Assembly: GCA_002071415.1 (NCBI GenBank)
Contig: MWFC01000011.1
Coordinates: 1-53,881, forward strand
Direction: 5' to 3'
Origin: Bacteroidetes bacterium ADurb.Bin012
GTDB taxonomy: Bacteria > Bacteroidota > Bacteroidia > Bacteroidales > TTA-H9
DNA: 53,881 bases
In this document: positions 1-53,881 of the stretch, piece by piece
Layout of the letters: the number at the start of each line of letters is the position of its first letter
Numbering within the stretch: position 1 is the stretch's first letter
Program-made: the position numbers and the translations under genes
The notes under the pieces: generated by a model
The model's input: only the letters and a program-made list of their open reading frames with translations
What the model was told of the DNA's origin: nothing
Databases searched by the model: none

Positions 1-40
1 GCAAATTATTTTATCAAATCGTTTATTAGATAAAATATTC

Positions 41-48
41 TAATTTTG
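41..48 (+). promoter_or_regulatory. -7 promoter box for the TPP riboswitch transcript
   Basis: TAATTTTG matches the Bacteroidota -7 consensus TAnnTTTG exactly. A start site about 7 nt downstream would place +1 just before the riboswitch aptamer. No clear TTTG -33 box is seen at the usual spacing. Confidence 0.6.
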
Positions 49-54
49 CCGTAG

Positions 55-140
55 ATACCTTATAGGGGTGTCCCGCTATAACGGGGCTGAGATCATACCC
101 TTTGAACCTGATCCGGATCATACCGGCGTAGGGAAATATA
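55..140 (+). promoter_or_regulatory. TPP (THI-element) riboswitch
   Basis: The conserved THI-box core is present: GGGGTG near 65-70, GGCTGAGA near 84-91, ACCC then TTTGAACCTGATC at about 97-113, and CGGCGTAGGGAA near 124-135. These are the signature segments of the thiamine pyrophosphate aptamer. It lies between a -7 box and a TonB-dependent receptor gene, so high TPP should repress that receptor. This is a known arrangement for thiamin or thiamin-precursor uptake receptors in this phylum. Confidence 0.95.
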
Positions 141-158
141 ATTCATTCATGACCTTTT

Positions 159-200
159 CCCCTATATGGTTTTAATACATTGTTAACCAATTAAAACCAT
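159..200 (+). promoter_or_regulatory. Candidate riboswitch expression platform
   Basis: A perfect 11-bp inverted repeat (166-176 with 190-200, half-site ATGGTTTTAAT) ends six bases before the receptor start codon. It could hide the ribosome entry region. Just upstream, CCCCTATA (159-166) is the exact reverse complement of TATAGGGG (61-68) at the 5' edge of the aptamer. A long-range pairing that competes with aptamer folding is therefore possible. The mechanism is inferred; only the complementarities are seen. Confidence 0.5.
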
Positions 201-206
201 TATTTT

Positions 207-2612
207 ATGTTCAAAAAAACTTCAATTTTCATTTTCATGGTGCTTGTCCCCTATGTGGCCATGACTCAGTATATATTGAGTGGGACGGTTATTGATGCCA
301 CGAGTGGGCAAAGGCTCGCGGGCGCCAATGTTGTTATATTGAATTCTCCTTATGGAGCCGTAACCAACGATGCCGGATATTTTTCCATTAAAAAACTTCC
401 TTGGGGAAATTATCCTTTAAAAATCAGTTATGTGGGATATAAGTCTTATATTGATACCATTAAAATAGACAGGAATCTCTATTTAAAGATAGAATTACAG
501 ACTGTAGCTCACATGCAGGAAGAGGTAATGGTGAAGGCCACAAGGGTAGATATTTCGGTTCCCACTACTTTTAGCGAACTCCATCGGAAGGAGATAAGGA
601 AATTGAACACTGGACGAGATTTACCTTATGTGTTGCAAATGAGCCCTTCAGTGGTAGCAAGTTCCGATGCAGGTACAGGGATTGGATATACCAGTTTAAG
701 AATTCGAGGCACAGATATGACTCGCATAAATGTAATGGTAAATGGAATTCCACTGAACGATCCAGAATCTCAGCAAGTTTACTGGGTTGATTTACCTGAT
801 TTTGCATCTTCGACCGATAATATACAAATACAAAGAGGAGTAGGGACGTCGGTGAACGGAGCAGGAGCCTTTGGCGCAAGCATCAATTTATTGAGCACCA
901 AGATATCCGATGAACCTCAAACCATTATACATGCTTCAGGGGGCAGTTTCAATACCTTACGAAATTATATAAGTTTTAGCACAGGAAAATCTTCCAGTGG
1001 CTTTGCGCTTGATGGACGCCTTAGCCGAATAACCTCCGATGGCTATATTGATAGAGCCAGCGCTAACCTGAAGTCTTTCTTTCTATCAGGAGGCTACTAT
1101 GGCAAGAAAAGTCTGTTACGCATCAATATCATGGGTGGAAAAGAGATTACTTACCAAGCCTGGGAAGGTGTTCCTTCAGAATTACTCGACAAATGGCGTA
1201 CTTTTAATCCAGCCGGCCTCTATACTAATGAGTATGGTGATACGCTTTATTATAAAAACCAAATCGACGACTATCAGCAAGACCATTATCAGCTCTTATA
1301 CAGCCTCTCCCCTTCCAGTAATATTACCCTCAATTTAGCAGCCCATTATACACACGGTTTTGGATATTACGAATCCTTCAGAGAAGATGCTAAATATAGT
1401 AAATATGCCCTGCCCGACCTCATTATAGGAAACGATACTATCCGTAAAACCGATTTAATCAATAGGAAACATCTCGATAACGACTTTGCAGGAACTACTT
1501 TTTCTTTCATTTATGAAAAAAATCCTCGATGGAGATTCACTTTGGGTGGAGCCTATAATTATTACAAAGGTCAGCACTTTGGAAGAATCATTTGGGCGAG
1601 GTATGCTTCGGCTAGCTTCCCCGAAAACGATTATTACCGCAATGAGGGAATAAAAAAGGATTTCAATATCTACGGCAAAGCATCATGGGAAATGACGAAA
1701 TATCTTTCGTGGTTTGCCGATATGCAATATAGACGTGTTGATTACAAGATAGAAGGTATACACGATGATCAGCGAAGGCTCGATCAAAGTCATTTATTCA
1801 ATTTTTTCAATCCCAAGGCTGGAATGAATATAAGCTTCAATGAAAGACAACGGCTTTATCTTTCACTGGCAGTAGCAAATCGTGAACCTTCGCGTGATAA
1901 TTACAGGGATGCCGACGAAGGTTATACACCTCAACCCGAACGTCTGTATGACCTCGAATTAGGCTATGAATGGTCGGACACTCATCTTCAATTTGGAACA
2001 AATTTTTATTGGATGCAATACAAAAACCAATTGGTATTGACAGGCAAAATCAATAATGTGGGAGACCCGATAATGATGAATGTTCCAGATAGTTACAGAG
2101 CAGGAATAGAGCTTCAGGGGAATGCTCAGCTTGCTCCTTCTTTGCATTTGATAGCCAACTTAACCCTTAGCCGCAACAAGATTAAAAATCTGACGGAATA
2201 TGTCGATAATTGGGATACAGGTGACCAACAGAGCATTTATTACAAGGAAACCGATATTTCATTTTCACCTCCAGTGATTGCAGGCTTAAGTATTCAGTAC
2301 ATGCCTCTTCAAAGCCTAACGTTCATGTTGCAGTCGAAATATGTGGGTAAACAATATATCGATAACAGCTCGAGCAACGAAAGGAAACTCCATCCTTATT
2401 TTGTAAGCGATTTGCGGATAGATTATTCACTTTCAATACCTTATATACGCAACATGAACCTTTTCTTTGTAGTAAACAACATATTCGATCATAAGTATGA
2501 AAGCAATGCATGGGTTTATAGCTATATTTATGAAAATCAACGCAGAAAAATGGATGGCTATTTTCCTCAGGCAGGGATTCATTTCATTGCCGGACTCGAA
2601 ATAACTCTTTGA
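207..2612 (+). CDS. TonB-dependent outer membrane receptor, probably for thiamin or a precursor
   Basis: An 801-aa outer membrane receptor. It has a signal peptide, a carboxypeptidase-regulatory-like domain (about residues 22-105), a TonB plug (about 120-235, with the typical LRIRGTDMTRINVMVNGIPL-type region) and a 22-strand-type barrel ending in an aromatic-rich C-terminus. The family imports scarce ligands across the outer membrane using TonB energy. The substrate is assigned from context: the TPP riboswitch directly upstream implies thiamin, a phosphate ester or a thiazole/pyrimidine precursor. No inner-membrane thiamin transporter is visible next to it. The ATG at 207 follows the expression-platform hairpin. 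Confidence 0.85.
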   Translation: MFKKTSIFIFMVLVPYVAMTQYILSGTVIDATSGQRLAGANVVILNSPYGAVTNDAGYFSIKKLPWGNYPLKISYVGYKSYIDTIKIDRNLYLKIELQTVAHMQEEVMVKATRVDISVPTTFSELHRKEIRKLNTGRDLPYVLQMSPSVVASSDAGTGIGYTSLRIRGTDMTRINVMVNGIPLNDPESQQVYWVDLPDFASSTDNIQIQRGVGTSVNGAGAFGASINLLSTKISDEPQTIIHASGGSFNTLRNYISFSTGKSSSGFALDGRLSRITSDGYIDRASANLKSFFLSGGYYGKKSLLRINIMGGKEITYQAWEGVPSELLDKWRTFNPAGLYTNEYGDTLYYKNQIDDYQQDHYQLLYSLSPSSNITLNLAAHYTHGFGYYESFREDAKYSKYALPDLIIGNDTIRKTDLINRKHLDNDFAGTTFSFIYEKNPRWRFTLGGAYNYYKGQHFGRIIWARYASASFPENDYYRNEGIKKDFNIYGKASWEMTKYLSWFADMQYRRVDYKIEGIHDDQRRLDQSHLFNFFNPKAGMNISFNERQRLYLSLAVANREPSRDNYRDADEGYTPQPERLYDLELGYEWSDTHLQFGTNFYWMQYKNQLVLTGKINNVGDPIMMNVPDSYRAGIELQGNAQLAPSLHLIANLTLSRNKIKNLTEYVDNWDTGDQQSIYYKETDISFSPPVIAGLSIQYMPLQSLTFMLQSKYVGKQYIDNSSSNERKLHPYFVSDLRIDYSLSIPYIRNMNLFFVVNNIFDHKYESNAWVYSYIYENQRRKMDGYFPQAGIHFIAGLEITL

Positions 2613-2704
2613 ATAAATAAATAATGACGAATTTTTTGAAAATTAACACTTTTTAACCTTTTAATATATGTAAGTACCTCATTAAGTTATAATTTCGCAG
2701 CATC

Positions 2705-3460
2705 ATGAAAAAGGTGCTGCTTTTTTTATTTTTAGTGGCTTTATGGAGTATCTCTGTAAAAGCCCAAGAAATTTTCATCGAGGGACATATTGTCAACCTC
2801 AATCATCAACCTGTTTCTTATGCGCATGTTATTTTATTACGCAACTTAACTGGAACGGTAAGCGATTCGGCAGGGCGTTTCATGATGCCGTTAAAATATG
2901 GTGACACACTCATTATCAGTCATGTAGGATATGCAACCCGAGTTTATTCCTTGAATGAATCTTCTTTACTTTACGATCATAGGCTTGAAATCGTTCTGTT
3001 GGACAAGATATATGAACTGAAAGAAGTGGTTATTACTACGTTTCCAAAAACATGGGAAGAATTCAAATATGCCTTTGAGAACCTGAAAGGCGATGAAGAG
3101 GAGCAACCTGCTGATTTGCAACTTAATAAGGAAATACCCTTGGGATATAATATTCCCCAAAGTGGTTTTGGAATTACAATGAATGGTCCGATTACTGCAT
3201 TGTACAATATTTTTAGCCATGAAGGCAAAAGCAGGAGGAAGTTAGCCCGTTTACTGGAAAACGACAAGCGTAATAGAGCCGTTAGCCAGCGATATAACTA
3301 TGATTTGATAAAAAAACTCACGGGTATTACCCAGCAAGAAACCATAGAAAGATTCATGCAGTTTTGCCATCTATCCGATGAATTTGTTCTGCAATCTTCC
3401 GATTACGAGCTGTATCTGGCCATTTTGGAATGCTATCGTGAATTTTGTGAGGAAAGTTAG
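2705..3460 (+). CDS. Exported protein with carboxypeptidase-regulatory-like domain
   Basis: A 251-aa protein with a clear signal peptide ending near residue 20 (VKAQ) and a CarboxypepD_reg-like beta-sandwich (about 24-110), the same domain found at the N-terminus of SusC-type receptors. The rest (about 115-251) is charged and unrecognised; no barrel or membrane helices follow. It lies 92 nt after the thiamin receptor on the same strand and may be co-transcribed, although TAATTTCG near 2687 is a near-match to a -7 box. The cellular role is unknown. Proteins of this layout are common periplasmic or outer-membrane-associated proteins in Bacteroidota. Confidence 0.7.
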   Translation: MKKVLLFLFLVALWSISVKAQEIFIEGHIVNLNHQPVSYAHVILLRNLTGTVSDSAGRFMMPLKYGDTLIISHVGYATRVYSLNESSLLYDHRLEIVLLDKIYELKEVVITTFPKTWEEFKYAFENLKGDEEEQPADLQLNKEIPLGYNIPQSGFGITMNGPITALYNIFSHEGKSRRKLARLLENDKRNRAVSQRYNYDLIKKLTGITQQETIERFMQFCHLSDEFVLQSSDYELYLAILECYREFCEES

Positions 3461-3740
3461 GGCAGTGGCACTCGATTCTACACCAGAATTTGTAAAATGG
3501 CCAACCTAATTTAAGAATAGACAGGACAGAGGATGGTAGATGGGGTATAGAGAGCCGAAAGTTAAAAGTCAATAAGCTAAAAATGAATTAGTTGCTTGTT
3601 AATAGGAGTCCTTTCATCCCACAATCTCTGTATCCCCAAGCAACACATACCCTGGAAATCTTGCCACCTTCCTAATAAAATTCATAACATAACGGACAAA
3701 ATATGTTACTGAGCGGACACGCTCTGGCACAAAGTATCAG

Positions 3741-3748
3741 TAATTTTG
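3741..3748 (+). promoter_or_regulatory. -7 promoter box of the PUL operon
   Basis: TAATTTTG matches TAnnTTTG exactly. It contains the TTG that would otherwise be a start codon at 3746, so the GH130 coding region should begin at the ATG at 3767. Confidence 0.5.
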
Positions 3749-3766
3749 AGCAAAACAAATCAAGCC

Positions 3767-4804
3767 ATGGTGAAACGATTTAAAAATAATCCACTTCTTT
3801 GTCCTTCAGATATCGAGCCATCTATGCCGGACATGGAGGTTGCCTGTTTATTGAATCCCGGCGTATTTAGATATGAAGATAAGATATGGTTGGTACTAAG
3901 GGTTGCGGAACGTCCAAAACAGGAAGAAGGTAAGATTTCTTTTCCTGTCTATAACGATAAAGGTAAAATCGAGATTCTTTCGTTCCAAAAAGATGATACC
4001 GATCTGGATGCCCATGATTCAAGGGTAATACGGTACAAAGGCAGCGATTATCTTACAACGCTGTCGCATTTACGACTGGTTTGTTCGGAGGATGGGATAC
4101 ATTTTATGGAACCTGAAGGTTATTCTTCCATCATGGGACAAGGGCCTTTAGAATCGTTTGGAATAGAAGATTGCCGGGTAGCTACTTTCGATGATTTCTA
4201 TGCGTTGACTTTTACCGAGGTTTCGCGATATGGTGTAGGTGTGGGTTTGATAATTACTCAAAACTGGAAGGATTATCAGCGTGAAGGGATGATTTTTCCA
4301 CCTCATAACAAGGACAGTGCGATTTTCGAACAAAAAATCGACGGAATATATTATGCTTTTCATCGCCCCAGTAGTCCTGAGTTAGGAGGAAATTATCTTT
4401 GGATTGCCGAGTCTCCCGATTTGATTCATTGGGGAAAACATCGATGTATAGCAACAACCCGTGAAAGAATGTGGGATTCGGCTCGTATTGGAGCAGGCGC
4501 TTCGCCCATACTCACTCCTGAAGGTTGGCTCGAAATCTATCATGGTGCAAACGAAAAAAATGAATACTGTCTCGGAGTAATTCTTCTCGATAAAAAATAT
4601 CCATGGAAAGTTCTGGCCAGAAGTCAAGAACCCATCATGCAGCCTGAAATGGAGTACGAACTGAAGGGTTTCTTTGGTCATGTAATTTTTACCAACGGCC
4701 ATCTGGTGGAAGGTGATACCATCAAGATGTATTATGGTGCCAGTGATGAAGTGATTTGTGGCGCTACTTTGTCTATCTCTGAAATAATGAATACGCTGAA
4801 GTAA
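3767..4804 (+). CDS. GH130 family beta-mannoside phosphorylase or mannosidase
   Basis: A 345-aa cytoplasmic enzyme with no signal peptide. The five-bladed propeller family GH130 acts on beta-mannosides, either by phosphorolysis (for example beta-1,4-mannosyl-glucose) or, in some subfamilies, by hydrolysis of beta-1,2-mannosides. The catalytic-acid region reads SFGIEDCRVA; most family members have a Pro in place of the Cys (EDPR), so the subfamily is uncertain. Other family landmarks include the LLNPGVF region near the N-terminus, HRP before the SPDLIHWG motif, and an IYHGA segment. I chose ATG 3767 over TTG 3746 because the TTG lies inside a -7 box. It is first in an operon with an MFS permease 14 nt downstream, which fits intracellular processing of an imported disaccharide. 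Confidence 0.85.
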   Translation: MVKRFKNNPLLCPSDIEPSMPDMEVACLLNPGVFRYEDKIWLVLRVAERPKQEEGKISFPVYNDKGKIEILSFQKDDTDLDAHDSRVIRYKGSDYLTTLSHLRLVCSEDGIHFMEPEGYSSIMGQGPLESFGIEDCRVATFDDFYALTFTEVSRYGVGVGLIITQNWKDYQREGMIFPPHNKDSAIFEQKIDGIYYAFHRPSSPELGGNYLWIAESPDLIHWGKHRCIATTRERMWDSARIGAGASPILTPEGWLEIYHGANEKNEYCLGVILLDKKYPWKVLARSQEPIMQPEMEYELKGFFGHVIFTNGHLVEGDTIKMYYGASDEVICGATLSISEIMNTLK

Positions 4805-4818
4805 TCATATTCGAAAAT

Positions 4819-6069
4819 ATGCTGAAGAAGATCAAAATAGAATACGAGCATTTTCTTTCGATGCCATACAACATGAGGGTTTTGTTGATAACCAACATGT
4901 TATATTCCCTCGTGCTTCCCGTAGTCGAAATTTTTCTGGCAGCCTACATTATGCGTTTTTACAACGAAACCATTTATGTAGCCCTGTTTCAATTAGCTAT
5001 GTACACAGGTATCATTCTCACCTCCATCACGAATGGTTTTTTGCTGAAACATTTTAAGATTGCTCATCTCTATTCATTCGGTATTCTGCTGAGCGGGCTC
5101 GTGATGGCTAGCATGATGCAAATCGAACATCTGAGTGTGGCCCAGCTTTTTCTGGCAGGTCTCCTCATTGGAGCAGCTTCGGGTTTCTTCTGGACTAATC
5201 GCTATCTGATGACATTGAACTCTACCATGGATACCAACCGGAATTATTTCTTTGGATTGGAGTCGTTTTTCTTTACCCTCTCGAACATTATCGTTCCCTT
5301 GATTATTGGCGCTATATTGGCCGGTATCGATGGAATGAGGATAGGAAGCATAACCTTTAGCATTCAAACCGGATATCAAATCGTTACCTTAATTGTTTTT
5401 GCAATAACTATTTTGGCTTGTATATCCTTGGCGAGGGGCCATTATACAAATCCAGCCCAGAAAGAATTCTTCTATTTGAAATTTCATAATTTGTGGAATT
5501 TACAAATTGTGCTGGCAGCATTGAAGGGATTGGTGCAGGGTTTTTTAGTTACTGCACCAGCCATGCTCATCATGCGTTATGTTGGGAAAGAAGGGTCGTT
5601 GGGATTGATTCAGGGGATTAGCGGAGGGCTCACTGCGTTGATTGTGTATCTTTTAGGACGGTTTACTCAACCCAAACATCGTCTGGCGGTTTTTTCGGTG
5701 GGATTAAGCGTTTTCTTGCTGGGAACCATCGTCAATGGAATTCTGCTATCAGCCACTGGTGTAATCGTGTTTATACTTTGTAAGGTTGTTTTTCAGCCTC
5801 TTCACGATCTGGCTTATTATCCCACGATGATGAAAGTAATCGATGTGGTTTCGGTTAAAGAAAACCGTAATCCTTATGCTTACATTCTGAATCATGAATT
5901 TGGGCTGTACATTGGCAGAGTCATAGGTTTGGGGATATTCATCCTGCTGGCTCTCATGGTTTCGGAAGTATTTGCCTTAAGATGGTCACTCATTATTGTA
6001 GCTGCCATTCAAATGTTGTCTATTCCTCTGGCTAAAACAATCATGAAAAAATCTTATCAACCCCTATGA
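4819..6069 (+). CDS. MFS sugar permease
   Basis: A 416-aa integral membrane protein with about twelve hydrophobic segments, the size and pattern of a major facilitator superfamily transporter. It begins 14 nt after the GH130 gene, and its stop overlaps the next start as ATGA at 6066-6069, so translation is probably coupled. By position it should carry the mannose-containing di- or oligosaccharide from the periplasm to the GH130 enzyme. No substrate-specific motif could be identified. MFS permeases paired with GH130 enzymes are a recurring arrangement in Bacteroidota carbohydrate loci. Confidence 0.8.
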   Translation: MLKKIKIEYEHFLSMPYNMRVLLITNMLYSLVLPVVEIFLAAYIMRFYNETIYVALFQLAMYTGIILTSITNGFLLKHFKIAHLYSFGILLSGLVMASMMQIEHLSVAQLFLAGLLIGAASGFFWTNRYLMTLNSTMDTNRNYFFGLESFFFTLSNIIVPLIIGAILAGIDGMRIGSITFSIQTGYQIVTLIVFAITILACISLARGHYTNPAQKEFFYLKFHNLWNLQIVLAALKGLVQGFLVTAPAMLIMRYVGKEGSLGLIQGISGGLTALIVYLLGRFTQPKHRLAVFSVGLSVFLLGTIVNGILLSATGVIVFILCKVVFQPLHDLAYYPTMMKVIDVVSVKENRNPYAYILNHEFGLYIGRVIGLGIFILLALMVSEVFALRWSLIIVAAIQMLSIPLAKTIMKKSYQPL

Positions 6070-7802
6070 AGAAATTAAAAACGATTTATTTTGGAAATTC
6101 CTGTATCGCTCTGTTGCTCATAGTTCTGACCATTGCTTGTACACAGCAGAAGCCTGCACCTTTGCTCCAAAAAAGCATTGTAAGAATTGAACAGATGCCC
6201 GATTTGCCACAACCTCTTTCCATTATCGATTGGGGAGAAAAAGCCAGACAATTCGATAGTCTTGTCTTCGATTTCGAGGCTACCACTCCGTTTGCTCCTT
6301 ATATCTGGTGGGATACGAACCATCGGAATTTTCCTCAGAATACTTACGGAATATATACGGCTATAGGAGATGCTCGTCAGGGCTCATCGAAAAATGGAGG
6401 TGAGTTTCACGAAGCACTTGTTACACTTCCAGCCTTATTGAGTGCCGGCCTTATTGGAATCGACAAAACCAATCAGAATGGCTATAATTACGTTGAATTG
6501 GCGCAAAATTACTTCAATCGCGATAACGGATGGAACATAGTGATGAACAACACCCATCCCGACATGGCTCATCTAGGTGGAGGCTATGGCAGGGATTGGT
6601 GGTACGATGTTTACCCAAATGTCTTGTATTATAGCGTTGCTGCACTTTTCCCTCATGTTCAGAGAAACGACGAGATAATGAGAAGTGTGGCCAATAAATT
6701 TTATCAGGCCGATAGCATTTTGAACGGATGTTACGATTATTCCTACTTTGATTATGGAAGGATGAAACCCATGCGTAACAATATCCCATTTCAGCAGGAT
6801 GCAGCCGGTGGCCATGCATGGGTACTCTATTCGGCTTACAAGAAATTCGGAGATACGAAATATCTTCAAGGTGCCATAAGTGCATGCAAAGCTCTCGATA
6901 ATCAGAAAGAAAGCAGGTTTTACGAAATCCTTCTTCCATTTGGAGCTTACACGGCCGCTCGTCTCAATGCAGAACAAGGTCAAAATTTCGATGTCGAAAA
7001 AATTCTCAATCATATTTTCGATGGCTGCCAATCTACCGATGGAAGATATGGATGGGGTGTAATTGCTGAAAAATGGGGCGATTACGATGTATATGGACTT
7101 CAGGGCAGTATCACCGATGGAGGAGGGTATGCTTTTTTGATGAATTCTGTGGTCATGGCATGGCCTCTGCTTCCTATGGTAAAATACGATCCTCAGTACG
7201 CAAGGGCTATAGCAAAATATCTGCTCAATGCAGTCAATGCTGCTCGTCTTTTTTATCCCGATCAGATGGATGAGCAACATCAATGGCTCAGCAATAAAAA
7301 AGACATTACTAAAGGAATCATCGCTTATGAAGGGCTACGCAAGCACGATGACTATGGGAAACCTGAACTCAAGGGAATTACTCCCGTAGCCCTTGGAGAT
7401 GGGCCCAAATGGGCACCAGGTCAACCCGAAGAATCCATGTTTAGCCTCTATAGTTCGGCTGTGGCTGGAATTTATGGGGCTATCGTCAACAAAACCGACA
7501 TAGAAGGTATATTACGTCTTAACTGCAATGCTACCGACTTTTATGGAGACAATGATTTCCCGGTTTATCTGATCTATAACCCATATCTTGAAAATCGTGA
7601 AATAAATTATTCAATAGATACTGCTTCTGATCTTTTTGATATTCTCTCTCGAAATTATATTTGCAGAAATGGCGAGGGTGCTGTCAAATTAGAAATTCCC
7701 GCACACACTGCTCTTTTGATTGCAGAGTTGCCTTCTATGTCGAAGATTAAATTCTCAAATCATAAAATATGGTGTAACGACAAAATTGTTAGCTGGAAAT
7801 AA
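6066..7802 (+). CDS. Lipoprotein with an unrecognised large domain, possibly a glycoside-active enzyme
   Basis: A 578-aa protein with a signal peptide and lipobox (VLTIAC, Cys near residue 25), so it is a membrane-anchored lipoprotein. The body is rich in Trp, Tyr, Asp and Gly. Conserved-looking blocks are RIEQMPDLP, GIDKTNQNGYNYV, DWWYDVYPNV and WGDYDVYGLQG. The alternation of helices with aromatic and acidic loops recalls alpha/alpha-barrel glycosidases or lyases, but I cannot assign a CAZy family. The protein encoded at 13678-16776 has a homologous N-terminal half with the same blocks in the same order. Lying between the permease and susC, it is probably the surface or periplasmic enzyme that cuts the target glycan. 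Function is inferred. Confidence 0.6.
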   Translation: MKKLKTIYFGNSCIALLLIVLTIACTQQKPAPLLQKSIVRIEQMPDLPQPLSIIDWGEKARQFDSLVFDFEATTPFAPYIWWDTNHRNFPQNTYGIYTAIGDARQGSSKNGGEFHEALVTLPALLSAGLIGIDKTNQNGYNYVELAQNYFNRDNGWNIVMNNTHPDMAHLGGGYGRDWWYDVYPNVLYYSVAALFPHVQRNDEIMRSVANKFYQADSILNGCYDYSYFDYGRMKPMRNNIPFQQDAAGGHAWVLYSAYKKFGDTKYLQGAISACKALDNQKESRFYEILLPFGAYTAARLNAEQGQNFDVEKILNHIFDGCQSTDGRYGWGVIAEKWGDYDVYGLQGSITDGGGYAFLMNSVVMAWPLLPMVKYDPQYARAIAKYLLNAVNAARLFYPDQMDEQHQWLSNKKDITKGIIAYEGLRKHDDYGKPELKGITPVALGDGPKWAPGQPEESMFSLYSSAVAGIYGAIVNKTDIEGILRLNCNATDFYGDNDFPVYLIYNPYLENREINYSIDTASDLFDILSRNYICRNGEGAVKLEIPAHTALLIAELPSMSKIKFSNHKIWCNDKIVSWK

Positions 7803-7816
7803 AAAAATCTATTCTT

Positions 7817-10800
7817 ATGAAACGACTATTACTTTTCATGGTCATTTTGTTAACAACTTCTTCTTTTATTCTGGCCCAAAACCGTATAGAAGGGAAAGTG
7901 ACGGATGCCAAAAGTGGTGAGGCCTTACCGGGTGTAACCATCTACATCAAAGGAACCACAATTGGCACAGTATCGGATGTTAACGGTAAATACGTTTTGG
8001 AATCGGCCGCTCTGAAGCCTCAAGCAGTGATTGTTTTCTCTTTTGTTGGATACAACACTCAGGAGGTTGTCTTCCAGAATCAGAAGGTTCTCGATATTAA
8101 GCTGGAACCTTCGCAGGTGATGCTCGAGGAACTGGTAGTGATTGGTTACGGCACAACCAAGAAACGTAATGTTCTGGGAGCAATCTCGAAGGTAGGGACT
8201 CAAGAGCTTACCCGTTTACCTGTAGCGGGTATCGATCAGGCCTTACAGGGAGCTGCCGCAGGTGTACAGGTTACTCAAAATACCGGAGCACCAGGCGAAG
8301 GTGTTTCGGTAAGAATTCGAGGTATAGGTTCCATCAACTCGAGTAACGATCCACTTTACATTGTGGATGGCATTCCTACTGCCGATGCTTTGAATGTGAT
8401 TGCACCCGGCGATATCGAAAACATCACCATACTCAAGGATGCCTCTTCGGCAGCTATTTATGGAGCTCGAGCCAATAATGGTATCATATTGATTACTACC
8501 AAAAAAGGCAAAGAAGGCAAACCTGTGCTTCAGTATCATGGTCAAAGTGGAGTTCAGGCCGTAGGGCATATTCCGAAAATGGTCAATACAGCGGATTATA
8601 TCACCATTTATAATGAAGCTGCGACCAACGACAATAAATATTTGCCCGAAGGTCTCCAGCGTGTCTTGATTACGCCACAACTTGCAGCCAATTTTGTCGA
8701 TATCAATTATCTGGAAGAACTTTTTCGGATTGCTCCTATCAACTCTCACGAACTCAGCTATTCGGGATCCACAGGTAAAACGAGCTATTTTATGTCGGGT
8801 AACTTCTTCGACCAGAGAGGAGTCATCGAAAATACTGGATATACAAGAGTTTCATCGCATTTGAGTCTCGAGACGGAGATTTTCCCATGGTTAAAAACTG
8901 GCATGAGCATGATAGTTGGGCATTCGAAAACCGATATCATTGGAAGTTCGGGAGATGGCTACGGTGGCAATGGTGGAAGCGTTATACGCTATGCCTTTTT
9001 CCGTAATCCGGCCATCCCGATCAAGTTTCCCGATGGTAGATGGGTAGATCGTCCAGCCGAATATTTCGGAGATCAGATTTACGACAGTTTCTTAGGCGAT
9101 GGTTATAATCCTATTGGCATGGCAGCCCTTAATGACCATACACTTAACGAAGACAATTTTTTAGGAAAAACCTTCGCTACGGTGAAGTTCTCGGAAAAAC
9201 TCGAATGGAATACCAATTTTGGGATAGATTATGGCAATAACTTTACACGGTGGTTTAATCCTACCTGGGGTACATTCAACCGAATCAACGCCAAAAATAA
9301 TCTAAGTATCGTAAGTCAGCGTGCTACTAATTGGACGCTGAACAGTGTGTTGAATTATGAAACTCAATTTGGTGAAAATCATCATTTTAGTGCTATGGGT
9401 GGGTTCGAAGCTATTCATAATTCGGGAAGATATCTCAATGCCAGCGATTCTGATTTCCCAGTTCAGGAATCGAACCTGATTTATATAGGGAATGGACAAG
9501 GCACCAAAACGGTTTCGGAGAGTGAATATGCTTCTTCCCTTCTCTCATTTTTCGGACGAGTAAGTTATGATTTCAAGGGGAAATATTATTTATCGGGTAC
9601 GCTTCGTAGAGATGGAACCTCGCGTTTTACAGGCGACAATCAATGGGGAAATTTCTATAGCCTCTCGGCAGGGTGGCTTCTCAAACAGGAAGCCTTCCTG
9701 AAGAACGTGGATTGGCTCGAAAACCTGAAACTAAGGCTGGGCTATGGAGCCATAGGCAATCAAGAAATCGGCCTTTATGCCTATTCCGACAGGATATCAC
9801 CCTATTATAATTATCCTTTCGGTGAAATCGTAAGTAGCGGCTATGCTCAAACCGCTCTGGGAAATGAAAAACTGAAATGGGAAACGAGTTATCAATATAA
9901 TGCTGGCATAGATGCCGAATTCTGGAAAGGTGCTCTGGCAATTTCACTGGATTATTTCTATAAAATTACCGATGATATGCTTGTAAAGGCGTCTTATCCT
10001 CCTTCGGCGGGTTATGCCTCTTCCCCTTGGATTAATAATGGTTCGGTATTGAACACCGGCCTCGAACTCGAAGCCAGTTATCGCAAAGCCGGCAACGAAT
10101 GGAGCTACAATATAGGCGGTAATCTTACTTATTTGCATAATGAAGTAAGAAAACTGAATGCCCCTCTGATTGGTGGTAGAGTCGAATCGGGTGTATACGC
10201 TACCTATACTACTGAAGGACAACCCATTGGAGCTTTTTATCTTCTCGAAATGGACGGTATTTTCCAAAATGAAACCGAGATAATTCTTTCGGCTTTTCAA
10301 GGAAACAATATCCACCCCGGTGATGTGAAGTTTGTAGATCAGAATAAAGATGGAAAGATTACCAACGAAGACAGAGTATTTTTAGGCAGTGCTATTCCCA
10401 AATTCAGTGGCGGCATTAGCTTTAATGGCCAATGGCGTCAATGGGACATGGGAATATTTCTGCAGGGCGTAGCCGGAAACAAAATATACATTCAAATCAA
10501 TCAGGATATCGAGGGCTTTTATCGTGGCTTCCCTGTTACTCAGCGTTATTTCGACAATCGCTGGACGGGCGAGGGGACTTCGAATACTCAACCCCGTCCG
10601 TCATGGACTGCAAAATCGAATAATGCACGACCTTCCTCACGTTTCCTCGAAGACGGTTCCTATCTCCGATTGAAAAATATTCAGATTGGATACACCCTTC
10701 CCAAAGAAACACTTAACTTCTTAGGCTTTACCAAAGCAAGAATCTATCTTTCGGCAAGCAATCTTTTCACCATTACCTCCTATCCTGGCCTCGACCCGGA

Positions 10801-10912
10801 AATGACCGTCAGCGACAACTCGAAAAATGAAGGTGACAGAGCCAGTGGTATAGATTGGGGAACTTATCCTTCGACAATGAGTATTATGTTAGGTTTAGAC
10901 CTTTCTATCTAA
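7817..10912 (+). CDS. susC: SusC-like TonB-dependent glycan transporter
   Basis: A 1031-aa SusC/RagA-family receptor. It has a signal peptide (to about residue 20), a carboxypeptidase-regulatory-like domain (about 24-100), a TonB-box-like segment (EELVVIGYGTTKKRN), a plug (about 115-225, with SSAAIYGARANNGIILITTK) and a large barrel. The length is normal for the family. It forms the outer membrane pore of a SusCD pair and imports oligosaccharides cut at the surface. It starts 14 nt after the upstream lipoprotein gene and is followed 14 nt later by susD. Confidence 0.95.
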   Translation: MKRLLLFMVILLTTSSFILAQNRIEGKVTDAKSGEALPGVTIYIKGTTIGTVSDVNGKYVLESAALKPQAVIVFSFVGYNTQEVVFQNQKVLDIKLEPSQVMLEELVVIGYGTTKKRNVLGAISKVGTQELTRLPVAGIDQALQGAAAGVQVTQNTGAPGEGVSVRIRGIGSINSSNDPLYIVDGIPTADALNVIAPGDIENITILKDASSAAIYGARANNGIILITTKKGKEGKPVLQYHGQSGVQAVGHIPKMVNTADYITIYNEAATNDNKYLPEGLQRVLITPQLAANFVDINYLEELFRIAPINSHELSYSGSTGKTSYFMSGNFFDQRGVIENTGYTRVSSHLSLETEIFPWLKTGMSMIVGHSKTDIIGSSGDGYGGNGGSVIRYAFFRNPAIPIKFPDGRWVDRPAEYFGDQIYDSFLGDGYNPIGMAALNDHTLNEDNFLGKTFATVKFSEKLEWNTNFGIDYGNNFTRWFNPTWGTFNRINAKNNLSIVSQRATNWTLNSVLNYETQFGENHHFSAMGGFEAIHNSGRYLNASDSDFPVQESNLIYIGNGQGTKTVSESEYASSLLSFFGRVSYDFKGKYYLSGTLRRDGTSRFTGDNQWGNFYSLSAGWLLKQEAFLKNVDWLENLKLRLGYGAIGNQEIGLYAYSDRISPYYNYPFGEIVSSGYAQTALGNEKLKWETSYQYNAGIDAEFWKGALAISLDYFYKITDDMLVKASYPPSAGYASSPWINNGSVLNTGLELEASYRKAGNEWSYNIGGNLTYLHNEVRKLNAPLIGGRVESGVYATYTTEGQPIGAFYLLEMDGIFQNETEIILSAFQGNNIHPGDVKFVDQNKDGKITNEDRVFLGSAIPKFSGGISFNGQWRQWDMGIFLQGVAGNKIYIQINQDIEGFYRGFPVTQRYFDNRWTGEGTSNTQPRPSWTAKSNNARPSSRFLEDGSYLRLKNIQIGYTLPKETLNFLGFTKARIYLSASNLFTITSYPGLDPEMTVSDNSKNEGDRASGIDWGTYPSTMSIMLGLDLSI

Positions 10913-10926
10913 AAAATTGAAATATT

Positions 10927-12423
10927 ATGAAAATCAATATAAATCAATTCAAACATATCGGTAGCGGACTTCTGTTAATAGCCACCTTGAGCCTTCTTCC
11001 CATATCCTGCACAAAAGATTTTCTTGATGAAGAACTGAAAGGAGAATTTAGCAGCCAGACATTCTATCAGAATGACAAACAAGCCTTGCAGGCTCTCACC
11101 GGTGTTTACAATGCCATTGCCTTTACCAGCTTCAATAATGCGATATGGGTCTTTGGAGATGTGGCCTCGGATGATGCCGTAAAAGGAGGCAATCCTGGCG
11201 ATCAGGCAGAAATTACCTATATAGACGAATTTACCGTCGACCGTAATAACGGCATCATCAATAATTACTGGACATTTTTATACGAAGGGGTATCGAGAGC
11301 TAATAATGTAATCAATAAAGTACCCGGCGTAAAAATGGATGAAACCCTCAAACAACGTATCATCGGCGAAGCGAAGTTCATCAGGGCTTATAATTATTTC
11401 TTACTGGTCAACATCTTTGGAAAGGTACCCTTAAAACTTTTGCCTCAGGATACTCCTGAAGCCATCAATGTACCTCTGTCAGAGATTAGTACTATTTATC
11501 AGCAAATTCAGACCGATTTAACTGAGGCAGCAGCCGTTCTGCCTGTTTCGTATGGCAGTTCCGAGAAAGGCAGAGTAAGCAAGGGAGCCGCTCTGGCCAT
11601 GTTAGGCAAGGCAGCACTGTATCAACAACAGTGGGCTCTGGCAATAGATTATTTCCATCAACTCGAGGCCTTAGGGATTTATGGACTCGAGACCAATTAT
11701 GCCAATCTTTTCAAACTATCCCACGAAAATGGTGTAGAATCCATTTTTGAGATACAACATCTATCTGACCAGATACCTTTTATCGGAAATGTTCTCAATC
11801 AATGGTTTGCACCTGCATCAGAAGGAGGTTATTATTTCAATGCGCCTACCACTTCGCTGGTGAATGAATTCGAGAAGGCTTCCAATCAAACTCCCGATCC
11901 AAGGCTCGACATAAGTATTGGCCGCGATGGAATTCCATGGCTTAACGGAGAACCATTCCAGGCTTCATGGTCTCCCACGGGTTATTTAACCAAAAAACAT
12001 CAGCAACCTCTGTCGGAAGTTCCTATTGCGGTAAAAGGCGATGGTGGCCTTAATTACATTTACATGAGATATGCCGATGTTTTATTGATGAAAGCCGAGG
12101 CTTTCAATGAATTGAATCAAACCGATTCGGCTCTGGCTAACCTGAACAAGGTACGTGCAAGAGCGCGGAACAGTTTTACCAGCGGCAATCCTCCTGCCGA
12201 TCTTCTTCCCAATGTGACTACTACCGATCAACATCTGCTTCGTAACGCCATTCGCCATGAACGCAGAGTAGAACTCGCCCAAGAGTTTCATCGCTATTTC
12301 GACCTCATGCGCTGGGGAAAGCAAACCGCAGAAGAAGCTCTTGGCAGTGGATTTTCATACGAAAATAACCGTTATTTCCCCATTCCACAGAATGAAATAG
12401 ATGCTAATGAAGCAATTCCGTAA
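10927..12423 (+). CDS. susD: SusD-like surface glycan-binding lipoprotein
   Basis: A 498-aa lipoprotein (lipobox LLPISC, Cys near residue 28) of the SusD/RagB family. It has the N-terminal SusD-like segment (CTKDFLDEELKGEFSS then TFYQNDKQALQALTGVYNA), tetratricopeptide-like helices, and the C-terminal RagB region ending with HERRVELAQEFHRYFDLMRWG and FPIPQNEID. It caps the SusC barrel and captures the glycan. Its pairing and spacing with the gene at 7817 are typical. Confidence 0.95.
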   Translation: MKININQFKHIGSGLLLIATLSLLPISCTKDFLDEELKGEFSSQTFYQNDKQALQALTGVYNAIAFTSFNNAIWVFGDVASDDAVKGGNPGDQAEITYIDEFTVDRNNGIINNYWTFLYEGVSRANNVINKVPGVKMDETLKQRIIGEAKFIRAYNYFLLVNIFGKVPLKLLPQDTPEAINVPLSEISTIYQQIQTDLTEAAAVLPVSYGSSEKGRVSKGAALAMLGKAALYQQQWALAIDYFHQLEALGIYGLETNYANLFKLSHENGVESIFEIQHLSDQIPFIGNVLNQWFAPASEGGYYFNAPTTSLVNEFEKASNQTPDPRLDISIGRDGIPWLNGEPFQASWSPTGYLTKKHQQPLSEVPIAVKGDGGLNYIYMRYADVLLMKAEAFNELNQTDSALANLNKVRARARNSFTSGNPPADLLPNVTTTDQHLLRNAIRHERRVELAQEFHRYFDLMRWGKQTAEEALGSGFSYENNRYFPIPQNEIDANEAIP

Positions 12424-12475
12424 CCTTTATTATTAAATAATTAATTTATTATTAACCTTTTAAAACTCAAGACCT

Positions 12476-13549
12476 ATGTTTAAAAAAGCAAGTATTTTAC
12501 TTCAGTCCTTAATGCTCATCCTAATGATGAGCACAGCTACACTATTTGTAGCCTGCGGTGATGATGAAGATGAGGTTGTGGCAGGCGATAAAACCCAACT
12601 CAATGCCCTGATTGCCGATTTGGAAACCATAGCCAATAGCGCTACCACTGCCGATTACCCCCAAGCTGCCATTGATGAGTTCAAAGCCGCTATTCAAACT
12701 GCAAAGACTGCAGCTCAGGGCACACTCACTCAAGAACAGATCAACAACCTGATTACTCAGCTTAATGAAGCCAAAGCCTCATTCGAATCGAAAGCCTATG
12801 GCTATATCGATGAATCTCTCTACCTGATCATGGGATGGCATTTTGATGAAGGAGATGGAACTACCACTACCGATTATTCATCTAACCATTATGTCGGTAC
12901 CTTTAAGAGAGGTAGCGTCGATGTTTTGGGAGAGGATGCCTTAATGCCTTCATGGACTAATAATGGATTGAAAGGCAAAGCCATTTATTACAATAAGGGC
13001 GCTCATCTGGAAGTGCCTTATGCATCGGCTTTCCTGCCTTCTAATCTTACCATTTCTGTTTGGATAAAACCCGATGAACTTTACGAACACAACTACATCA
13101 TATCACAAAACTACTGGAATGGTTATAAACTTCAGACCCAGGGAGCAGGCAAGCCTTTCTTTACCTATAAAAAGGCCGATGGTAACATAATCGATGCCGA
13201 CAACGAAACCGATAACTCTGTAAAGGCCGGTCAGTGGAATCACATCGTTATAACCCTTGATGGAACTGCCAAGCTATTGAAGTTTTATGTGAATGGTACT
13301 TTAACAAAGACTTGGGATGAAGCCACTAAAGGCATTGGTCCTCTCACTCAAACGCTTACCAATCCCGATCCTCAACCCTTCATCATTGGCGGAGTTGCTA
13401 CCGATGCCGAGCTGTTGGCCAATTTCATGGAATGGACAACGGCCGAAAATCTCGGTTATTTCAAAGGCATAATCGATGAGTTGAGGCTTTATAACATTGC
13501 CTTGACTGAAGGACAGGTTACCAAACTTTATAATTCGGATAAGCCCTGA
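12476..13549 (+). CDS. LamG-domain lipoprotein, probable surface glycan-binding protein
   Basis: A 357-aa lipoprotein (lipobox LFVAC) in the SusE/SGBP position after susD. Residues about 40-110 form a helical FIVAR-like module (DFKAAI/LTQEQINNLI-type pattern). Residues about 120-355 form a concanavalin-like LamG jelly roll (KGKAIYYNKG, LTISVWIKPDE, GIIDELRLYNIALTEGQV). LamG modules commonly bind carbohydrate. The 52-nt gap from susD and the terminator 53 nt after its stop mark it as the last gene of the operon. A very similar LamG module occurs in the T9SS protein encoded downstream, linking the two. Confidence 0.8.
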   Translation: MFKKASILLQSLMLILMMSTATLFVACGDDEDEVVAGDKTQLNALIADLETIANSATTADYPQAAIDEFKAAIQTAKTAAQGTLTQEQINNLITQLNEAKASFESKAYGYIDESLYLIMGWHFDEGDGTTTTDYSSNHYVGTFKRGSVDVLGEDALMPSWTNNGLKGKAIYYNKGAHLEVPYASAFLPSNLTISVWIKPDELYEHNYIISQNYWNGYKLQTQGAGKPFFTYKKADGNIIDADNETDNSVKAGQWNHIVITLDGTAKLLKFYVNGTLTKTWDEATKGIGPLTQTLTNPDPQPFIIGGVATDAELLANFMEWTTAENLGYFKGIIDELRLYNIALTEGQVTKLYNSDKP

Positions 13550-13601
13550 ACGCATTTTGTGCGATTTTGGTTAGTCATGGTTTAACAATGTTGTGTTTTT
13601 T

Positions 13602-13630
13602 CGGGCCAGCCTTCGGCTGGCCCGATTTTT
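13602..13630 (+). terminator. Intrinsic terminator closing the PUL operon
   Basis: A perfect 10-bp stem CGGGCCAGCC / GGCTGGCCCG (13602-13611 with 13615-13624) with a tight TTC loop, followed by ATTTTT. It also has six Ts before the stem. It separates the susCD operon from the next gene 48 nt away. Confidence 0.9.
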
Positions 13631-13677
13631 GCCCCTTCCTTTCATCGTCCTATTCTTGATTATGTTACTCCCTTCTT

Positions 13678-16600
13678 ATGAAACATTCCTTTATCCTTTC
13701 TCTTCTTTTACTCGCCTCAATTTATTCAACAGCCCAAACGGGTCAGATAAACATCAACCGTATCGAACAAATGCCCAACCTCCCTTCTGACTTCTTAGTC
13801 AGAAACTGGCATAAGGTTGCTCTCGACTATGATCAATTCGTATTCGATACCACTCGTCAAGGTCAATATCTTCCATTTTCAAGACTCGGAATGTTAGGGC
13901 AGTTTAATTATCCCGACAATCGTCCGATATTTCTTGATACTTATGTTGGCAGTAGCTGGCATCACCAGCAAGCCGAAGCCATCAACCTCATGCCGGCTGT
14001 TATTGGGGCAAGTCTGGTTGGTATTGACAAGTCGAATCAGAATGGAATGAATTACGTGGCGGCTTTGAAAGATTTTTTCAATCTGAAAAATGGCCAAAAT
14101 GTGTACCTCAACAATTATTTTGCTTCTTCAGGCTCTGACTGGTGGTACGACTTAATGCCCAATGTTTATTTTTATCAGTTGAAATGGTTATATCCCGATG
14201 AAGCACCAGAATTCGAATATCAATATTCTGAAGTGGCAGAACGATGGTTGGGTTGTGTATATGCCTTGGGAGGGAACACCAAGCCTTGGCAAATTCCCAA
14301 TATGAATTACAGGGCCTTCAATCTGATAACTGGGAAACCTCTTTCCACGGGTGTTCCCGAACCTGAAGCCTCGGGAGCTATTGCATGGTTACTGCTTCAG
14401 GCATATTTTACAACCCATCAGGAAGAATTTCGCCAAGGAGCCGAATTAGCCATGGAATTTCTCGATGGTTTAACCTCTAATCCCTCTTACGAGCTTCAAC
14501 TTTCTTATGGAGTAACGGCTGCTGCTGCCATGAATGCCATAGTGGGAACCAATTACAATCTCACAAAAATGCTCAGTTGGTGTTTCGATCGTGGAAATTT
14601 GCGAGGCTGGGGCGCCAATGTCGGGAAATGGGGTGAAGTCGAGGTAAATGGCCTCATTGGTGAAGTAAATGAAAACGAAGGATATGCTTTTGTGATGAAT
14701 GGATTTCAGCAGGCAGGTGCACTTACACCCCTCGCAAAATACGATAAACGTTATGCTCGCACATTGGGTAAATGGTTAGCCAATCTGGCCAGCTCCTCAA
14801 GATATTTTTACTGGAATGCTCTTCCATCCGATTATCAAGATAGTTATTCATGGGCTTCACAATATGATACTTCGGCTTGCATCCCTTATGAAGCTCTAAA
14901 ATCGACTTGGCAAGGTAAATCGCCTTTTGCCAGAGGTGATGCCATAGCTGGAGGCTGGGCTGCTACCAATCTTTCTCTATATTCAGGATCAAGTGTTGGC
15001 TATCTGGGCGCAATGATCAAAAGAACTTCGGTAGACCAGATCCTCGCTTTCGATCTGAATCAGACTGATTTTCTGGTTAAAGATTCTATCCCTGCATTTT
15101 TACTCTATAACCCTAACGATTCGAACCTTACATGCAGCTTCGATCTTCCCTCAGGAAACTGGAAGGTATACGAAAGCCTTACCGAAACCTTTTTCCCTGA
15201 AGTAATCTCCGGTTCGTTTACACTGAATATTCCCGCCGACGAAGCCTGTTTGATAAGATTATATCCAGCATCAGAGACTTGCACAATAGAGGGAAATCAC
15301 TTGGTTTGTAATGGAAAAATCATCGATTACCAATATCATTATAATTTCTCGAAGAAATTACGCATCAAGGCATTGGAATCAGAACCCAATCCCGTTGAAA
15401 AAAATGCTTCATTTCGCGTCTGGGTCAAAGCCGACCAGATTCCCGAAGGTGTAGTTCCTGTCTATTTTTGGAATTTCAATGGAACACAGATTACAACCCT
15501 CGTCGATTCCACTCATTTAAAAACTCCCTCGCAAACCGGTCTGTATGTTTTGACTCTCAAAGTACAGGCAGGAGACCAGTGGGCTGAAGATTCCCTTCGA
15601 ATCGAAGTGGTCGATTGGATTCCTAAACCCCCTCTCATCGATTCTATCAGCGTTTCCAAATTTTACTGCAATCCACTGGAAAAGATCACGCTGGAGATAT
15701 GGGCTGATACCACAGGGAGCGGGCCTTACAATTTTTCATGGACATCAAGTGCTGGTCAGATATCTTTTTCGAATAATATTGCTGAATTTGTGGCACCTTC
15801 GGCCGAACAGATCGTCAGCATCACCGGGAAAATAACCAATTCTTTGGGATTAAGCTCTACGAAATCGATCGAAATATTGGTTAGAGATACCTTGCATCAT
15901 TCGGCTCAACCCTTAATCTGGTATCCTTTCGACACGAGTGATAGCAATGCCGTAACCAATAAGTTTCACGCCACTTCTATAGGCACAATCAAGGCACCCG
16001 ATGCCCGAAACATCGAAAATAAAGCTAAACGTTTCATTAGCAACAGCGATTTGATTTACACCGAAAATGAACCCGAACTCGACTTTTCTTATCCCTTGAC
16101 TCTGAGCTGCTGGATATATCCCGAAAAAATATATCAGGAACATTATATCATCTCTCATGGTAGCTGGCAGGAAAGGTTCAAACTGTCGCTTTTGTCTGAT
16201 CATCACCTCAGGCTGACGGTCAATACGACTAGCGGAATTTTCGACCTCGACAGCAAAAACCCCATTCCCTTGGAACAATATACCCATGTAACGGGCATTT
16301 ATACTGGTTTTTCGCTTGAAATTTACATCAATGGGAAGTTAGACAATTTCATGTCGTGCAGCGGTAATCTTAACCCAACCTCCCATCCTCTTACCTTGGG
16401 TCGAATGAATGAAATAGAAACCAAGTATAGTTTTTGGGGTCGTATCGACGAGTTTAAACTTTGGAATGATGCATTGTCACTTTCCGAGGTAAAAAATCTT
16501 CCTTTCATCTGGTTTTCTTTAGCCGATGGGCAAAAATTACATGTTTATCCCACTTTGCTTAGGAAAGGAGAAAGTATAAAAATTTCCGGAATAGAAGCAG

Positions 16601-16776
16601 GCTCTGAAGTCAAATTATATTCCGTGTTTGGACAAGTCGTCGGCATAAATTTGCAAATAAACCCGGGCGAAACTTCAAATGTCAGGTTCCCGGCATACAT
16701 CAGAACCGGAATGTACTTGCTACGCTGCAATCAACCATCCAAAGGAACCGAAGTAGTTAAGATCGTCATTTATTGA
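13678..16776 (+). CDS. T9SS-secreted multidomain protein: paralogous unrecognised domain, Ig/PKD-like, LamG, sorting tail
   Basis: A 1032-aa protein with a signal peptide ending STAQ near residue 20. Residues about 25-540 are homologous to the lipoprotein at 6066-7802; shared blocks are RIEQMPNLP, GIDKSNQNGMNYV, DWWYDLMPNV and the WG...VNGL region. Residues about 560-745 look like Ig/PKD-type beta-sandwiches, and about 755-935 are a LamG jelly roll. The last 80 residues carry a type IX secretion sorting domain (VYPTLLRKGESIKI, YSVFGQVV, GMYLLR...KIVIY). The same presumed catalytic fold is therefore sent out by T9SS here and anchored as a lipoprotein there. It sits after a terminator, so it probably has its own promoter, although none is obvious. 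Confidence 0.75.
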   Translation: MKHSFILSLLLLASIYSTAQTGQININRIEQMPNLPSDFLVRNWHKVALDYDQFVFDTTRQGQYLPFSRLGMLGQFNYPDNRPIFLDTYVGSSWHHQQAEAINLMPAVIGASLVGIDKSNQNGMNYVAALKDFFNLKNGQNVYLNNYFASSGSDWWYDLMPNVYFYQLKWLYPDEAPEFEYQYSEVAERWLGCVYALGGNTKPWQIPNMNYRAFNLITGKPLSTGVPEPEASGAIAWLLLQAYFTTHQEEFRQGAELAMEFLDGLTSNPSYELQLSYGVTAAAAMNAIVGTNYNLTKMLSWCFDRGNLRGWGANVGKWGEVEVNGLIGEVNENEGYAFVMNGFQQAGALTPLAKYDKRYARTLGKWLANLASSSRYFYWNALPSDYQDSYSWASQYDTSACIPYEALKSTWQGKSPFARGDAIAGGWAATNLSLYSGSSVGYLGAMIKRTSVDQILAFDLNQTDFLVKDSIPAFLLYNPNDSNLTCSFDLPSGNWKVYESLTETFFPEVISGSFTLNIPADEACLIRLYPASETCTIEGNHLVCNGKIIDYQYHYNFSKKLRIKALESEPNPVEKNASFRVWVKADQIPEGVVPVYFWNFNGTQITTLVDSTHLKTPSQTGLYVLTLKVQAGDQWAEDSLRIEVVDWIPKPPLIDSISVSKFYCNPLEKITLEIWADTTGSGPYNFSWTSSAGQISFSNNIAEFVAPSAEQIVSITGKITNSLGLSSTKSIEILVRDTLHHSAQPLIWYPFDTSDSNAVTNKFHATSIGTIKAPDARNIENKAKRFISNSDLIYTENEPELDFSYPLTLSCWIYPEKIYQEHYIISHGSWQERFKLSLLSDHHLRLTVNTTSGIFDLDSKNPIPLEQYTHVTGIYTGFSLEIYINGKLDNFMSCSGNLNPTSHPLTLGRMNEIETKYSFWGRIDEFKLWNDALSLSEVKNLPFIWFSLADGQKLHVYPTLLRKGESIKISGIEAGSEVKLYSVFGQVVGINLQINPGETSNVRFPAYIRTGMYLLRCNQPSKGTEVVKIVIY

Positions 16777-17141
16777 CTGGCTCAATGCTGAAAACCGATG
16801 GCTTTCCCAAGGAGAACTTATTCGAATTTAAAATGCTTCACATGAATGCTGAGAATGTCAAATCCGGATAAATTTGTTCGAACTACATCTTTTGAAAAGC
16901 AAAAATCATCCTTGATTCTTTATTATCCGAACATAGAATCTTCTACTTGAATTTCCTTGAGCCTATGTTCAATCATTATTTCCGATGAAATTTGCTTCAT
17001 CTAATCAATTTTTCTCACCGACAGCATCATCAATAAATTTTGTTCATTTTTACCTTTTTAAAAGGTATAACCAATAAAAACATCAAGCTGGTTCAATGGA
17101 TATTTTTCCAAAAATCCAGCTCAAGTTCAAGAAAAAAAATA
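16777..17141. other. Convergent intergenic gap, no gene seen
   Basis: 365 nt between convergent genes. I find no ORF with coding character and no RNA gene. The only structure noted is a 17-nt palindrome TACCTTTT-T-AAAAGGTA at 17051-17067, A/T-rich on both sides. It could be a weak bidirectional terminator. Confidence 0.5.
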
Positions 17142-18347
17142 TCATTTGCAATGCTTTCGGTGGGGGTAAATTGTCAAGGCTTCTGCCAGGCATTCCATAG
17201 CCTGTTGTAGTTCATCAACTCTAAGCACATACGAGATTCTGACCTCATCGATTCCTTTACCTGGAGTAGAATAAAAACCCGTACCCGGCGCTATCATCAC
17301 CGTACGTCCTTTCGATTCAAAATCTTCGAGAAGCCATTTGCAAAAGAGGTCACTATCATCAATCGGTAATCGAGCCATTACATAAAAAGCTCCCTGAGGG
17401 CTGGTACAAAATGCGCCTGGCATTTTATTGATGGCTTCGACTACCACATTGCGTCGGGCAAAATATTCATTCCTGACATTTTCAAAATATTGGGCTGGTG
17501 TATCGAGCGCAGCTTCGGCGGCTACCTGACCGATACTTGGAGGGCTCAATCTGGCCTGAGCAAATTTCATGGCAGTAGCCATCAATTGCTTATTCTTCGA
17601 AATTATGCATCCTATCCTTATTCCACAGGCACTGTAACGTTTGCTGACCGAATCGATCAAAACGGCATGCTGATCTAATCCTTCCAGCTGCATAATACTG
17701 AAATGTTCACGTCCATCATAACAAAATTCCCTGTACACTTCATCGGCAAAAAGATATAAGTTGTACTTCAAGGCAATGTCTCGGAGTAATTCAAGCTCTT
17801 CGGGACTATATAAGTAACCTGTAGGGTTATTCGGATTGCAAATCATAATGGCCTTGGTACGGGGTCCAATTGCCTTTTCGAACTCACTGATGGCAGGAAG
17901 GGCAAAACCATTTTCGATAAAGGAAGGGATAGGTTTTACGATGACTCCCGAATTAATGGCAAAACCATTGTAATTGGCATAGAATGGCTCGGGAATTATA
18001 ATTTCATCTCCAGGATCCATGGTAGATTGCAGAGCAAATAAGATTGCTTCCGAGCCTCCTGTCGTAATGATGATATCATCGGGTTGGATTGAAATACCCA
18101 GCTTGGCATAATACTGAGTGAGCTTGGTCCGGTACGACAAAAATCCGGCTGAATGGCTATATTCGATGACCTTCTGGTCGAAATGGTGAATAGCATCCAA
18201 GATTGTTTGGGGTGTTTCGATATCGGGTTGACCAATATTCAGATGAAACACCTGGATACCTCTCTGTTTGGCCTTATCGGCAAATGGAACGAGTTTGCGA
18301 ATGGGAGAAGCTGGCATCTTCTTGCCTTTCTCTGATATCTCTGGCAT
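17142..18347 (-). CDS. PLP-dependent class I/II aminotransferase (AspC family)
   Basis: A 401-aa fold-type I aminotransferase. The family signatures are NPNNPTGYLYS (cofactor region), FADEVYREFCYDG, and the PLP-lysine region DSVSKRYSACGIRIG. It transfers amino groups between an amino acid and a 2-oxo acid; substrate choice (aspartate, aromatic or other) cannot be read from sequence. I place the start at ATG 18347 (MPEISEKGKKMPASPIRKL), the usual start in this family. The longer frame to 18377 overlaps a -7 box. It stands alone on the minus strand. Confidence 0.85.
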   Translation of the reverse strand: MPEISEKGKKMPASPIRKLVPFADKAKQRGIQVFHLNIGQPDIETPQTILDAIHHFDQKVIEYSHSAGFLSYRTKLTQYYAKLGISIQPDDIIITTGGSEAILFALQSTMDPGDEIIIPEPFYANYNGFAINSGVIVKPIPSFIENGFALPAISEFEKAIGPRTKAIMICNPNNPTGYLYSPEELELLRDIALKYNLYLFADEVYREFCYDGREHFSIMQLEGLDQHAVLIDSVSKRYSACGIRIGCIISKNKQLMATAMKFAQARLSPPSIGQVAAEAALDTPAQYFENVRNEYFARRNVVVEAINKMPGAFCTSPQGAFYVMARLPIDDSDLFCKWLLEDFESKGRTVMIAPGTGFYSTPGKGIDEVRISYVLRVDELQQAMECLAEALTIYPHRKHCK

Positions 18348-18374
18348 AGCAATGAATTTAAAGTTAAGTAACCG

Positions 18375-18382
18375 CAAAGGTA
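18375..18382 (-). promoter_or_regulatory. -7 box for the aminotransferase gene
   Basis: On the minus strand this reads TACCTTTG (TAnnTTTG). It overlaps the first codons of the long ORF form and supports the start at 18347. Confidence 0.5.
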
Positions 18383-18453
18383 AACAAATACTACCATTTT
18401 AAATTTTACAGACAACGCAACATCTATTGAAATCTCCTCAAACCTACACCCAC

Positions 18454-18481
18454 AAAAAAACCCAGAGGTACATTCTCCGGG
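18454..18481 (-). terminator. Intrinsic terminator of the DUF1573 gene
   Basis: Read on the minus strand: CCCGGAG, a 7-nt loop, CTCTGGG (one G-U pair), then seven Ts. It lies 26 nt past the DUF1573 stop codon. Confidence 0.75.
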
Positions 18482-18506
18482 CATGAGTATTCTTCAAGAT
18501 TAGAGT

Positions 18507-18992
18507 TTATTTGGCTTTATTCAAAGGTTGAGCAGCATCGACCGACCTCTTCTCTGGAACTACTTCGGCAGGCTTTTCGATTACATTGCCCTTGATGCGT
18601 AAAATTACTGGATTATTCACTGCATTCGACATCACCGTAATAGTCTTATTGATTACTCCTAAACGATTTGTAGCATACCTTACCTTTATGGTATCACTTT
18701 TACCCGGGAGTATGGGTTCACGGGGCCAGCTGGGCACAGTACATCCACACGAAGAACGTACTTCGGAAAGCACCAGAGGCTCTTTACCGGTATTGGTAAA
18801 CCGGAAATAAGAATCTCCTTTGCTATCCTTATATATTGTACCATAATCCCATACTATATTCCCTGCTTCATCACGCAGTTTTTGATCGAAAGTAATAATG
18901 GGACCATTTTTGCTGACTGGTTTCGCATCCTGCGCCTGTAAATAATTCAAGGTCAGGAAAATTCCTAAAACGAATATTAATTTGCGTTTCAT
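18507..18992 (-). CDS. Exported DUF1573 protein
   Basis: A 161-aa protein with a signal peptide (start MKRKLIFVLGIF, cleavage after LQAQ) and one DUF1573 immunoglobulin-like domain, with the typical FRFTNTGKEPL and SCGCTVPSWPREP blocks including the paired cysteines. The C-terminus is a charged Pro/Ala tail. The family is abundant in Bacteroidota and its function is not established. Start 18992 is preferred over 19046 because the latter overlaps a -7 box. A second DUF1573 gene lies at 41262-41726. Confidence 0.85.
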   Translation of the reverse strand: MKRKLIFVLGIFLTLNYLQAQDAKPVSKNGPIITFDQKLRDEAGNIVWDYGTIYKDSKGDSYFRFTNTGKEPLVLSEVRSSCGCTVPSWPREPILPGKSDTIKVRYATNRLGVINKTITVMSNAVNNPVILRIKGNVIEKPAEVVPEKRSVDAAQPLNKAK

Positions 18993-19043
18993 AGTATATA
19001 GCTGATTTTTAAGGTTTGCATTTCGTTTCAATTCATACGACCG

Positions 19044-19051
19044 CAAAAGTA
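19044..19051 (-). promoter_or_regulatory. -7 box for the DUF1573 gene
   Basis: Minus strand TACTTTTG, an exact TAnnTTTG match. It overlaps the start of the long ORF and implies translation from 18992. Confidence 0.5.
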
Positions 19052-19423
19052 ATGAATTTCGAGGCTATGGTTAAAATTTTCGAACTTGTTCACTAAAATT
19101 TTAATCTTTTCCCCCTTCATTTTGTTAAAATTTTGTTTCATGATGTTTTATGAATGAATCCATTCTCGAACTTAATAAGAAACAACCTTCGGAGAATTAC
19201 AGAAATTATGCCATAACCTTTAAGAATTGAAAAAGAATGGGAAGGAGTAGAAAAAATTTGGTCGATTTTATAAAACATGCTGACGTTAAAAAAGGATACT
19301 ATGGAATAGGACACGGCTAATTCGATAATGATTCAGTGATAAATGGAGATTTCTTTGATTTTTTAAATAATTTATATACAGCAAATTAAACTAAACATCA
19401 TTTTCCTATTCGGCTTTATGTTC
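19052..19423. other. Divergent intergenic region, no gene seen
   Basis: About 370 A/T-rich nucleotides between the divergent DUF1573 and antiporter promoters. I see no ORF, RNA gene or repeat in it. Confidence 0.5.
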
Positions 19424-19431
19424 TAATTTTG
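19424..19431 (+). promoter_or_regulatory. -7 box for the antiporter gene
   Basis: TAATTTTG, an exact -7 match, 25 nt before the start codon at 19457. No good -33 TTTG. Confidence 0.55.
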
Positions 19432-19456
19432 TATTTCATTTTTCGCTCAAATAAGG

Positions 19457-21604
19457 ATGGAAAATCAAATAGACACCGGCTTATTACATATTCCTGCAAC
19501 AGAGCCGATAGTAATTTTTGCCATCATCTTACTGAGTATTCTTCTTTCGCAAACCATATTTCGAAAGATTAAGCTACCGGCGATCATTGGATACATTTTA
19601 GCCGGAATAGCGCTTGGGCCTCACGGTTGGGGTATTTTACAAAATGACAGCAGCATTCAATTGTTTGGTAATGCGGGCTTGTTATTCATCATGTTTGTGG
19701 CCGGGTTAGACCTCAATCTACAGGAATTCAAACATACAGCTTACAAGAGTATTATTTTTGGATTGTTAACATTTTCTATTCCGTTGTCGCTGGGTTTTAT
19801 ATCGTGCCGCACCTTACTTCATCTCGATAAATTACCATCTTTTCTGGTAAGTATCATGTTTTCTACTCATACACTGATTGCTTATCCCATTGTAAGCAGG
19901 TTTGGAATTACGAAAAACGAAGCCGTAGCCATTACCATTGGAGGGACTATCATTACCGATACGCTGGTTTTAATGTTGCTGGCCTTCATTGCTTCCGGAT
20001 ACGGCAATTCTTCCAATTCACTTGTATGGCTAAAAATAGTCATAAGCGGTATCATTGTGGCATTTCTTATTTTATGGTTGTATCCAAAAGCTTTGCGATG
20101 GCTATTAAGACACATAGAGGGAGAAAAGTTGATCCCGCTTATTTTTATTTTCTTCATGATATTTTTAGCCGGTATCCTGGCTAAGGCAGCAAAACTCGAA
20201 CCCATTATCGGGGCTTTCCTGGCGGGTTTAGCACTTAATAGAACCTTATCGGGCAACCGAGAATTAATGAACAATATCGAGCTGATTGGAAATACTTTGT
20301 TTATCCCCTTTTTTCTTTTAGGTATAGGTATGGTAATCGATCCTCATCTTATGACCGAGGGAAGTTTAGTCATCAAAGTTGCTTTAATTCTTACTTTGGC
20401 CGCTCTCATAGGAAAATATTTTGCAGCTCAGCTTACACGTTTCATCTTCAGATATAGCTCGGTGCAAGGAAATTTAATCTTTGGACTCAGCAGTACCCAT
20501 GCTGCTGCTACTCTCGCCGTTATTTTCATCGGATTCAGAATGGGCATCATCGATGTCTATATTCTCAATGGAACCATTATTCTGATATTGCTCACCTGCC
20601 TGACGGGTTCAATAGTTACCGATCGGGCTAGCCGTAAAATTCATTTGGCAGAAGAATATACCCTGCCTGAAGTCTCTGCCTTGCCCGAGAGGATTCTTGT
20701 TCCCGTAGCCAACCCCCAATCGCTTCAATCTTTGTTAGAATTGGCAATCGTTTTGAAACATCCCGGATCGGATGAACCCATCTATCCTATATCCATTGTT
20801 GAAGATAATGACCAAGTACAGCAAAACATCCTTAAAAGCCGAAAAAACTTGGATAATATCATCCAGCATATTTCACTGAGTGAAGTCAAGATTCAACCAC
20901 TGGTCAGGGTAGATGTAAATATTGTTAGTGGGATTATTAGAGGAATCAAGGAAACCATGGCCAGTATGATCGTTATGGGCTGGGGAGGAAGCTTGAAAAC
21001 AAGTGAACGTATCTTTGGAAGTATTCTTCAGAAAATCATTTCCGAAACTGAGCAAACTACTTTAGTAAGCAGAATCAAGCAGCCTGTTTTTATTTTCAAG
21101 AATATCAACGTATTATGCCCACCTAATGTAGAATATGAAGTGGGATTCATTTACTGGGTCTCGAAAATTTTGATAATGGCTTACAGAATTCAAGCAACCC
21201 TTGAGTTCAAGACTTCGAAAGACCTGTTGCCGGTTTTTTCAACCATAGCCAGAAGATGGAAAATCAACCCATCTCTTAAAAATACCATCTATTCCGACTG
21301 GGAAACAGGTTTTGAGTCGAGTAGCCATTCAAAAACCGACGATCTCTTTGTTATAGTCGCAGCCCGGAAAGATACCATATCGTTTTTACCCGTTTTCGAT
21401 AGTTTGCCTCAACGATTGAATCACTTACCCGAAAACCTCAACTTCATTCTTCTGTTCCCCGAACAAGTCGAAAAAATGAAAGGCACTGGAGTAATCCCAG
21501 TAAGCGAAATTCATATTTCTCCCATCATGTCGCAAATGGAAAACCTCAAAAAAATCAGTAAAAAAGTAATGAAATCTGTCCAAAAAAAATCAAGTCATGA
21601 ATAA
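19457..21604 (+). CDS. CPA2-type cation:proton antiporter with cytoplasmic stress-protein-like tail
   Basis: A 715-aa membrane protein. Residues about 15-395 hold around twelve hydrophobic helices typical of the Na+/H+ exchanger (KefB/CPA2) fold, including LPAIIGYILAGIALGP and LEPIIGAFLAGLALNR. Residues about 410-700 are soluble and contain a universal-stress-protein-like region (ILVPVANPQSLQSLLELA, VMGWGGS). It is predicted to exchange monovalent cations for protons across the inner membrane; the ion is not readable from sequence. The stop overlaps the next gene by 8 nt. Confidence 0.85.
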   Translation: MENQIDTGLLHIPATEPIVIFAIILLSILLSQTIFRKIKLPAIIGYILAGIALGPHGWGILQNDSSIQLFGNAGLLFIMFVAGLDLNLQEFKHTAYKSIIFGLLTFSIPLSLGFISCRTLLHLDKLPSFLVSIMFSTHTLIAYPIVSRFGITKNEAVAITIGGTIITDTLVLMLLAFIASGYGNSSNSLVWLKIVISGIIVAFLILWLYPKALRWLLRHIEGEKLIPLIFIFFMIFLAGILAKAAKLEPIIGAFLAGLALNRTLSGNRELMNNIELIGNTLFIPFFLLGIGMVIDPHLMTEGSLVIKVALILTLAALIGKYFAAQLTRFIFRYSSVQGNLIFGLSSTHAAATLAVIFIGFRMGIIDVYILNGTIILILLTCLTGSIVTDRASRKIHLAEEYTLPEVSALPERILVPVANPQSLQSLLELAIVLKHPGSDEPIYPISIVEDNDQVQQNILKSRKNLDNIIQHISLSEVKIQPLVRVDVNIVSGIIRGIKETMASMIVMGWGGSLKTSERIFGSILQKIISETEQTTLVSRIKQPVFIFKNINVLCPPNVEYEVGFIYWVSKILIMAYRIQATLEFKTSKDLLPVFSTIARRWKINPSLKNTIYSDWETGFESSSHSKTDDLFVIVAARKDTISFLPVFDSLPQRLNHLPENLNFILLFPEQVEKMKGTGVIPVSEIHISPIMSQMENLKKISKKVMKSVQKKSSHE

Positions 21605-22106
21605 AACCTTTCCTCTTTATCTTCTTTCGTTTCTCATTCTGTTGGCAGCTTGTAAAACAGGCCGGCAAACCACTCAGCAACCTCAACAAACAGCTTATTC
21701 GCAAACGCCTGCTCCTCTCATGGTATATAAAACACGTTATAACTACGTGAATTTAGTTCCCATTGTGCTAAGCCAAAATAAAGATTCCATTCTACATTAC
21801 CCTCACCCCCAAGACCTAAAATATGGAAATTCTTTCCGCTATCCTGTTTTACTGGAACAAGGCTACCTGCTCGACAAAAAGGGAATTCAACCCGGCACGG
21901 CATTCTTAAGGCTTACTTATGAAGAATATGCCGCTTTTAAAGATTTGCCCTCGCAACATCAGTTGCTTCAAATGATTGCAGACACCAATCCATTTATTGA
22001 ATTATACCGCTGTAAAATTTCTCTTGATGAATCTCAAAGAATAGATACCCTGAATGCCTGGATACGAAATGGCCAATTAGGTCAGAAATGCTCGAAACTA
22101 AAATAA
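21597..22106 (+). CDS. Small lipoprotein of unknown function
   Basis: A 169-aa protein with a signal peptide and lipobox (LILLAAC, Cys near 19), followed by a Gln/Thr-rich linker and a compact domain. I do not recognise the family. The start overlaps the antiporter stop by 8 nt, so the two are probably translated together, suggesting an accessory or envelope role beside the transporter. That link is inferred from position only. Confidence 0.65.
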   Translation: MNKTFPLYLLSFLILLAACKTGRQTTQQPQQTAYSQTPAPLMVYKTRYNYVNLVPIVLSQNKDSILHYPHPQDLKYGNSFRYPVLLEQGYLLDKKGIQPGTAFLRLTYEEYAAFKDLPSQHQLLQMIADTNPFIELYRCKISLDESQRIDTLNAWIRNGQLGQKCSKLK

Positions 22107-22156
22107 ACGACCTCTGCTATTTTTCTGTATGAATAATGACCATATTATATTTTGAG

Positions 22157-22164
22157 TAATTTTG
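22157..22164 (+). promoter_or_regulatory. -7 promoter box with a long leader
   Basis: TAATTTTG within the 14-mer TTTGAGTAATTTTG (22151-22164), which is identical to 52415-52428 in front of the UpxY-like gene. A transcript from here would carry a leader of about 180 nt before the ATG at 22355; no structure in that leader was recognised. Confidence 0.45.
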
Positions 22165-22354
22165 CAGCCCTTTCGAATTGAAAAATAGACAATCGTTCCA
22201 TACAAAATATTGTATCTCAAGTTTGGAATTTATTTTCTTGGGAATGCACTTTCTCTTATTACCGAAGAACGCAAAGATCCTCAGCCTAAAGAATTTTATC
22301 CATAATGAGGTTCTATATAGAGTGAAGGAATAAAATTTTAATCAAGACTAATTT

Positions 22355-24166
22355 ATGGAAAATAGGAAGGGCGACTCGATCGAAAAACAGTTGAATTATA
22401 TCGATGGGAGGGCATTATATTACGGTTTTTTGGCGGGTGCCAATAAAATATTTGAAAATCAACATCAGCTCAATAAAATCAATGTTTTCCCTGTAGCCGA
22501 TGCCGACACAGGCACAAATTTTGCCTCTACCATGCGCTCTATCATCGATATGGTAGAACCCAACCGCGACGTAAAAACCACTGTAGATTCGTTAGCCAAT
22601 GCCGCATTAATCGGAGCAAGAGGGAATTCAGGGATCATATTCGCACAGTTTCTCTATGGCTTCAGTACAGGCATAGGGCCCACCGAGTCCCTGAGCGTTG
22701 CAAACTTTGCCATGGCCTTGAAAGAATCGGTAAAGTATGCATATCAGGCCGTCACCAATCCTGTTGAAGGAACTATTTTAACCGTCATCAGAGAATGGGC
22801 TGATTTTATCTATCAAATTAAAGATTCCATCAATGATTTCAGCATATTGTTAGAAAATTCGATCGACAAGGCCAGAATATCTCTGGAACAAACAAAAATA
22901 AAATTGCAGGTACTGGCAAGAGCAAACGTCGTAGATGCCGGTGCCAAGGCCTTTGTATTGTTTTTAGAAGGAATTATCGATCTTTTAAAAAAAGGAATCA
23001 AAATTCTACTTACTTCTCATCAAGCCAGTAAGGTTGAAGAATTATCGCCTATCTTTCACGACGAAATAACCTTCAGATACTGTACCGAAGCTCTAATTAG
23101 TGGTAATGGCATCGATCAGCAAAAAATCAAGAAGGAGATGTCTTTTATGGGAGATTCGTTAGTTGTTGCCGGCTCTTCGAGTAAAACCCGTATCCACATC
23201 CATACCGACAACCCCTCCGGAGTCTTTAAGCGCCTGATGAATCATGGACAAATTATTTATCAAAAAGTCGACGACATGGCGTTTCAAAATACCGTCGCTT
23301 CGAGCCAAAGGTCAAAAGTAGCCATACTTACCGATTCTACTTGTGACATTCCACGTGATTTACTCGATCGTTATCAAATCCATGTCATTCCTCTCAATGT
23401 TCATTTTGGAGAAAATTATTTTCTCGACGGTTTAAGCTTATCGGGTAAACACTTTCGAAAAATGTTCTTTTCGTCGAAAGTCTATCCCTCGACCTCTCAA
23501 CCTTCCATTAAAGACTTGATGAACCGCTATTCGTACCTGTTTACTCAATACGATTCGGTAATCAGCCTGCATATCAGTTCGGCCATGAGTGGCACATGGA
23601 ACAACAGCCATCAGGCTGCCACCAGAATAGCTGTCGAAAATAGGAAAATGACTACGGTAATCGATTCGGCTAAACTTTCGGGTTCATTAGGCCTACTCGT
23701 CCTACGAGCCGCGCAAATGGCATCTGAAGGCGCTTTGCACAATGAAATTGTCGAAGCTATCAAACAATGGAAAGAAAAAATTTATATGCTCGTTAGCTGC
23801 ACTACTACAAAATACATGGTAAAAAGTGGGCGACTTAGCCCTATGAAGGGATTCATTGCCAATGTCTTGAATATTAAACCTGTAATCATAGTCGGAAGTG
23901 ATGGCCAGACTCATGAGAATGGTAAATCGGTAACCGAAAGCGGAGCTGCAAAAATGGTCATGGCAAAAATCAGGAAATTGCTCAAGACAGGAGAGGTTTG
24001 GAATTATGCCATCACTCATTTCAATAATATACAAACGGCCAATTGGTATACCAGGGAATTGGAAAAACTCATAGGCAAGCCTCCCCTATTCGTATCGGAA
24101 GGCTCACCGGTGCTTTGCATCAACGCCGGGCCAGGCACTGTCTCAGTGAATATTCTTTTGGAATAG
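22355..24166 (+). CDS. Fused fatty acid kinase: FakA-like DhaL domain plus FakB-like DegV domain
   Basis: A 603-aa protein. Residues about 10-205 are a DAK2/DhaL nucleotide-binding domain (FPVADADTGTNFAST, the metal/ATP motif, and LIGARGNSGIIFAQF). Residues about 235-315 match the FakA middle domain (MGDSLVVAGSSSKTRIHIHT). Residues about 325-603 are a DegV/FakB lipid-binding domain (ILTDSTCDIP, STSQPS, HISSAMSGT). In Firmicutes FakA phosphorylates a fatty acid held by a separate FakB; here both sit on one chain. The predicted role is activation of free fatty acids to acyl-phosphate. It is monocistronic before a tRNA gene. Confidence 0.85.
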   Translation: MENRKGDSIEKQLNYIDGRALYYGFLAGANKIFENQHQLNKINVFPVADADTGTNFASTMRSIIDMVEPNRDVKTTVDSLANAALIGARGNSGIIFAQFLYGFSTGIGPTESLSVANFAMALKESVKYAYQAVTNPVEGTILTVIREWADFIYQIKDSINDFSILLENSIDKARISLEQTKIKLQVLARANVVDAGAKAFVLFLEGIIDLLKKGIKILLTSHQASKVEELSPIFHDEITFRYCTEALISGNGIDQQKIKKEMSFMGDSLVVAGSSSKTRIHIHTDNPSGVFKRLMNHGQIIYQKVDDMAFQNTVASSQRSKVAILTDSTCDIPRDLLDRYQIHVIPLNVHFGENYFLDGLSLSGKHFRKMFFSSKVYPSTSQPSIKDLMNRYSYLFTQYDSVISLHISSAMSGTWNNSHQAATRIAVENRKMTTVIDSAKLSGSLGLLVLRAAQMASEGALHNEIVEAIKQWKEKIYMLVSCTTTKYMVKSGRLSPMKGFIANVLNIKPVIIVGSDGQTHENGKSVTESGAAKMVMAKIRKLLKTGEVWNYAITHFNNIQTANWYTRELEKLIGKPPLFVSEGSPVLCINAGPGTVSVNILLE

Positions 24167-24210
24167 AATTCAGAAAGAAAATGAGAATTCACTCAAAAAA
24201 CTGCCTGAAT

Positions 24211-24241
24211 CTTGTGAGTAGGGAAAAACTTGCTAATTTTG
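24211..24241 (+). promoter_or_regulatory. Promoter of the tRNA-Val gene
   Basis: A -33-like CTTG (24211-24214, one mismatch to TTTG), 19 nt, then TAATTTTG (24234-24241). The tRNA begins 12 nt after the -7 box, leaving a very short leader. Confidence 0.65.
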
Positions 24242-24253
24242 TAAGCCATAATC

Positions 24254-24328
24254 GGGATGTTAACTCAGTTGGTTTAGAGTGTCACCTTGACAGGGTGGAA
24301 GTCACAGGTTCGAGTCCTGTACATCCCA
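24254..24328 (+). tRNA. tRNA-Val (anticodon GAC)
   Basis: A 75-nt cloverleaf. The acceptor stem GGGATGT pairs perfectly with ACATCCC; the anticodon arm TCACC-TTGACAG-GGTGG gives anticodon GAC; the T arm is built around GGTTCGAGTCC. CCA is not encoded (the discriminator A is followed by CAAG), so it must be added after transcription. Confidence 0.95.
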
Positions 24329-24444
24329 CAAGATAAATTCTTTCGAATCCTCTTTAGGATCTATGTCGAAACAAATAAAAAACTGGAATAGGACAAAAGA
24401 ACAGGTTTAGATTTGTCCATCTTTCCGTAAAAAAATCTTCTAGA

Positions 24445-25395
24445 TTATCTAAAAAGGCTGTCAACGAATTCGGTGCGGTTAAAGAGTTGAAGCTGATCGA
24501 TTTTTTCACCCACACCTATATATTTCACTGGAATTTTAAACTGGTCGGAGACGCCGATAACCACACCTCCCTTAGCTGTTCCATCGAGTTTGGTGAGGGC
24601 AATGGCATTTACTTCGGTAGCCGAAGTGAATTGTCGAGCCTGTTCGATGGCATTTTGGCCGGTCGAAGCATCCAATACAAGCAGTACTTCCTGAGGAGCT
24701 TCGGGGATGACTTTTTGAATGACTTTTCTGATTTTTGAAAGTTCATTCATAAGATTCAACTTGTTGTGAAGACGGCCGGCAGTATCAATGATCACCACGT
24801 CATAATCGTTAGCCAAGGCCGAGTTGCAGGTATCGAAAGCCACAGCTGCCGGGTCGGCACCCATTTCCTGAGCTATTACGGTGACGTTTGCCCTCTGTCC
24901 CCAGATTTTAAGCTGATCAATGGCTGCGGCTCTGAAAGTATCGGCAGCACCGAGGATTACCTTTTTCCCTGCCCGAGCAAATTGATAGGCTAACTTTCCA
25001 ATGGTTGTAGTCTTACCCACGCCATTTACCCCAACCACCATAATCACATAAGGATATTTCCCTTTTTCGAAGTCGAAACCTTGTATCAGGCCCGAATGAT
25101 GTTCCTCGAGCAAGGCAACAATTTCTTCTTTCAGAATTTTGTTGAGTTCGGAGGTATGGATATATTTTTCGCGAGCTACACGTTTTTGAATTCTCTCGAT
25201 GATACGAAGCGTGGTGTCAACCCCAACATCGGCGCCAATGAGAATGTCTTCGAGCTCATCGAGCACCTGATCGTCAACCGTCGATTTTCCAGCAATGGCT
25301 CTTGCAATTTTAGAAAAAACCGATTGCTTTGTTTTTTCCAATCCTTTGTCGAGATCTTCTTTTTCCTTCTTACCAAAAAATGAAAATAATGCCAT
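24445..25395 (-). CDS. ftsY: Signal recognition particle receptor FtsY
   Basis: A 316-aa SRP GTPase. It has a short acidic/basic N-terminal stretch, the helical N domain, then the G domain with GVNGVGKTTT (P-loop), ADTFRAAAIDQL, DTAGRLHNKLN and TKLDGTAKGG. It docks the SRP-ribosome complex at the inner membrane for co-translational insertion. I prefer ATG 25395 (MALFSFFGKKEKEDL) to the longer 25407 start. It follows rpmG and the DUF4295 gene on the minus strand, the usual Bacteroidota order, but a strong hairpin separates it from them. Confidence 0.95.
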   Translation of the reverse strand: MALFSFFGKKEKEDLDKGLEKTKQSVFSKIARAIAGKSTVDDQVLDELEDILIGADVGVDTTLRIIERIQKRVAREKYIHTSELNKILKEEIVALLEEHHSGLIQGFDFEKGKYPYVIMVVGVNGVGKTTTIGKLAYQFARAGKKVILGAADTFRAAAIDQLKIWGQRANVTVIAQEMGADPAAVAFDTCNSALANDYDVVIIDTAGRLHNKLNLMNELSKIRKVIQKVIPEAPQEVLLVLDASTGQNAIEQARQFTSATEVNAIALTKLDGTAKGGVVIGVSDQFKIPVKYIGVGEKIDQLQLFNRTEFVDSLFR

Positions 25396-25430
25396 AGTAG
25401 TCAACAAAATATACTTATTAAAATAAAATA

Positions 25431-25474
25431 ACAGGGAGCCCCCTTTTGTTTTTCGAAGGCTCCCTGTTTTTTTG
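25431..25474. terminator. Bidirectional-looking hairpin between DUF4295 and ftsY
   Basis: A perfect 10-bp inverted repeat ACAGGGAGCC (25431-25440) / GGCTCCCTGT (25458-25467). Plus-strand reading gives seven Ts after the stem; minus-strand reading, the direction of the flanking genes, gives TTATTTTATTTT. It probably terminates or attenuates the rpmG-DUF4295 transcript before ftsY. Confidence 0.7.
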
Positions 25475-25494
25475 CAGAAGTGCTTATGAAAAAA

Positions 25495-25650
25495 CTATTT
25501 CTGAGAAGCCAGAAATTCCTTTACTTTATCGTGGGGCACCATCTCTTCGGTAAAAATATAAGAGCCTGACTTGGGCGATTTCACCATACGGATAACCTTT
25601 GCCCAGTCTTTTCCTGAAGTTTGTAAGGTTGCAACGACTTTCTTTGCCAT
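25495..25650 (-). CDS. DUF4295 small protein
   Basis: A 51-aa basic protein, starting MAKKVVATLQTSG and ending KEFLASQK. It matches the Bacteroidota-specific DUF4295 family, which is almost always encoded between rpmG and ftsY, as here. Its function is not established; the small basic nature and constant ribosomal-protein neighbourhood suggest a ribosome-associated role (inference). It starts 8 nt after the rpmG stop, so the two are surely co-transcribed. Confidence 0.9.
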   Translation of the reverse strand: MAKKVVATLQTSGKDWAKVIRMVKSPKSGSYIFTEEMVPHDKVKEFLASQK

Positions 25651-25658
25651 AGTACAAT

Positions 25659-25847
25659 TTATTTAATTTCTTTATGAACGGTAACTCTTCTCAAATATGG
25701 ATTGTATTTCCTCAGTTCGAGGCGGCCAGGGGTATTTTTCTTGTTCTTGGTAGTAACATACCTCGACATGCCTGGCACGCCCGAGTTCTTCTGTTCGGTG
25801 CATTCCAGAATTACCTGTACTCTTGCTTCTTTATTTTTCTTTGTCAT
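25659..25847 (-). CDS. rpmG: Ribosomal protein L33
   Basis: A 62-aa protein ([20 protein letters not shown]...) with the L33 hallmarks [13 protein letters not shown] and [19 protein letters not shown]. It is a component of the 50S subunit near the E site. The start at 25847 is the family start; the open frame continues upstream to 25916 without homology. The bL28 gene (rpmB), usually the first gene of this cluster in Bacteroidota, is absent here. Confidence 0.95.
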
Positions 25848-25876
25848 CTCTCGGTATCCATTTTGAATTAAGTGTG

Positions 25877-25884
25877 CAAAATTA
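25877..25884 (-). promoter_or_regulatory. -7 box for rpmG-DUF4295
   Basis: Minus strand TAATTTTG, 29 nt before the rpmG start, inside the upstream extension of the open frame; this supports the start at 25847. Confidence 0.55.
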
Positions 25885-25912
25885 CATATTTTTCGATAAC
25901 AAAATAAAAATC

Positions 25913-26749
25913 TCAAACTTTTCCTTCGTTCGAATTATTCCGGCCCTTATTGAACCCTCGAAGCTTGATAGCCGCAATGATTTTCTTGGTATAAAGCGGA
26001 AATTCGGCTTTCATCATCCAGTCATAATAGGAAGGTTCCTTGCGGAAAATTTCTTCAACCGACTTTCCTTTATATTTTCCAAAATTGAACACTTCTTTTC
26101 CTTGCTCATTATAAATAATATGACCCGCAAAATCGACATTTTTGTGATGAAAAGAAAGCTGATGCAAGGTTGAAGTGGTGTTGTCGAATAAGAGCGGGCT
26201 GGAATCTTGGGTCATCTCGACTTCTTTGCCGGCATATCGTTCAATCTGAGCCAGAAGGATTTCATAGGTAGCCTGAATGTCGGCTTCGGCCGAGTGGGCA
26301 TTTACAAGGTCCTTATTGCAATAGAATCTATATGCAGCCTCCAGGTTTCGAGGTTCCATCTTATGAAAAATGTTCTGCACATCGATCAACTTCCTGCCTT
26401 TTAAATCGAACTCTATCCCAGCTCTAAGAAATTCTTCCATGAGTAGAGGTATGTCGAATTTATTGCTATTGTAACCTGCCAGATCACAATCCTTTATAAA
26501 TTGGGCAATCTCTGCACCTAAACTCGAAAATTCAGGTTCATGTTTTACGTCATCGTCGGTAATCCCATGTATGCGTGTCACCTCGGCCGGGATAGGAATG
26601 GTGGGATTTATGCGGCGAGTATAGGATTTGGTTGTCCCATCGGGATATACCTTCAGAATACTGATTTCGACAATTCTATCGTGGCCAACGTTTAAACCAG
26701 TGGTTTCAAGATCGATAAATGCAAGTGGCTTGGTTAGTTTTAAATTCAT
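25913..26749 (-). CDS. DnaQ-like 3'-5' exonuclease with DUF3820 tail
   Basis: A 278-aa protein. Residues about 8-170 are a DEDDh exonuclease: FIDLETTGL (first Asp/Glu pair), [11 protein letters not shown] (second Asp) and [10 protein letters not shown] (His/Asp). Residues about 215-265 are a DUF3820 module ([25 protein letters not shown]). This resembles epsilon-like proofreading or repair nucleases that act outside the polymerase core. It is a single gene with its own -7 box at 26780-26787. Confidence 0.85.
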
Positions 26750-26779
26750 TTTCCTTTAGCAAATAATTCATTTCTAAGG

Positions 26780-26787
26780 CAAAATTA
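26780..26787 (-). promoter_or_regulatory. -7 box for the exonuclease gene
   Basis: Minus strand TAATTTTG, about 30 nt before the start codon. Confidence 0.55.
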
Positions 26788-26914
26788 GAATAAATAACGT
26801 ATAGACCTGAATTGGTCCATGATAAACCATCGACGATTCCATAAACGAAAAATTTGGGTTTTTGAGTTTTCTGTCATCAATAAGTAAGACGAGATTCATA
26901 CGAAATCAGCCGAT

Positions 26915-28876
26915 TTAAATTCGTCCAAGATTGCGAAAGCCTTTGAATACGATACTGAAATCATCCAAAGGTCTGTAATTTCGGGCATAGAGCAAATTAA
27001 GGTTGAACGCGGTTTGAGATGTTAAGTGTTCGGAAGGATAGGCATCGTCAGGGCATAAAACTCCAGGTTTAACTGCAGAAGATGGCTCTCCCCAGCCCGG
27101 CATATCCATGAGGCCTACCCAGGTTTTGCGACCTATTAGCACAAGGAAAAGATTTTTCAGATATCCGAATTTATTTTCGACCCACCAAATATTAACAGGA
27201 AGAGTGAGCATTAGCAAGAAAACGAGGAAGAGATCTGCCATCCGCTTATTACGCTTGTTGCGACGACTGGTTATGCTGCTGATGTCGACGATAAAAGGAT
27301 CGTTCGAAGTGCTTATAGAATTGCTGCCAATGATAGAATAGCTTTCGGGAGGTGCAATTTTGAATTCTATGGATTTATCTTGAAGTTTCAACATTTGATC
27401 GATGATGAATTGAGCCGTAAGATCGCTGGCGCAAAAAACGATTTCATCGATACCATAGATTCGAATAATTTCGTTCATTTGTTGTACATTTCCGATAAAA
27501 CCGTTGGCTTGTTGCTGAAGGGGATCGATGGCTACATAACCAATAAAAGCCGGTCTGTGGATTCCATTACGCAGGATTTCGGCCACCCGATCGCATTCGT
27601 TATTTTTCCCAACTATCAGAAATCGTTTATTCTCGTTTACAGCCAGGTGATATTGATCGATACCACTCAAATGAAGAATTACGCGAGTCAGTATCATGCT
27701 GATAATAGCCCATAATGCACCAAAAAGAATCAGAGCGCGCGAAAATCTCAAATTTTCGGGCAATAACGCATAAGCAGCCAAAATAATCACAGTACCCAGC
27801 GCAATTCCCTGAATAACCTTTCCTAAACGAAAGGGTTTGTCGTAGCCTCCGCTCAAATACACCGAAAGTAGCCAGACAACAATATAAGCCGGTAAAATGA
27901 TGTAAACGAAAAGTGGGGGGTATTGTCCATATCCCTGAAAGATAAAACCCTCCCAGTAATTCTTCATCACCAGAATACCACCATAAACCAAGGCAGCATC
28001 CAGCAAGGGTAAAAAAACGTATTGAGCAAATCGCCGCAAAAGAGAAAGACTAGCCCTCAAAAAAATAGCCAGATTGATAAAAAAGTTGAACCTGCGTGCC
28101 AAGCCGGCCGAAAAATGCTTTCTGGCAAAAATGGCCATGGCTTGATAAAACGTAAAGACATAATTGACCGAGCTCTTACGTGTACTTTCACCCTTGTAAT
28201 GAATGATACGCGTGAGTGGAAAGTAATAATTCTTGTATCCGGCCTTCAAAATTCTGTACGACAAATCAACGTCTTCCCCATACATGAAATAATCTTCATC
28301 GAGCAAACCGGTTTTTTGAAGCACTTCACGTCTCAAAAGCATAAAAGCACCCGAAAGGATTTCAACTTCGTGAATCTCATCATCGGAAAGATGGCCAAGA
28401 TAATAACGGGCAAACAAAGGACTGCGGGGAAATATTCTTGCTAGTCCTGTCATCTTGAAAAAAGCCACCGAAGGAGTAGGTAAGCCTCGTTTAGATTCTT
28501 TCAGGAATTTTCCCTTGCCATCTACCATCTTCACTCCTAACCCACCTGCATCAGGATGTGAACCCATAAAGGCTATGGTTTTTTCGAATGTGTCCTCTTC
28601 CACTAGGGTATCGGGATTCAGCAAGAGAATATATTCTCCTTCTGCCTCACGTATAGCTTGATTATTTGCTTTGGCAAACCCCAGGTTTTCTTTATTGGCA
28701 ATTATTTTTACTTCGGGAAATTTTTCGTTCAGCATCATCAACGAGCCATCCACGCTATTGTTATCGACCACCCATATTTCTGCCTCGAGGTTTTTACAGG
28801 CTCGCCTTACTGAATGCAAGCATTGTTCAAGAAAATATTCAACGTTATAATTGACGATAATGATTGAAAGTTTCAT
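26915..28876 (-). CDS. GT2 glycosyltransferase fused to a degenerate sugar-phosphate transferase-like membrane part
   Basis: A 653-aa protein. Residues about 1-240 are a GT-A glycosyltransferase of family 2 (SIIIVNYN, WVVDNNSVDGS, LLNPDTLVE as the metal-binding region, FMYGEDVDLSYR). After two reentrant or anchor helices there are about four more membrane segments (about 280-400), a Rossmann-like CoA-binding segment (about 415-525), and a C-terminal stretch (about 545-653) that resembles the start of a polyprenyl-phosphate sugar-1-phosphate transferase. I do not see the catalytic basic/acidic motif of the latter. Its likely role is surface polysaccharide assembly. It is monocistronic. Confidence 0.75.
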   Translation of the reverse strand: MKLSIIIVNYNVEYFLEQCLHSVRRACKNLEAEIWVVDNNSVDGSLMMLNEKFPEVKIIANKENLGFAKANNQAIREAEGEYILLLNPDTLVEEDTFEKTIAFMGSHPDAGGLGVKMVDGKGKFLKESKRGLPTPSVAFFKMTGLARIFPRSPLFARYYLGHLSDDEIHEVEILSGAFMLLRREVLQKTGLLDEDYFMYGEDVDLSYRILKAGYKNYYFPLTRIIHYKGESTRKSSVNYVFTFYQAMAIFARKHFSAGLARRFNFFINLAIFLRASLSLLRRFAQYVFLPLLDAALVYGGILVMKNYWEGFIFQGYGQYPPLFVYIILPAYIVVWLLSVYLSGGYDKPFRLGKVIQGIALGTVIILAAYALLPENLRFSRALILFGALWAIISMILTRVILHLSGIDQYHLAVNENKRFLIVGKNNECDRVAEILRNGIHRPAFIGYVAIDPLQQQANGFIGNVQQMNEIIRIYGIDEIVFCASDLTAQFIIDQMLKLQDKSIEFKIAPPESYSIIGSNSISTSNDPFIVDISSITSRRNKRNKRMADLFLVFLLMLTLPVNIWWVENKFGYLKNLFLVLIGRKTWVGLMDMPGWGEPSSAVKPGVLCPDDAYPSEHLTSQTAFNLNLLYARNYRPLDDFSIVFKGFRNLGRI

Positions 28877-28939
28877 CGAAGGAAAGGTAGAAAAGCATAA
28901 ATGAATATGTTAGCCTAATTAACGATAGCATAAAATATC

Positions 28940-29485
28940 TTATTGCTCTGGGTCGGTAAAATAAGATTTTTCGCCTCCATGATACATAAAATGGAAAGCA
29001 AGCAAACAAGATGCGACACGAGGGCCCCAATGTTCGAGGAAAAGCCGGCGGCATTCGGCTACTGCATTTTCTTTGGCAGCAAGCGAATTCTTCTGATACA
29101 ATAACACGAAATCTTTCATATCCTGATAAATATCGGCCAGATGCTCTGCCAGACTGGTCCTTAAACTTTCTCCCCAGCCATAAGCCGGAGGATCGAAGGT
29201 GTAATAAATATCGTCGGAATCTAATATGAGTCTGAGATAATTAAAAAGCCCTTCCCATTCTTCTTCTATCACGAAACGTTCATTGGCTTCAGGATGCTCA
29301 GCTTCGATTTCGGGCAATAATTCTCCTTTCACGTATAGCAGCGGCAATACTTTGAGTAAATATGAGGCCAGACCTTCCTTATCTATACTTTCTAATTTTT
29401 CCATGAACCGGCAATACTCAAAGGCCAATGCCAGCATCTCCACTACATTACGATGGTAAACAGGATGACTGAATTTGTTATCCAT
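28940..29485 (-). CDS. DUF5063 protein
   Basis: A 181-aa cytoplasmic, mostly helical protein of the DUF5063 family (starts MDNKFSHPVYHRNVVEMLAL; contains LPLLYVKGELLPEIE). The function is unknown. The start at 29485 is preferred over 29497 because it gives the typical family N-terminus. A TACCTTTG -7 box lies at 29507-29514. It is divergent from the Gre-like gene. Confidence 0.8.
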   Translation of the reverse strand: MDNKFSHPVYHRNVVEMLALAFEYCRFMEKLESIDKEGLASYLLKVLPLLYVKGELLPEIEAEHPEANERFVIEEEWEGLFNYLRLILDSDDIYYTFDPPAYGWGESLRTSLAEHLADIYQDMKDFVLLYQKNSLAAKENAVAECRRLFLEHWGPRVASCLLAFHFMYHGGEKSYFTDPEQ

Positions 29486-29506
29486 AATATTACACATTCA
29501 CCTCAA

Positions 29507-29514
29507 CAAAGGTA
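29507..29514 (-). promoter_or_regulatory. -7 box for the DUF5063 gene
   Basis: Minus strand TACCTTTG, 21 nt before the start codon at 29485. Confidence 0.5.
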
Positions 29515-29713
29515 AGCTTTCTATGGATACCATCTCTATAAAAACCTTGACTAAAATTTTCCCGAACCTTCTCCAAAAATTACGATCGTTAAACAACGAA
29601 CAAAGAATCGGCGCATAAATCGAGCTTTTAGAAGAAAAAAATTGGTAAAAAAACAGGGAGGAATGAATGGCAAAGATGAGCGCAAACACTTATAAATTTT
29701 TTATTAAAATTCA

Positions 29714-29742
29714 TTTGCATATTTCATTTCTTTATATATTTG
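29714..29742 (+). promoter_or_regulatory. Promoter of the Gre-like gene
   Basis: TTTG (29714-29717), 17 nt, TATATTTG (29735-29742, exact TAnnTTTG). The predicted start site is about 29749, directly at the base of the following hairpin. Confidence 0.65.
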
Positions 29743-29747
29743 CAAAG

Positions 29748-29795
29748 AAACCTTTCCCGGCATAAAATGTCTCCTTTGTCGGGAGGTTTTTTTTT
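29748..29795 (+). terminator. Leader intrinsic terminator (attenuator) of the Gre-like gene
   Basis: A 13-bp stem (29748-29762 with 29777-29789, one G-U pair and a two-base bulge), a 14-nt loop and a nine-T run. It begins within a few bases of the predicted start site and 23 nt before the ATG. No plus-strand gene lies upstream for over 5 kb except the tRNA region, so it cannot serve as the terminator of an upstream gene. Confidence 0.8.
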
Positions 29796-29818
29796 ATCCT
29801 ATTCAAGTTAAACCGATT

Positions 29819-30271
29819 ATGGAACAGAATTCATTAAAGAAGAAGATATATGAAGTAGCTGTAGAAACTCTCGAATCGGCTGCCGAGAGAACGAGGCTTG
29901 CGATTGAAGAAGCCATACAAGCTGCTCAGGAAGAGGTAAATACTTTGGATATCTATGAATCCTACCGATCGCAATATCTTCAGAAGAGCGAAATGTTTGT
30001 CAGTCAATACAATAAAATATTGGAACAACTCGATATATTAAGGAAGATTAATCCAGAAGAGGAATCACAAAATATAGAATTTGGTTCGATTGTGATTACC
30101 GATCGCCAGAAGATATTTGTAGCAGTTGGTCTGGGCAAGATTAAGGTAAATGGCGATACTTGGTTCGTAATTTCACCTCAGGTGCCCATCTTCGAAGCCA
30201 TGAAAGGGAAAAAAGCAGGAGACGAATTCATTTTCAACAACATAAAACATAAGATATTGCAAGTTTCATAG
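29819..30271 (+). CDS. GreA/GreB-like transcript cleavage or elongation factor
   Basis: A 150-aa protein. The N-terminal half (about 1-85) is a charged helical coiled coil with two antiparallel-looking helices. The C-terminal half (about 90-150) is an FKBP-like GreA C-terminal domain (GSIVITDRQKIFVAVGLGKI, then ISPQVPIFEAMKGKKAGDEF). Gre factors enter the RNA polymerase secondary channel with the coiled-coil tip to rescue backtracked complexes. The tip acidic pair typical of GreA cannot be located with confidence, so a divergent relative is possible. The leader carries an intrinsic terminator. It is followed by an acyltransferase gene after 39 nt. Confidence 0.75.
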   Translation: MEQNSLKKKIYEVAVETLESAAERTRLAIEEAIQAAQEEVNTLDIYESYRSQYLQKSEMFVSQYNKILEQLDILRKINPEEESQNIEFGSIVITDRQKIFVAVGLGKIKVNGDTWFVISPQVPIFEAMKGKKAGDEFIFNNIKHKILQVS

Positions 30272-30310
30272 TTTATTTTCTATATTGACTATCCTTCCAA
30301 AACAAGCCGC

Positions 30311-30865
30311 ATGAAAAAATTTTACCATTTTTTGCTCAAAATGCTTGGCTGGACGATTGAAGGGGGTTGTCCCGAAGGAAATAAGTTTATCATCATTCAG
30401 GCACCACATACCAGTTTGTGGGATTTTGTTTATGGATGGTTATTTTCGAGGGCAATAGGAATCAAACCCAAGTTTCTCATCAAATCGAAATATTTTTTCT
30501 GGCCTCTCGGACCTATATTGAAAATGTTGGGTGGGGTTGCGGTCTATCCTAGTAAGGATACTCGTTTTGTCAAACACCTTGTGCAACAGATTCATTCTTC
30601 TAAAAATTTCATCCTGGTAATTACTCCCGAAGGTACGCGTAAAAAGGTGAAACGCTGGAAAACAGGATTTTATCAAATAAGCCTTGAAACGGGCTTGCCC
30701 ATTCTTCTTGGAAGGATTGATTATTCCAATAAATTCATACACCTTGGGAACGTCTTTTATCCTACGGGTAATATGGAAGCCGACCTGCGAAAGATTCAGG
30801 GATATTTTCGAGCCTCATGGGCCAAGCATCCTGAAAGATATTACGAATGGCCACCTACCGATTAA
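30311..30865 (+). CDS. PlsC-like 1-acyl-glycerol-3-phosphate acyltransferase family protein
   Basis: A 184-aa protein, short for the family. It has the acyltransferase HX4D motif (HTSLWD, about residue 37) and the TPEGTRKKVKRWKTGF block, which corresponds to the PEGTR glycerol-phosphate-binding motif. It is predicted to transfer an acyl chain to a phospholipid precursor or related lipid at the inner membrane. It stands tail-to-tail with an LpxL-type acyltransferase, 12 nt apart. Confidence 0.85.
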   Translation: MKKFYHFLLKMLGWTIEGGCPEGNKFIIIQAPHTSLWDFVYGWLFSRAIGIKPKFLIKSKYFFWPLGPILKMLGGVAVYPSKDTRFVKHLVQQIHSSKNFILVITPEGTRKKVKRWKTGFYQISLETGLPILLGRIDYSNKFIHLGNVFYPTGNMEADLRKIQGYFRASWAKHPERYYEWPPTD

Positions 30866-30877
30866 GACTAATCTTTA

Positions 30878-31756
30878 TCATTCGGCCAAGTTCTTCCATC
30901 GTCTATGAGACCATAACCAATTATCAGGATGATTTAAAATTTCTTGTTCAAGAATACGAACATAATTCCTTGTGATTTCTCCAAATTCGCTTTGGTGAGG
31001 GTTCGAAGAAATTTGCTCGGCAAAAACTTCATATCTGCCTCTCTCCAACCTTCTGATTCCAAAATAATAAACCGGAATGCGAAAACGCCGGGCATACTTT
31101 TCAACTCCTCCTAACCAGAGCGTAGGCCTACCTAAAAAAACAACCTCAACGACTTTCCGACCCTTACCCGGATATTGATCGGAAAGAAAAAAATACGCCC
31201 GCCTCTCGGCAGAATTTCTGAACATGAAACCTGTTTGTGTCACTGAAACCAAGTGCATCCCCCATAAAGCCCTGTGCTTCTTCAGGTAATCATCAATAAA
31301 ACGATTGGAAAGTGGCTTGTAAATCCCATAAGTATGATATTTCAACAAAAGAGGAATGAGCAATGCTCCCCATTCCCAGTTCCCACAATGAGCGGATGCT
31401 ACAATAATTTCGGGATATTTTTGCTCGATTTCATAAAATACCTCTGGATTGGCAAGTTTAAAACGACTCGACAATTCTTTCTGCGAAAGGGAGAAACCTT
31501 TCAAACTCTCGACTAAAATATCGGAAAGATTATGGTAAAATTTACAGGCCGTTGATTCAATCCAGCCATCATCTTTCTCGGGAAAGCATTTACGCAAATT
31601 GTCGTAAGTAATCGCCCTCCTGTACTTTATAGCTTTATATAGAATAAAGAAAGTTAAATCCGATAGAACATAAAATAAACGCATGGGGAACCACCTGACC
31701 AGAGCTAAAAACAATCTGAAAAAAAGATATACAATATACTGAGTAAAATCTTTCAT
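30878..31756 (-). CDS. LpxL/HtrB-type lipid A acyltransferase
   Basis: A 292-aa protein with one N-terminal membrane anchor and the LPLAT fold. The catalytic HX4E motif is HCGNWE (near residue 120), followed by a FLSDQYPGKG segment and the WLGGVEKYA region. It is predicted to add a secondary acyl chain to lipid A or a related lipid at the inner membrane. I prefer ATG 31756 (MKDFTQYIVYLFFRLF) to 31795, because the longer N-terminus (Gly/Asn-rich) is untypical. Confidence 0.8.
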   Translation of the reverse strand: MKDFTQYIVYLFFRLFLALVRWFPMRLFYVLSDLTFFILYKAIKYRRAITYDNLRKCFPEKDDGWIESTACKFYHNLSDILVESLKGFSLSQKELSSRFKLANPEVFYEIEQKYPEIIVASAHCGNWEWGALLIPLLLKYHTYGIYKPLSNRFIDDYLKKHRALWGMHLVSVTQTGFMFRNSAERRAYFFLSDQYPGKGRKVVEVVFLGRPTLWLGGVEKYARRFRIPVYYFGIRRLERGRYEVFAEQISSNPHQSEFGEITRNYVRILEQEILNHPDNWLWSHRRWKNLAE

Positions 31757-32666
31757 TCTTTCGGTTCCCCCGTTCCCTCCCTTAAAATTACTCATAAAGA
31801 GCTCTCAAATAAATGGTTGCCATAATTTCAAATTTCCTGTCTGTTGAACAAATTTTTTTATTCGACGTATGCATAAGCCGCGAAATGGCAACTAACCGGA
31901 AAATGGACAATAACCCCCATCTTTCCATACTATTATTAAGCATGATATATTTCCATCGAAAATTTTCTATAAAGTGATGGCTGATAAAGCTATTCCTAAA
32001 TATTTTATCGATTCTCTTCACAATTCCGGATAAAACCTTTAAAATCTCAACTAAATTATTTTATTCTATTTATTTACAATCGTACAATATGCCTGAATGC
32101 GATAAATATTCTGCTTCCCGATTCATGATGAAGCCAACAGATCCATATTCTACAACAAAACAAACGTATGGAAGAGACTTTTATTTCCCTTTCCCCTTCT
32201 AAATATTGAACTAAGATCAGAAGTTCACTCATGAAATACCGACCCCATACATGTAAATAAATTCGACGATTTATCCGATTTTAATAAGCCAAGGATTTTC
32301 GGATTAAGTTTGAAAATTTTCATAGGGTTTGTTCGGCATCATGAGGTAAACAATCTCGAAACCGTTAATGGGATATCGAAGTGAATAAAAATAGATTCCA
32401 ATCGAAATGAGCCCAGTCATGAGCTACTATGGCATTTTATTATCCGAGTAAAAATTTTTCGGATTAAACAGCCTTCCATAGGCAGGGAAATTTTTCTTCA
32501 GGATCATTTCCGAAAATTTTACTCCCTCAATCACCCTACTCTATTTTATAAAAACCCACATCGAAAAAACCTGAGTGTTGATACAGAAAAACAACCGCAA
32601 CTTTGCCAACATCTGTTTCGAACGTTTTTCTCATCATTCCGATATAAATATTCCGATAGAATTCGA
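31757..32666. other. Long intergenic stretch, no intact gene
   Basis: About 900 nt with frequent stops in all frames. Scattered open stretches exist but none has recognisable coding content. The region ends in the receiver-domain relic that follows, so it may be the eroded body of a former sensor kinase; I could not identify kinase motifs. Confidence 0.5.
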
Positions 32667-32837
32667 GGCCCTATCGTTGTTATGGCTGCTAACGCATTCA
32701 AATCGAAACCAGAAAGATTGCTGAGAGAGGGTTTCTTCCATTTTCTGGCTAAACCATTCACTCCGGGCGAACTAAAGGATTTTGTCGAAAATGTGCTGAA
32801 AACAAATTTCCTTCAATCTGAATCGAAAACAGGGTAG
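32667..32837 (+). pseudogene. Relic of a response-regulator receiver domain
   Basis: The frame ending at TAG 32835-32837 reads PIVVMAANAFKSKPE, then HFLAKPFTPGELKDFVENVL. This is the last third of a CheY-like receiver: the beta-4 strand, Ala after it, the invariant Lys-Pro, and the final helix. The upstream part with the phosphorylated Asp is missing or out of frame. It is probably the 3' end of a lost hybrid histidine kinase or response regulator. Confidence 0.6.
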
Positions 32838-32848
32838 GCCAATCCACA

Positions 32849-34066
32849 CTATCTTGACGCTAATAACCGAGGATCGGTAAACAGCCGGAAAAGAACCAAT
32901 ATCGAGAAAGAAAAAATCAACATTTTACGTCTCAGAGTCAAATTTCCACTGTCTTCGAAAATTCTCTCCCCCATAATTCCTGGCGATGTCCATACAGGAA
33001 GTAGAAAAATAATGATGGTGCTCAGGGTAAAAAGTTCGTAAGGAGTAATTTTGGGAAGTTTGAACAGGATGATAACAAGGCTACCCAATAAGGCAGGGTA
33101 AACTATATGATATCTGATGACATACTTGACATTACGGAAGTTGATTTCTTCGAAATACACATTGGCAGAATTTATGAACAAAGATCTCGACAGAACCCCT
33201 ATGAAGAGCAAAGCACCCAGAGAACAAAGCGAGATAAGCAGTTTGGCTGTATCCATCAAATAAATATAAATAACCACAAAACCAAAACCCTTGTTGATGA
33301 TGGTACCCACGGCCAGAGCTCCAAAGAAAGCAACCAGACCATAAACATAAACCCATAAGAATATCATCTTAAGAATACCTTCATACTGTTGAACATTCAG
33401 ATAAATAATCAAGCCAATCAAAGACAAAATCAGGCTTGTAAGAGGTTGCACACTATAAAGTGTCAGAACGGAATCGGGCGTCCAGTCATTCGATGTGATA
33501 AAATAGAGCACTCCCCAATAGCGTATCGTTCCCTGGAATTCGAAATTTTGTGCAATAAGCAACGTAAGTGCTTGACTGATGATTTGAATAGTTAGATAAG
33601 CAATGATAAAAGCCGAGGCACTGTTCAGCATCATTATCCATTTCTCCCTGCGGCTAAATTTGGCAGGGCTAGCTGGCTGCGTCTGAATGCCCGTTTTCTT
33701 TCCGAAAGACAACGACCTTAAATATTTATAAATCAAAAATCGGATGATTCGCTTTCGCCTTTTCCATGAAGAATAACTAGCTTGCTTTCGCTTCTGTTCT
33801 TCTTTTATCTTGACTGGTTCCTGTGTTTTTTTCTTTGATTTCGGAGGGAAAAGTTTATGAAACTGTTTCTTAAGGACAAATCGAATCAAACGGCGTCTTT
33901 TCCTCCTTTCCCATTTTCTGATATTTTTTTCCCTTTCACGAATTTTCTTTCTGGCGGCTTTCTTAGCCTGCTTGTTCTTCTTTCGTATCCTTCTCAACAG
34001 TTTCAGTTTACGAAAAAAGACTGACACCGAATGAAATACCGTGCTGTTCTCTCTATGATTTTCCAT
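32849..34066 (-). CDS. Membrane protein with a long Lys/Arg-rich N-terminal region (Yip1-like topology)
   Basis: A 405-aa protein. Residues 1 to about 135 are extremely basic (runs such as RRIRKKNKQAKKAARKK) with little predicted structure beyond helices. Residues about 145-385 contain around six hydrophobic segments spaced like a Yip1/DUF-type membrane domain. I do not recognise a specific family. The basic segment should stay in the cytoplasm and could bind nucleic acid, ribosomes or acidic lipids; that is inference. A -7 box lies at 34086-34093. It is divergently placed from nothing obvious and follows the MBL hydrolase gene on the same strand. Confidence 0.6.
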   Translation of the reverse strand: MENHRENSTVFHSVSVFFRKLKLLRRIRKKNKQAKKAARKKIREREKNIRKWERRKRRRLIRFVLKKQFHKLFPPKSKKKTQEPVKIKEEQKRKQASYSSWKRRKRIIRFLIYKYLRSLSFGKKTGIQTQPASPAKFSRREKWIMMLNSASAFIIAYLTIQIISQALTLLIAQNFEFQGTIRYWGVLYFITSNDWTPDSVLTLYSVQPLTSLILSLIGLIIYLNVQQYEGILKMIFLWVYVYGLVAFFGALAVGTIINKGFGFVVIYIYLMDTAKLLISLCSLGALLFIGVLSRSLFINSANVYFEEINFRNVKYVIRYHIVYPALLGSLVIILFKLPKITPYELFTLSTIIIFLLPVWTSPGIMGERIFEDSGNLTLRRKMLIFSFSILVLFRLFTDPRLLASR

Positions 34067-34085
34067 AATCCAGGCCCATCAGCCG

Positions 34086-34093
34086 CAAAAATA
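34086..34093 (-). promoter_or_regulatory. -7 box for the basic membrane protein gene
   Basis: Minus strand TATTTTTG, an exact TAnnTTTG match, about 20 nt before the start codon. Confidence 0.4.
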
Positions 34094-34121
34094 AACAAAA
34101 GGGGTGATTCACACTTCTACA

Positions 34122-34892
34122 TCATGATTTATCTATTTCGATCTCGAGTCCGTCGTAAGCAACAGAAACATAAGGAGGCAAAATTCTTTCTATTTCGCCA
34201 TGCTTGCCGAGTCTGTGGCTGATATGAGTAAGGAAGGCAGATCTAGGCGATAGGCGATGAATGATGTCGAGCGCTTGGGGAAGGTTGAAATGCGCAACAT
34301 GAGGCTCGAGCCTCAGGGCATTGATGACCAAAACATCGAGGCCAGTCAGTAATTGCATGCTGCTTTCAGGAATATAACTGGCATCAGTAATATAAGCAAA
34401 ATCTCCTATTCTGAATCCTAAAATCTTGAGTCGGTTGTGCCATAATTCGAAAGGTATCACTTCGAGTTTATCTATCGAAAAAGGAGAATAATCTATCGTA
34501 TGAAGCTCAATTTCGGGAATGCCGGGATATTTGTCGTCATCAAAGGCATAGAAAAAATCACGCCGGATGTCTTCTTGAACCTCCCGAGCAGCATAAACAT
34601 CTATGGGTTCATGCGTGAAATAATTGAATGGCCTTACGTCATCCAGGCCAGCTATGTGGTCCTTATGTCCATGAGTTATCAAAACGGCTCGGAGCGTTTT
34701 TATACCCGCCCTTAGCATCTGACAACGAAAATCAGGCCCCGCATCAATAACAATATTCATAGCGCCTTCCTGAATCAATACGGAAGAACGCAATCTTCGA
34801 TCACGTGGATCGGTGGAAGTACAAATATCACACTCGCATGCAATTACCGGAACGCCTTGTGAAGTACCCGTACCCAAAAAAGTAATTCTCAT
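34122..34892 (-). CDS. PhnP-like metallo-beta-lactamase-fold hydrolase
   Basis: A 256-aa cytoplasmic hydrolase. It starts with the family segment MRITFLGTGTSQGVPVIACECDIC-type region (two Cys for structural metal) and carries the metal motif THGHKDHIAGLDD, a later HFN loop and a C-terminal LTHISHRLGKH. PhnP relatives hydrolyse cyclic phosphodiesters such as 5-phosphoribosyl 1,2-cyclic phosphate; the exact substrate here is unknown because no phosphonate genes are nearby. Confidence 0.85.
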   Translation of the reverse strand: MRITFLGTGTSQGVPVIACECDICTSTDPRDRRLRSSVLIQEGAMNIVIDAGPDFRCQMLRAGIKTLRAVLITHGHKDHIAGLDDVRPFNYFTHEPIDVYAAREVQEDIRRDFFYAFDDDKYPGIPEIELHTIDYSPFSIDKLEVIPFELWHNRLKILGFRIGDFAYITDASYIPESSMQLLTGLDVLVINALRLEPHVAHFNLPQALDIIHRLSPRSAFLTHISHRLGKHGEIERILPPYVSVAYDGLEIEIDKS

Positions 34893-34952
34893 CCCTTGAA
34901 CAATTCGACGTTAAAATTAACGAAAGTAAAGGGGAAATGGGCAATTTATGTC

Positions 34953-34960
34953 TAATTTTG
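34953..34960 (+). promoter_or_regulatory. -7 box for the DUF6913-dapA operon
   Basis: TAATTTTG, exact match. It falls inside codons 2-5 of the open frame that begins at ATG 34948, so that ATG is unlikely to be the translation start. Confidence 0.55.
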
Positions 34961-34998
34961 CAATACCAAAGTGTAAAAAAGTAGCTATAGTGCTTTCA

Positions 34999-35538
34999 TT
35001 GAAAAACTTAAAAACCCGGCTAGCAAAAAAGACGATATCAAGAAGAATTCACCAGACGAAACGAGATGCAAAATTTCTAAATCTGGAGGGATCACGAATG
35101 CTCATGATATTATTCGAATTCAAGGATAAAACGGATTTTGAGGAAGTCGAAGAATTCTCCGAATTTCTGCGTTCGCTCGGTAAACAGGTAAAACTCTGGG
35201 GTTATTATCCACATAAAAACTTACCCTTATTTTTCACACCTACGGGAAATCAACAATGCCTCACACAAAAACAATTGAGATGGTTTCCTATTCCGTGTGA
35301 ACGAGCCATAGCAGGATTCAACGAATATCAACCGGATATTCTCATCGATTTAAGTCGGGAAGATTGTTACCCATTGAAATACCTTGCCGCCATCAGCCAA
35401 GCATCCATGAAAGTGGGTTGCAATTCAAACTTTACACAGCCCATTTTCGATCTGCTGATACAAAAAGATGACGATCTTCCTCTAACTGCTTTTATAGAAA
35501 ATATAATTCATTACTTAAATCATTTAAATAAATCATGA
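34999..35538 (+). CDS. DUF6913 family protein
   Basis: A 179-aa cytoplasmic protein if started at TTG 34999 (reads KNLKTRLAKKTISRR); GTG 34990 is an alternative. ATG 34948 overlaps a -7 box and is rejected. It has a basic N-terminal helix, then an alpha/beta domain (MLMILFEFKDKTDFEEVEEF, PDILIDLSREDCYPLKYLA). The function is unknown. The stop overlaps the dapA start (ATGA), indicating translational coupling with lysine/cell-wall precursor synthesis. Confidence 0.7.
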   Translation: MKNLKTRLAKKTISRRIHQTKRDAKFLNLEGSRMLMILFEFKDKTDFEEVEEFSEFLRSLGKQVKLWGYYPHKNLPLFFTPTGNQQCLTQKQLRWFPIPCERAIAGFNEYQPDILIDLSREDCYPLKYLAAISQASMKVGCNSNFTQPIFDLLIQKDDDLPLTAFIENIIHYLNHLNKS

Positions 35539-36437
35539 AAAATAAATTAAAAGGGACGGGAGTAGCTTTGATTACTCCCTTTAAACAGGATTATTCGATT
35601 GATTATGAATCGCTTGGAAAAATAATCGAATATGTTCTTTACAATCAGGTTGATTATCTTGTAGTAATGGGTACTACTGCCGAGACTCCGACTTTGAGCT
35701 GGGAAGAAAAGCTGGAACTCGCCGCTTTTGCCCGCGAAACCGTAAAAGGCAGAGTCCCATTGGTTTATGGTATAGGTGGAAATAATACATCCGAGGTTGT
35801 AGCCTCTATTCGCAAGGCCGATATGCATGGTTACGATGCTATTCTTTCTGTTACACCTTACTACAATAAACCTCAGCAGGAAGGGCTTTACAAACATTTT
35901 ATGGCCATAGCCGAAGCCAGCCCTATGCCCGTCATTCTTTACAATGTGCCGGGACGTACGGGAGTAAATATGACGGCAGAAACTACTCTGAACCTTGCCA
36001 GATCCAACTCGAAGATTTGTGCAATTAAAGAAGCTTCAGGTAATCTGGAACAAATTGCAAAAATTATCAAGGATAAACCTCAGGATTTTTTAGTCATTTC
36101 AGGCGACGATAACCTTACTCTCCCAATTTTAGCTATAGGCGGAAATGGAGTGATATCGGTAGTAGCCAATGTATTACCCGCATCTTTTTCTACCATGGTA
36201 AGATGGGGGCTCGAGGAAGTATTCACTGAAGCCCGCAAGATTCATTTAGCACTTTTCGAATTTACACAATATCTTTTCGCTAATGGTAGTCCTGCAGGAA
36301 TAAAAGCGGCACTTGCTTCACTCGGTATGTGCGAAGAAGTACTCAGACTCCCTCTGGTACCAGTAACCCCTGAACTTCGATCAAAAATTAAACAAAGCCT
36401 CCAAAATATCCTCAATAAACAAAAAAATACGATTTAA
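35535..36437 (+). CDS. dapA: 4-hydroxy-tetrahydrodipicolinate synthase
   Basis: A 300-aa TIM-barrel enzyme that condenses pyruvate with aspartate semialdehyde in diaminopimelate and lysine synthesis. The family motifs are GTTAETPTLSWEEK (pyruvate carboxylate site), YNVPGRTGVNM (catalytic Tyr) and CAIKEASGN (Schiff-base Lys). Length is normal. It shares ATGA with the gene before and TAATG with the M14 peptidase gene after it. Confidence 0.95.
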   Translation: MKNKLKGTGVALITPFKQDYSIDYESLGKIIEYVLYNQVDYLVVMGTTAETPTLSWEEKLELAAFARETVKGRVPLVYGIGGNNTSEVVASIRKADMHGYDAILSVTPYYNKPQQEGLYKHFMAIAEASPMPVILYNVPGRTGVNMTAETTLNLARSNSKICAIKEASGNLEQIAKIIKDKPQDFLVISGDDNLTLPILAIGGNGVISVVANVLPASFSTMVRWGLEEVFTEARKIHLALFEFTQYLFANGSPAGIKAALASLGMCEEVLRLPLVPVTPELRSKIKQSLQNILNKQKNTI

Positions 36438-38749
36438 TGCGGCCTATGAAACTAAGAATTTATCTTATTCTATTCTGTGGACTGTTTTTAACCGTTTCAC
36501 TGAATGCCCAACCTATTTCTCCCGAATATTATCTAAAAACCAAGGGAGAAGTCTATTTTCGTTTTAAAGCAGATTCGAAACAAACTGTGGACGAGCTCTC
36601 GAAAATTATTTCTATTGACAATGTGAATGCCGAAGGTGAAGTGAGGGCTTATGCCAATGCCAAGGAATTCGAACGATTCTCGAACATGAGAATAGCTTAT
36701 GAAATCCTGCCTCATCCGGGTGATTCACCAGAAGCTGCCATCATGAGCACTTTCGATGAAATTAAAACGCGCAAAAATTGGAATACTTACCCAACCTACG
36801 ATGCCTATGTTCAAATGATGTATGATTTTGCCACCAATTATCCCAACCTCTGCCAGGTTACTCAAATTGGGACAACGGTGCAAAATCGAAAACTTTTGGT
36901 AGCCAAAATTTCCAGCAATGTCAATGCGATAAAACCAAGATTTTTTTATACTTCTTCTATACATGGAGACGAGACGGGGCCCTATGTTTTATGCCTGAGA
37001 TTAATCGACTATCTTCTAACGAATTATGGAGTTGACTCTCGCATTACTCATCTGTTGGATAATATCGAGATATATATCAATCCCTTAGCAAATCCCGATG
37101 GAACCTATAAAGGAGGTAACAACACCGTAAATGGTGCCATAAGGTATAACGCCAATTATGTAGATTTAAACCGTAATTATCCTGATCCTGCTGCCGGGCC
37201 TCATCCCGACGGGAATGCGTGGCAACCCGAAACTGTTGCTTTCATGAATTTTGCCGAAGCTGATCAATTTACACAATCGGCTAATTTTCATGCCGGAGCC
37301 GAAGTAGCCAATTATCCTTGGGATACCTGGAGCCGCCTTACAGCCGACAATTCTTGGTGGGTTATGGTTTCCAACGAATATGCCGATACGGCTCAGTTTT
37401 ACAGTCCTCCCGGATATTTTGACGACTTTGGTACAGGCATCACCAATGGTTATCAATGGTACCGCATCACCGGGGGTCGACAGGATTACATGAACTATTT
37501 CCAGCAATGCCGTGAATTTACACTCGAGATCTCTAATTTCAAAATTTATCCGGCCGCACAACTGCCTAATCTGTGGGAATATAATTACCGTTCCATGCTC
37601 AATTATATGGAACAATGCCTTTATGGAATCAGAGGAATAGTAACCGATTCCATTACTTCACAACCCGTTAAAGCTATGGTATTTGTAAAAAGCCACGACA
37701 TCGACAGTTCCATGGTCTTTACCCGCTTGCCATGGGGAAATTATCACCGGCTCATAGCTGCGGGGAATTGGACACTCGAGTTTTCTGCTCCGGGTTATGT
37801 TACTAAAACTATCTCTAATGTGCAAACTACAAACTATAACACTGTTTTTCTCGATGTTCAACTTTGCCCCATAGGCGTGTGGGCTGATTTTGCAGCCGAC
37901 AAAACTCAGGTAGAGGCTGGAGAATCGGTGAATTTTACCGATAATTCGGTGGGCAGCCCAACTCAATGGGTTTGGAATTTCGATGGTGGAAACCCATCCA
38001 CTTCCAATTCTCAAAATCCCCAAAATATTTTTTATGAGGAAGACGGAGTTTACGATGTAGCTCTGACTGCCTCTAATTCGTCTTATAGCAATACAAAGAC
38101 GAAAATTAACTATATACGTGTAGGCAATCAGTATTTAATGGACAATCAAACCATTACTACCTGTTCGGGAAAGTTTTATGACCAGGGCGGGCCAAACTAC
38201 GATTATTCCGCTGACCAGCACTTAATTACTACTTTCTTTCCCGCCGAACCAGGCAAGAAAATACGTATTGCCTTCGAATCATTTGCTTTGGAAGCAAGCC
38301 AGGATTGTACAAGGGATTATTTGAAGATTTATGATGGTTCATCGACCACTTCTCCAATCATAGGAACCTGGTGCGGTTCGGAAGGCCCCGATTCGGTGGT
38401 TTCGACCGATCCAAGTGGCGCACTTACGGTTGAATTCAATTCCAATATGTTTGTTCAGACAGCCGGTTGGGTAGCTTCGATAATGTGCGATTCAGGTGTG
38501 GGAATATCTTCACAACAAAAAACTAAAACTTTCGTACATACCTCCCCAACGGGAAAAATAGAAATATATAATGCCAAACAGGGCACTGTTGCTACACTTT
38601 TTTCCCTCTCTGGAAGTAAACTCATCGAGAAGGGCTTGAATGCCTCCACCGAAATCATTTCAACTCATTCATTACCAGAAGGGATATACCTTCTGCGCCT
38701 TACCTCAGACACTGAAACTAAAGTTTATAAAATCCTTCTCAGGAAATAA
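36437..38749 (+). CDS. T9SS-secreted M14 zinc carboxypeptidase with PKD and CUB domains
   Basis: A 770-aa exported peptidase with a signal peptide ending LNAQ near residue 25. The M14 domain (about 115-400) shows the zinc motif HGDE, a YNANYVDLNRNYPD segment (Asn/Arg substrate binding), a second zinc His in NFHAGAEV, and the catalytic Glu in FTLEISNF. A carboxypeptidase-regulatory sandwich (about 400-480), a PKD domain (about 485-565) and a CUB domain (about 570-685) follow. The final 75 residues form a type IX sorting tail ending YKILLRK. ATG 36446 is an alternative start. It probably feeds on extracellular protein, and its coupling to dapA is unexpected. Confidence 0.85.
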   Translation: MRPMKLRIYLILFCGLFLTVSLNAQPISPEYYLKTKGEVYFRFKADSKQTVDELSKIISIDNVNAEGEVRAYANAKEFERFSNMRIAYEILPHPGDSPEAAIMSTFDEIKTRKNWNTYPTYDAYVQMMYDFATNYPNLCQVTQIGTTVQNRKLLVAKISSNVNAIKPRFFYTSSIHGDETGPYVLCLRLIDYLLTNYGVDSRITHLLDNIEIYINPLANPDGTYKGGNNTVNGAIRYNANYVDLNRNYPDPAAGPHPDGNAWQPETVAFMNFAEADQFTQSANFHAGAEVANYPWDTWSRLTADNSWWVMVSNEYADTAQFYSPPGYFDDFGTGITNGYQWYRITGGRQDYMNYFQQCREFTLEISNFKIYPAAQLPNLWEYNYRSMLNYMEQCLYGIRGIVTDSITSQPVKAMVFVKSHDIDSSMVFTRLPWGNYHRLIAAGNWTLEFSAPGYVTKTISNVQTTNYNTVFLDVQLCPIGVWADFAADKTQVEAGESVNFTDNSVGSPTQWVWNFDGGNPSTSNSQNPQNIFYEEDGVYDVALTASNSSYSNTKTKINYIRVGNQYLMDNQTITTCSGKFYDQGGPNYDYSADQHLITTFFPAEPGKKIRIAFESFALEASQDCTRDYLKIYDGSSTTSPIIGTWCGSEGPDSVVSTDPSGALTVEFNSNMFVQTAGWVASIMCDSGVGISSQQKTKTFVHTSPTGKIEIYNAKQGTVATLFSLSGSKLIEKGLNASTEIISTHSLPEGIYLLRLTSDTETKVYKILLRK

Positions 38750-38897
38750 CTTCCAACGAAAAAAAGGGAATCAATACCAAAATTTTATGCAGCTGTGCCC
38801 GAATTTTTTACTTGTTTCCTTTCTCGCAGAGAATTCCTAAATCGGCATTAAATTAAAGTGTCGCAGTTTTGAAGAGGGCGATTGAATATCACTTACT
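38750..38897. other. Gap after the peptidase gene, no feature seen
   Basis: Together with the interrupted frame that follows, this belongs to a 480-nt gap before coaE. It has no clear terminator and no ORF. Confidence 0.4.
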
Positions 38898-39178
38898 CTA
38901 AATGATCAATTTCATCATGCCGTTGAAAGGTACTTCTTTCATCTGAAACAGCTCATTTGTTAACGTTTCCATTTCTGACGCTAAATCTAAAAGCTTCTTG
39001 GCGTCATGGCGAGAAAAGTATTGCACGCAAAGGCTGCAGAATGCCCTAAGGAGTTGAACAGATTTTTTTACATCACGAAAACCAATTACATTTAAACAAA
39101 ACTTAATAGGTTTTAAAGAGAGTATTTTATGATAAATTGGTATGTAATTACAGGATCAAAAGTTCCGACTTCAATCAT
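38898..39178 (-). pseudogene. Frame-broken small gene downstream of coaE
   Basis: On the minus strand an ATG at 39178 opens a short frame (MIEVGTFDPVITYQFIIK) that stops after 21 codons. A second frame then runs cleanly for over 70 codons (LNVIGFRDVKKSVQLLRA, RHDAKKLLDLASEMETL) to TAG 38898-38900 with no ATG at its start. One indel near 39115-39130 would join them into a protein of about 92 aa. Amino acid usage looks real, but I recognise no family. It could also be chance. Confidence 0.35.
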
Positions 39179-39229
39179 TTTTTCAAATTTCGAAACTCGG
39201 GTTAAGTAAGTCAGCTTGTAGAAAAAATT

Positions 39230-39817
39230 CTATTTTTGGGATAATAACTCGTGAATTCGAACCACTTGAGGGATTAAGGGCTGTTGTTCGTCATTTTTGA
39301 TAATATAATCGGCGAGAGGAATTTTCATTTCCTCGGGCCATTGTCTATTCATGCGAGCTATAATATCCTCAGCCTCGACTCCATCTCTTTGCATCACTCT
39401 TTGAATTCGAAGAGTTGAGGGGGCAGATACAAAAATGATTTTATCGAACTGAGTATGAAATCCACTTTCGAAAAGGATTGCTGCTTCGTGGATGACATAA
39501 GGCTGATCGGTGTATTTCAGGTACCAGTTCTCGAAATATTGCCGCACGATTGGATGGATCAATTCATTGAGAAATAAAAGTTCATCCTCATCATTGAATA
39601 CGATTGTAGCAATCGTCTTTCGATTTGGCTGATTCGTATAAGGATGCAATACTTGCGAGCCCCAGCGTTTCCGTAATTGCCGAATAATCTCAGGTTCATT
39701 AAGAGCTTCATGACCAGCCACATCAGCCTGAAATACAGGTATTCCCATACTTTGGAAGATTTCGGTAACCAAACTCTTCCCACTTCCCATGTTACCAGTT
39801 AGAGCTACCTTTTTCAT
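39230..39817 (-). CDS. coaE: Dephospho-CoA kinase
   Basis: A 195-aa P-loop kinase catalysing the last step of coenzyme A synthesis, with ATP-dependent phosphorylation of dephospho-CoA. It has the Walker A motif GNMGSGKS at the N-terminus, VFQADVAGHEAL (substrate Asp), and the VMQRDG / ARMNRQWPEEMK lid region. It ends a minus-strand cluster DUF1573-yajC-ybbR-coaE, common in this phylum, and begins 1 nt after the YbbR-like gene. Confidence 0.95.
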   Translation of the reverse strand: MKKVALTGNMGSGKSLVTEIFQSMGIPVFQADVAGHEALNEPEIIRQLRKRWGSQVLHPYTNQPNRKTIATIVFNDEDELLFLNELIHPIVRQYFENWYLKYTDQPYVIHEAAILFESGFHTQFDKIIFVSAPSTLRIQRVMQRDGVEAEDIIARMNRQWPEEMKIPLADYIIKNDEQQPLIPQVVRIHELLSQK

Positions 39818-39818
39818 T

Positions 39819-40820
39819 TTAATTAAAAATTAGAAATTCCACTTCATTGGGTTCAATTTCAACTAACTTAGAACCTGCAGGCAAGCGATCTACCTTCACT
39901 GTCAGCATTTTACGCTTGAAATCGGAAGAATCAGGGCAAGCCACAGAAACTAAAAAATCATTGGTATTCAGATTCTTATAAACACCAAACGGTACTAAAA
40001 GTCGAAGAGAAACCTTATCGGGAAACAATTTTAAAGAGCAACTCGCCGAATCGGGCAGTCGGATGGGCAATTCCACAGTAGCTTCGGTTGAACGCTCTAC
40101 CTTTAGTTTGAGGTTGACCTTTTCGTCCGAAATTTTTATTCCCAGATGTGAATAAGGATTCTGAATCTTCACAGTAAAAGTCTTATCGGAAGATATTTCA
40201 CCTGCATCCATCCAATGTGTATTGACGAAAGAAATGGTATCGATTATTCTCGTGGGTCCTTGAATCAGAACTGAATCAGGCGATACACGAACCGAATCGA
40301 CCAAAAAGTATTGAGGGCTTAATGTATATTTCAGGCATGGTTTCACCGGAACTCGTTTTTGGTAAGTTCTTTCGAAACCGAAATAAAGTGTATCAGGTCG
40401 AATCACAACCACAGAAGAGGTTGAATGAAGCCATGTAGTCAATTCGGCCGAAAGTTGAGTTGTTGGGATGAATAGCTCAGCATATCCTTGACGATTGGGT
40501 TTTAAGCGTAAATTATTAAATTTCAGTAAGAAAGGATTTACATTATTACGGAATTGCCAGGAAGCCAGTTGAGTACCTTTAAGTTTTGCCTTGGCATAAA
40601 TGACAGTATCGGAATAATATACGAGCGAATAATCACCCACAGCCGTTTGAAAACTAAGCGGAATGGCAAGGGTTTCTTCATATTCGGTCGAAAGCCTGAT
40701 GATTGCCCATAGAACAGCTGATACTAACAAAAAAAACATAAATATGGGCAAGCCTTTTCGAAATGGCATAATGCGCTGCCATAATCTGTTAAGAAAGGGT
40801 ATATGAATTGGCATGCTCAC
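39819..40820 (-). CDS. YbbR-like domain protein
   Basis: A 333-aa protein with one N-terminal membrane anchor (about 22-42) and an exported body of two or three YbbR-like beta repeats (VSPDSVLIQGPTRIIDTI type). YbbR/CdaR proteins regulate the c-di-AMP cyclase in Firmicutes; no cyclase gene is next to it here, so the role is open. It sits between yajC and coaE. Confidence 0.8.
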   Translation of the reverse strand: MSMPIHIPFLNRLWQRIMPFRKGLPIFMFFLLVSAVLWAIIRLSTEYEETLAIPLSFQTAVGDYSLVYYSDTVIYAKAKLKGTQLASWQFRNNVNPFLLKFNNLRLKPNRQGYAELFIPTTQLSAELTTWLHSTSSVVVIRPDTLYFGFERTYQKRVPVKPCLKYTLSPQYFLVDSVRVSPDSVLIQGPTRIIDTISFVNTHWMDAGEISSDKTFTVKIQNPYSHLGIKISDEKVNLKLKVERSTEATVELPIRLPDSASCSLKLFPDKVSLRLLVPFGVYKNLNTNDFLVSVACPDSSDFKRKMLTVKVDRLPAGSKLVEIEPNEVEFLIFN

Positions 40821-40895
40821 GAGAAGAAATTGTTCTTCCGAAAATACAGCAAATGCCCCTAATCATAAAATCACAGGCATTTCAATAAAAATTCA

Positions 40896-41234
40896 TTATT
40901 TAGAGGAACCTACACTGGTTTGAGAACCACCCATGGCTACGGCGGTTTTCTCGATCTTGAGCTTCGAACCTTCTTCCACTTCGATGATAAACGTCGTATC
41001 ATTCACTTCTACGATTTTACCATGAATACCGCCAATAGTGATGACTTTATCACCTTTTTTGAGGTTCTCACGGTATTTTCGCTCTTCTTTTGCCTTTTTC
41101 GTTTGTGGACGAATAAAGAAGAAGTAAAAAATCACAATGATAATAATTAGTGGAAGCAGGGCCGTAAGTCCGGAACCGGCATTTTTCCCTTGGGGTTGGC
41201 TAACCAATAATACACTTAAGAAATGGAAAAGCAT
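40896..41234 (-). CDS. yajC: Preprotein translocase subunit YajC
   Basis: A 112-aa single-span membrane protein: a hydrophobic helix (LLPLIIIIVIFYFFF) followed directly by IRPQTKKAKEERKYRENLKKGD, the YajC signature, and a small beta domain (VITIGGIHGKIVEV). It associates with SecDF at the inner membrane. The gene lies 27 nt after the DUF1573 gene. Confidence 0.95.
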   Translation of the reverse strand: MLFHFLSVLLVSQPQGKNAGSGLTALLPLIIIIVIFYFFFIRPQTKKAKEERKYRENLKKGDKVITIGGIHGKIVEVNDTTFIIEVEEGSKLKIEKTAVAMGGSQTSVGSSK

Positions 41235-41261
41235 AATTGAAATGATTAAGTTATTGAAAAT

Positions 41262-41726
41262 TTATTCCTTATTACTGCCAGGCTCATAGACTTGTGCCTT
41301 AATCATCAAGGAAACAGTGTTAGGGACAGTATTTGCCAGCACGGTAATTTGCTTTTGCTGGAATCCACTTCGGCCGGCTGTATTAAAGGTAACAGTAATA
41401 TGGCCTTCCTCTCCGGGCGCAACAGGCGTTTTGGACCACTCAGGCACAGTGCATCCGCAACTTGCAGTCACATTCGTAATTAAAAGATCAGATTTGCCCT
41501 TGTTATAAAACTTAAAACTATACGAAACTTTCTCTCCCGCAAATACACGGCCAAAATCGTGTTCCAAGGTTTCGAATTTCATCACTGGCGATTGAGTAGA
41601 ATCGCTTTTCTTCAAACTTACAGGATTCTTCACCAGATCACCTTTTAGATTATTTTCGTTTCTATGGGTACAGGAAAAAATCAACAGCAAACTTCCTATC
41701 AATAAGACGAAACGGAAAAACTTCAT
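41262..41726 (-). CDS. DUF1573 lipoprotein
   Basis: A 154-aa lipoprotein (start MKFFRFVLLIGS, lipobox LLIFSC) with one DUF1573 domain: FKFYNKGKSDLLITNV, SCGCTVPEWSKTPVAPG. It is a paralogue of the protein at 18507-18992. Start 41726 is chosen over 41753, which coincides with a -7 box. First gene of the yajC-ybbR-coaE cluster. The function is unknown. Confidence 0.85.
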   Translation of the reverse strand: MKFFRFVLLIGSLLLIFSCTHRNENNLKGDLVKNPVSLKKSDSTQSPVMKFETLEHDFGRVFAGEKVSYSFKFYNKGKSDLLITNVTASCGCTVPEWSKTPVAPGEEGHITVTFNTAGRSGFQQKQITVLANTVPNTVSLMIKAQVYEPGSNKE

Positions 41727-41752
41727 AGCTTCGTTTTCTAATTTATTGGCCA

Positions 41753-41760
41753 CAAAATTA
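41753..41760 (-). promoter_or_regulatory. -7 box for the DUF1573-yajC-coaE cluster
   Basis: Minus strand TAATTTTG, exact match. It sits at the edge of the long ORF form and implies the start at 41726. Confidence 0.55.
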
Positions 41761-41802
41761 CAACTTCTCTCGTAATTTTTTCAATCATCAAATGCATCGA
41801 CT

Positions 41803-41810
41803 TATTTTTG
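41803..41810 (+). promoter_or_regulatory. -7 box for aroK
   Basis: TATTTTTG (TAnnTTTG), 22 nt before the aroK start codon. Confidence 0.5.
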
Positions 41811-41832
41811 CACCTCCTTAATTCACCATAAC

Positions 41833-42348
41833 ATGCTTATCTATCTGGTAGGTTATATGGCAAGCGGTAAGTCATACACCGGCTCTCGACTTGCAAGCAA
41901 ATTGGGCATTCGGTTTATCGATCTCGATCACTCCATTGAAGAAAAATACAGAATCAGTATAAAGAACTTCTTCCTCAAATATGGAGAAGACCAATTTCGA
42001 ATCATCGAAAATCAAATGCTTCATCGAACCTTTCAACTTGCCGATGCTGTAATTGCTACCGGAGGTGGAACGGCTTGCTATTTCGATAACATGGAACAAA
42101 TGAATCGGCACGGACTTACAATATATTTAAAACAAGATGCCGAGGAAGTTTTTCAACGGCTGAAACGATCGAAGAAACCCCGTCCTATGCTTTCGGCTTC
42201 CCCCGATCCCGAGTTGAAGGAAGAAATATTAACCCAGCTAAGAGAAAGAGTTCCTTATTATGAAAAAGCCCATATTATTTTCGATATTCATAAAATGAAC
42301 ATTCATCAACTGGCTAATGAAGTTTTACAATATAAAAATCAGTTTTGA
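41833..42348 (+). CDS. aroK: Shikimate kinase
   Basis: A 171-aa P-loop kinase phosphorylating shikimate in aromatic amino acid synthesis. It has Walker A GYMASGKS, FIDLDHSIEEKY (shikimate-binding Asp), ATGGGTACY (Gly-rich shikimate site), and the lid Arg in KKPRPML. Length is normal. Its 3' end overlaps the convergent rlmD gene by 10 nt. Confidence 0.95.
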   Translation: MLIYLVGYMASGKSYTGSRLASKLGIRFIDLDHSIEEKYRISIKNFFLKYGEDQFRIIENQMLHRTFQLADAVIATGGGTACYFDNMEQMNRHGLTIYLKQDAEEVFQRLKRSKKPRPMLSASPDPELKEEILTQLRERVPYYEKAHIIFDIHKMNIHQLANEVLQYKNQF

Positions 42349-43748
42349 TCTTTTCTTTCGAGAAGCATTACATTCTCGACATGTGAAGTGTGCGGAAACA
42401 TATCTATTGGCTGAACCTTTCTAACATGATATTTTTCCGATAACAAACTTACATCTCTTGCCTGTGTGGCTGGATTGCAACTGATATATACAATACGTGA
42501 AGGCAAAATATCGAGCATTCGTTTTACTACTTGCGGATGCATCCCACTGCGCGGTGGATCCGTAATAATCACATCAGGAAAGCCATATTTCGCGATAAAA
42601 TCCTGATTCATTATCTGAAGCACATCGCCTGATAGAAATTCTACATTCTCTATACTATTCATACGGGCATTCATGCGAGCATCTTCAATGGCTCTTTCTA
42701 CATATTCTATTCCAATCACTTTTTGGCAGTGTTTTGCTACGAAACAAGCAATCGTGCCAGTGCCTGTATAAAGATCATAAACAATTTCATGAGCTTTTAA
42801 TTCGACAAAATCCATTGCAACTTTGTAAAGACATTTTGTTTGTAGTATATTTGTCTGAAAAAATGACAGAGGACTGATTCTGAATTTCAAATCGTCCATT
42901 TCTTCGATAATAACTTCCTGACCTGCATATAAAATCGGCTCGAGTTCTGAAAAAGAATCATTTGCCTTTGTATTGATGAGGTAGTAGAGCGATTTGATTT
43001 CGGTAAAAGTTTCTTTTAAAAAATCCATTAAAAGATGAATAGGTTCAGGTTGATATTCTCCAAAGACCATTATTACCATGTAATCGCCTTCTTGATTATT
43101 ACGAATGATGAGGTTGCGTAAAAATCCGTGGTGGGTAACCAGATCCTGAAAAACCAAACCATGTTCGAGGGCAAACCTCTTCACGGCCAAACGAATCTTA
43201 TTCGAGGATTCAGGCTGAAGATAGCAATGCTGGATATCGAGTACACGGTCGAACCGATCAGGTAAATGCAAACCCAAAGCCTGCAGGGTAATTTCCGGAT
43301 CATCTGCATTTTCGCCCTCATCCAAGAACCTTCGATTACTGAAGGTAAACTCCATTTTATTACGATAAGATACTTTTCCTGGTGAACCGAGAATGGGAAG
43401 AGGTTCTGGAAATTCAAATTTACCTAAACGCAACAAGGTGTCATTCACCCATTTGGCCTTATAGAACAATTGAGTAGAATAGTCCATATTTTGCCAGCGG
43501 CATCCCCCACATATACCAAAATGGCTGCACCAAGGTTTTCTCCTGTTTTCGGATTCCTTGATAATTCTTATAAGACGAGCTTCCCAGAATCGTTTTCTTT
43601 TCCTTACTACCCGAACATCGACAATATCGCCAGGTACAGCCCATGGAACAAATATTACCATATCCTGAAACCTCCCAACTGCCATACCTTCAGCACCTGC
43701 ATCGGTTATCTCAAGCCGTTCGATAATGGGAAGATTCCTATTGCGCAT
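42339..43748 (-). CDS. rlmD: 23S rRNA (uracil-C5)-methyltransferase, RlmD/RumA type
   Basis: A 469-aa SAM-dependent RNA methyltransferase. An N-terminal TRAM domain (about 8-65), a 4Fe-4S cluster site (CSHFGICGGC plus a later HCYLQ), and a Rossmann domain follow, with YDLYTGTGTIACF, TDPPRSGMHP and the nucleophile motif YISCNPATQARD. It probably methylates uridine in 23S rRNA (U1939 in E. coli numbering); paralogues that modify U747 or tRNA cannot be excluded. It has a -7 box at 43769-43776. Confidence 0.9.
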   Translation of the reverse strand: MRNRNLPIIERLEITDAGAEGMAVGRFQDMVIFVPWAVPGDIVDVRVVRKRKRFWEARLIRIIKESENRRKPWCSHFGICGGCRWQNMDYSTQLFYKAKWVNDTLLRLGKFEFPEPLPILGSPGKVSYRNKMEFTFSNRRFLDEGENADDPEITLQALGLHLPDRFDRVLDIQHCYLQPESSNKIRLAVKRFALEHGLVFQDLVTHHGFLRNLIIRNNQEGDYMVIMVFGEYQPEPIHLLMDFLKETFTEIKSLYYLINTKANDSFSELEPILYAGQEVIIEEMDDLKFRISPLSFFQTNILQTKCLYKVAMDFVELKAHEIVYDLYTGTGTIACFVAKHCQKVIGIEYVERAIEDARMNARMNSIENVEFLSGDVLQIMNQDFIAKYGFPDVIITDPPRSGMHPQVVKRMLDILPSRIVYISCNPATQARDVSLLSEKYHVRKVQPIDMFPHTSHVENVMLLERKDQN

Positions 43749-43768
43749 TGCTACAAAACTTCGGCTTA

Positions 43769-43776
43769 CAAAATTA
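43769..43776 (-). promoter_or_regulatory. -7 box for rlmD
   Basis: Minus strand TAATTTTG, about 20 nt before the start codon. Confidence 0.55.
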
Positions 43777-43916
43777 CTTTAAATTCAACAACGGGCTCCA
43801 TGTAATAAAAACCACTCTCCTCCGTTTAGGTGAAATCAGACACGGCAATTGGTTGTCATACTGCTTTTGTTTACTTTTACCCGCCGTTTTATAATATTAA
43901 ATTTAATCCTGACACA

Positions 43917-44966
43917 GTGAGACATAGAAAAAATATCCTTGTATTGAGCATAATTTTAGGCTTGGGGAATTCTTTCTGCCAGGCGCAAACAGGAGGCACA
44001 AAAACTTACGAATTCTTGAATTTACCCACATCGGCGCGTGCTGCCGCCTTAGGCTATAATGTATTGAGTATCAGCGATAACGACATTTCTCTGGTCAATA
44101 CCAACCCCTCACTTTTGAATCCAGAAATGCACAATAATTTGGTTTTGAGCTTTGTGGATTATTTTGCAGATATCAATTATGGGTATGCCACCTATGCCCG
44201 TTCATTCTCCAAAACCGGAAACTTTGCAGCTACCCTACAATTTATTGATTATGGCACCTTTACCTCCGCCGACCCTACGGGTAGCATTCAAGGAAGTTTT
44301 GGAGCAAATGAGCTGGCTTTGAACTTAAGTTGGGGTCGAAGTTTGGATAGCAATTTTAGTATTGGAGCAAGTTTAAAGGGAATTTATTCCTCCTTCGAGT
44401 CATATACCTCTACTGGAATAGCCGTAGATGTGGCCGGTTCGTTTATTCTTCCGGAACAATTTCTCAGCATTTCACTCATTGCTCGTAATATAGGATTGCA
44501 ATTATCGACTTATAGCTCGACGGGCAGCGAAGACCTTCCTTTGGAGATCGATCTTGCCGTAAGTAAACGCCTCGAGCATGTTCCACTGCGTTTCTCGATA
44601 ATAGCCACCAACTTGCAAAAATGGGATCTTACTTATACTGACCCATTTCTCATCGAGACCGATCCGCTTACCGGAGAAGAAAAACAAAAAAACGGGCTTA
44701 GTGGCTTCCCCGACAAACTTATGCGTCATTTCATTTTTGGGGCAGAACTCCAACCCGTAAAGGCCTTAAGCCTTCGCCTGGGTTATAATTATCAACGCAG
44801 GCAACAATTAAAACTAGAATCAAAAATGGGTATGGTTGGTTTTTCATGGGGCATAGGTCTGAAAATTTCCAAGTTTCAACTCAATTTTGCTCACTCCATC
44901 GATCATCTTGCCGGCGCTCCCAACTACATTTCCCTATCTACCAACTTCGGCGATTTCTTGAAATGA
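43917..44966 (+). CDS. porQ: PorQ-like type IX secretion protein
   Basis: A 349-aa outer membrane beta-barrel of the PorV/PorQ (FadL-like) kind. A signal peptide ends CQAQ, followed by TYEFLNLPTSARAAALG, the PorQ/PorV family opening, and alternating amphipathic strands (NPSLLNPEMHNNLVLSFVDYFADINYG). PorQ helps attach T9SS cargo to the surface. Two T9SS cargo proteins are encoded in this window. I choose GTG 43917 (RHRKNILVLSII signal peptide) over GTG 43830, which gives an unlikely N-terminus. Assignment to PorQ rather than another PorV relative is probable. Confidence 0.8.
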   Translation: MRHRKNILVLSIILGLGNSFCQAQTGGTKTYEFLNLPTSARAAALGYNVLSISDNDISLVNTNPSLLNPEMHNNLVLSFVDYFADINYGYATYARSFSKTGNFAATLQFIDYGTFTSADPTGSIQGSFGANELALNLSWGRSLDSNFSIGASLKGIYSSFESYTSTGIAVDVAGSFILPEQFLSISLIARNIGLQLSTYSSTGSEDLPLEIDLAVSKRLEHVPLRFSIIATNLQKWDLTYTDPFLIETDPLTGEEKQKNGLSGFPDKLMRHFIFGAELQPVKALSLRLGYNYQRRQQLKLESKMGMVGFSWGIGLKISKFQLNFAHSIDHLAGAPNYISLSTNFGDFLK

Positions 44967-45103
44967 AATTGTCAATACCTAAATGACGTTGACCGTTTTT
45001 AACCTGATTTTTAAAATTGATTCAAGAGATATCTAAACTCTGCTCTGTGAAATTCTGCGTATAACCCGGCACATCTTTATGTTCTCTGTAGTTAATTTTT
45101 CCT

Positions 45104-45177
45104 AACCACAGAGAGCACGGAGGAGCTTAGAGGGTGTTAATCTTTTTTCGCTGAGTATCTCGGTGTACTCTGTGGTT
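45104..45177. repeat. Imperfect inverted repeat AACCACAGAG ... CTCTGTGGTT
   Basis: AACCACAGAG (45104-45113) and CTCTGTGGTT (45168-45177) are exact complements; the match extends with mismatches to 17 nt on each side (45104-45120, 45161-45177). A further copy with one change, CTCTGTAGTT, lies at about 45083-45092. It forms the left part of the 45-kb island between porQ and trxB. Confidence 0.75.
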
Positions 45178-45221
45178 AAAAAGGAGGAAAGGAAAACGGA
45201 GAAAGGGAGACGAGGGGACGA

Positions 45222-45312
45222 GAAGTTAGGGAATTGGAATTTGGAATTTGTAATTTGGAGTTTGAAAGTTGTCTGTCGTCTGTCGTCTGTTGTTCGTTGT
45301 TTGTTGTTGGTA
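45222..45312 (+). repeat. Heptad repeat island A (13 in-phase 7-nt units)
   Basis: 91 nt divide exactly into 13 heptads, all beginning with G. The first six or seven are G-purine-A-A-T-T-T-like (GGAATTT, GTAATTT, GGAGTTT); the last six are GTCTGTC-like (GTCTGTC twice, GTCTGTT, GTTTGTT). Positions 45239-45263 are the exact 25-nt reverse complement of 51349-51373. The island runs up to the trxB -7 box. Confidence 0.85.
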
Positions 45313-45320
45313 TATCTTTG
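45313..45320 (+). promoter_or_regulatory. -7 box for trxB
   Basis: TATCTTTG (TAnnTTTG), 36 nt before the start codon and directly abutting the heptad island, so the island supplies the -33 region. Confidence 0.5.
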
Positions 45321-45356
45321 CCGAATAGCAATTGACTGTGAAAATTAATTTAAACT

Positions 45357-46307
45357 ATGGATAATCAAATAGAAAAGATACGTTGCTTGATTATAGGTTC
45401 GGGTCCTGCAGGCTACACTGCCGCTATTTATACTTCACGTGCTGATTTGAAGCCTATTCTTTACCAAGGAAACCAACCAGGAGGACAACTTACTATAACC
45501 ACTGAGGTTGATAATTTCCCTGGTTATCCCAATGGTGTTAACGGTCCAGAAATGATGGAAGATTTGAAGAAACAAGCGGAACGTTTTGGAACCGATGTTC
45601 GCTGGGGAACTATCGAAGCCGTCGATTTTTCGCATCATCCTTTTCAGTGTAAGGCAGATGACGGGAAAACAATAGAAGCAGAAACCGTTATTGTGGCTAC
45701 GGGAGCTTCGGCCAAATGGCTGGGTATTCCAAGCGAACAGGAATATATGGGAGCTGGGGTTTCGGGTTGCGCCACTTGCGATGGTTATTTCTATCGCGGT
45801 AAAATAGTAGCCGTCGTTGGCGGAGGTGATACGGCCTGCGAAGAAGCTACTTATCTTTCTAAACTGGCCTCCAAGGTATATTTAATCCATCGCCGCAACG
45901 AATTGAGAGCTTCCAAAGCCATGCAAAACAAGGTAATGAATACTGCAAATATCGGAATCATCTGGGATAGCGTAGTCGATGAAATTATAGGTGAGAAAGA
46001 AGGATTCATGAAATCGGTAAATGGCATTATTCTTAAAAACGTAAAAACCAACGAAAAAAAGAAACTCGATCTGGACGGAGTATTTATTGCCATAGGCCAT
46101 AAACCTAATTCCGAAATTTTTATTGATCAACTCGAGCTGGATGAAACAGGATATATCAAAACTATTCCTGGAACTACCCGGACTAACATCGAAGGCGTTT
46201 TTGCCGCTGGCGACGTTCAGGACCATTATTACCGCCAAGCAATTACCGCTGCAGGCACAGGCGCAATGGCAGCCATCGAGGCCGAACGCTTCCTTTCAAG
46301 TAATTAA
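45357..46307 (+). CDS. trxB: Thioredoxin reductase
   Basis: A 316-aa flavoprotein that reduces thioredoxin with NADPH. Motifs: FAD-binding IIGSGPAGYTAAIYTSRA near the N-terminus, redox CATCDG, NADPH-binding GGGDTACEEATYL, and the second FAD motif GVFAAGDVQDH. Length is normal for bacterial TrxB. Convergent with the NUDIX gene 55 nt away. Confidence 0.95.
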   Translation: MDNQIEKIRCLIIGSGPAGYTAAIYTSRADLKPILYQGNQPGGQLTITTEVDNFPGYPNGVNGPEMMEDLKKQAERFGTDVRWGTIEAVDFSHHPFQCKADDGKTIEAETVIVATGASAKWLGIPSEQEYMGAGVSGCATCDGYFYRGKIVAVVGGGDTACEEATYLSKLASKVYLIHRRNELRASKAMQNKVMNTANIGIIWDSVVDEIIGEKEGFMKSVNGIILKNVKTNEKKKLDLDGVFIAIGHKPNSEIFIDQLELDETGYIKTIPGTTRTNIEGVFAAGDVQDHYYRQAITAAGTGAMAAIEAERFLSSN

Positions 46308-46362
46308 TATTCAAAAAATTCTACTGAAAATTAAGATAAATACAAGGCCTCACCATTAAACC

Positions 46363-46923
46363 TCATCCCTGAAATATCTTTTGCCTGAGTTTGTCCTCCG
46401 TTTGAATCTTACCTATCAAGTTTCGAACAGAATTCAAGGCTATTTGCTTTAAAACAATATTCTGAACCTTTAAAAACAATAATTCGCTTACATCATCATC
46501 AGGCTTCATCTGCGCAATATTATCAACTTTACATAAAAATACATTATCAAGTGTATAGTACAACAAGTCGTTATAAAAATATTGGTTAGGAAGCGAAAAC
46601 AAATACTCAAAATGTTGAAGAGTGAGACCTGTTTCTTCCCTTATTTCTCGCATGAGAGCTTCTTCCGATGTTTCATTAATATCGACAAAACCTCCTGGCA
46701 AGTCGAGCAAAGCAGCTCCAGGATCATATTTTCTTTTGGTAAAAAGTATTCTATCTTGTGAATTAGTAATAATTGCAATCACGGCAGGAGCAGGGTTATA
46801 AAACCATTCCAAACCACAAACTGGGCATTTCATCGATTTGATACTTTTGGAAGTAAATCCACTTTCTCCACAACGTGGACAATGTTTGAAGACTGCAAAA
46901 GGATGTCCTGACGGAAGCTGCAT
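46363..46923 (-). CDS. NUDIX hydrolase with N-terminal zinc ribbon
   Basis: A 186-aa protein. Two CxxC pairs (CPRCG, CPVCG; about residues 14-37) form a zinc ribbon, followed by a NUDIX domain with the box GGFVDINETSEEALMREIREE and its G...E...REXXEE pattern complete. It could hydrolyse NADH or another nucleoside diphosphate derivative (NudC-like zinc ribbon), but the substrate is not certain. Start ATG 46923 is chosen because 46938 overlaps a -7 box. Confidence 0.85.
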   Translation of the reverse strand: MQLPSGHPFAVFKHCPRCGESGFTSKSIKSMKCPVCGLEWFYNPAPAVIAIITNSQDRILFTKRKYDPGAALLDLPGGFVDINETSEEALMREIREETGLTLQHFEYLFSLPNQYFYNDLLYYTLDNVFLCKVDNIAQMKPDDDVSELLFLKVQNIVLKQIALNSVRNLIGKIQTEDKLRQKIFQG

Positions 46924-46935
46924 TGAGTTTTTCAG

Positions 46936-46943
46936 CAAAATTA
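46936..46943 (-). promoter_or_regulatory. -7 box for the NUDIX gene
   Basis: Minus strand TAATTTTG; the transcript would have a leader of only about six bases before ATG 46923. Confidence 0.5.
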
Positions 46944-47090
46944 AAATTTATATGGAATAAAATCTAAGATTCGTCTATATTTTTGATGATCACTTAACTA
47001 CATGAAACTATTTCGAAAATCAATATGAAAAATTTTACTCAAAATCTTTCACAAAAATAAAAGGCACTATCTTAAAAAATTTCAACCACC

Positions 47091-50000
47091 TTATTCAGCC
47101 TTGGATTGTTGATTTCTGTATTCGGTAGGAGCACAACCATAACAACGGTTAAATAAATCATAAAAATAGGTTCGGCTATTAAACCCCACCTGATCGATAA
47201 TCTCACTAACATTAAGATGTGTAGTAACCAGCAACAAAGCGGCTTTCTCCAGTCTGCGGCGATTGACCAGCTCATGCGGGCTTAACCCTACCAGCGACTT
47301 GCACTTGGCATAAAGTGATGATTTGCTGATGGCCATCCTGTCGGCTATAAACTCAGCCGTTAGATGTTGATCATCAAGATTCTCGTCAATCAACGTAATA
47401 ATTTTATGTAAAAATGGATCGGGTATTTGGCCAAAAGCCGCTAAACTGTTGCATGATCCCCCGGCATTCTCCCTTAATTTTCTGCGCATCTCAAGCAGTT
47501 TCTCAATCCTAACTTTTAAATGTTTAGGATGAAAAGGTTTGGGAATATATGAATCGGCTCCCGCCTCAAGACCACTGATACGATCTTCAATGTCCGTACG
47601 TGCAGTAAGTAAGATTATTGGCAAATGACTAATATCGAAATCCTGACGTATGACCTTGCACAATTCTATGCCGTCCATTTCAGGCATCATCACATCCGAA
47701 ACAATCAAATCGGGTAAAAACCGATGAATCATCTCCAAGGCTACTCTGCCATTCTGCGCAGTAATTATGCGGTAATCATCTTTAATCACATCTACTATCA
47801 CATCCATCACTTCTATCTCATCTTCCACAATCAAAATCAAAGGCTTCTGACTTGGTGTATTGGCGGCTATGGAAACTTGCTCCTGCATCCTATTCTCATC
47901 TTCATCTAAATCTTGTGTAACTGCGACTTCAACAGATGATTCCCCGTTGAAAATATTCTCCTTGGATGGTATATAAAAAATAATTCTTGCTCCTCCACCG
48001 GTTTTGTTCTCGGCACTTATGCTGCCTCCCAATAGATCGATCATGCTGCGCGTAACCGCCAATCCCAATCCCGATGAATAAAATGCTGGATAATTCTTCA
48101 TCGTTGTAGGATTATTCAATGCAAAAGGTTCAAACACCTGAGAAATACGCGCCGGATCGAAGCCATCTCCTTCATCTTCCACAATAAACTTCATCCCCTC
48201 ACCTGCTCTATCAATGTAAATATTCACTTCTCCTTCCTCACGGTTATATTTGGTTGCATTCGAAATCACATTGGTAAGTATGCTTTGAAGTTTTTCCCTG
48301 TCAGTATAAAACGACGAAACATTTTCTCCTCTATGTATCTTGAATTTAATTCCTCTTTGCATGGCCAGACTTTCTATGTCGCTGACCACTTCCTTAGTAA
48401 TTTCAATGGGATCGACCTTGCTTATACTGAGTTGCTCTTTCCCTTTTTCCAATTTCCTGAATTGAATAATCTCGGTGATTAATCTTTGTAATTTTAGATT
48501 GCTTCTATAAATTCTCAGAAGTTTCTCCCTGAATTTGCCTTCCCTCAATTCGTCGAGCAATTGGTGGGTTTGTGCATTGATCACGGTAAGAGGAGTCCTA
48601 AACTCATGCGCCATCTGGGTAAAAAACTCCAGCTTGTAATTCTGCAACTCCTGTTCTTTTTGCTTTTCCATCTCCTGAAGCACCAAACGATGTTTTTGTA
48701 AGGCTCTACGACGAAATATCAATAAGATGACTCCCTGTATGGTAGCCAAAACCACGAAATAGAGAGCAAAAGCCCAGGTAGTAATCCAGAAAGGAGGTGA
48801 AATATGGATATTGATTTCTTTACTGACAGGAGCCCATTGACCGTTTTCGTCACTCACACGCAATTGCAGAACATAATCACCTGGGTGGAGATTCGACAAC
48901 ACTAAGCCATTTTTGTCGGATTGAATCATCCATTCTTTATTATCAGGAAGCAAACGGTAAGAAATGCTGTGATTGCGATTCCCAAAACTATTCAGAGCCA
49001 CCACATCAAACGTAAGGGTATTTTGATTATGTTTGAGCCTTAAATTTTTAACCAGATTAGCACGAAATGGCAAAATTTTATCATCCGGCTGCTGTAATTG
49101 ATTGTTGACATATAAAGCATTGATAGCTAATGAAGGGAAACTTGAAGTAAGCCGAATATCTTCCGTACGAATTCTATCGAGACCCCGCGTACCTCCTGCA
49201 TAATATACCCTATTCACCGAATCATAATATCCAGCTCCGTCCGTGTATTCTGCGTTGATCAATCCATCTTCTTGACCAAAAAACCTCACTTTTTCCCTTT
49301 CTCTGTCAATGACAACAATGCCATCCGAAGTAGTCAGTAGTAAATTATCTTCTGCATCGGCTTGAATGGAATGAATAATACAGCCCACAATACGATACCT
49401 GAAGTTTTGATATTCCCTTAAAACCTGTCCTGACTCAGGATCGAGACAAAACAAACCTCCACTCGTGCCAATCCACACTATACCTTTAGCATCTACAAAC
49501 AAAGAAATAACATCATCATTTTGAATGATATCGGGTCGGGTATGAGTAGAATAAACCGACTCTACACGGTTTGTTACCGTATTATAGCGAATAACTCCTT
49601 TGCCTCTCACACCTATCCATAAAATTCCAGGACGACTTTGAGCTAAAGCATATACAATCTGTCTTTGTAGTTCACCGGTAGCGGTTTTCTCGAGTTCTAC
49701 CTGCCTCAAACCATAAATTTTATCTGGATGATGAGGATCATAAGAAATCTGGAGAACCCCAAAACCACTGGTTCCGGCAAAAACATTCCCATGGCCATCG
49801 TCTATCATCTTATAAATGCTGGCATAAGAACTTAATTCGGGAGGAATGTCGGGAATAAACAAGGAATGAATATGCGTTTTCGAAGCATTCAATACGCCGA
49901 TTCCTGTCCCGTCGGTCCCTAACCATATACTTCCATCAGGTCGCCTGAGCATCGAAAGCAGAGAATTATTGCTCATTCCTTTCTCTGTACTGAAGGTACG

Positions 50001-51188
50001 TACACGATTTCCATCCAAACCAAGAACATCGAGCCCACCGCCCTTTGTTCCCACTAATAACAATTTACCATCTCGTAAAATACTTCTTACGATAGGATAG
50101 GACAATCGTGTAGCAGGAATGGGTTCATTAGAGATACATTTAGGTAAAATAGCGAAGGCGCCATTGCCGTCGGTTCCCAGCCACAGACCACCCCCCTTGG
50201 GTTCATAGATTTCAAGAATACGTGAGGTGAACAATCCTTCACCTGCGTAATCCTTTGATTTATATATCTCACGAAAAATTCTCGTAGAAAGATTAAACCG
50301 ATAAAGATTCCCCAGTTCGGTGCCTACCCATATCTCTGTAATATTACGTGCGGGAGCAAAATGAGTAATAAAATCACCAGAAATTCTAAGCTGCCACTTC
50401 TTTCCACTCTTCAAATTCATCATTAATGCAGGAGCATTGCGCTGTACAAGAAGAAAATATTCATCCTGACCCTGCATAAATAGAAAGGTAGATACCAAGG
50501 GAGCATTCGTATGAAATTTGCCTATAAGATATAGATCCTCCCCTTTCAAGCGCCATACTTTCCCATTGTTTGTCAGTAAAACTAAACCATTTACCGAACT
50601 TTGAATACTTACAAGGCTCTGGAGTATTTCAAGCGAATCGTGAATATCATCTCTCAACCTAAAATTCTTTTCATCAGAAATATACTGATATAATCCTCTC
50701 CCTTTTACCGAAACAAAAAGAACAGAATCTTCTGCAAGGGTCATACTCAAGTCAGTCTCATAATTTAAGTTTCCAGGAAGATTATCGAAATAGGCCGTAA
50801 ACTCGTCCAGTTGATTATCATATTTCGAAATTCCTTTATTGGTCATAAGCCACAAACCACCTTTTTTCAAAGGAATAATCCTGCGAACAACGTGGTTGTG
50901 AAGTGAATGCGGTGAGCTCCCGGGCAAATAACTTACTATCTGGCTACCATCCCAGCGATTAAGCCCATTCCATGTTCCAAGCCAAAGATATCCTTCTGAA
51001 TCCATATTAATGCAATTGACCGCCCCATTTGATAACCCCCTTTCCTTAGCCAAATTCAAAATAGGCACACTGGGGCCCTGTGCAAGACTCATTTCTACAA
51101 GGCTTATGACCAAAACACTAAGAATCGCTAAACGATAAATCTTGATGCTCGCCAGATTCAGATATTTTATGCAAAACTTCTTCCGCAT
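47091..51188 (-). CDS. Hybrid two-component system sensor/regulator (HTCS)
   Basis: A 1365-aa one-polypeptide sensor and transcription factor. A signal peptide (about 1-36, ending LAQ) is followed by a double seven-bladed Reg_prop propeller (about 40-700, repeats such as WLGTDGTGIGVL and WIGTSGGLF) and a Y_Y_Y domain (about 715-795). Then come a membrane helix (about 800-822), HisKA (phosphoacceptor His861 in MAHEFRTPL), HATPase_c (GLGLAVTRSMI), receiver (Asp1165 in SDVMMPEMDG, KP near 1215) and an AraC-type HTH. HTCS proteins sense periplasmic oligosaccharides and activate PULs; the nearest susCD here is about 34 kb away, so the link is open. Start 51188 is chosen because the longer frame is heptad-repeat DNA and a -7 box lies at 51198. 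Confidence 0.95.
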   Translation of the reverse strand: MRKKFCIKYLNLASIKIYRLAILSVLVISLVEMSLAQGPSVPILNLAKERGLSNGAVNCINMDSEGYLWLGTWNGLNRWDGSQIVSYLPGSSPHSLHNHVVRRIIPLKKGGLWLMTNKGISKYDNQLDEFTAYFDNLPGNLNYETDLSMTLAEDSVLFVSVKGRGLYQYISDEKNFRLRDDIHDSLEILQSLVSIQSSVNGLVLLTNNGKVWRLKGEDLYLIGKFHTNAPLVSTFLFMQGQDEYFLLVQRNAPALMMNLKSGKKWQLRISGDFITHFAPARNITEIWVGTELGNLYRFNLSTRIFREIYKSKDYAGEGLFTSRILEIYEPKGGGLWLGTDGNGAFAILPKCISNEPIPATRLSYPIVRSILRDGKLLLVGTKGGGLDVLGLDGNRVRTFSTEKGMSNNSLLSMLRRPDGSIWLGTDGTGIGVLNASKTHIHSLFIPDIPPELSSYASIYKMIDDGHGNVFAGTSGFGVLQISYDPHHPDKIYGLRQVELEKTATGELQRQIVYALAQSRPGILWIGVRGKGVIRYNTVTNRVESVYSTHTRPDIIQNDDVISLFVDAKGIVWIGTSGGLFCLDPESGQVLREYQNFRYRIVGCIIHSIQADAEDNLLLTTSDGIVVIDREREKVRFFGQEDGLINAEYTDGAGYYDSVNRVYYAGGTRGLDRIRTEDIRLTSSFPSLAINALYVNNQLQQPDDKILPFRANLVKNLRLKHNQNTLTFDVVALNSFGNRNHSISYRLLPDNKEWMIQSDKNGLVLSNLHPGDYVLQLRVSDENGQWAPVSKEINIHISPPFWITTWAFALYFVVLATIQGVILLIFRRRALQKHRLVLQEMEKQKEQELQNYKLEFFTQMAHEFRTPLTVINAQTHQLLDELREGKFREKLLRIYRSNLKLQRLITEIIQFRKLEKGKEQLSISKVDPIEITKEVVSDIESLAMQRGIKFKIHRGENVSSFYTDREKLQSILTNVISNATKYNREEGEVNIYIDRAGEGMKFIVEDEGDGFDPARISQVFEPFALNNPTTMKNYPAFYSSGLGLAVTRSMIDLLGGSISAENKTGGGARIIFYIPSKENIFNGESSVEVAVTQDLDEDENRMQEQVSIAANTPSQKPLILIVEDEIEVMDVIVDVIKDDYRIITAQNGRVALEMIHRFLPDLIVSDVMMPEMDGIELCKVIRQDFDISHLPIILLTARTDIEDRISGLEAGADSYIPKPFHPKHLKVRIEKLLEMRRKLRENAGGSCNSLAAFGQIPDPFLHKIITLIDENLDDQHLTAEFIADRMAISKSSLYAKCKSLVGLSPHELVNRRRLEKAALLLVTTHLNVSEIIDQVGFNSRTYFYDLFNRCYGCAPTEYRNQQSKAE

Positions 51189-51197
51189 GACAAACAA

Positions 51198-51205
51198 CAA
51201 AATTA
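51198..51205 (-). promoter_or_regulatory. -7 box for the HTCS gene
   Basis: Minus strand TAATTTTG, ending only 9 nt before ATG 51188, so the mRNA would be almost leaderless. No -33 TTTG at normal spacing. Confidence 0.5.
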
Positions 51206-51239
51206 GGGATATTTTTAAGTATTTTTGAGACAAGAAGAA

Positions 51240-51302
51240 TGGTGGCTGGAGGCTGCTGATTAGTGATTGGCAGATGGCAGCTGGTGATTTGTTATTAGTT
51301 GT
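51240..51302 (+). repeat. Heptad island B, left G-rich arm (9 units)
   Basis: 63 nt split into nine heptads, each beginning with T and mostly TGG (TGGTGGC, TGGAGGC, TGGCAGA, TGGCAGC, TGGTGAT). The 10-mer TGGTGGCTGG is shared with the left arm of island C (53141-53150). Confidence 0.8.
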
Positions 51303-51306
51303 AAGT

Positions 51307-51333
51307 AAATGGGAAAAAAATATTATCTTATAA
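51307..51333 (+). pseudogene. Remnant of a four-helix-bundle gene start
   Basis: Nucleotides 51315-51333 are identical over 19 nt to 53208-53226, codons 3-9 of the intact four-helix-bundle gene. An ATG precedes both. After the match the sequence continues directly into the right C-rich arm, so the rest of the gene is missing. Confidence 0.55.
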
Positions 51334-51348
51334 CAACTGATAATCAAA

Positions 51349-51803
51349 AAACTCCAAATTACAAATTCCAAATAATTTTTCAAATTCAAAACTCCAGTTT
51401 CCTAACTTCTCATCTCCCCATCTCCTTTCATCCTTTCCACCATTTCTTCTTTCCTCCCTTCCTCTCTTTTTCCTTTTTAACTTTATAAACTTTTAACTTT
51501 TACTTACTAACCACCAACCACTATCCACTATCCACTATCCACTATCCACTATCCACTATCCACCATTTCTCCCTTCCTCTATTTTTCCTTTTTAACTTTA
51601 TAAACTTTTAACTTTTACTTACTAACCACCAACCACTATCCACTATCCACCATTTCTCCCTTCCTCCCTTTTTAACTTTATAAACTTTTAACTTTATACT
51701 TTTTACTCACTAACCACCATCCACTAATCTCCATTCACTTCGTCTCCCAGTCTCCCGTCTCCATTCTCCCTTTTCCCCTTCCTCCCTTTTCCCGTGTTTT
51801 AAA
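51349..51803 (+). repeat. Heptad island B, right C-rich arm with a duplicated segment
   Basis: A pyrimidine-rich stretch. In-phase heptads run 51490-51580 (13 units, including six CCACTAT), 51605-51667 (nine units, two CCACTAT) and 51723-51792 (ten units such as TCTCCAT, TCTCCCT). A segment beginning at 51467 recurs 115 nt later at 51582 with one difference nearby and a different CCACTAT count. Positions 51349-51373 are the inverted copy of 45239-45263. Confidence 0.85.
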
Positions 51804-51821
51804 TATTTTTTTACTTTTGCC

Positions 51822-51829
51822 CTTCATAA
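51822..51829 (+). promoter_or_regulatory. -7 box for ispF
   Basis: TACTTTTG (TAnnTTTG), 18 nt before the ATG and just after island B. Confidence 0.5.
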
Positions 51830-51847
51830 CGATTATAATCTAATATC

Positions 51848-52387
51848 ATGCTTCCACGCATTGGATTTGGTTACGATGTTCACCGGCTTTCTAAAGGTTA
51901 CGAGCTTTGGTTAGGCGGCTTAAAACTCGACTTTCCGCTGGGAGCAGTTGGTCATTCCGATGCCGACGTTCTTCTTCACGCTATCTGCGACGCCTTGCTT
52001 GGTGCGGCAGCTCTTCATGATATTGGCTACTATTTCCCCGATAATGATCCCCAATATAAAGGAATCTCATCACTGCTGCTTTTAAAAGAAGTAGCCAAAC
52101 TCCTCCAACATCATGAATATCAAATCGGTAATATCGACTCCACCATAATTTTAGAGCAACCTAAAATCGCTCCTTATATCCCTCAAATGCAACAAAATAT
52201 CGCTCAAACCCTCCAAATCCCTATTACTTCTATTTCTATTAAGGCCACTACATCAGAAGGCTTAGGATACGAAGGCCGACAAGAAGGTATTTCCGCTTTT
52301 GCCGTCGCACTCGTATTTTCTAAGAATTTATATATCAACAATTTCCCTGAAGAAAATTATAATTTTTCAAAATTTAACAAATTTTAA
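51848..52387 (+). CDS. ispF: 2-C-methyl-D-erythritol 2,4-cyclodiphosphate synthase
   Basis: A 179-aa enzyme of the MEP isoprenoid pathway. GYDVHRL holds the metal Asp/His, HSDADVLLHAICDALLGAA is the family signature with the third metal His, IDSTIILEQPKI and ATTSEGLGYEGRQEGI complete the active site. The last 20 residues or so (after FAVALV) are an Asn/Phe/Lys-rich tail beyond the usual end. Single gene between island B and the UpxY promoter. Confidence 0.95.
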   Translation: MLPRIGFGYDVHRLSKGYELWLGGLKLDFPLGAVGHSDADVLLHAICDALLGAAALHDIGYYFPDNDPQYKGISSLLLLKEVAKLLQHHEYQIGNIDSTIILEQPKIAPYIPQMQQNIAQTLQIPITSISIKATTSEGLGYEGRQEGISAFAVALVFSKNLYINNFPEENYNFSKFNKF

Positions 52388-52397
52388 CATAAAAAAA

Positions 52398-52437
52398 TTT
52401 GCAAATTCAAAATCTTTGAGTAATTTTGTTACTCAAA
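52398..52437 (+). promoter_or_regulatory. Promoter with overlapping dyad in front of the UpxY-like gene
   Basis: TTTG (52398-52401), exactly 19 nt, TAATTTTG (52421-52428): a full Bacteroidota promoter. A perfect 9-bp inverted repeat, TTTGAGTAA (52415-52423) and TTACTCAAA (52429-52437) separated by TTTTG, straddles the -7 box and predicted start site. It may be an operator or a 5' hairpin. Confidence 0.75.
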
Positions 52438-52478
52438 ACTGCAAGCAGCTCTTTTCATCCTAATAAACTCATAATTGA

Positions 52479-53006
52479 ATGGATAACTTGTTAAGATGGT
52501 ATGCGGTTTACACTCGTTCCAGGTACGAGAAAAAGTCAGCTTTTCTGTTGAATGAACAGGGTATCGAAGCCTATGTGCCTCTAAGGCGTGTGCTCAGGCA
52601 ATGGAGCGACCGTCGCAAGCTGGTTTTCGAACCTGTTATCCATTCGTATGTTTTCGTAAAAGCCAATAAAATGCTTTACGAGAAAGTATTAGGCATCGAA
52701 GGCGTTGTACGTTATATTTATTTCGGAGGCAAGCCTGCTCCTATCCCCGATCGTCAGATTGAGACAATGAAAACGGTAGTCGGCACCGACCTCGAGATAG
52801 AATGTACGCCCGATTGTTTGAAACCGGGTATGCACGTAATTGTAACCGAAGGTCCGCTGGCCGGAATGGAAGGCGAGTTGGTGCAGTTTCGCGGAAAGCA
52901 GAAAGTAGCCGTTCGGATACAAGCTATTCAACAGGTAATCATGGTAACCCTTTCGCCTCTTATCCTGCAACCTGTCCAGAATACTACTCCAGCTATTGCT
53001 TTGTAG
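52479..53006 (+). CDS. UpxY-family NusG-like transcription antiterminator
   Basis: A 175-aa protein with a NusG N-terminal domain (WYAVYTRSRYEKKSAFLL, YVPLRRVLRQWSDRRK, VIHSYVFVKA) and a C-terminal KOW domain (PGMHVIVTEGPLAGMEGELV). UpxY proteins are encoded first in capsule or exopolysaccharide operons and prevent early termination in their long leaders. Here the next gene is a four-helix-bundle gene inside a repeat island, so any polysaccharide operon must begin beyond the window or has been split. Confidence 0.85.
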   Translation: MDNLLRWYAVYTRSRYEKKSAFLLNEQGIEAYVPLRRVLRQWSDRRKLVFEPVIHSYVFVKANKMLYEKVLGIEGVVRYIYFGGKPAPIPDRQIETMKTVVGTDLEIECTPDCLKPGMHVIVTEGPLAGMEGELVQFRGKQKVAVRIQAIQQVIMVTLSPLILQPVQNTTPAIAL

Positions 53007-53080
53007 CTTTACTGGAACATCTTCTGCTTCTTTTCGCTTAGGTCTCCAATGGTGCGTATGGGACTGAAAGGGCGAAGCTG

Positions 53081-53178
53081 TAGTTGGTAGTTGGTAGTTG
53101 GTAGTTGGTAGTTGGTAGTTGGTAGTTGGTAGTTGGTAGTTGGTGGCTGGTGATTGGTGGATGGTGGATGGTGGTTAG
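53081..53178 (+). repeat. Heptad island C, left G-rich arm (14 units)
   Basis: Nine perfect tandem TAGTTGG units (53081-53143) pass without phase change into TGGCTGG, TGATTGG, TGGATGG twice and TGGTTAG. It ends 22 nt before the four-helix-bundle ATG. Confidence 0.95.
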
Positions 53179-53200
53179 TTATGTCGATGATTATAAGGAA

Positions 53201-53566
53201 ATGAAAGAAAAAATATTATCTTATAAAGATTTGGAGGTTTGGAAGAATGGAGTTAAGTTAGCAAAGGATATTTATGGGCTTACGGAAACGTTCCCCTATC
53301 ATGAACTTTATGCATTGACTTCACAACTTAGAAGGGCTGCGGTATCGGTTTCATCAAATATTGCAGAAGGGTATGTAAGAAATTCGACAAAAGAATTCGT
53401 TCATTTTCTATATATCTCACTTGGTTCATTGGCCGAAATTGATACTCAGTTACAATTGGCAAAAGAATTAAACTATACAGAGAATACGGAGGAATTGCAA
53501 AATTTCATTGAAATGCAAATGCAACAAATCAGGTCATTTATAAACGCACTCAAAAGAAAAATATAA
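53201..53566 (+). CDS. Four-helix-bundle protein (S23 rRNA intervening-sequence / TIGR02436 family)
   Basis: A 121-aa, fully helical protein, normal length for the family. It starts MKEKILSYKDLEVWKNGVKLA, followed by TSQLRRAAVSVSSNIAEGYVR and FLYISLGSLAEIDTQL, the family landmarks. Relatives are encoded in intervening sequences of some bacterial 23S rRNA genes and as stand-alone genes of unknown function; a related fold (Avd) serves diversity-generating retroelements. Start 53201 is chosen because the open frame upstream is the heptad repeat itself. It lies between G-rich and C-rich heptad arms. Confidence 0.9.
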   Translation: MKEKILSYKDLEVWKNGVKLAKDIYGLTETFPYHELYALTSQLRRAAVSVSSNIAEGYVRNSTKEFVHFLYISLGSLAEIDTQLQLAKELNYTENTEELQNFIEMQMQQIRSFINALKRKI

Positions 53567-53583
53567 ACAAGCTAATCACCATT

Positions 53584-53646
53584 TTCTAACCTCCAGTCTC
53601 TAACCTCCAGTCTCCATTCTCCACTCCCCATTCCCAATTTTCTGCG
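53584..53646 (+). repeat. Heptad island C, right C-rich arm, first block (9 units)
   Basis: Nine in-phase heptads: CTCCAGT twice, CTCTAAC, CTCCATT, CTCCACT, CCCCATT and relatives. It begins 17 nt after the four-helix-bundle stop codon. Confidence 0.85.
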
Positions 53647-53698
53647 ACTATCTGCGAGAGTTCCATTCTGCGATATCTACGAGAAATTATTTCCTCTC

Positions 53699-53741
53699 TC
53701 GCTGATTTACCCAGATTTAAAAACGCTGATTTACCCAGATT
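53699..53741 (+). repeat. 18-nt direct repeat
   Basis: CGCTGATTTACCCAGATT occurs twice with a 6-nt spacer (about 53700-53717 and 53724-53741). It sits between the two heptad blocks of the right arm. Confidence 0.85.
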
Positions 53742-53746
53742 AATAA

Positions 53747-53881
53747 TTGATAACTAATAACTTAGTATTTACTTCTTACAACATATAACTGTCAACTGAT
53801 AACTGTCATCCTCCATCCTCCATCCTCCATCCTCCATCCTCCATCCTCCATCCTCCATCCTCCATCCTCCATCCTCCATCC
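53747..53881 (+). repeat. Heptad island C, right arm, second block running off the window
   Basis: Starts with varied units (TTGATAA, CTAATAA, CTTAGTA, CTGTCAA, CTGATAA) and, without losing phase, becomes a perfect CCTCCAT tandem (from about 53810). 19 heptads are visible before the window ends inside the array. Confidence 0.9.

Follow-up and report, generated by a model that had tools for sequence, protein, structure and literature searches.

A heptad island in a Bacteroidales contig is probably what internal deletion and decay have left of an IVP cassette

The closest described relatives of the elements studied here are the IVS insertions of rRNA genes in Coxiella and Leptospira. In the Coxiella 23S rRNA IVS, an S23p ORF is preceded by two or three tandem heptamers, depending on the strain, and the inverted termini form a stem of 28 bp. 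This IVS is cut by RNase III in vitro, and its ORF has lost 176 bp in one strain (PMC4990558). The same source cites a pentameric ring structure for a Xanthomonas homologue of IVP, and its account of the insertion ties heptads to IVP in this one rRNA element only. Insertions in the rRNA genes of CPR bacteria also contain IVP at several sites, with ORF-bearing and ORF-less forms side by side; they are described at rRNA sites only, and their description does not mention repeats (PMC11270868). IVP has further been listed as a CRISPR-Cas-associated function in cas loci, where it lies between operon genes (PMC3936711). Intergenic 7-nt tandem repeats, for their part, have been described in Beggiatoaceae, cyanobacteria, Bacteroidetes and Xanthomonas, in accounts that tie them neither to IVP nor to inverted pairs flanking a gene (PMC4679880, PMC4692102). 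A search of the open-licence literature returned no description of an IVP-heptad architecture outside rRNA genes or across phyla. The function and mobility of S23p/IVP have been an open question since the ORF was discovered in rRNA insertions, and its functionality and origin are still called unclear (PMC4990558).

We analyzed two heptad islands near one end of the window, i.e. the whole stretch of 53,881 nucleotides, which is the entire contig C11 of the 2.64 Mb genome of Bacteroidetes bacterium ADurb.Bin012. Island B (51240-51800) lies between ispF and a minus-strand ORF of 1432 aa that, by eye, looks like a hybrid two-component sensor. Island C (53065-53881) follows a gene for an UpxY-type antiterminator and runs into the contig end. 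Their features are as follows:

51240..51298, + strand: island B, G-rich heptad arm, with a heptad vocabulary common to other islands
51299..51333, + strand: putative IVP remnant (leader, start codon at 51309-51311, codons to 9, one base missing), aligned over 36 columns with 53191-53226
51334..51800, + strand: C-rich heptad stretch of island B, with three copies of an 88-nt unit
53065..53190, + strand: island C, upstream G-rich heptad arm, a TAGTTGG-type array followed by variant heptads
53201..53566, + strand: intact gene for a 121-aa IVP / S23p four-helix-bundle protein (Pfam PF05635, TIGR02436, PDB 2gsc)
53573..53640, + strand: island C, downstream C-rich heptad arm
53637..53740, + strand: dispersed CTGCG/GATTTACGC module adjoining the right arm; its match in genome G001 is the flank to the right of the truncated copy

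The protein encoded in island C matched the Pfam family 23S_rRNA_IVP (E 1.2e-35) as well as the TIGR family, and resembles the PDB entry in sequence (E 1e-26); island C thus contains the S23p ORF that characterizes the rRNA IVS, while island B holds only a frameshifted fragment of it. Neither island lies in an rRNA gene. The likeness of these cassettes to the rRNA IVS of Coxiella and Leptospira (PMC4990558) extends to the protein family, the heptamers before the ORF, the inverted termini, the deletion in the ORF and the sporadic distribution, the difference being that the cassettes studied here occupy intergenic islands or the gaps between protein genes. At the far end of island C, the contig terminates within a perfect CATCCTC array (53807-53881), indicating that the assembly broke at the heptads. 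G001 has an identical copy of the 24-nt stretch behind the UpxY gene (53058-53081), followed there by a different heptad array.

The first-pass annotation had proposed that island B repeats the plan of island C, with G-rich heptads, an ATG, an exact 19-nt match to the start of the IVP gene and then C-rich heptads, and that the gene body had been lost. This layout was found as described, and the match (51315-51333 against 53208-53226) extends upstream through the ATG. The 19-mer occurs at two forward and no reverse sites in the 2.64 Mb genome, even when one mismatch is allowed, so that these two sites are its sole pair. Over the 36 columns comprising the leader, the ATG and the first nine IVP codons, 51299-51333 and 53191-53226 align with a score of 45, compared with a best score of 32 for unrelated places among 4352 scored windows drawn from the own genome and of 33 in 5000 Markov shuffles; with the upstream heptads included, the alignment reaches 98 columns. 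Codons 3-9 are matched as had been claimed, but one base is absent between the ATG and codon 3, which shifts the reading frame, and the remnant is therefore not a short gene. Downstream, the later two copies of the 88-nt unit are 97% and 68% identical to the first. No significant match was found between the right side of island B and the stop region of the IVP gene (p 0.29 against shuffles), the two having TATAA in common, and a right-hand breakpoint based on this TATAA likeness was dropped.

In a BLASTN search of the whole genome with the 65-nt IVP gene start, only the gene itself ranked above island B (E 1.5e-4), and the following hit had E 0.0066. The same query reached E 2.9e-4 with an unrelated coding stretch of G001 (G001:C32), which was rejected as a further remnant since it is coding-like sequence without heptads; an E value of about 1e-4 is therefore insufficient by itself, and the argument for island B depends on where the match is found, namely at the correct position inside a two-stranded island. 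Might an A/T-rich run in island B simply resemble the gene start by chance, beside heptads that are ubiquitous in this genome? The A/T-richness of the match, the score of the G001 stretch and the heptad arms, which belong to a vocabulary common in this genome, speak for such a coincidence. Against it, the leader and start of island C scored 45 with island B and no more than 20 with the other 19 island pieces, the match is unique in the genome and correctly placed after the G-arm, and a longer truncated copy exists in a sister genome (see below). We thus give little credence to chance. Based on its sequence, the best reading of island B is that of an IVP cassette without its gene body, and the specific match of leader and start supports the earlier proposal of an internally deleted copy.

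The arms themselves do not contribute to this link. Every heptad island of this genome draws on one common vocabulary, and the 10-mer that the first-pass annotation had used to connect islands B and C proved to be part of it; only the leader and the gene start are specific. The left arm of island C matches solo islands elsewhere in the genome with scores of 63, 58 and 49, and island B ranks below its eight best matches, so heptad arms were rejected as proof of kinship between B and C. Among the scanned islands of the own genome, a G-strand array followed by a C-strand array was seen only in B and C, which, being two-stranded with IVP sequence between, differ from a simple heptamer microsatellite; the other island loci scanned fit that description. 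Because the islands of the 12 other loci are one-stranded and neither sequence nor BLASTN searches detected an IVP trace in the remaining heptad islands, this evidence gives no ground for regarding them as relics of the same element. Two-stranded island pairs with no long ORF in between numbered four, all with G before C and none the reverse, and two of the four are those with IVP remnants; these pairs are too few to uphold solo islands as gene-less cassettes. In the 12 one-stranded loci (L064-L075), modules of the GGTGGAT, AGGAAGG, AAGTTTATAAAGTT, AATTTGG and TTGTTAG types follow one another in a recurring order.

A second truncated copy was found in G001, the one other genome of the genus in our comparison, in which the order of sensor-like gene, island, ispF, UpxY gene and island is kept. 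At 5924-6033 of locus L161, G-rich heptads are followed by an ATG and 12 IVP codons (MEETILSYKDLEV), after which the likeness breaks off abruptly; the gene-start match covers 48 columns (E 2.1e-9). Beyond the break come CTGCG modules like those after the right arm of island C (53637-53740; 105 columns), and then C-rich heptads. We take this copy to be the site of island C, where an internal deletion has removed the gene after codon 12-13, and it answers the earlier suggestion that copies with other deletions should be sought. An ATPase-like gene, named by eye, lies between the UpxY gene and this copy in G001 and is absent from the window, hence collinearity with the window is incomplete on the left side. 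A dispersed module (CTGCGAGAG...CGCTGATTTACGCAGATT) stands beside heptad islands at 53637-53740 of the window, at 595-1225 of L149 and at 6060-6370 of L161, and the G001 counterpart of island B contains several tandem copies of it.

IVP genes are widespread: of the 148 genomes sampled from the phylum, 116 contained PF05635, with as many as 16 copies in one genome, and among 21 relatives, the own genome included, 17 did. To compare the arms, the upstream flank was aligned with the reverse-complemented downstream flank, using other ORFs from the same loci as controls. For 39 of 50 IVP copies (99 control ORFs; Mann-Whitney 3e-17), inverted similarity lay above the 95th percentile of the controls; this set contains orthologues, so that its copies are not independent. 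The same held for 60 of 79 loci from named genomes of many phyla (171 controls; 3e-20), the other 19 being at or under that percentile. The window's own cassette shows the inverted termini of the class weakly (score 11.0, z 2.1). Direct similarity was not raised in either set (p 0.06 for the 50 copies, p 0.44 for the 79 loci), and in a shuffle test of 60 loci z exceeded 4 for inverted arms in 29 and for direct arms in 9; some cassettes (L036, L040 and L093) have direct arms. A period of 7 was the best one in 53 of 68 upstream arms compared with 49 of 340 controls, and the upstream arm was G-rich in 67 of 75 cases, C-rich in 3 and tied in 5, while the heptad sequence varies from cassette to cassette. 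At two loci with otherwise ordinary IVP genes (L190 and L211), the arms resemble period 9 by eye.

An intact cassette spans about 450-600 bp and consists of an upstream G-rich heptad arm, a short leader, one gene for a small protein with a homopentameric solved homologue, and a downstream arm in which these heptads are inverted. In search samples biased toward proteins near the query, it is spread across phyla and mostly located between co-directional genes. Both neighbors are co-directional with IVP in 53 of 65 classed loci and both opposite in 1, compared with 252 and 35 of 393 control gene triples, respectively; the difference in all-same arrangements is moderate (p 0.0066). Not every family member is a cassette: a second, distant IVP of the window's genome (G000:C9:47827, locus L062; L061), belonging to a subfamily found in both compared genomes of the genus, has no heptad arms and may be domesticated or represent a different branch.

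The sense orientation within operons argues that the arms act in RNA, and it is possible, though doubtful, that they do so exclusively, as a stem at which RNase III excises the cassette from the mRNA, and take no part in its movement as DNA. The in vitro cleavage of the Coxiella IVS by RNase III (PMC4990558) agrees with such a role. The wobble test on arm differences argues against it, as the bias that an RNA stem would predict was absent and rather reversed, with 54 differences preserving G-U pairing and 85 breaking it (p 0.011). On this ground, an RNA stem kept by selection was rejected.

Turnover was followed in one genus (G046, G058, G074, G085 and G120) with a genome of an outgroup genus (G101), and these sister species show presence, absence, replacement and internal deletion of cassettes at shared junctions. 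At site b, IVP is lacking in G085, where three bases separate stop and start, and in G101; G046, G120 and G074 carry an orthologous cassette there, and G058 a different IVP with other arms. No target-site duplication was seen by eye at this site. At site c, the IVP gene of G058 has been cut internally between 8-bp direct repeats and is longer in G046 and G074, which extends the earlier prediction of deleted copies to another genus. At site d, the cassette is present in G058, G074, G085 and G101, and the gene is absent from G046 and G120, which differ from one another by 21 nt, or three heptad lengths. At site b, G046/G120 and G074 differ in both arms together; at site e, by contrast, variation is confined to the upstream arm, and co-variation of the arms was not used as proof.

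These junctions also bear on the view that heptad islands are microsatellites grown by slippage, which attract IVP insertions, so that the arms would be host sequence. The one-stranded islands without IVP at 12 loci of the own genome and the arm vocabulary common across its islands are in line with this view, and slippage is cited as a proposed source of heptamer repeats (PMC4679880). We nevertheless regard it as unlikely: the arms are inverted and of fixed polarity (67 to 3) in many phyla, the unoccupied site b of G085 has no heptads in its three bases, and at this one junction different arms arrive with different cassettes.

Taking these observations together, we consider it probable that island B is a relic left by internal deletion and decay of an IVP cassette and that such cassettes are selfish elements of the IVS type. 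The deletion would have taken the IVP gene from codon 9 onward and fused the upstream arm, leader and start to the C-rich heptad stretch. The cassette would belong to the class of the rRNA-gene IVS, outside rRNA genes, and would decay through internal deletion into forms such as island B. Its inverted arms may close it as a stem-loop in the transcript, mark its DNA ends for mobilization, or both, and the IVP pentamer may bind the heptad array with one subunit per repeat, an idea suggested by the ring structure cited for the Xanthomonas protein (PMC4990558).

REPIN/RAYT systems and MITEs likewise consist of small repeats around one gene and of short gene-less derivatives; unlike their single palindromes, the cassette arms are tandem heptads. 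No transposase was found in the IVP cassette, to our knowledge IVP is not a known transposase, and we know of no catalytic activity of the IVP protein, which leaves the cassette without a candidate for a mover. The first-pass annotation had seen the mark of a mobile element and its non-autonomous remnant in the two islands; the deleted copy is supported, but we see no sign that island B was mobilized as a non-autonomous element, and decay in place suffices to account for it. Continued mobilization of island B in trans, through the island C IVP, would fit an intact and a deleted copy lying 1.9 kb apart with a leader in common, but we hold it to be very improbable, since the genome has a single such remnant rather than multiple near-identical short copies and no movement was observed for either copy.

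A decayed cassette at island B could form part of a broader picture, which we advance only tentatively: IVP cassettes might be minimal selfish elements that span phyla, with one gene and inverted heptad arms, entering operon junctions in sense orientation, with a pentamer that reads the array one subunit per repeat, and the rRNA IVS might be just their rRNA-inserted cases. A recurrent cassette with fixed period and polarity would make the heptads a concrete substrate for the IVP protein, and the naturally empty, filled and deleted sites provide material for questions of movement. The cassette reading would also explain the occurrence of IVP in unrelated operons such as cas loci, where it can be mistaken for an operon function; IVP there, listed as CRISPR-Cas-associated in PMC3936711, is read here as cassette insertion at operon junctions.

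Heptad arms were present in 5 of 6 inspected IVP genes on plasmids, mainly direct ones in L269, and none were found in L267. In two cyanobacterial plasmids, of Anabaena and Pseudanabaena (L266 and L269), type I-D operons hold IVP between cas6 and cas4 together with long heptad arrays, an arrangement like that of the IVP genes between operon genes in the cas loci described before (PMC3936711).

Follow-up and report, generated by a model that had tools for sequence, protein, structure and literature searches.

Heptad-repeat arms around an S23 gene in a Bacteroidota genome: a candidate intervening sequence of protein operons

The closest described counterparts of the locus analysed here are the intervening sequences (IVS) of 23S rRNA. 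The IVS of Coxiella burnetii encodes S23p, has complementary ends and is cleaved by RNase III, and excision by this enzyme leaves a working, fragmented rRNA (PMC4990558). Two to three tandem GACAGAT heptamers, in a number that varies between strains, precede its S23 ORF, and the authors argued that S23p is not expressed there (PMC4990558). Other work concerns short repeats. G-rich heptamers, GGGAATC in Xanthomonas and GGGGA(C/T)T in Nostoc, were described as G-quadruplex repeats without function between aligned ORFs; they form G-quadruplexes in vitro and occur as 70-75 convergent inverted pairs per Xanthomonas genome, and heptamers in general are frequent in the intergenic DNA of bacteria, slippage being given as their origin (PMC4692102). 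The term S23 has 0 occurrences in that paper. TAACTGA heptamers were reported from Beggiatoaceae, Cyanobacteria and Bacteroidetes, and in the part of the source consulted here no link of these repeats to S23 was found (PMC4679880).

The window, that is the whole stretch of DNA analysed (contig C11, 53881 nt, of a 154-contig draft genome), ends in an element that shares with the 23S IVS of Coxiella and Leptospira an S23-family ORF in a loop, complementary ends from which a stem could form, insertion in sense with the host transcript and a sporadic, lateral distribution. As in the Coxiella IVS, tandem heptamers adjoin the ORF, both in the window and at the surveyed S23 loci. Unlike the 23S IVS, the S23 elements considered here sit in an operon gap of mRNA and not in 23S rRNA, each arm of their stem is made entirely of 7-nt units, often 10-20 in number, and they are found at many loci in many phyla. 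With dispersed heptamer repeats (Xanthomonas, Nostoc, TAACTGA and cyanobacterial STRR) the element has in common 7-nt intergenic units between aligned ORFs; inverted convergent pairs were noted among the Xanthomonas heptamers, and presence or absence between related Bacteroidetes resembles that of published heptamer repeats. In contrast to the present elements, arm pairing around a gene is not described in the parts of these reports that were covered.

Two further systems invite comparison. RAYT-REPIN systems comprise a small gene with hairpin repeats of its own on either side and numerous gene-less hairpins at other sites, and the small S23 gene likewise has its own hairpin repeats and gene-less hairpins elsewhere; however, S23 is not known to be a transposase and the heptad sequences change quickly. 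Avd, an accessory protein of diversity-generating retroelements (DGR) that is present in reverse-transcriptase ribonucleoprotein structures, is a four-helix bundle of ~120 aa like S23 (4DWL, 8UB7), but no reverse transcriptase, template or variable repeat adjoins S23 and no RVT_1 gene was found in this genome. Unlike IS elements and MITEs, the copies share no defined terminal inverted repeats, the arms differing from locus to locus. The original prediction was unaware of any report connecting heptads with this gene family; one published case exists, the Coxiella IVS, which has its heptamers upstream of the S23 ORF (PMC4990558). This is the sole published link that we found in a search that covered few subscription papers, and a general S23-heptad rule appears to be undescribed in the literature searched.

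Anatomy of the element at the window's end

A G-rich, stop-rich 5' arm and, complementary to it, a C-rich 3' arm make up the potential stem of the element, and the S23 gene is the loop. Its parts and its neighbour are:

52479..53006, + strand: UpxY-family NusG-like antiterminator gene, co-directional upstream neighbour (operon context; NF033644, E 3e-47)
53080..53179, + strand: G-rich 5' arm of 14 heptads, partner of 53573-53639 (TRF, lag-7 autocorrelation, skew)
53201..53566, + strand: S23 / 23S_rRNA_IVP / TIGR02436 gene, 121 aa, four-helix bundle (profile matches, structure model)
53573..53639, + strand: inner 3' arm of C-rich heptads (CTAATCACC.. TCTAACC TCCAGTC ..) (TRF, lag-7, arm pairing)
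53640..53738, no strand: spacer separating both C-rich arrays, contains a 2-copy 23-nt repeat
53739..53881, + strand: outer C-rich heptad array, TAACTGA-like units drifting to (CATCCTC)n, stops at the contig end (TRF, lag-7)

An intact four-helix-bundle gene between opposed heptad arrays had been predicted and was recovered by TRF, by lag-7 autocorrelation and by the PF05635 and TIGR02436 profiles. For the left array, expected to hold 14 units, TRF counted 13.9 copies of a 7-nt unit (53080-53176), and the ATG at 53201 lies 22 nt downstream of it, as proposed. On the right, where 9 plus at least 19 drifting units had been anticipated, we found ~9 units in the inner array (counting a 14-nt pattern from 53572) and ~20 drifting units in the outer one, all in 7-nt phase; the latter ends in perfect CATCCTC x10.7 (53807-53881). 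Since the contig end falls inside this array, it is truncated by the assembly. Near the S23 gene the lag-7 signal covers 53080-53179, 53591-53639 and 53739-53881. The whole window holds seven lag-7 stretches, and the same scan gave none anywhere in it at lags 4, 5, 6, 9, 10, 11 or 13. The left arm contains G and practically no C (skew +1.0), with units drifting from GTAGTTG to TGGATGG / TGGTTAG, the arms on the right being C-rich (skew -0.8). All three reading frames are closed by stops within the 5' arm, and the inner 3' arm, which is its pairing partner, begins 7 nt past the S23 stop codon. A 23-nt repeat, CGCTGATTTACCCAGATT, is present in two copies at 53700-53746 and resembles a motif that adjoins other heptad arrays of this genome (ATCAGCGGATTTAATCTGCG in L079).

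The S23 ORF matches PF05635 (23S_rRNA_IVP, E 1e-35) and TIGR02436 (E 2.5e-35), and two profile searches place it well within the family (122.3 bits vs a cut-off of 33.8; 121 vs 24). Its structure was predicted with a pLDDT of 95.9, and the solved structures nearest to the model are 2GSC, 2RLD and then Avd (Foldseek prob 1.00, VIA Z 13.8), so that the modelled S23 fold is the fold of Avd. Of 60 related genomes searched with TIGR02436, 45 were positive, with up to 21 copies. An RVT_1 gene was not found in 20 of these 45, including the present genome, most of the genomes being drafts; a dependence of S23 on a reverse transcriptase is thus unsupported. No S23 match occurred among 50,697 phage records, and S23 was present on 31 plasmids, mostly cyanobacterial. 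The second TIGR02436 match of this genome (L002, G000:C9:47839-48159) is weak and has neither heptad arms nor a stem; it is a divergent gene of the S23 type that lacks the layout of the element.

A second pair of opposed arms lies between divergent genes, upstream of ispF, at 51240-51793, and a further array lies 6 kb from it:

45229..45311, + strand: one-sided G-rich heptad array, gene-less (lag-7 autocorrelation)
51240..51306, + strand: arm of G-rich heptads belonging to a deleted sister element (lag-7 autocorrelation)
51316..51333, + strand: S23 gene 5'-end remnant AAAAATATTATCTTATAA, identical to 53209-53226 (exact-match search)
51466..51793, + strand: arm of C-rich heptads belonging to the deleted sister element, with ACTATCC, AACTTTT and GTCTCCC units (TRF, lag-7)

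Because this arm pair encloses an exact copy, 18 nt long, of the S23 5' end (2 matches of the word, 0.00 expected), we regard it as a deleted relative of the S23 element. The one-sided array contains 25 nt that are the exact complement of 51349-51373, a stretch within the deleted element's arm region. Six further heptad arrays were found in ~400 kb of the genome, all of them intergenic and S23-free and several one-sided.

Heptads, arm pairing and operon gaps at S23 loci

The association of heptads with S23 was assessed by comparing the best-hit TIGR02436 loci of the 60 related genomes with those of two control genes from the same genomes, the ParE toxin and the Y1 transposase, counting loci with full flanks and a lag-7 stretch within 250 nt. 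It had been anticipated that heptad arms would bracket TIGR02436-like genes at a frequency above chance, and this was borne out: 13 of 24 S23 loci had such arrays, compared to 1/20 for ParE and 0/16 for Y1_Tnp (pooled controls 1/36; Fisher p 5e-6). Seven S23 loci had a lag-8 stretch. Among 158 scanned loci, 135 had a period, and the best one was 7 (or 14) in 98, 8 in 22 and 9 in 7 of them; block shuffles yielded any period in 18/790. Arms of 8-, 9- or 6-nt units were seen at L010, L015, L049, L055, L157, L182 and L191. The opposite orientation of the arms, G-rich first, was likewise general, with 69/95 5' arms G-rich and 66/90 3' arms C-rich. The 5' arms closed all three frames in 59% of cases vs 22% after shuffling; a 7-nt unit with one stop codon closes three frames within 21 nt. 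A scan of species-representative genomes gave 80 named loci, most with the same design, from Bacteroidota, Proteobacteria, Desulfobacterota, Cyanobacteria, Clostridia, Acidobacteria, Planctomycetota, Omnitrophota, Chloroflexi and CPR. The phenomenon is larger than first noted.

Read side by side, the right arm is the reverse complement of its own left arm in many loci, whatever the unit, for example AGTATCAGGTATCAAGTA / TACTTGATACCTGATACT at one locus and GAGTAGATGAGTAGTCGAGTAG / CTACTCAACTACACGATTGCTCAACTAC at another. Over 71 loci belonging to the order, own arms had a median pairing score of 39.5, swapped arms one of 20.5 and ParE flanks one of 20.75; the own arms exceeded all 140 swaps in 25/71 loci and lay within the top 5% of swaps in 48/71. 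ParE served as the clean stem control, Y1 transposase loci being unsuitable due to their own hairpins. Against shuffled arms, 98/158 S23 loci reached p<=0.005 and 115/158 p<0.05, compared to 0/20 for ParE, and in roughly a quarter to a third of the S23 loci the pairing was not significant. For the window element, the complementarity of its own arms has a z of 8.1 (p<=0.005 vs shuffled arms), which measures pairing potential and not RNA structure, and the innermost pairing, of GGTGGTTAG with CTAATCACC, would close the loop around the S23 gene. The minimum free energy of the whole window copy was not better than that of dinucleotide shuffles (z -0.39), a signal that is absent because a G-rich plus C-rich composition folds well anyway; the pairing claim for the window therefore rests on the arm-level tests. 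Judged from these sequences, the S23 gene is the loop of one long potential stem of 7-nt, sometimes 8-9-nt, units.

S23 genes are co-directional with both neighbours at 108 of 140 loci (77%), compared to 14/33 controls and 120/259 ORFs of this genome (42-46%), and many elements fit exactly between normally abutting genes, from stop codon to start codon. From translated termini and operon knowledge we take the host gaps to be accB-accC in Xanthomonas, fadB-fadA in Flavobacterium, sdhA-sdhB in Capnocytophaga and Dysgonomonas, and ABC permease-ATPase pairs. The conserved 23S rRNA words searched for were absent from all S23 loci with flanks, so these loci are not rRNA insertions. The window element, too, lies in none of the 23S rRNA helices 9, 25 and 45; its upstream neighbour is the UpxY gene.

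Filled and empty sites, exchange and selection

Empty sites in close relatives, another expectation of the original prediction, were present in the sdhA-sdhB and fadB-fadA gaps. Among 20 Capnocytophaga species, the sdhA-sdhB gap was empty in 8 (14-16 nt, partly sdhB start) and filled by S23 in 8 (461-577 nt), the others having an 84-nt ORF-less hairpin, a 109-nt remnant, a 1089-nt gap and an unreadable gap, one each. The 30 Flavobacterium fadB-fadA loci comprised 5 intact S23 elements, 3 empty gaps (3-5 nt) and 20 ORF-less inserts of 82-223 nt, which fold with z mostly -2 to -7; of the last two, one reads N and one, L288, has a long gap. This gap of 1311 nt has an S23 start (ATGCATCAATTTGAAAAATTAAAGATTTGGCAAAAAGC) at its beginning and no intact S23 frame was found in it; it is probably an interrupted or decayed element. 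In two Flavobacterium species (L263, L280) a different hairpin repeat, CCCCCTAGCCCCCAAAGGGGG ... CCCCCTCCGGGGGGCTAGGGGG, occupies the fadB-fadA gap. At Xanthomonas accB-accC, 27 of 30 loci had S23 and 3 had a 137-138-nt ORF-less hairpin with a different heptad. Two of these hairpins (L301, L311, L321) are near-perfect GGGACCC stems with MFE of -90 to -110 kcal/mol.

The clearest case is L337, a filled locus that is sister to L338 within a clade of empty species. The empty junction reads ...AAATAG, AAAGATATGGCAACA, ATG and the filled one ...AAGTAG, TCGTTAGTTATTAGTCGTTAG...GACTAAAACTATACAACA, ATG; no target duplication is visible at this one filled/empty pair. Homologous import from an S23-bearing clade was rejected for L337, the flanks being of the empty-clade type up to the junction. 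On the Flavobacterium host tree the presence of S23 requires at least 5 changes.

Different S23 types have been exchanged at the same site. The two types at Xanthomonas accB-accC are 57-61% identical in S23 and 99-100% in accC, and those at Flavobacterium fadB-fadA 41-44% in S23 and 93-99% in fadA; dS in Xanthomonas is 0.87 for S23 vs 0.17 for accC. Although elements come and go, S23 is under purifying selection, since its dN/dS is 0.18-0.38. S23 pairs at least 60% identical share 2-4 times more arm words than other pairs, and because this sharing is restricted to close S23 relatives, the arms move together with the gene while their sequence turns over fast. A lasting correspondence of arm sequence to S23 sequence was rejected (Mantel null, 11920 pairs), arm k-mers being shared only where the two S23 are at least 60% identical. 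Near-identical copies, which would mark recent duplication within a genome, were not found among the fetched S23 loci.

Heptads also occur outside the S23 loci of Xanthomonas. In 35 genomes, tandem GGGAATC, GGGATTC and GGGACCC had up to 280, 151 and 124 occurrences, respectively, with reversed-pattern controls near zero. The GGGATTC share had a median of 0.35 in genomes with GGGATTC arms at accB-accC vs 0.14 (p 0.0013, kinship uncorrected), and the three genomes with the ORF-less hairpin at accB-accC had 104, 124 and no GGGACCC hits, again uncorrected for kinship. These data suggest that the dispersed heptads and the S23 locus form one system.

Possible nature of the element and its alternatives

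We consider that the observed anatomy, pairing potential of the arms, position in operon gaps, presence and absence in relatives, exchange of S23 types and purifying selection probably reflect an IVS-type stem-loop between the cistrons of a protein operon, an equivalent in mRNA of the 23S IVS that is lateral, tolerated and cut by RNase III. Heptad enrichment at S23, recurrence of the design in many phyla, the compensatory changes in the Xanthomonas arms, the Coxiella precedent and the fold in common with Avd also favour it. Weighing against it are the quarter to a third of S23 loci whose arms do not pair significantly, the unremarkable folding energy of the whole window copy, the failure to find near-identical copies within one genome, the one-sided S23-free arrays of this genome and the argument of the Coxiella authors that S23p is not expressed. 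The arms would fold onto each other within the mRNA, and the duplex would be cut by RNase III by analogy with the rRNA IVS. Such an excision could spare both flanking host proteins, so that the element is tolerated; operon gaps would be a permissive niche because excision between cistrons could leave both proteins untouched. S23, whose predicted fold is common to the RNA-handling Avd, may bind the element RNA and help its spread or persistence. The arms may grow by 7-nt slippage, while their complementarity could be maintained by hairpin-templated copying (template switching) of one arm from the other; slippage growth and template-switch arm correction follow from established replication biology. 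ORF-less heptad hairpins may represent deletion or non-autonomous forms.

Slippage is also at the centre of a highly improbable explanation, in which ordinary heptad microsatellites (STRR) collect in gaps shared with S23 and there is neither an element nor a stem function. It agrees with the general abundance of intergenic heptamers ascribed to slippage (PMC4692102) and with the six S23-free intergenic arrays in ~400 kb of this genome, but leaves aside that heptads are enriched at S23 compared to other accessory genes of the same genomes, that the G-rich arm comes first and that at one site the unit sequence was wholly replaced with pairing kept; the locus-specific complementarity of the arms strongly disfavours it. 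Empty and filled sites, lateral exchange and the deleted sister element in the window would equally be expected of a conventional DNA transposon or MITE with heptad arrays as terminal repeats and a transposase acting in trans. We nevertheless regard this as quite unlikely, given that the arms are neither fixed in sequence nor common to copies, that the L337/L338 junction has no target duplication, that near-identical copies within genomes were not found and that the elements fit precisely between the stop codon of one operon gene and the start codon of the next. The proposal of a mobile element with arms like element ends stood as regards enrichment, inversion and empty sites, and neither of the two outcomes that it had named as contrary to it was observed; its arms turned out to be complementary strands of one potential stem, nearer to the rRNA IVS than to IS or MITE ends, and neither a transposase nor a target duplication was seen. 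A DGR-related retroelement, with S23 as the Avd-like partner of a cellular reverse transcriptase, is suggested by the common fold and is very unlikely in view of the 20 of 45 S23-bearing genomes, mostly drafts and including this one, in which RVT_1 was not found.

The position between co-directional genes, the purifying selection on S23 and the G-quadruplexes that heptads form in vitro (PMC4692102) are in line with a hairpin owned by the host for mRNA processing, translational uncoupling or G-quadruplex control, with S23 as a domesticated and not a selfish regulator. This explanation is made unlikely by gaps that are empty in close relatives, by unrelated S23 types occupying a single site and by hosts that are unrelated operons. 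An extension of the IVS-type interpretation, with which it is not exclusive, is a two-part system similar to RAYT-REPIN, in which S23 spreads or maintains ORF-less heptad hairpins in trans. The tens to hundreds of tandem heptads in the 35 Xanthomonas genomes match the type of the accB-accC arms, as do the difference in GGGATTC share and the two GGGACCC-hairpin genomes with 104 and 124 hits; in addition, ORF-less hairpins and S23 elements share sites, and 70-75 convergent inverted heptad pairs exist per Xanthomonas genome (PMC4692102). Since these heptad statistics ignore genome relatedness, and the Mantel result gives no long-term link between S23 and arm sequence, we hold action in trans to be possible and rather doubtful.

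Returning to the IVS-type stem-loop, we tentatively extend it, with some reserve, to S23 genes and heptad hairpins in general, which may make up one widespread, undescribed class of lateral elements, mRNA intervening sequences in operon gaps. The rRNA IVS, the heptamers of Xanthomonas and cyanobacteria and the orphan 'four helix bundle' genes would be its parts, and S23 would act on the stems in cis and in trans. If true, this would account for the identity of many orphan 'four helix bundle' S23 genes and for the abundance of heptamer repeats between bacterial genes, and it would point to a possible origin of rRNA intervening sequences. The sdhA-sdhB gap of Capnocytophaga, filled or empty in the same operon of sister species, offers a natural system in which these ideas are testable. 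Furthermore, where arms retain complementarity during sequence replacement, hairpin-templated concerted evolution becomes directly measurable. In the Xanthomonas stem, sampled in two or three lineages, both partners have changed in four pairs, a number above those of slid or shuffled controls.
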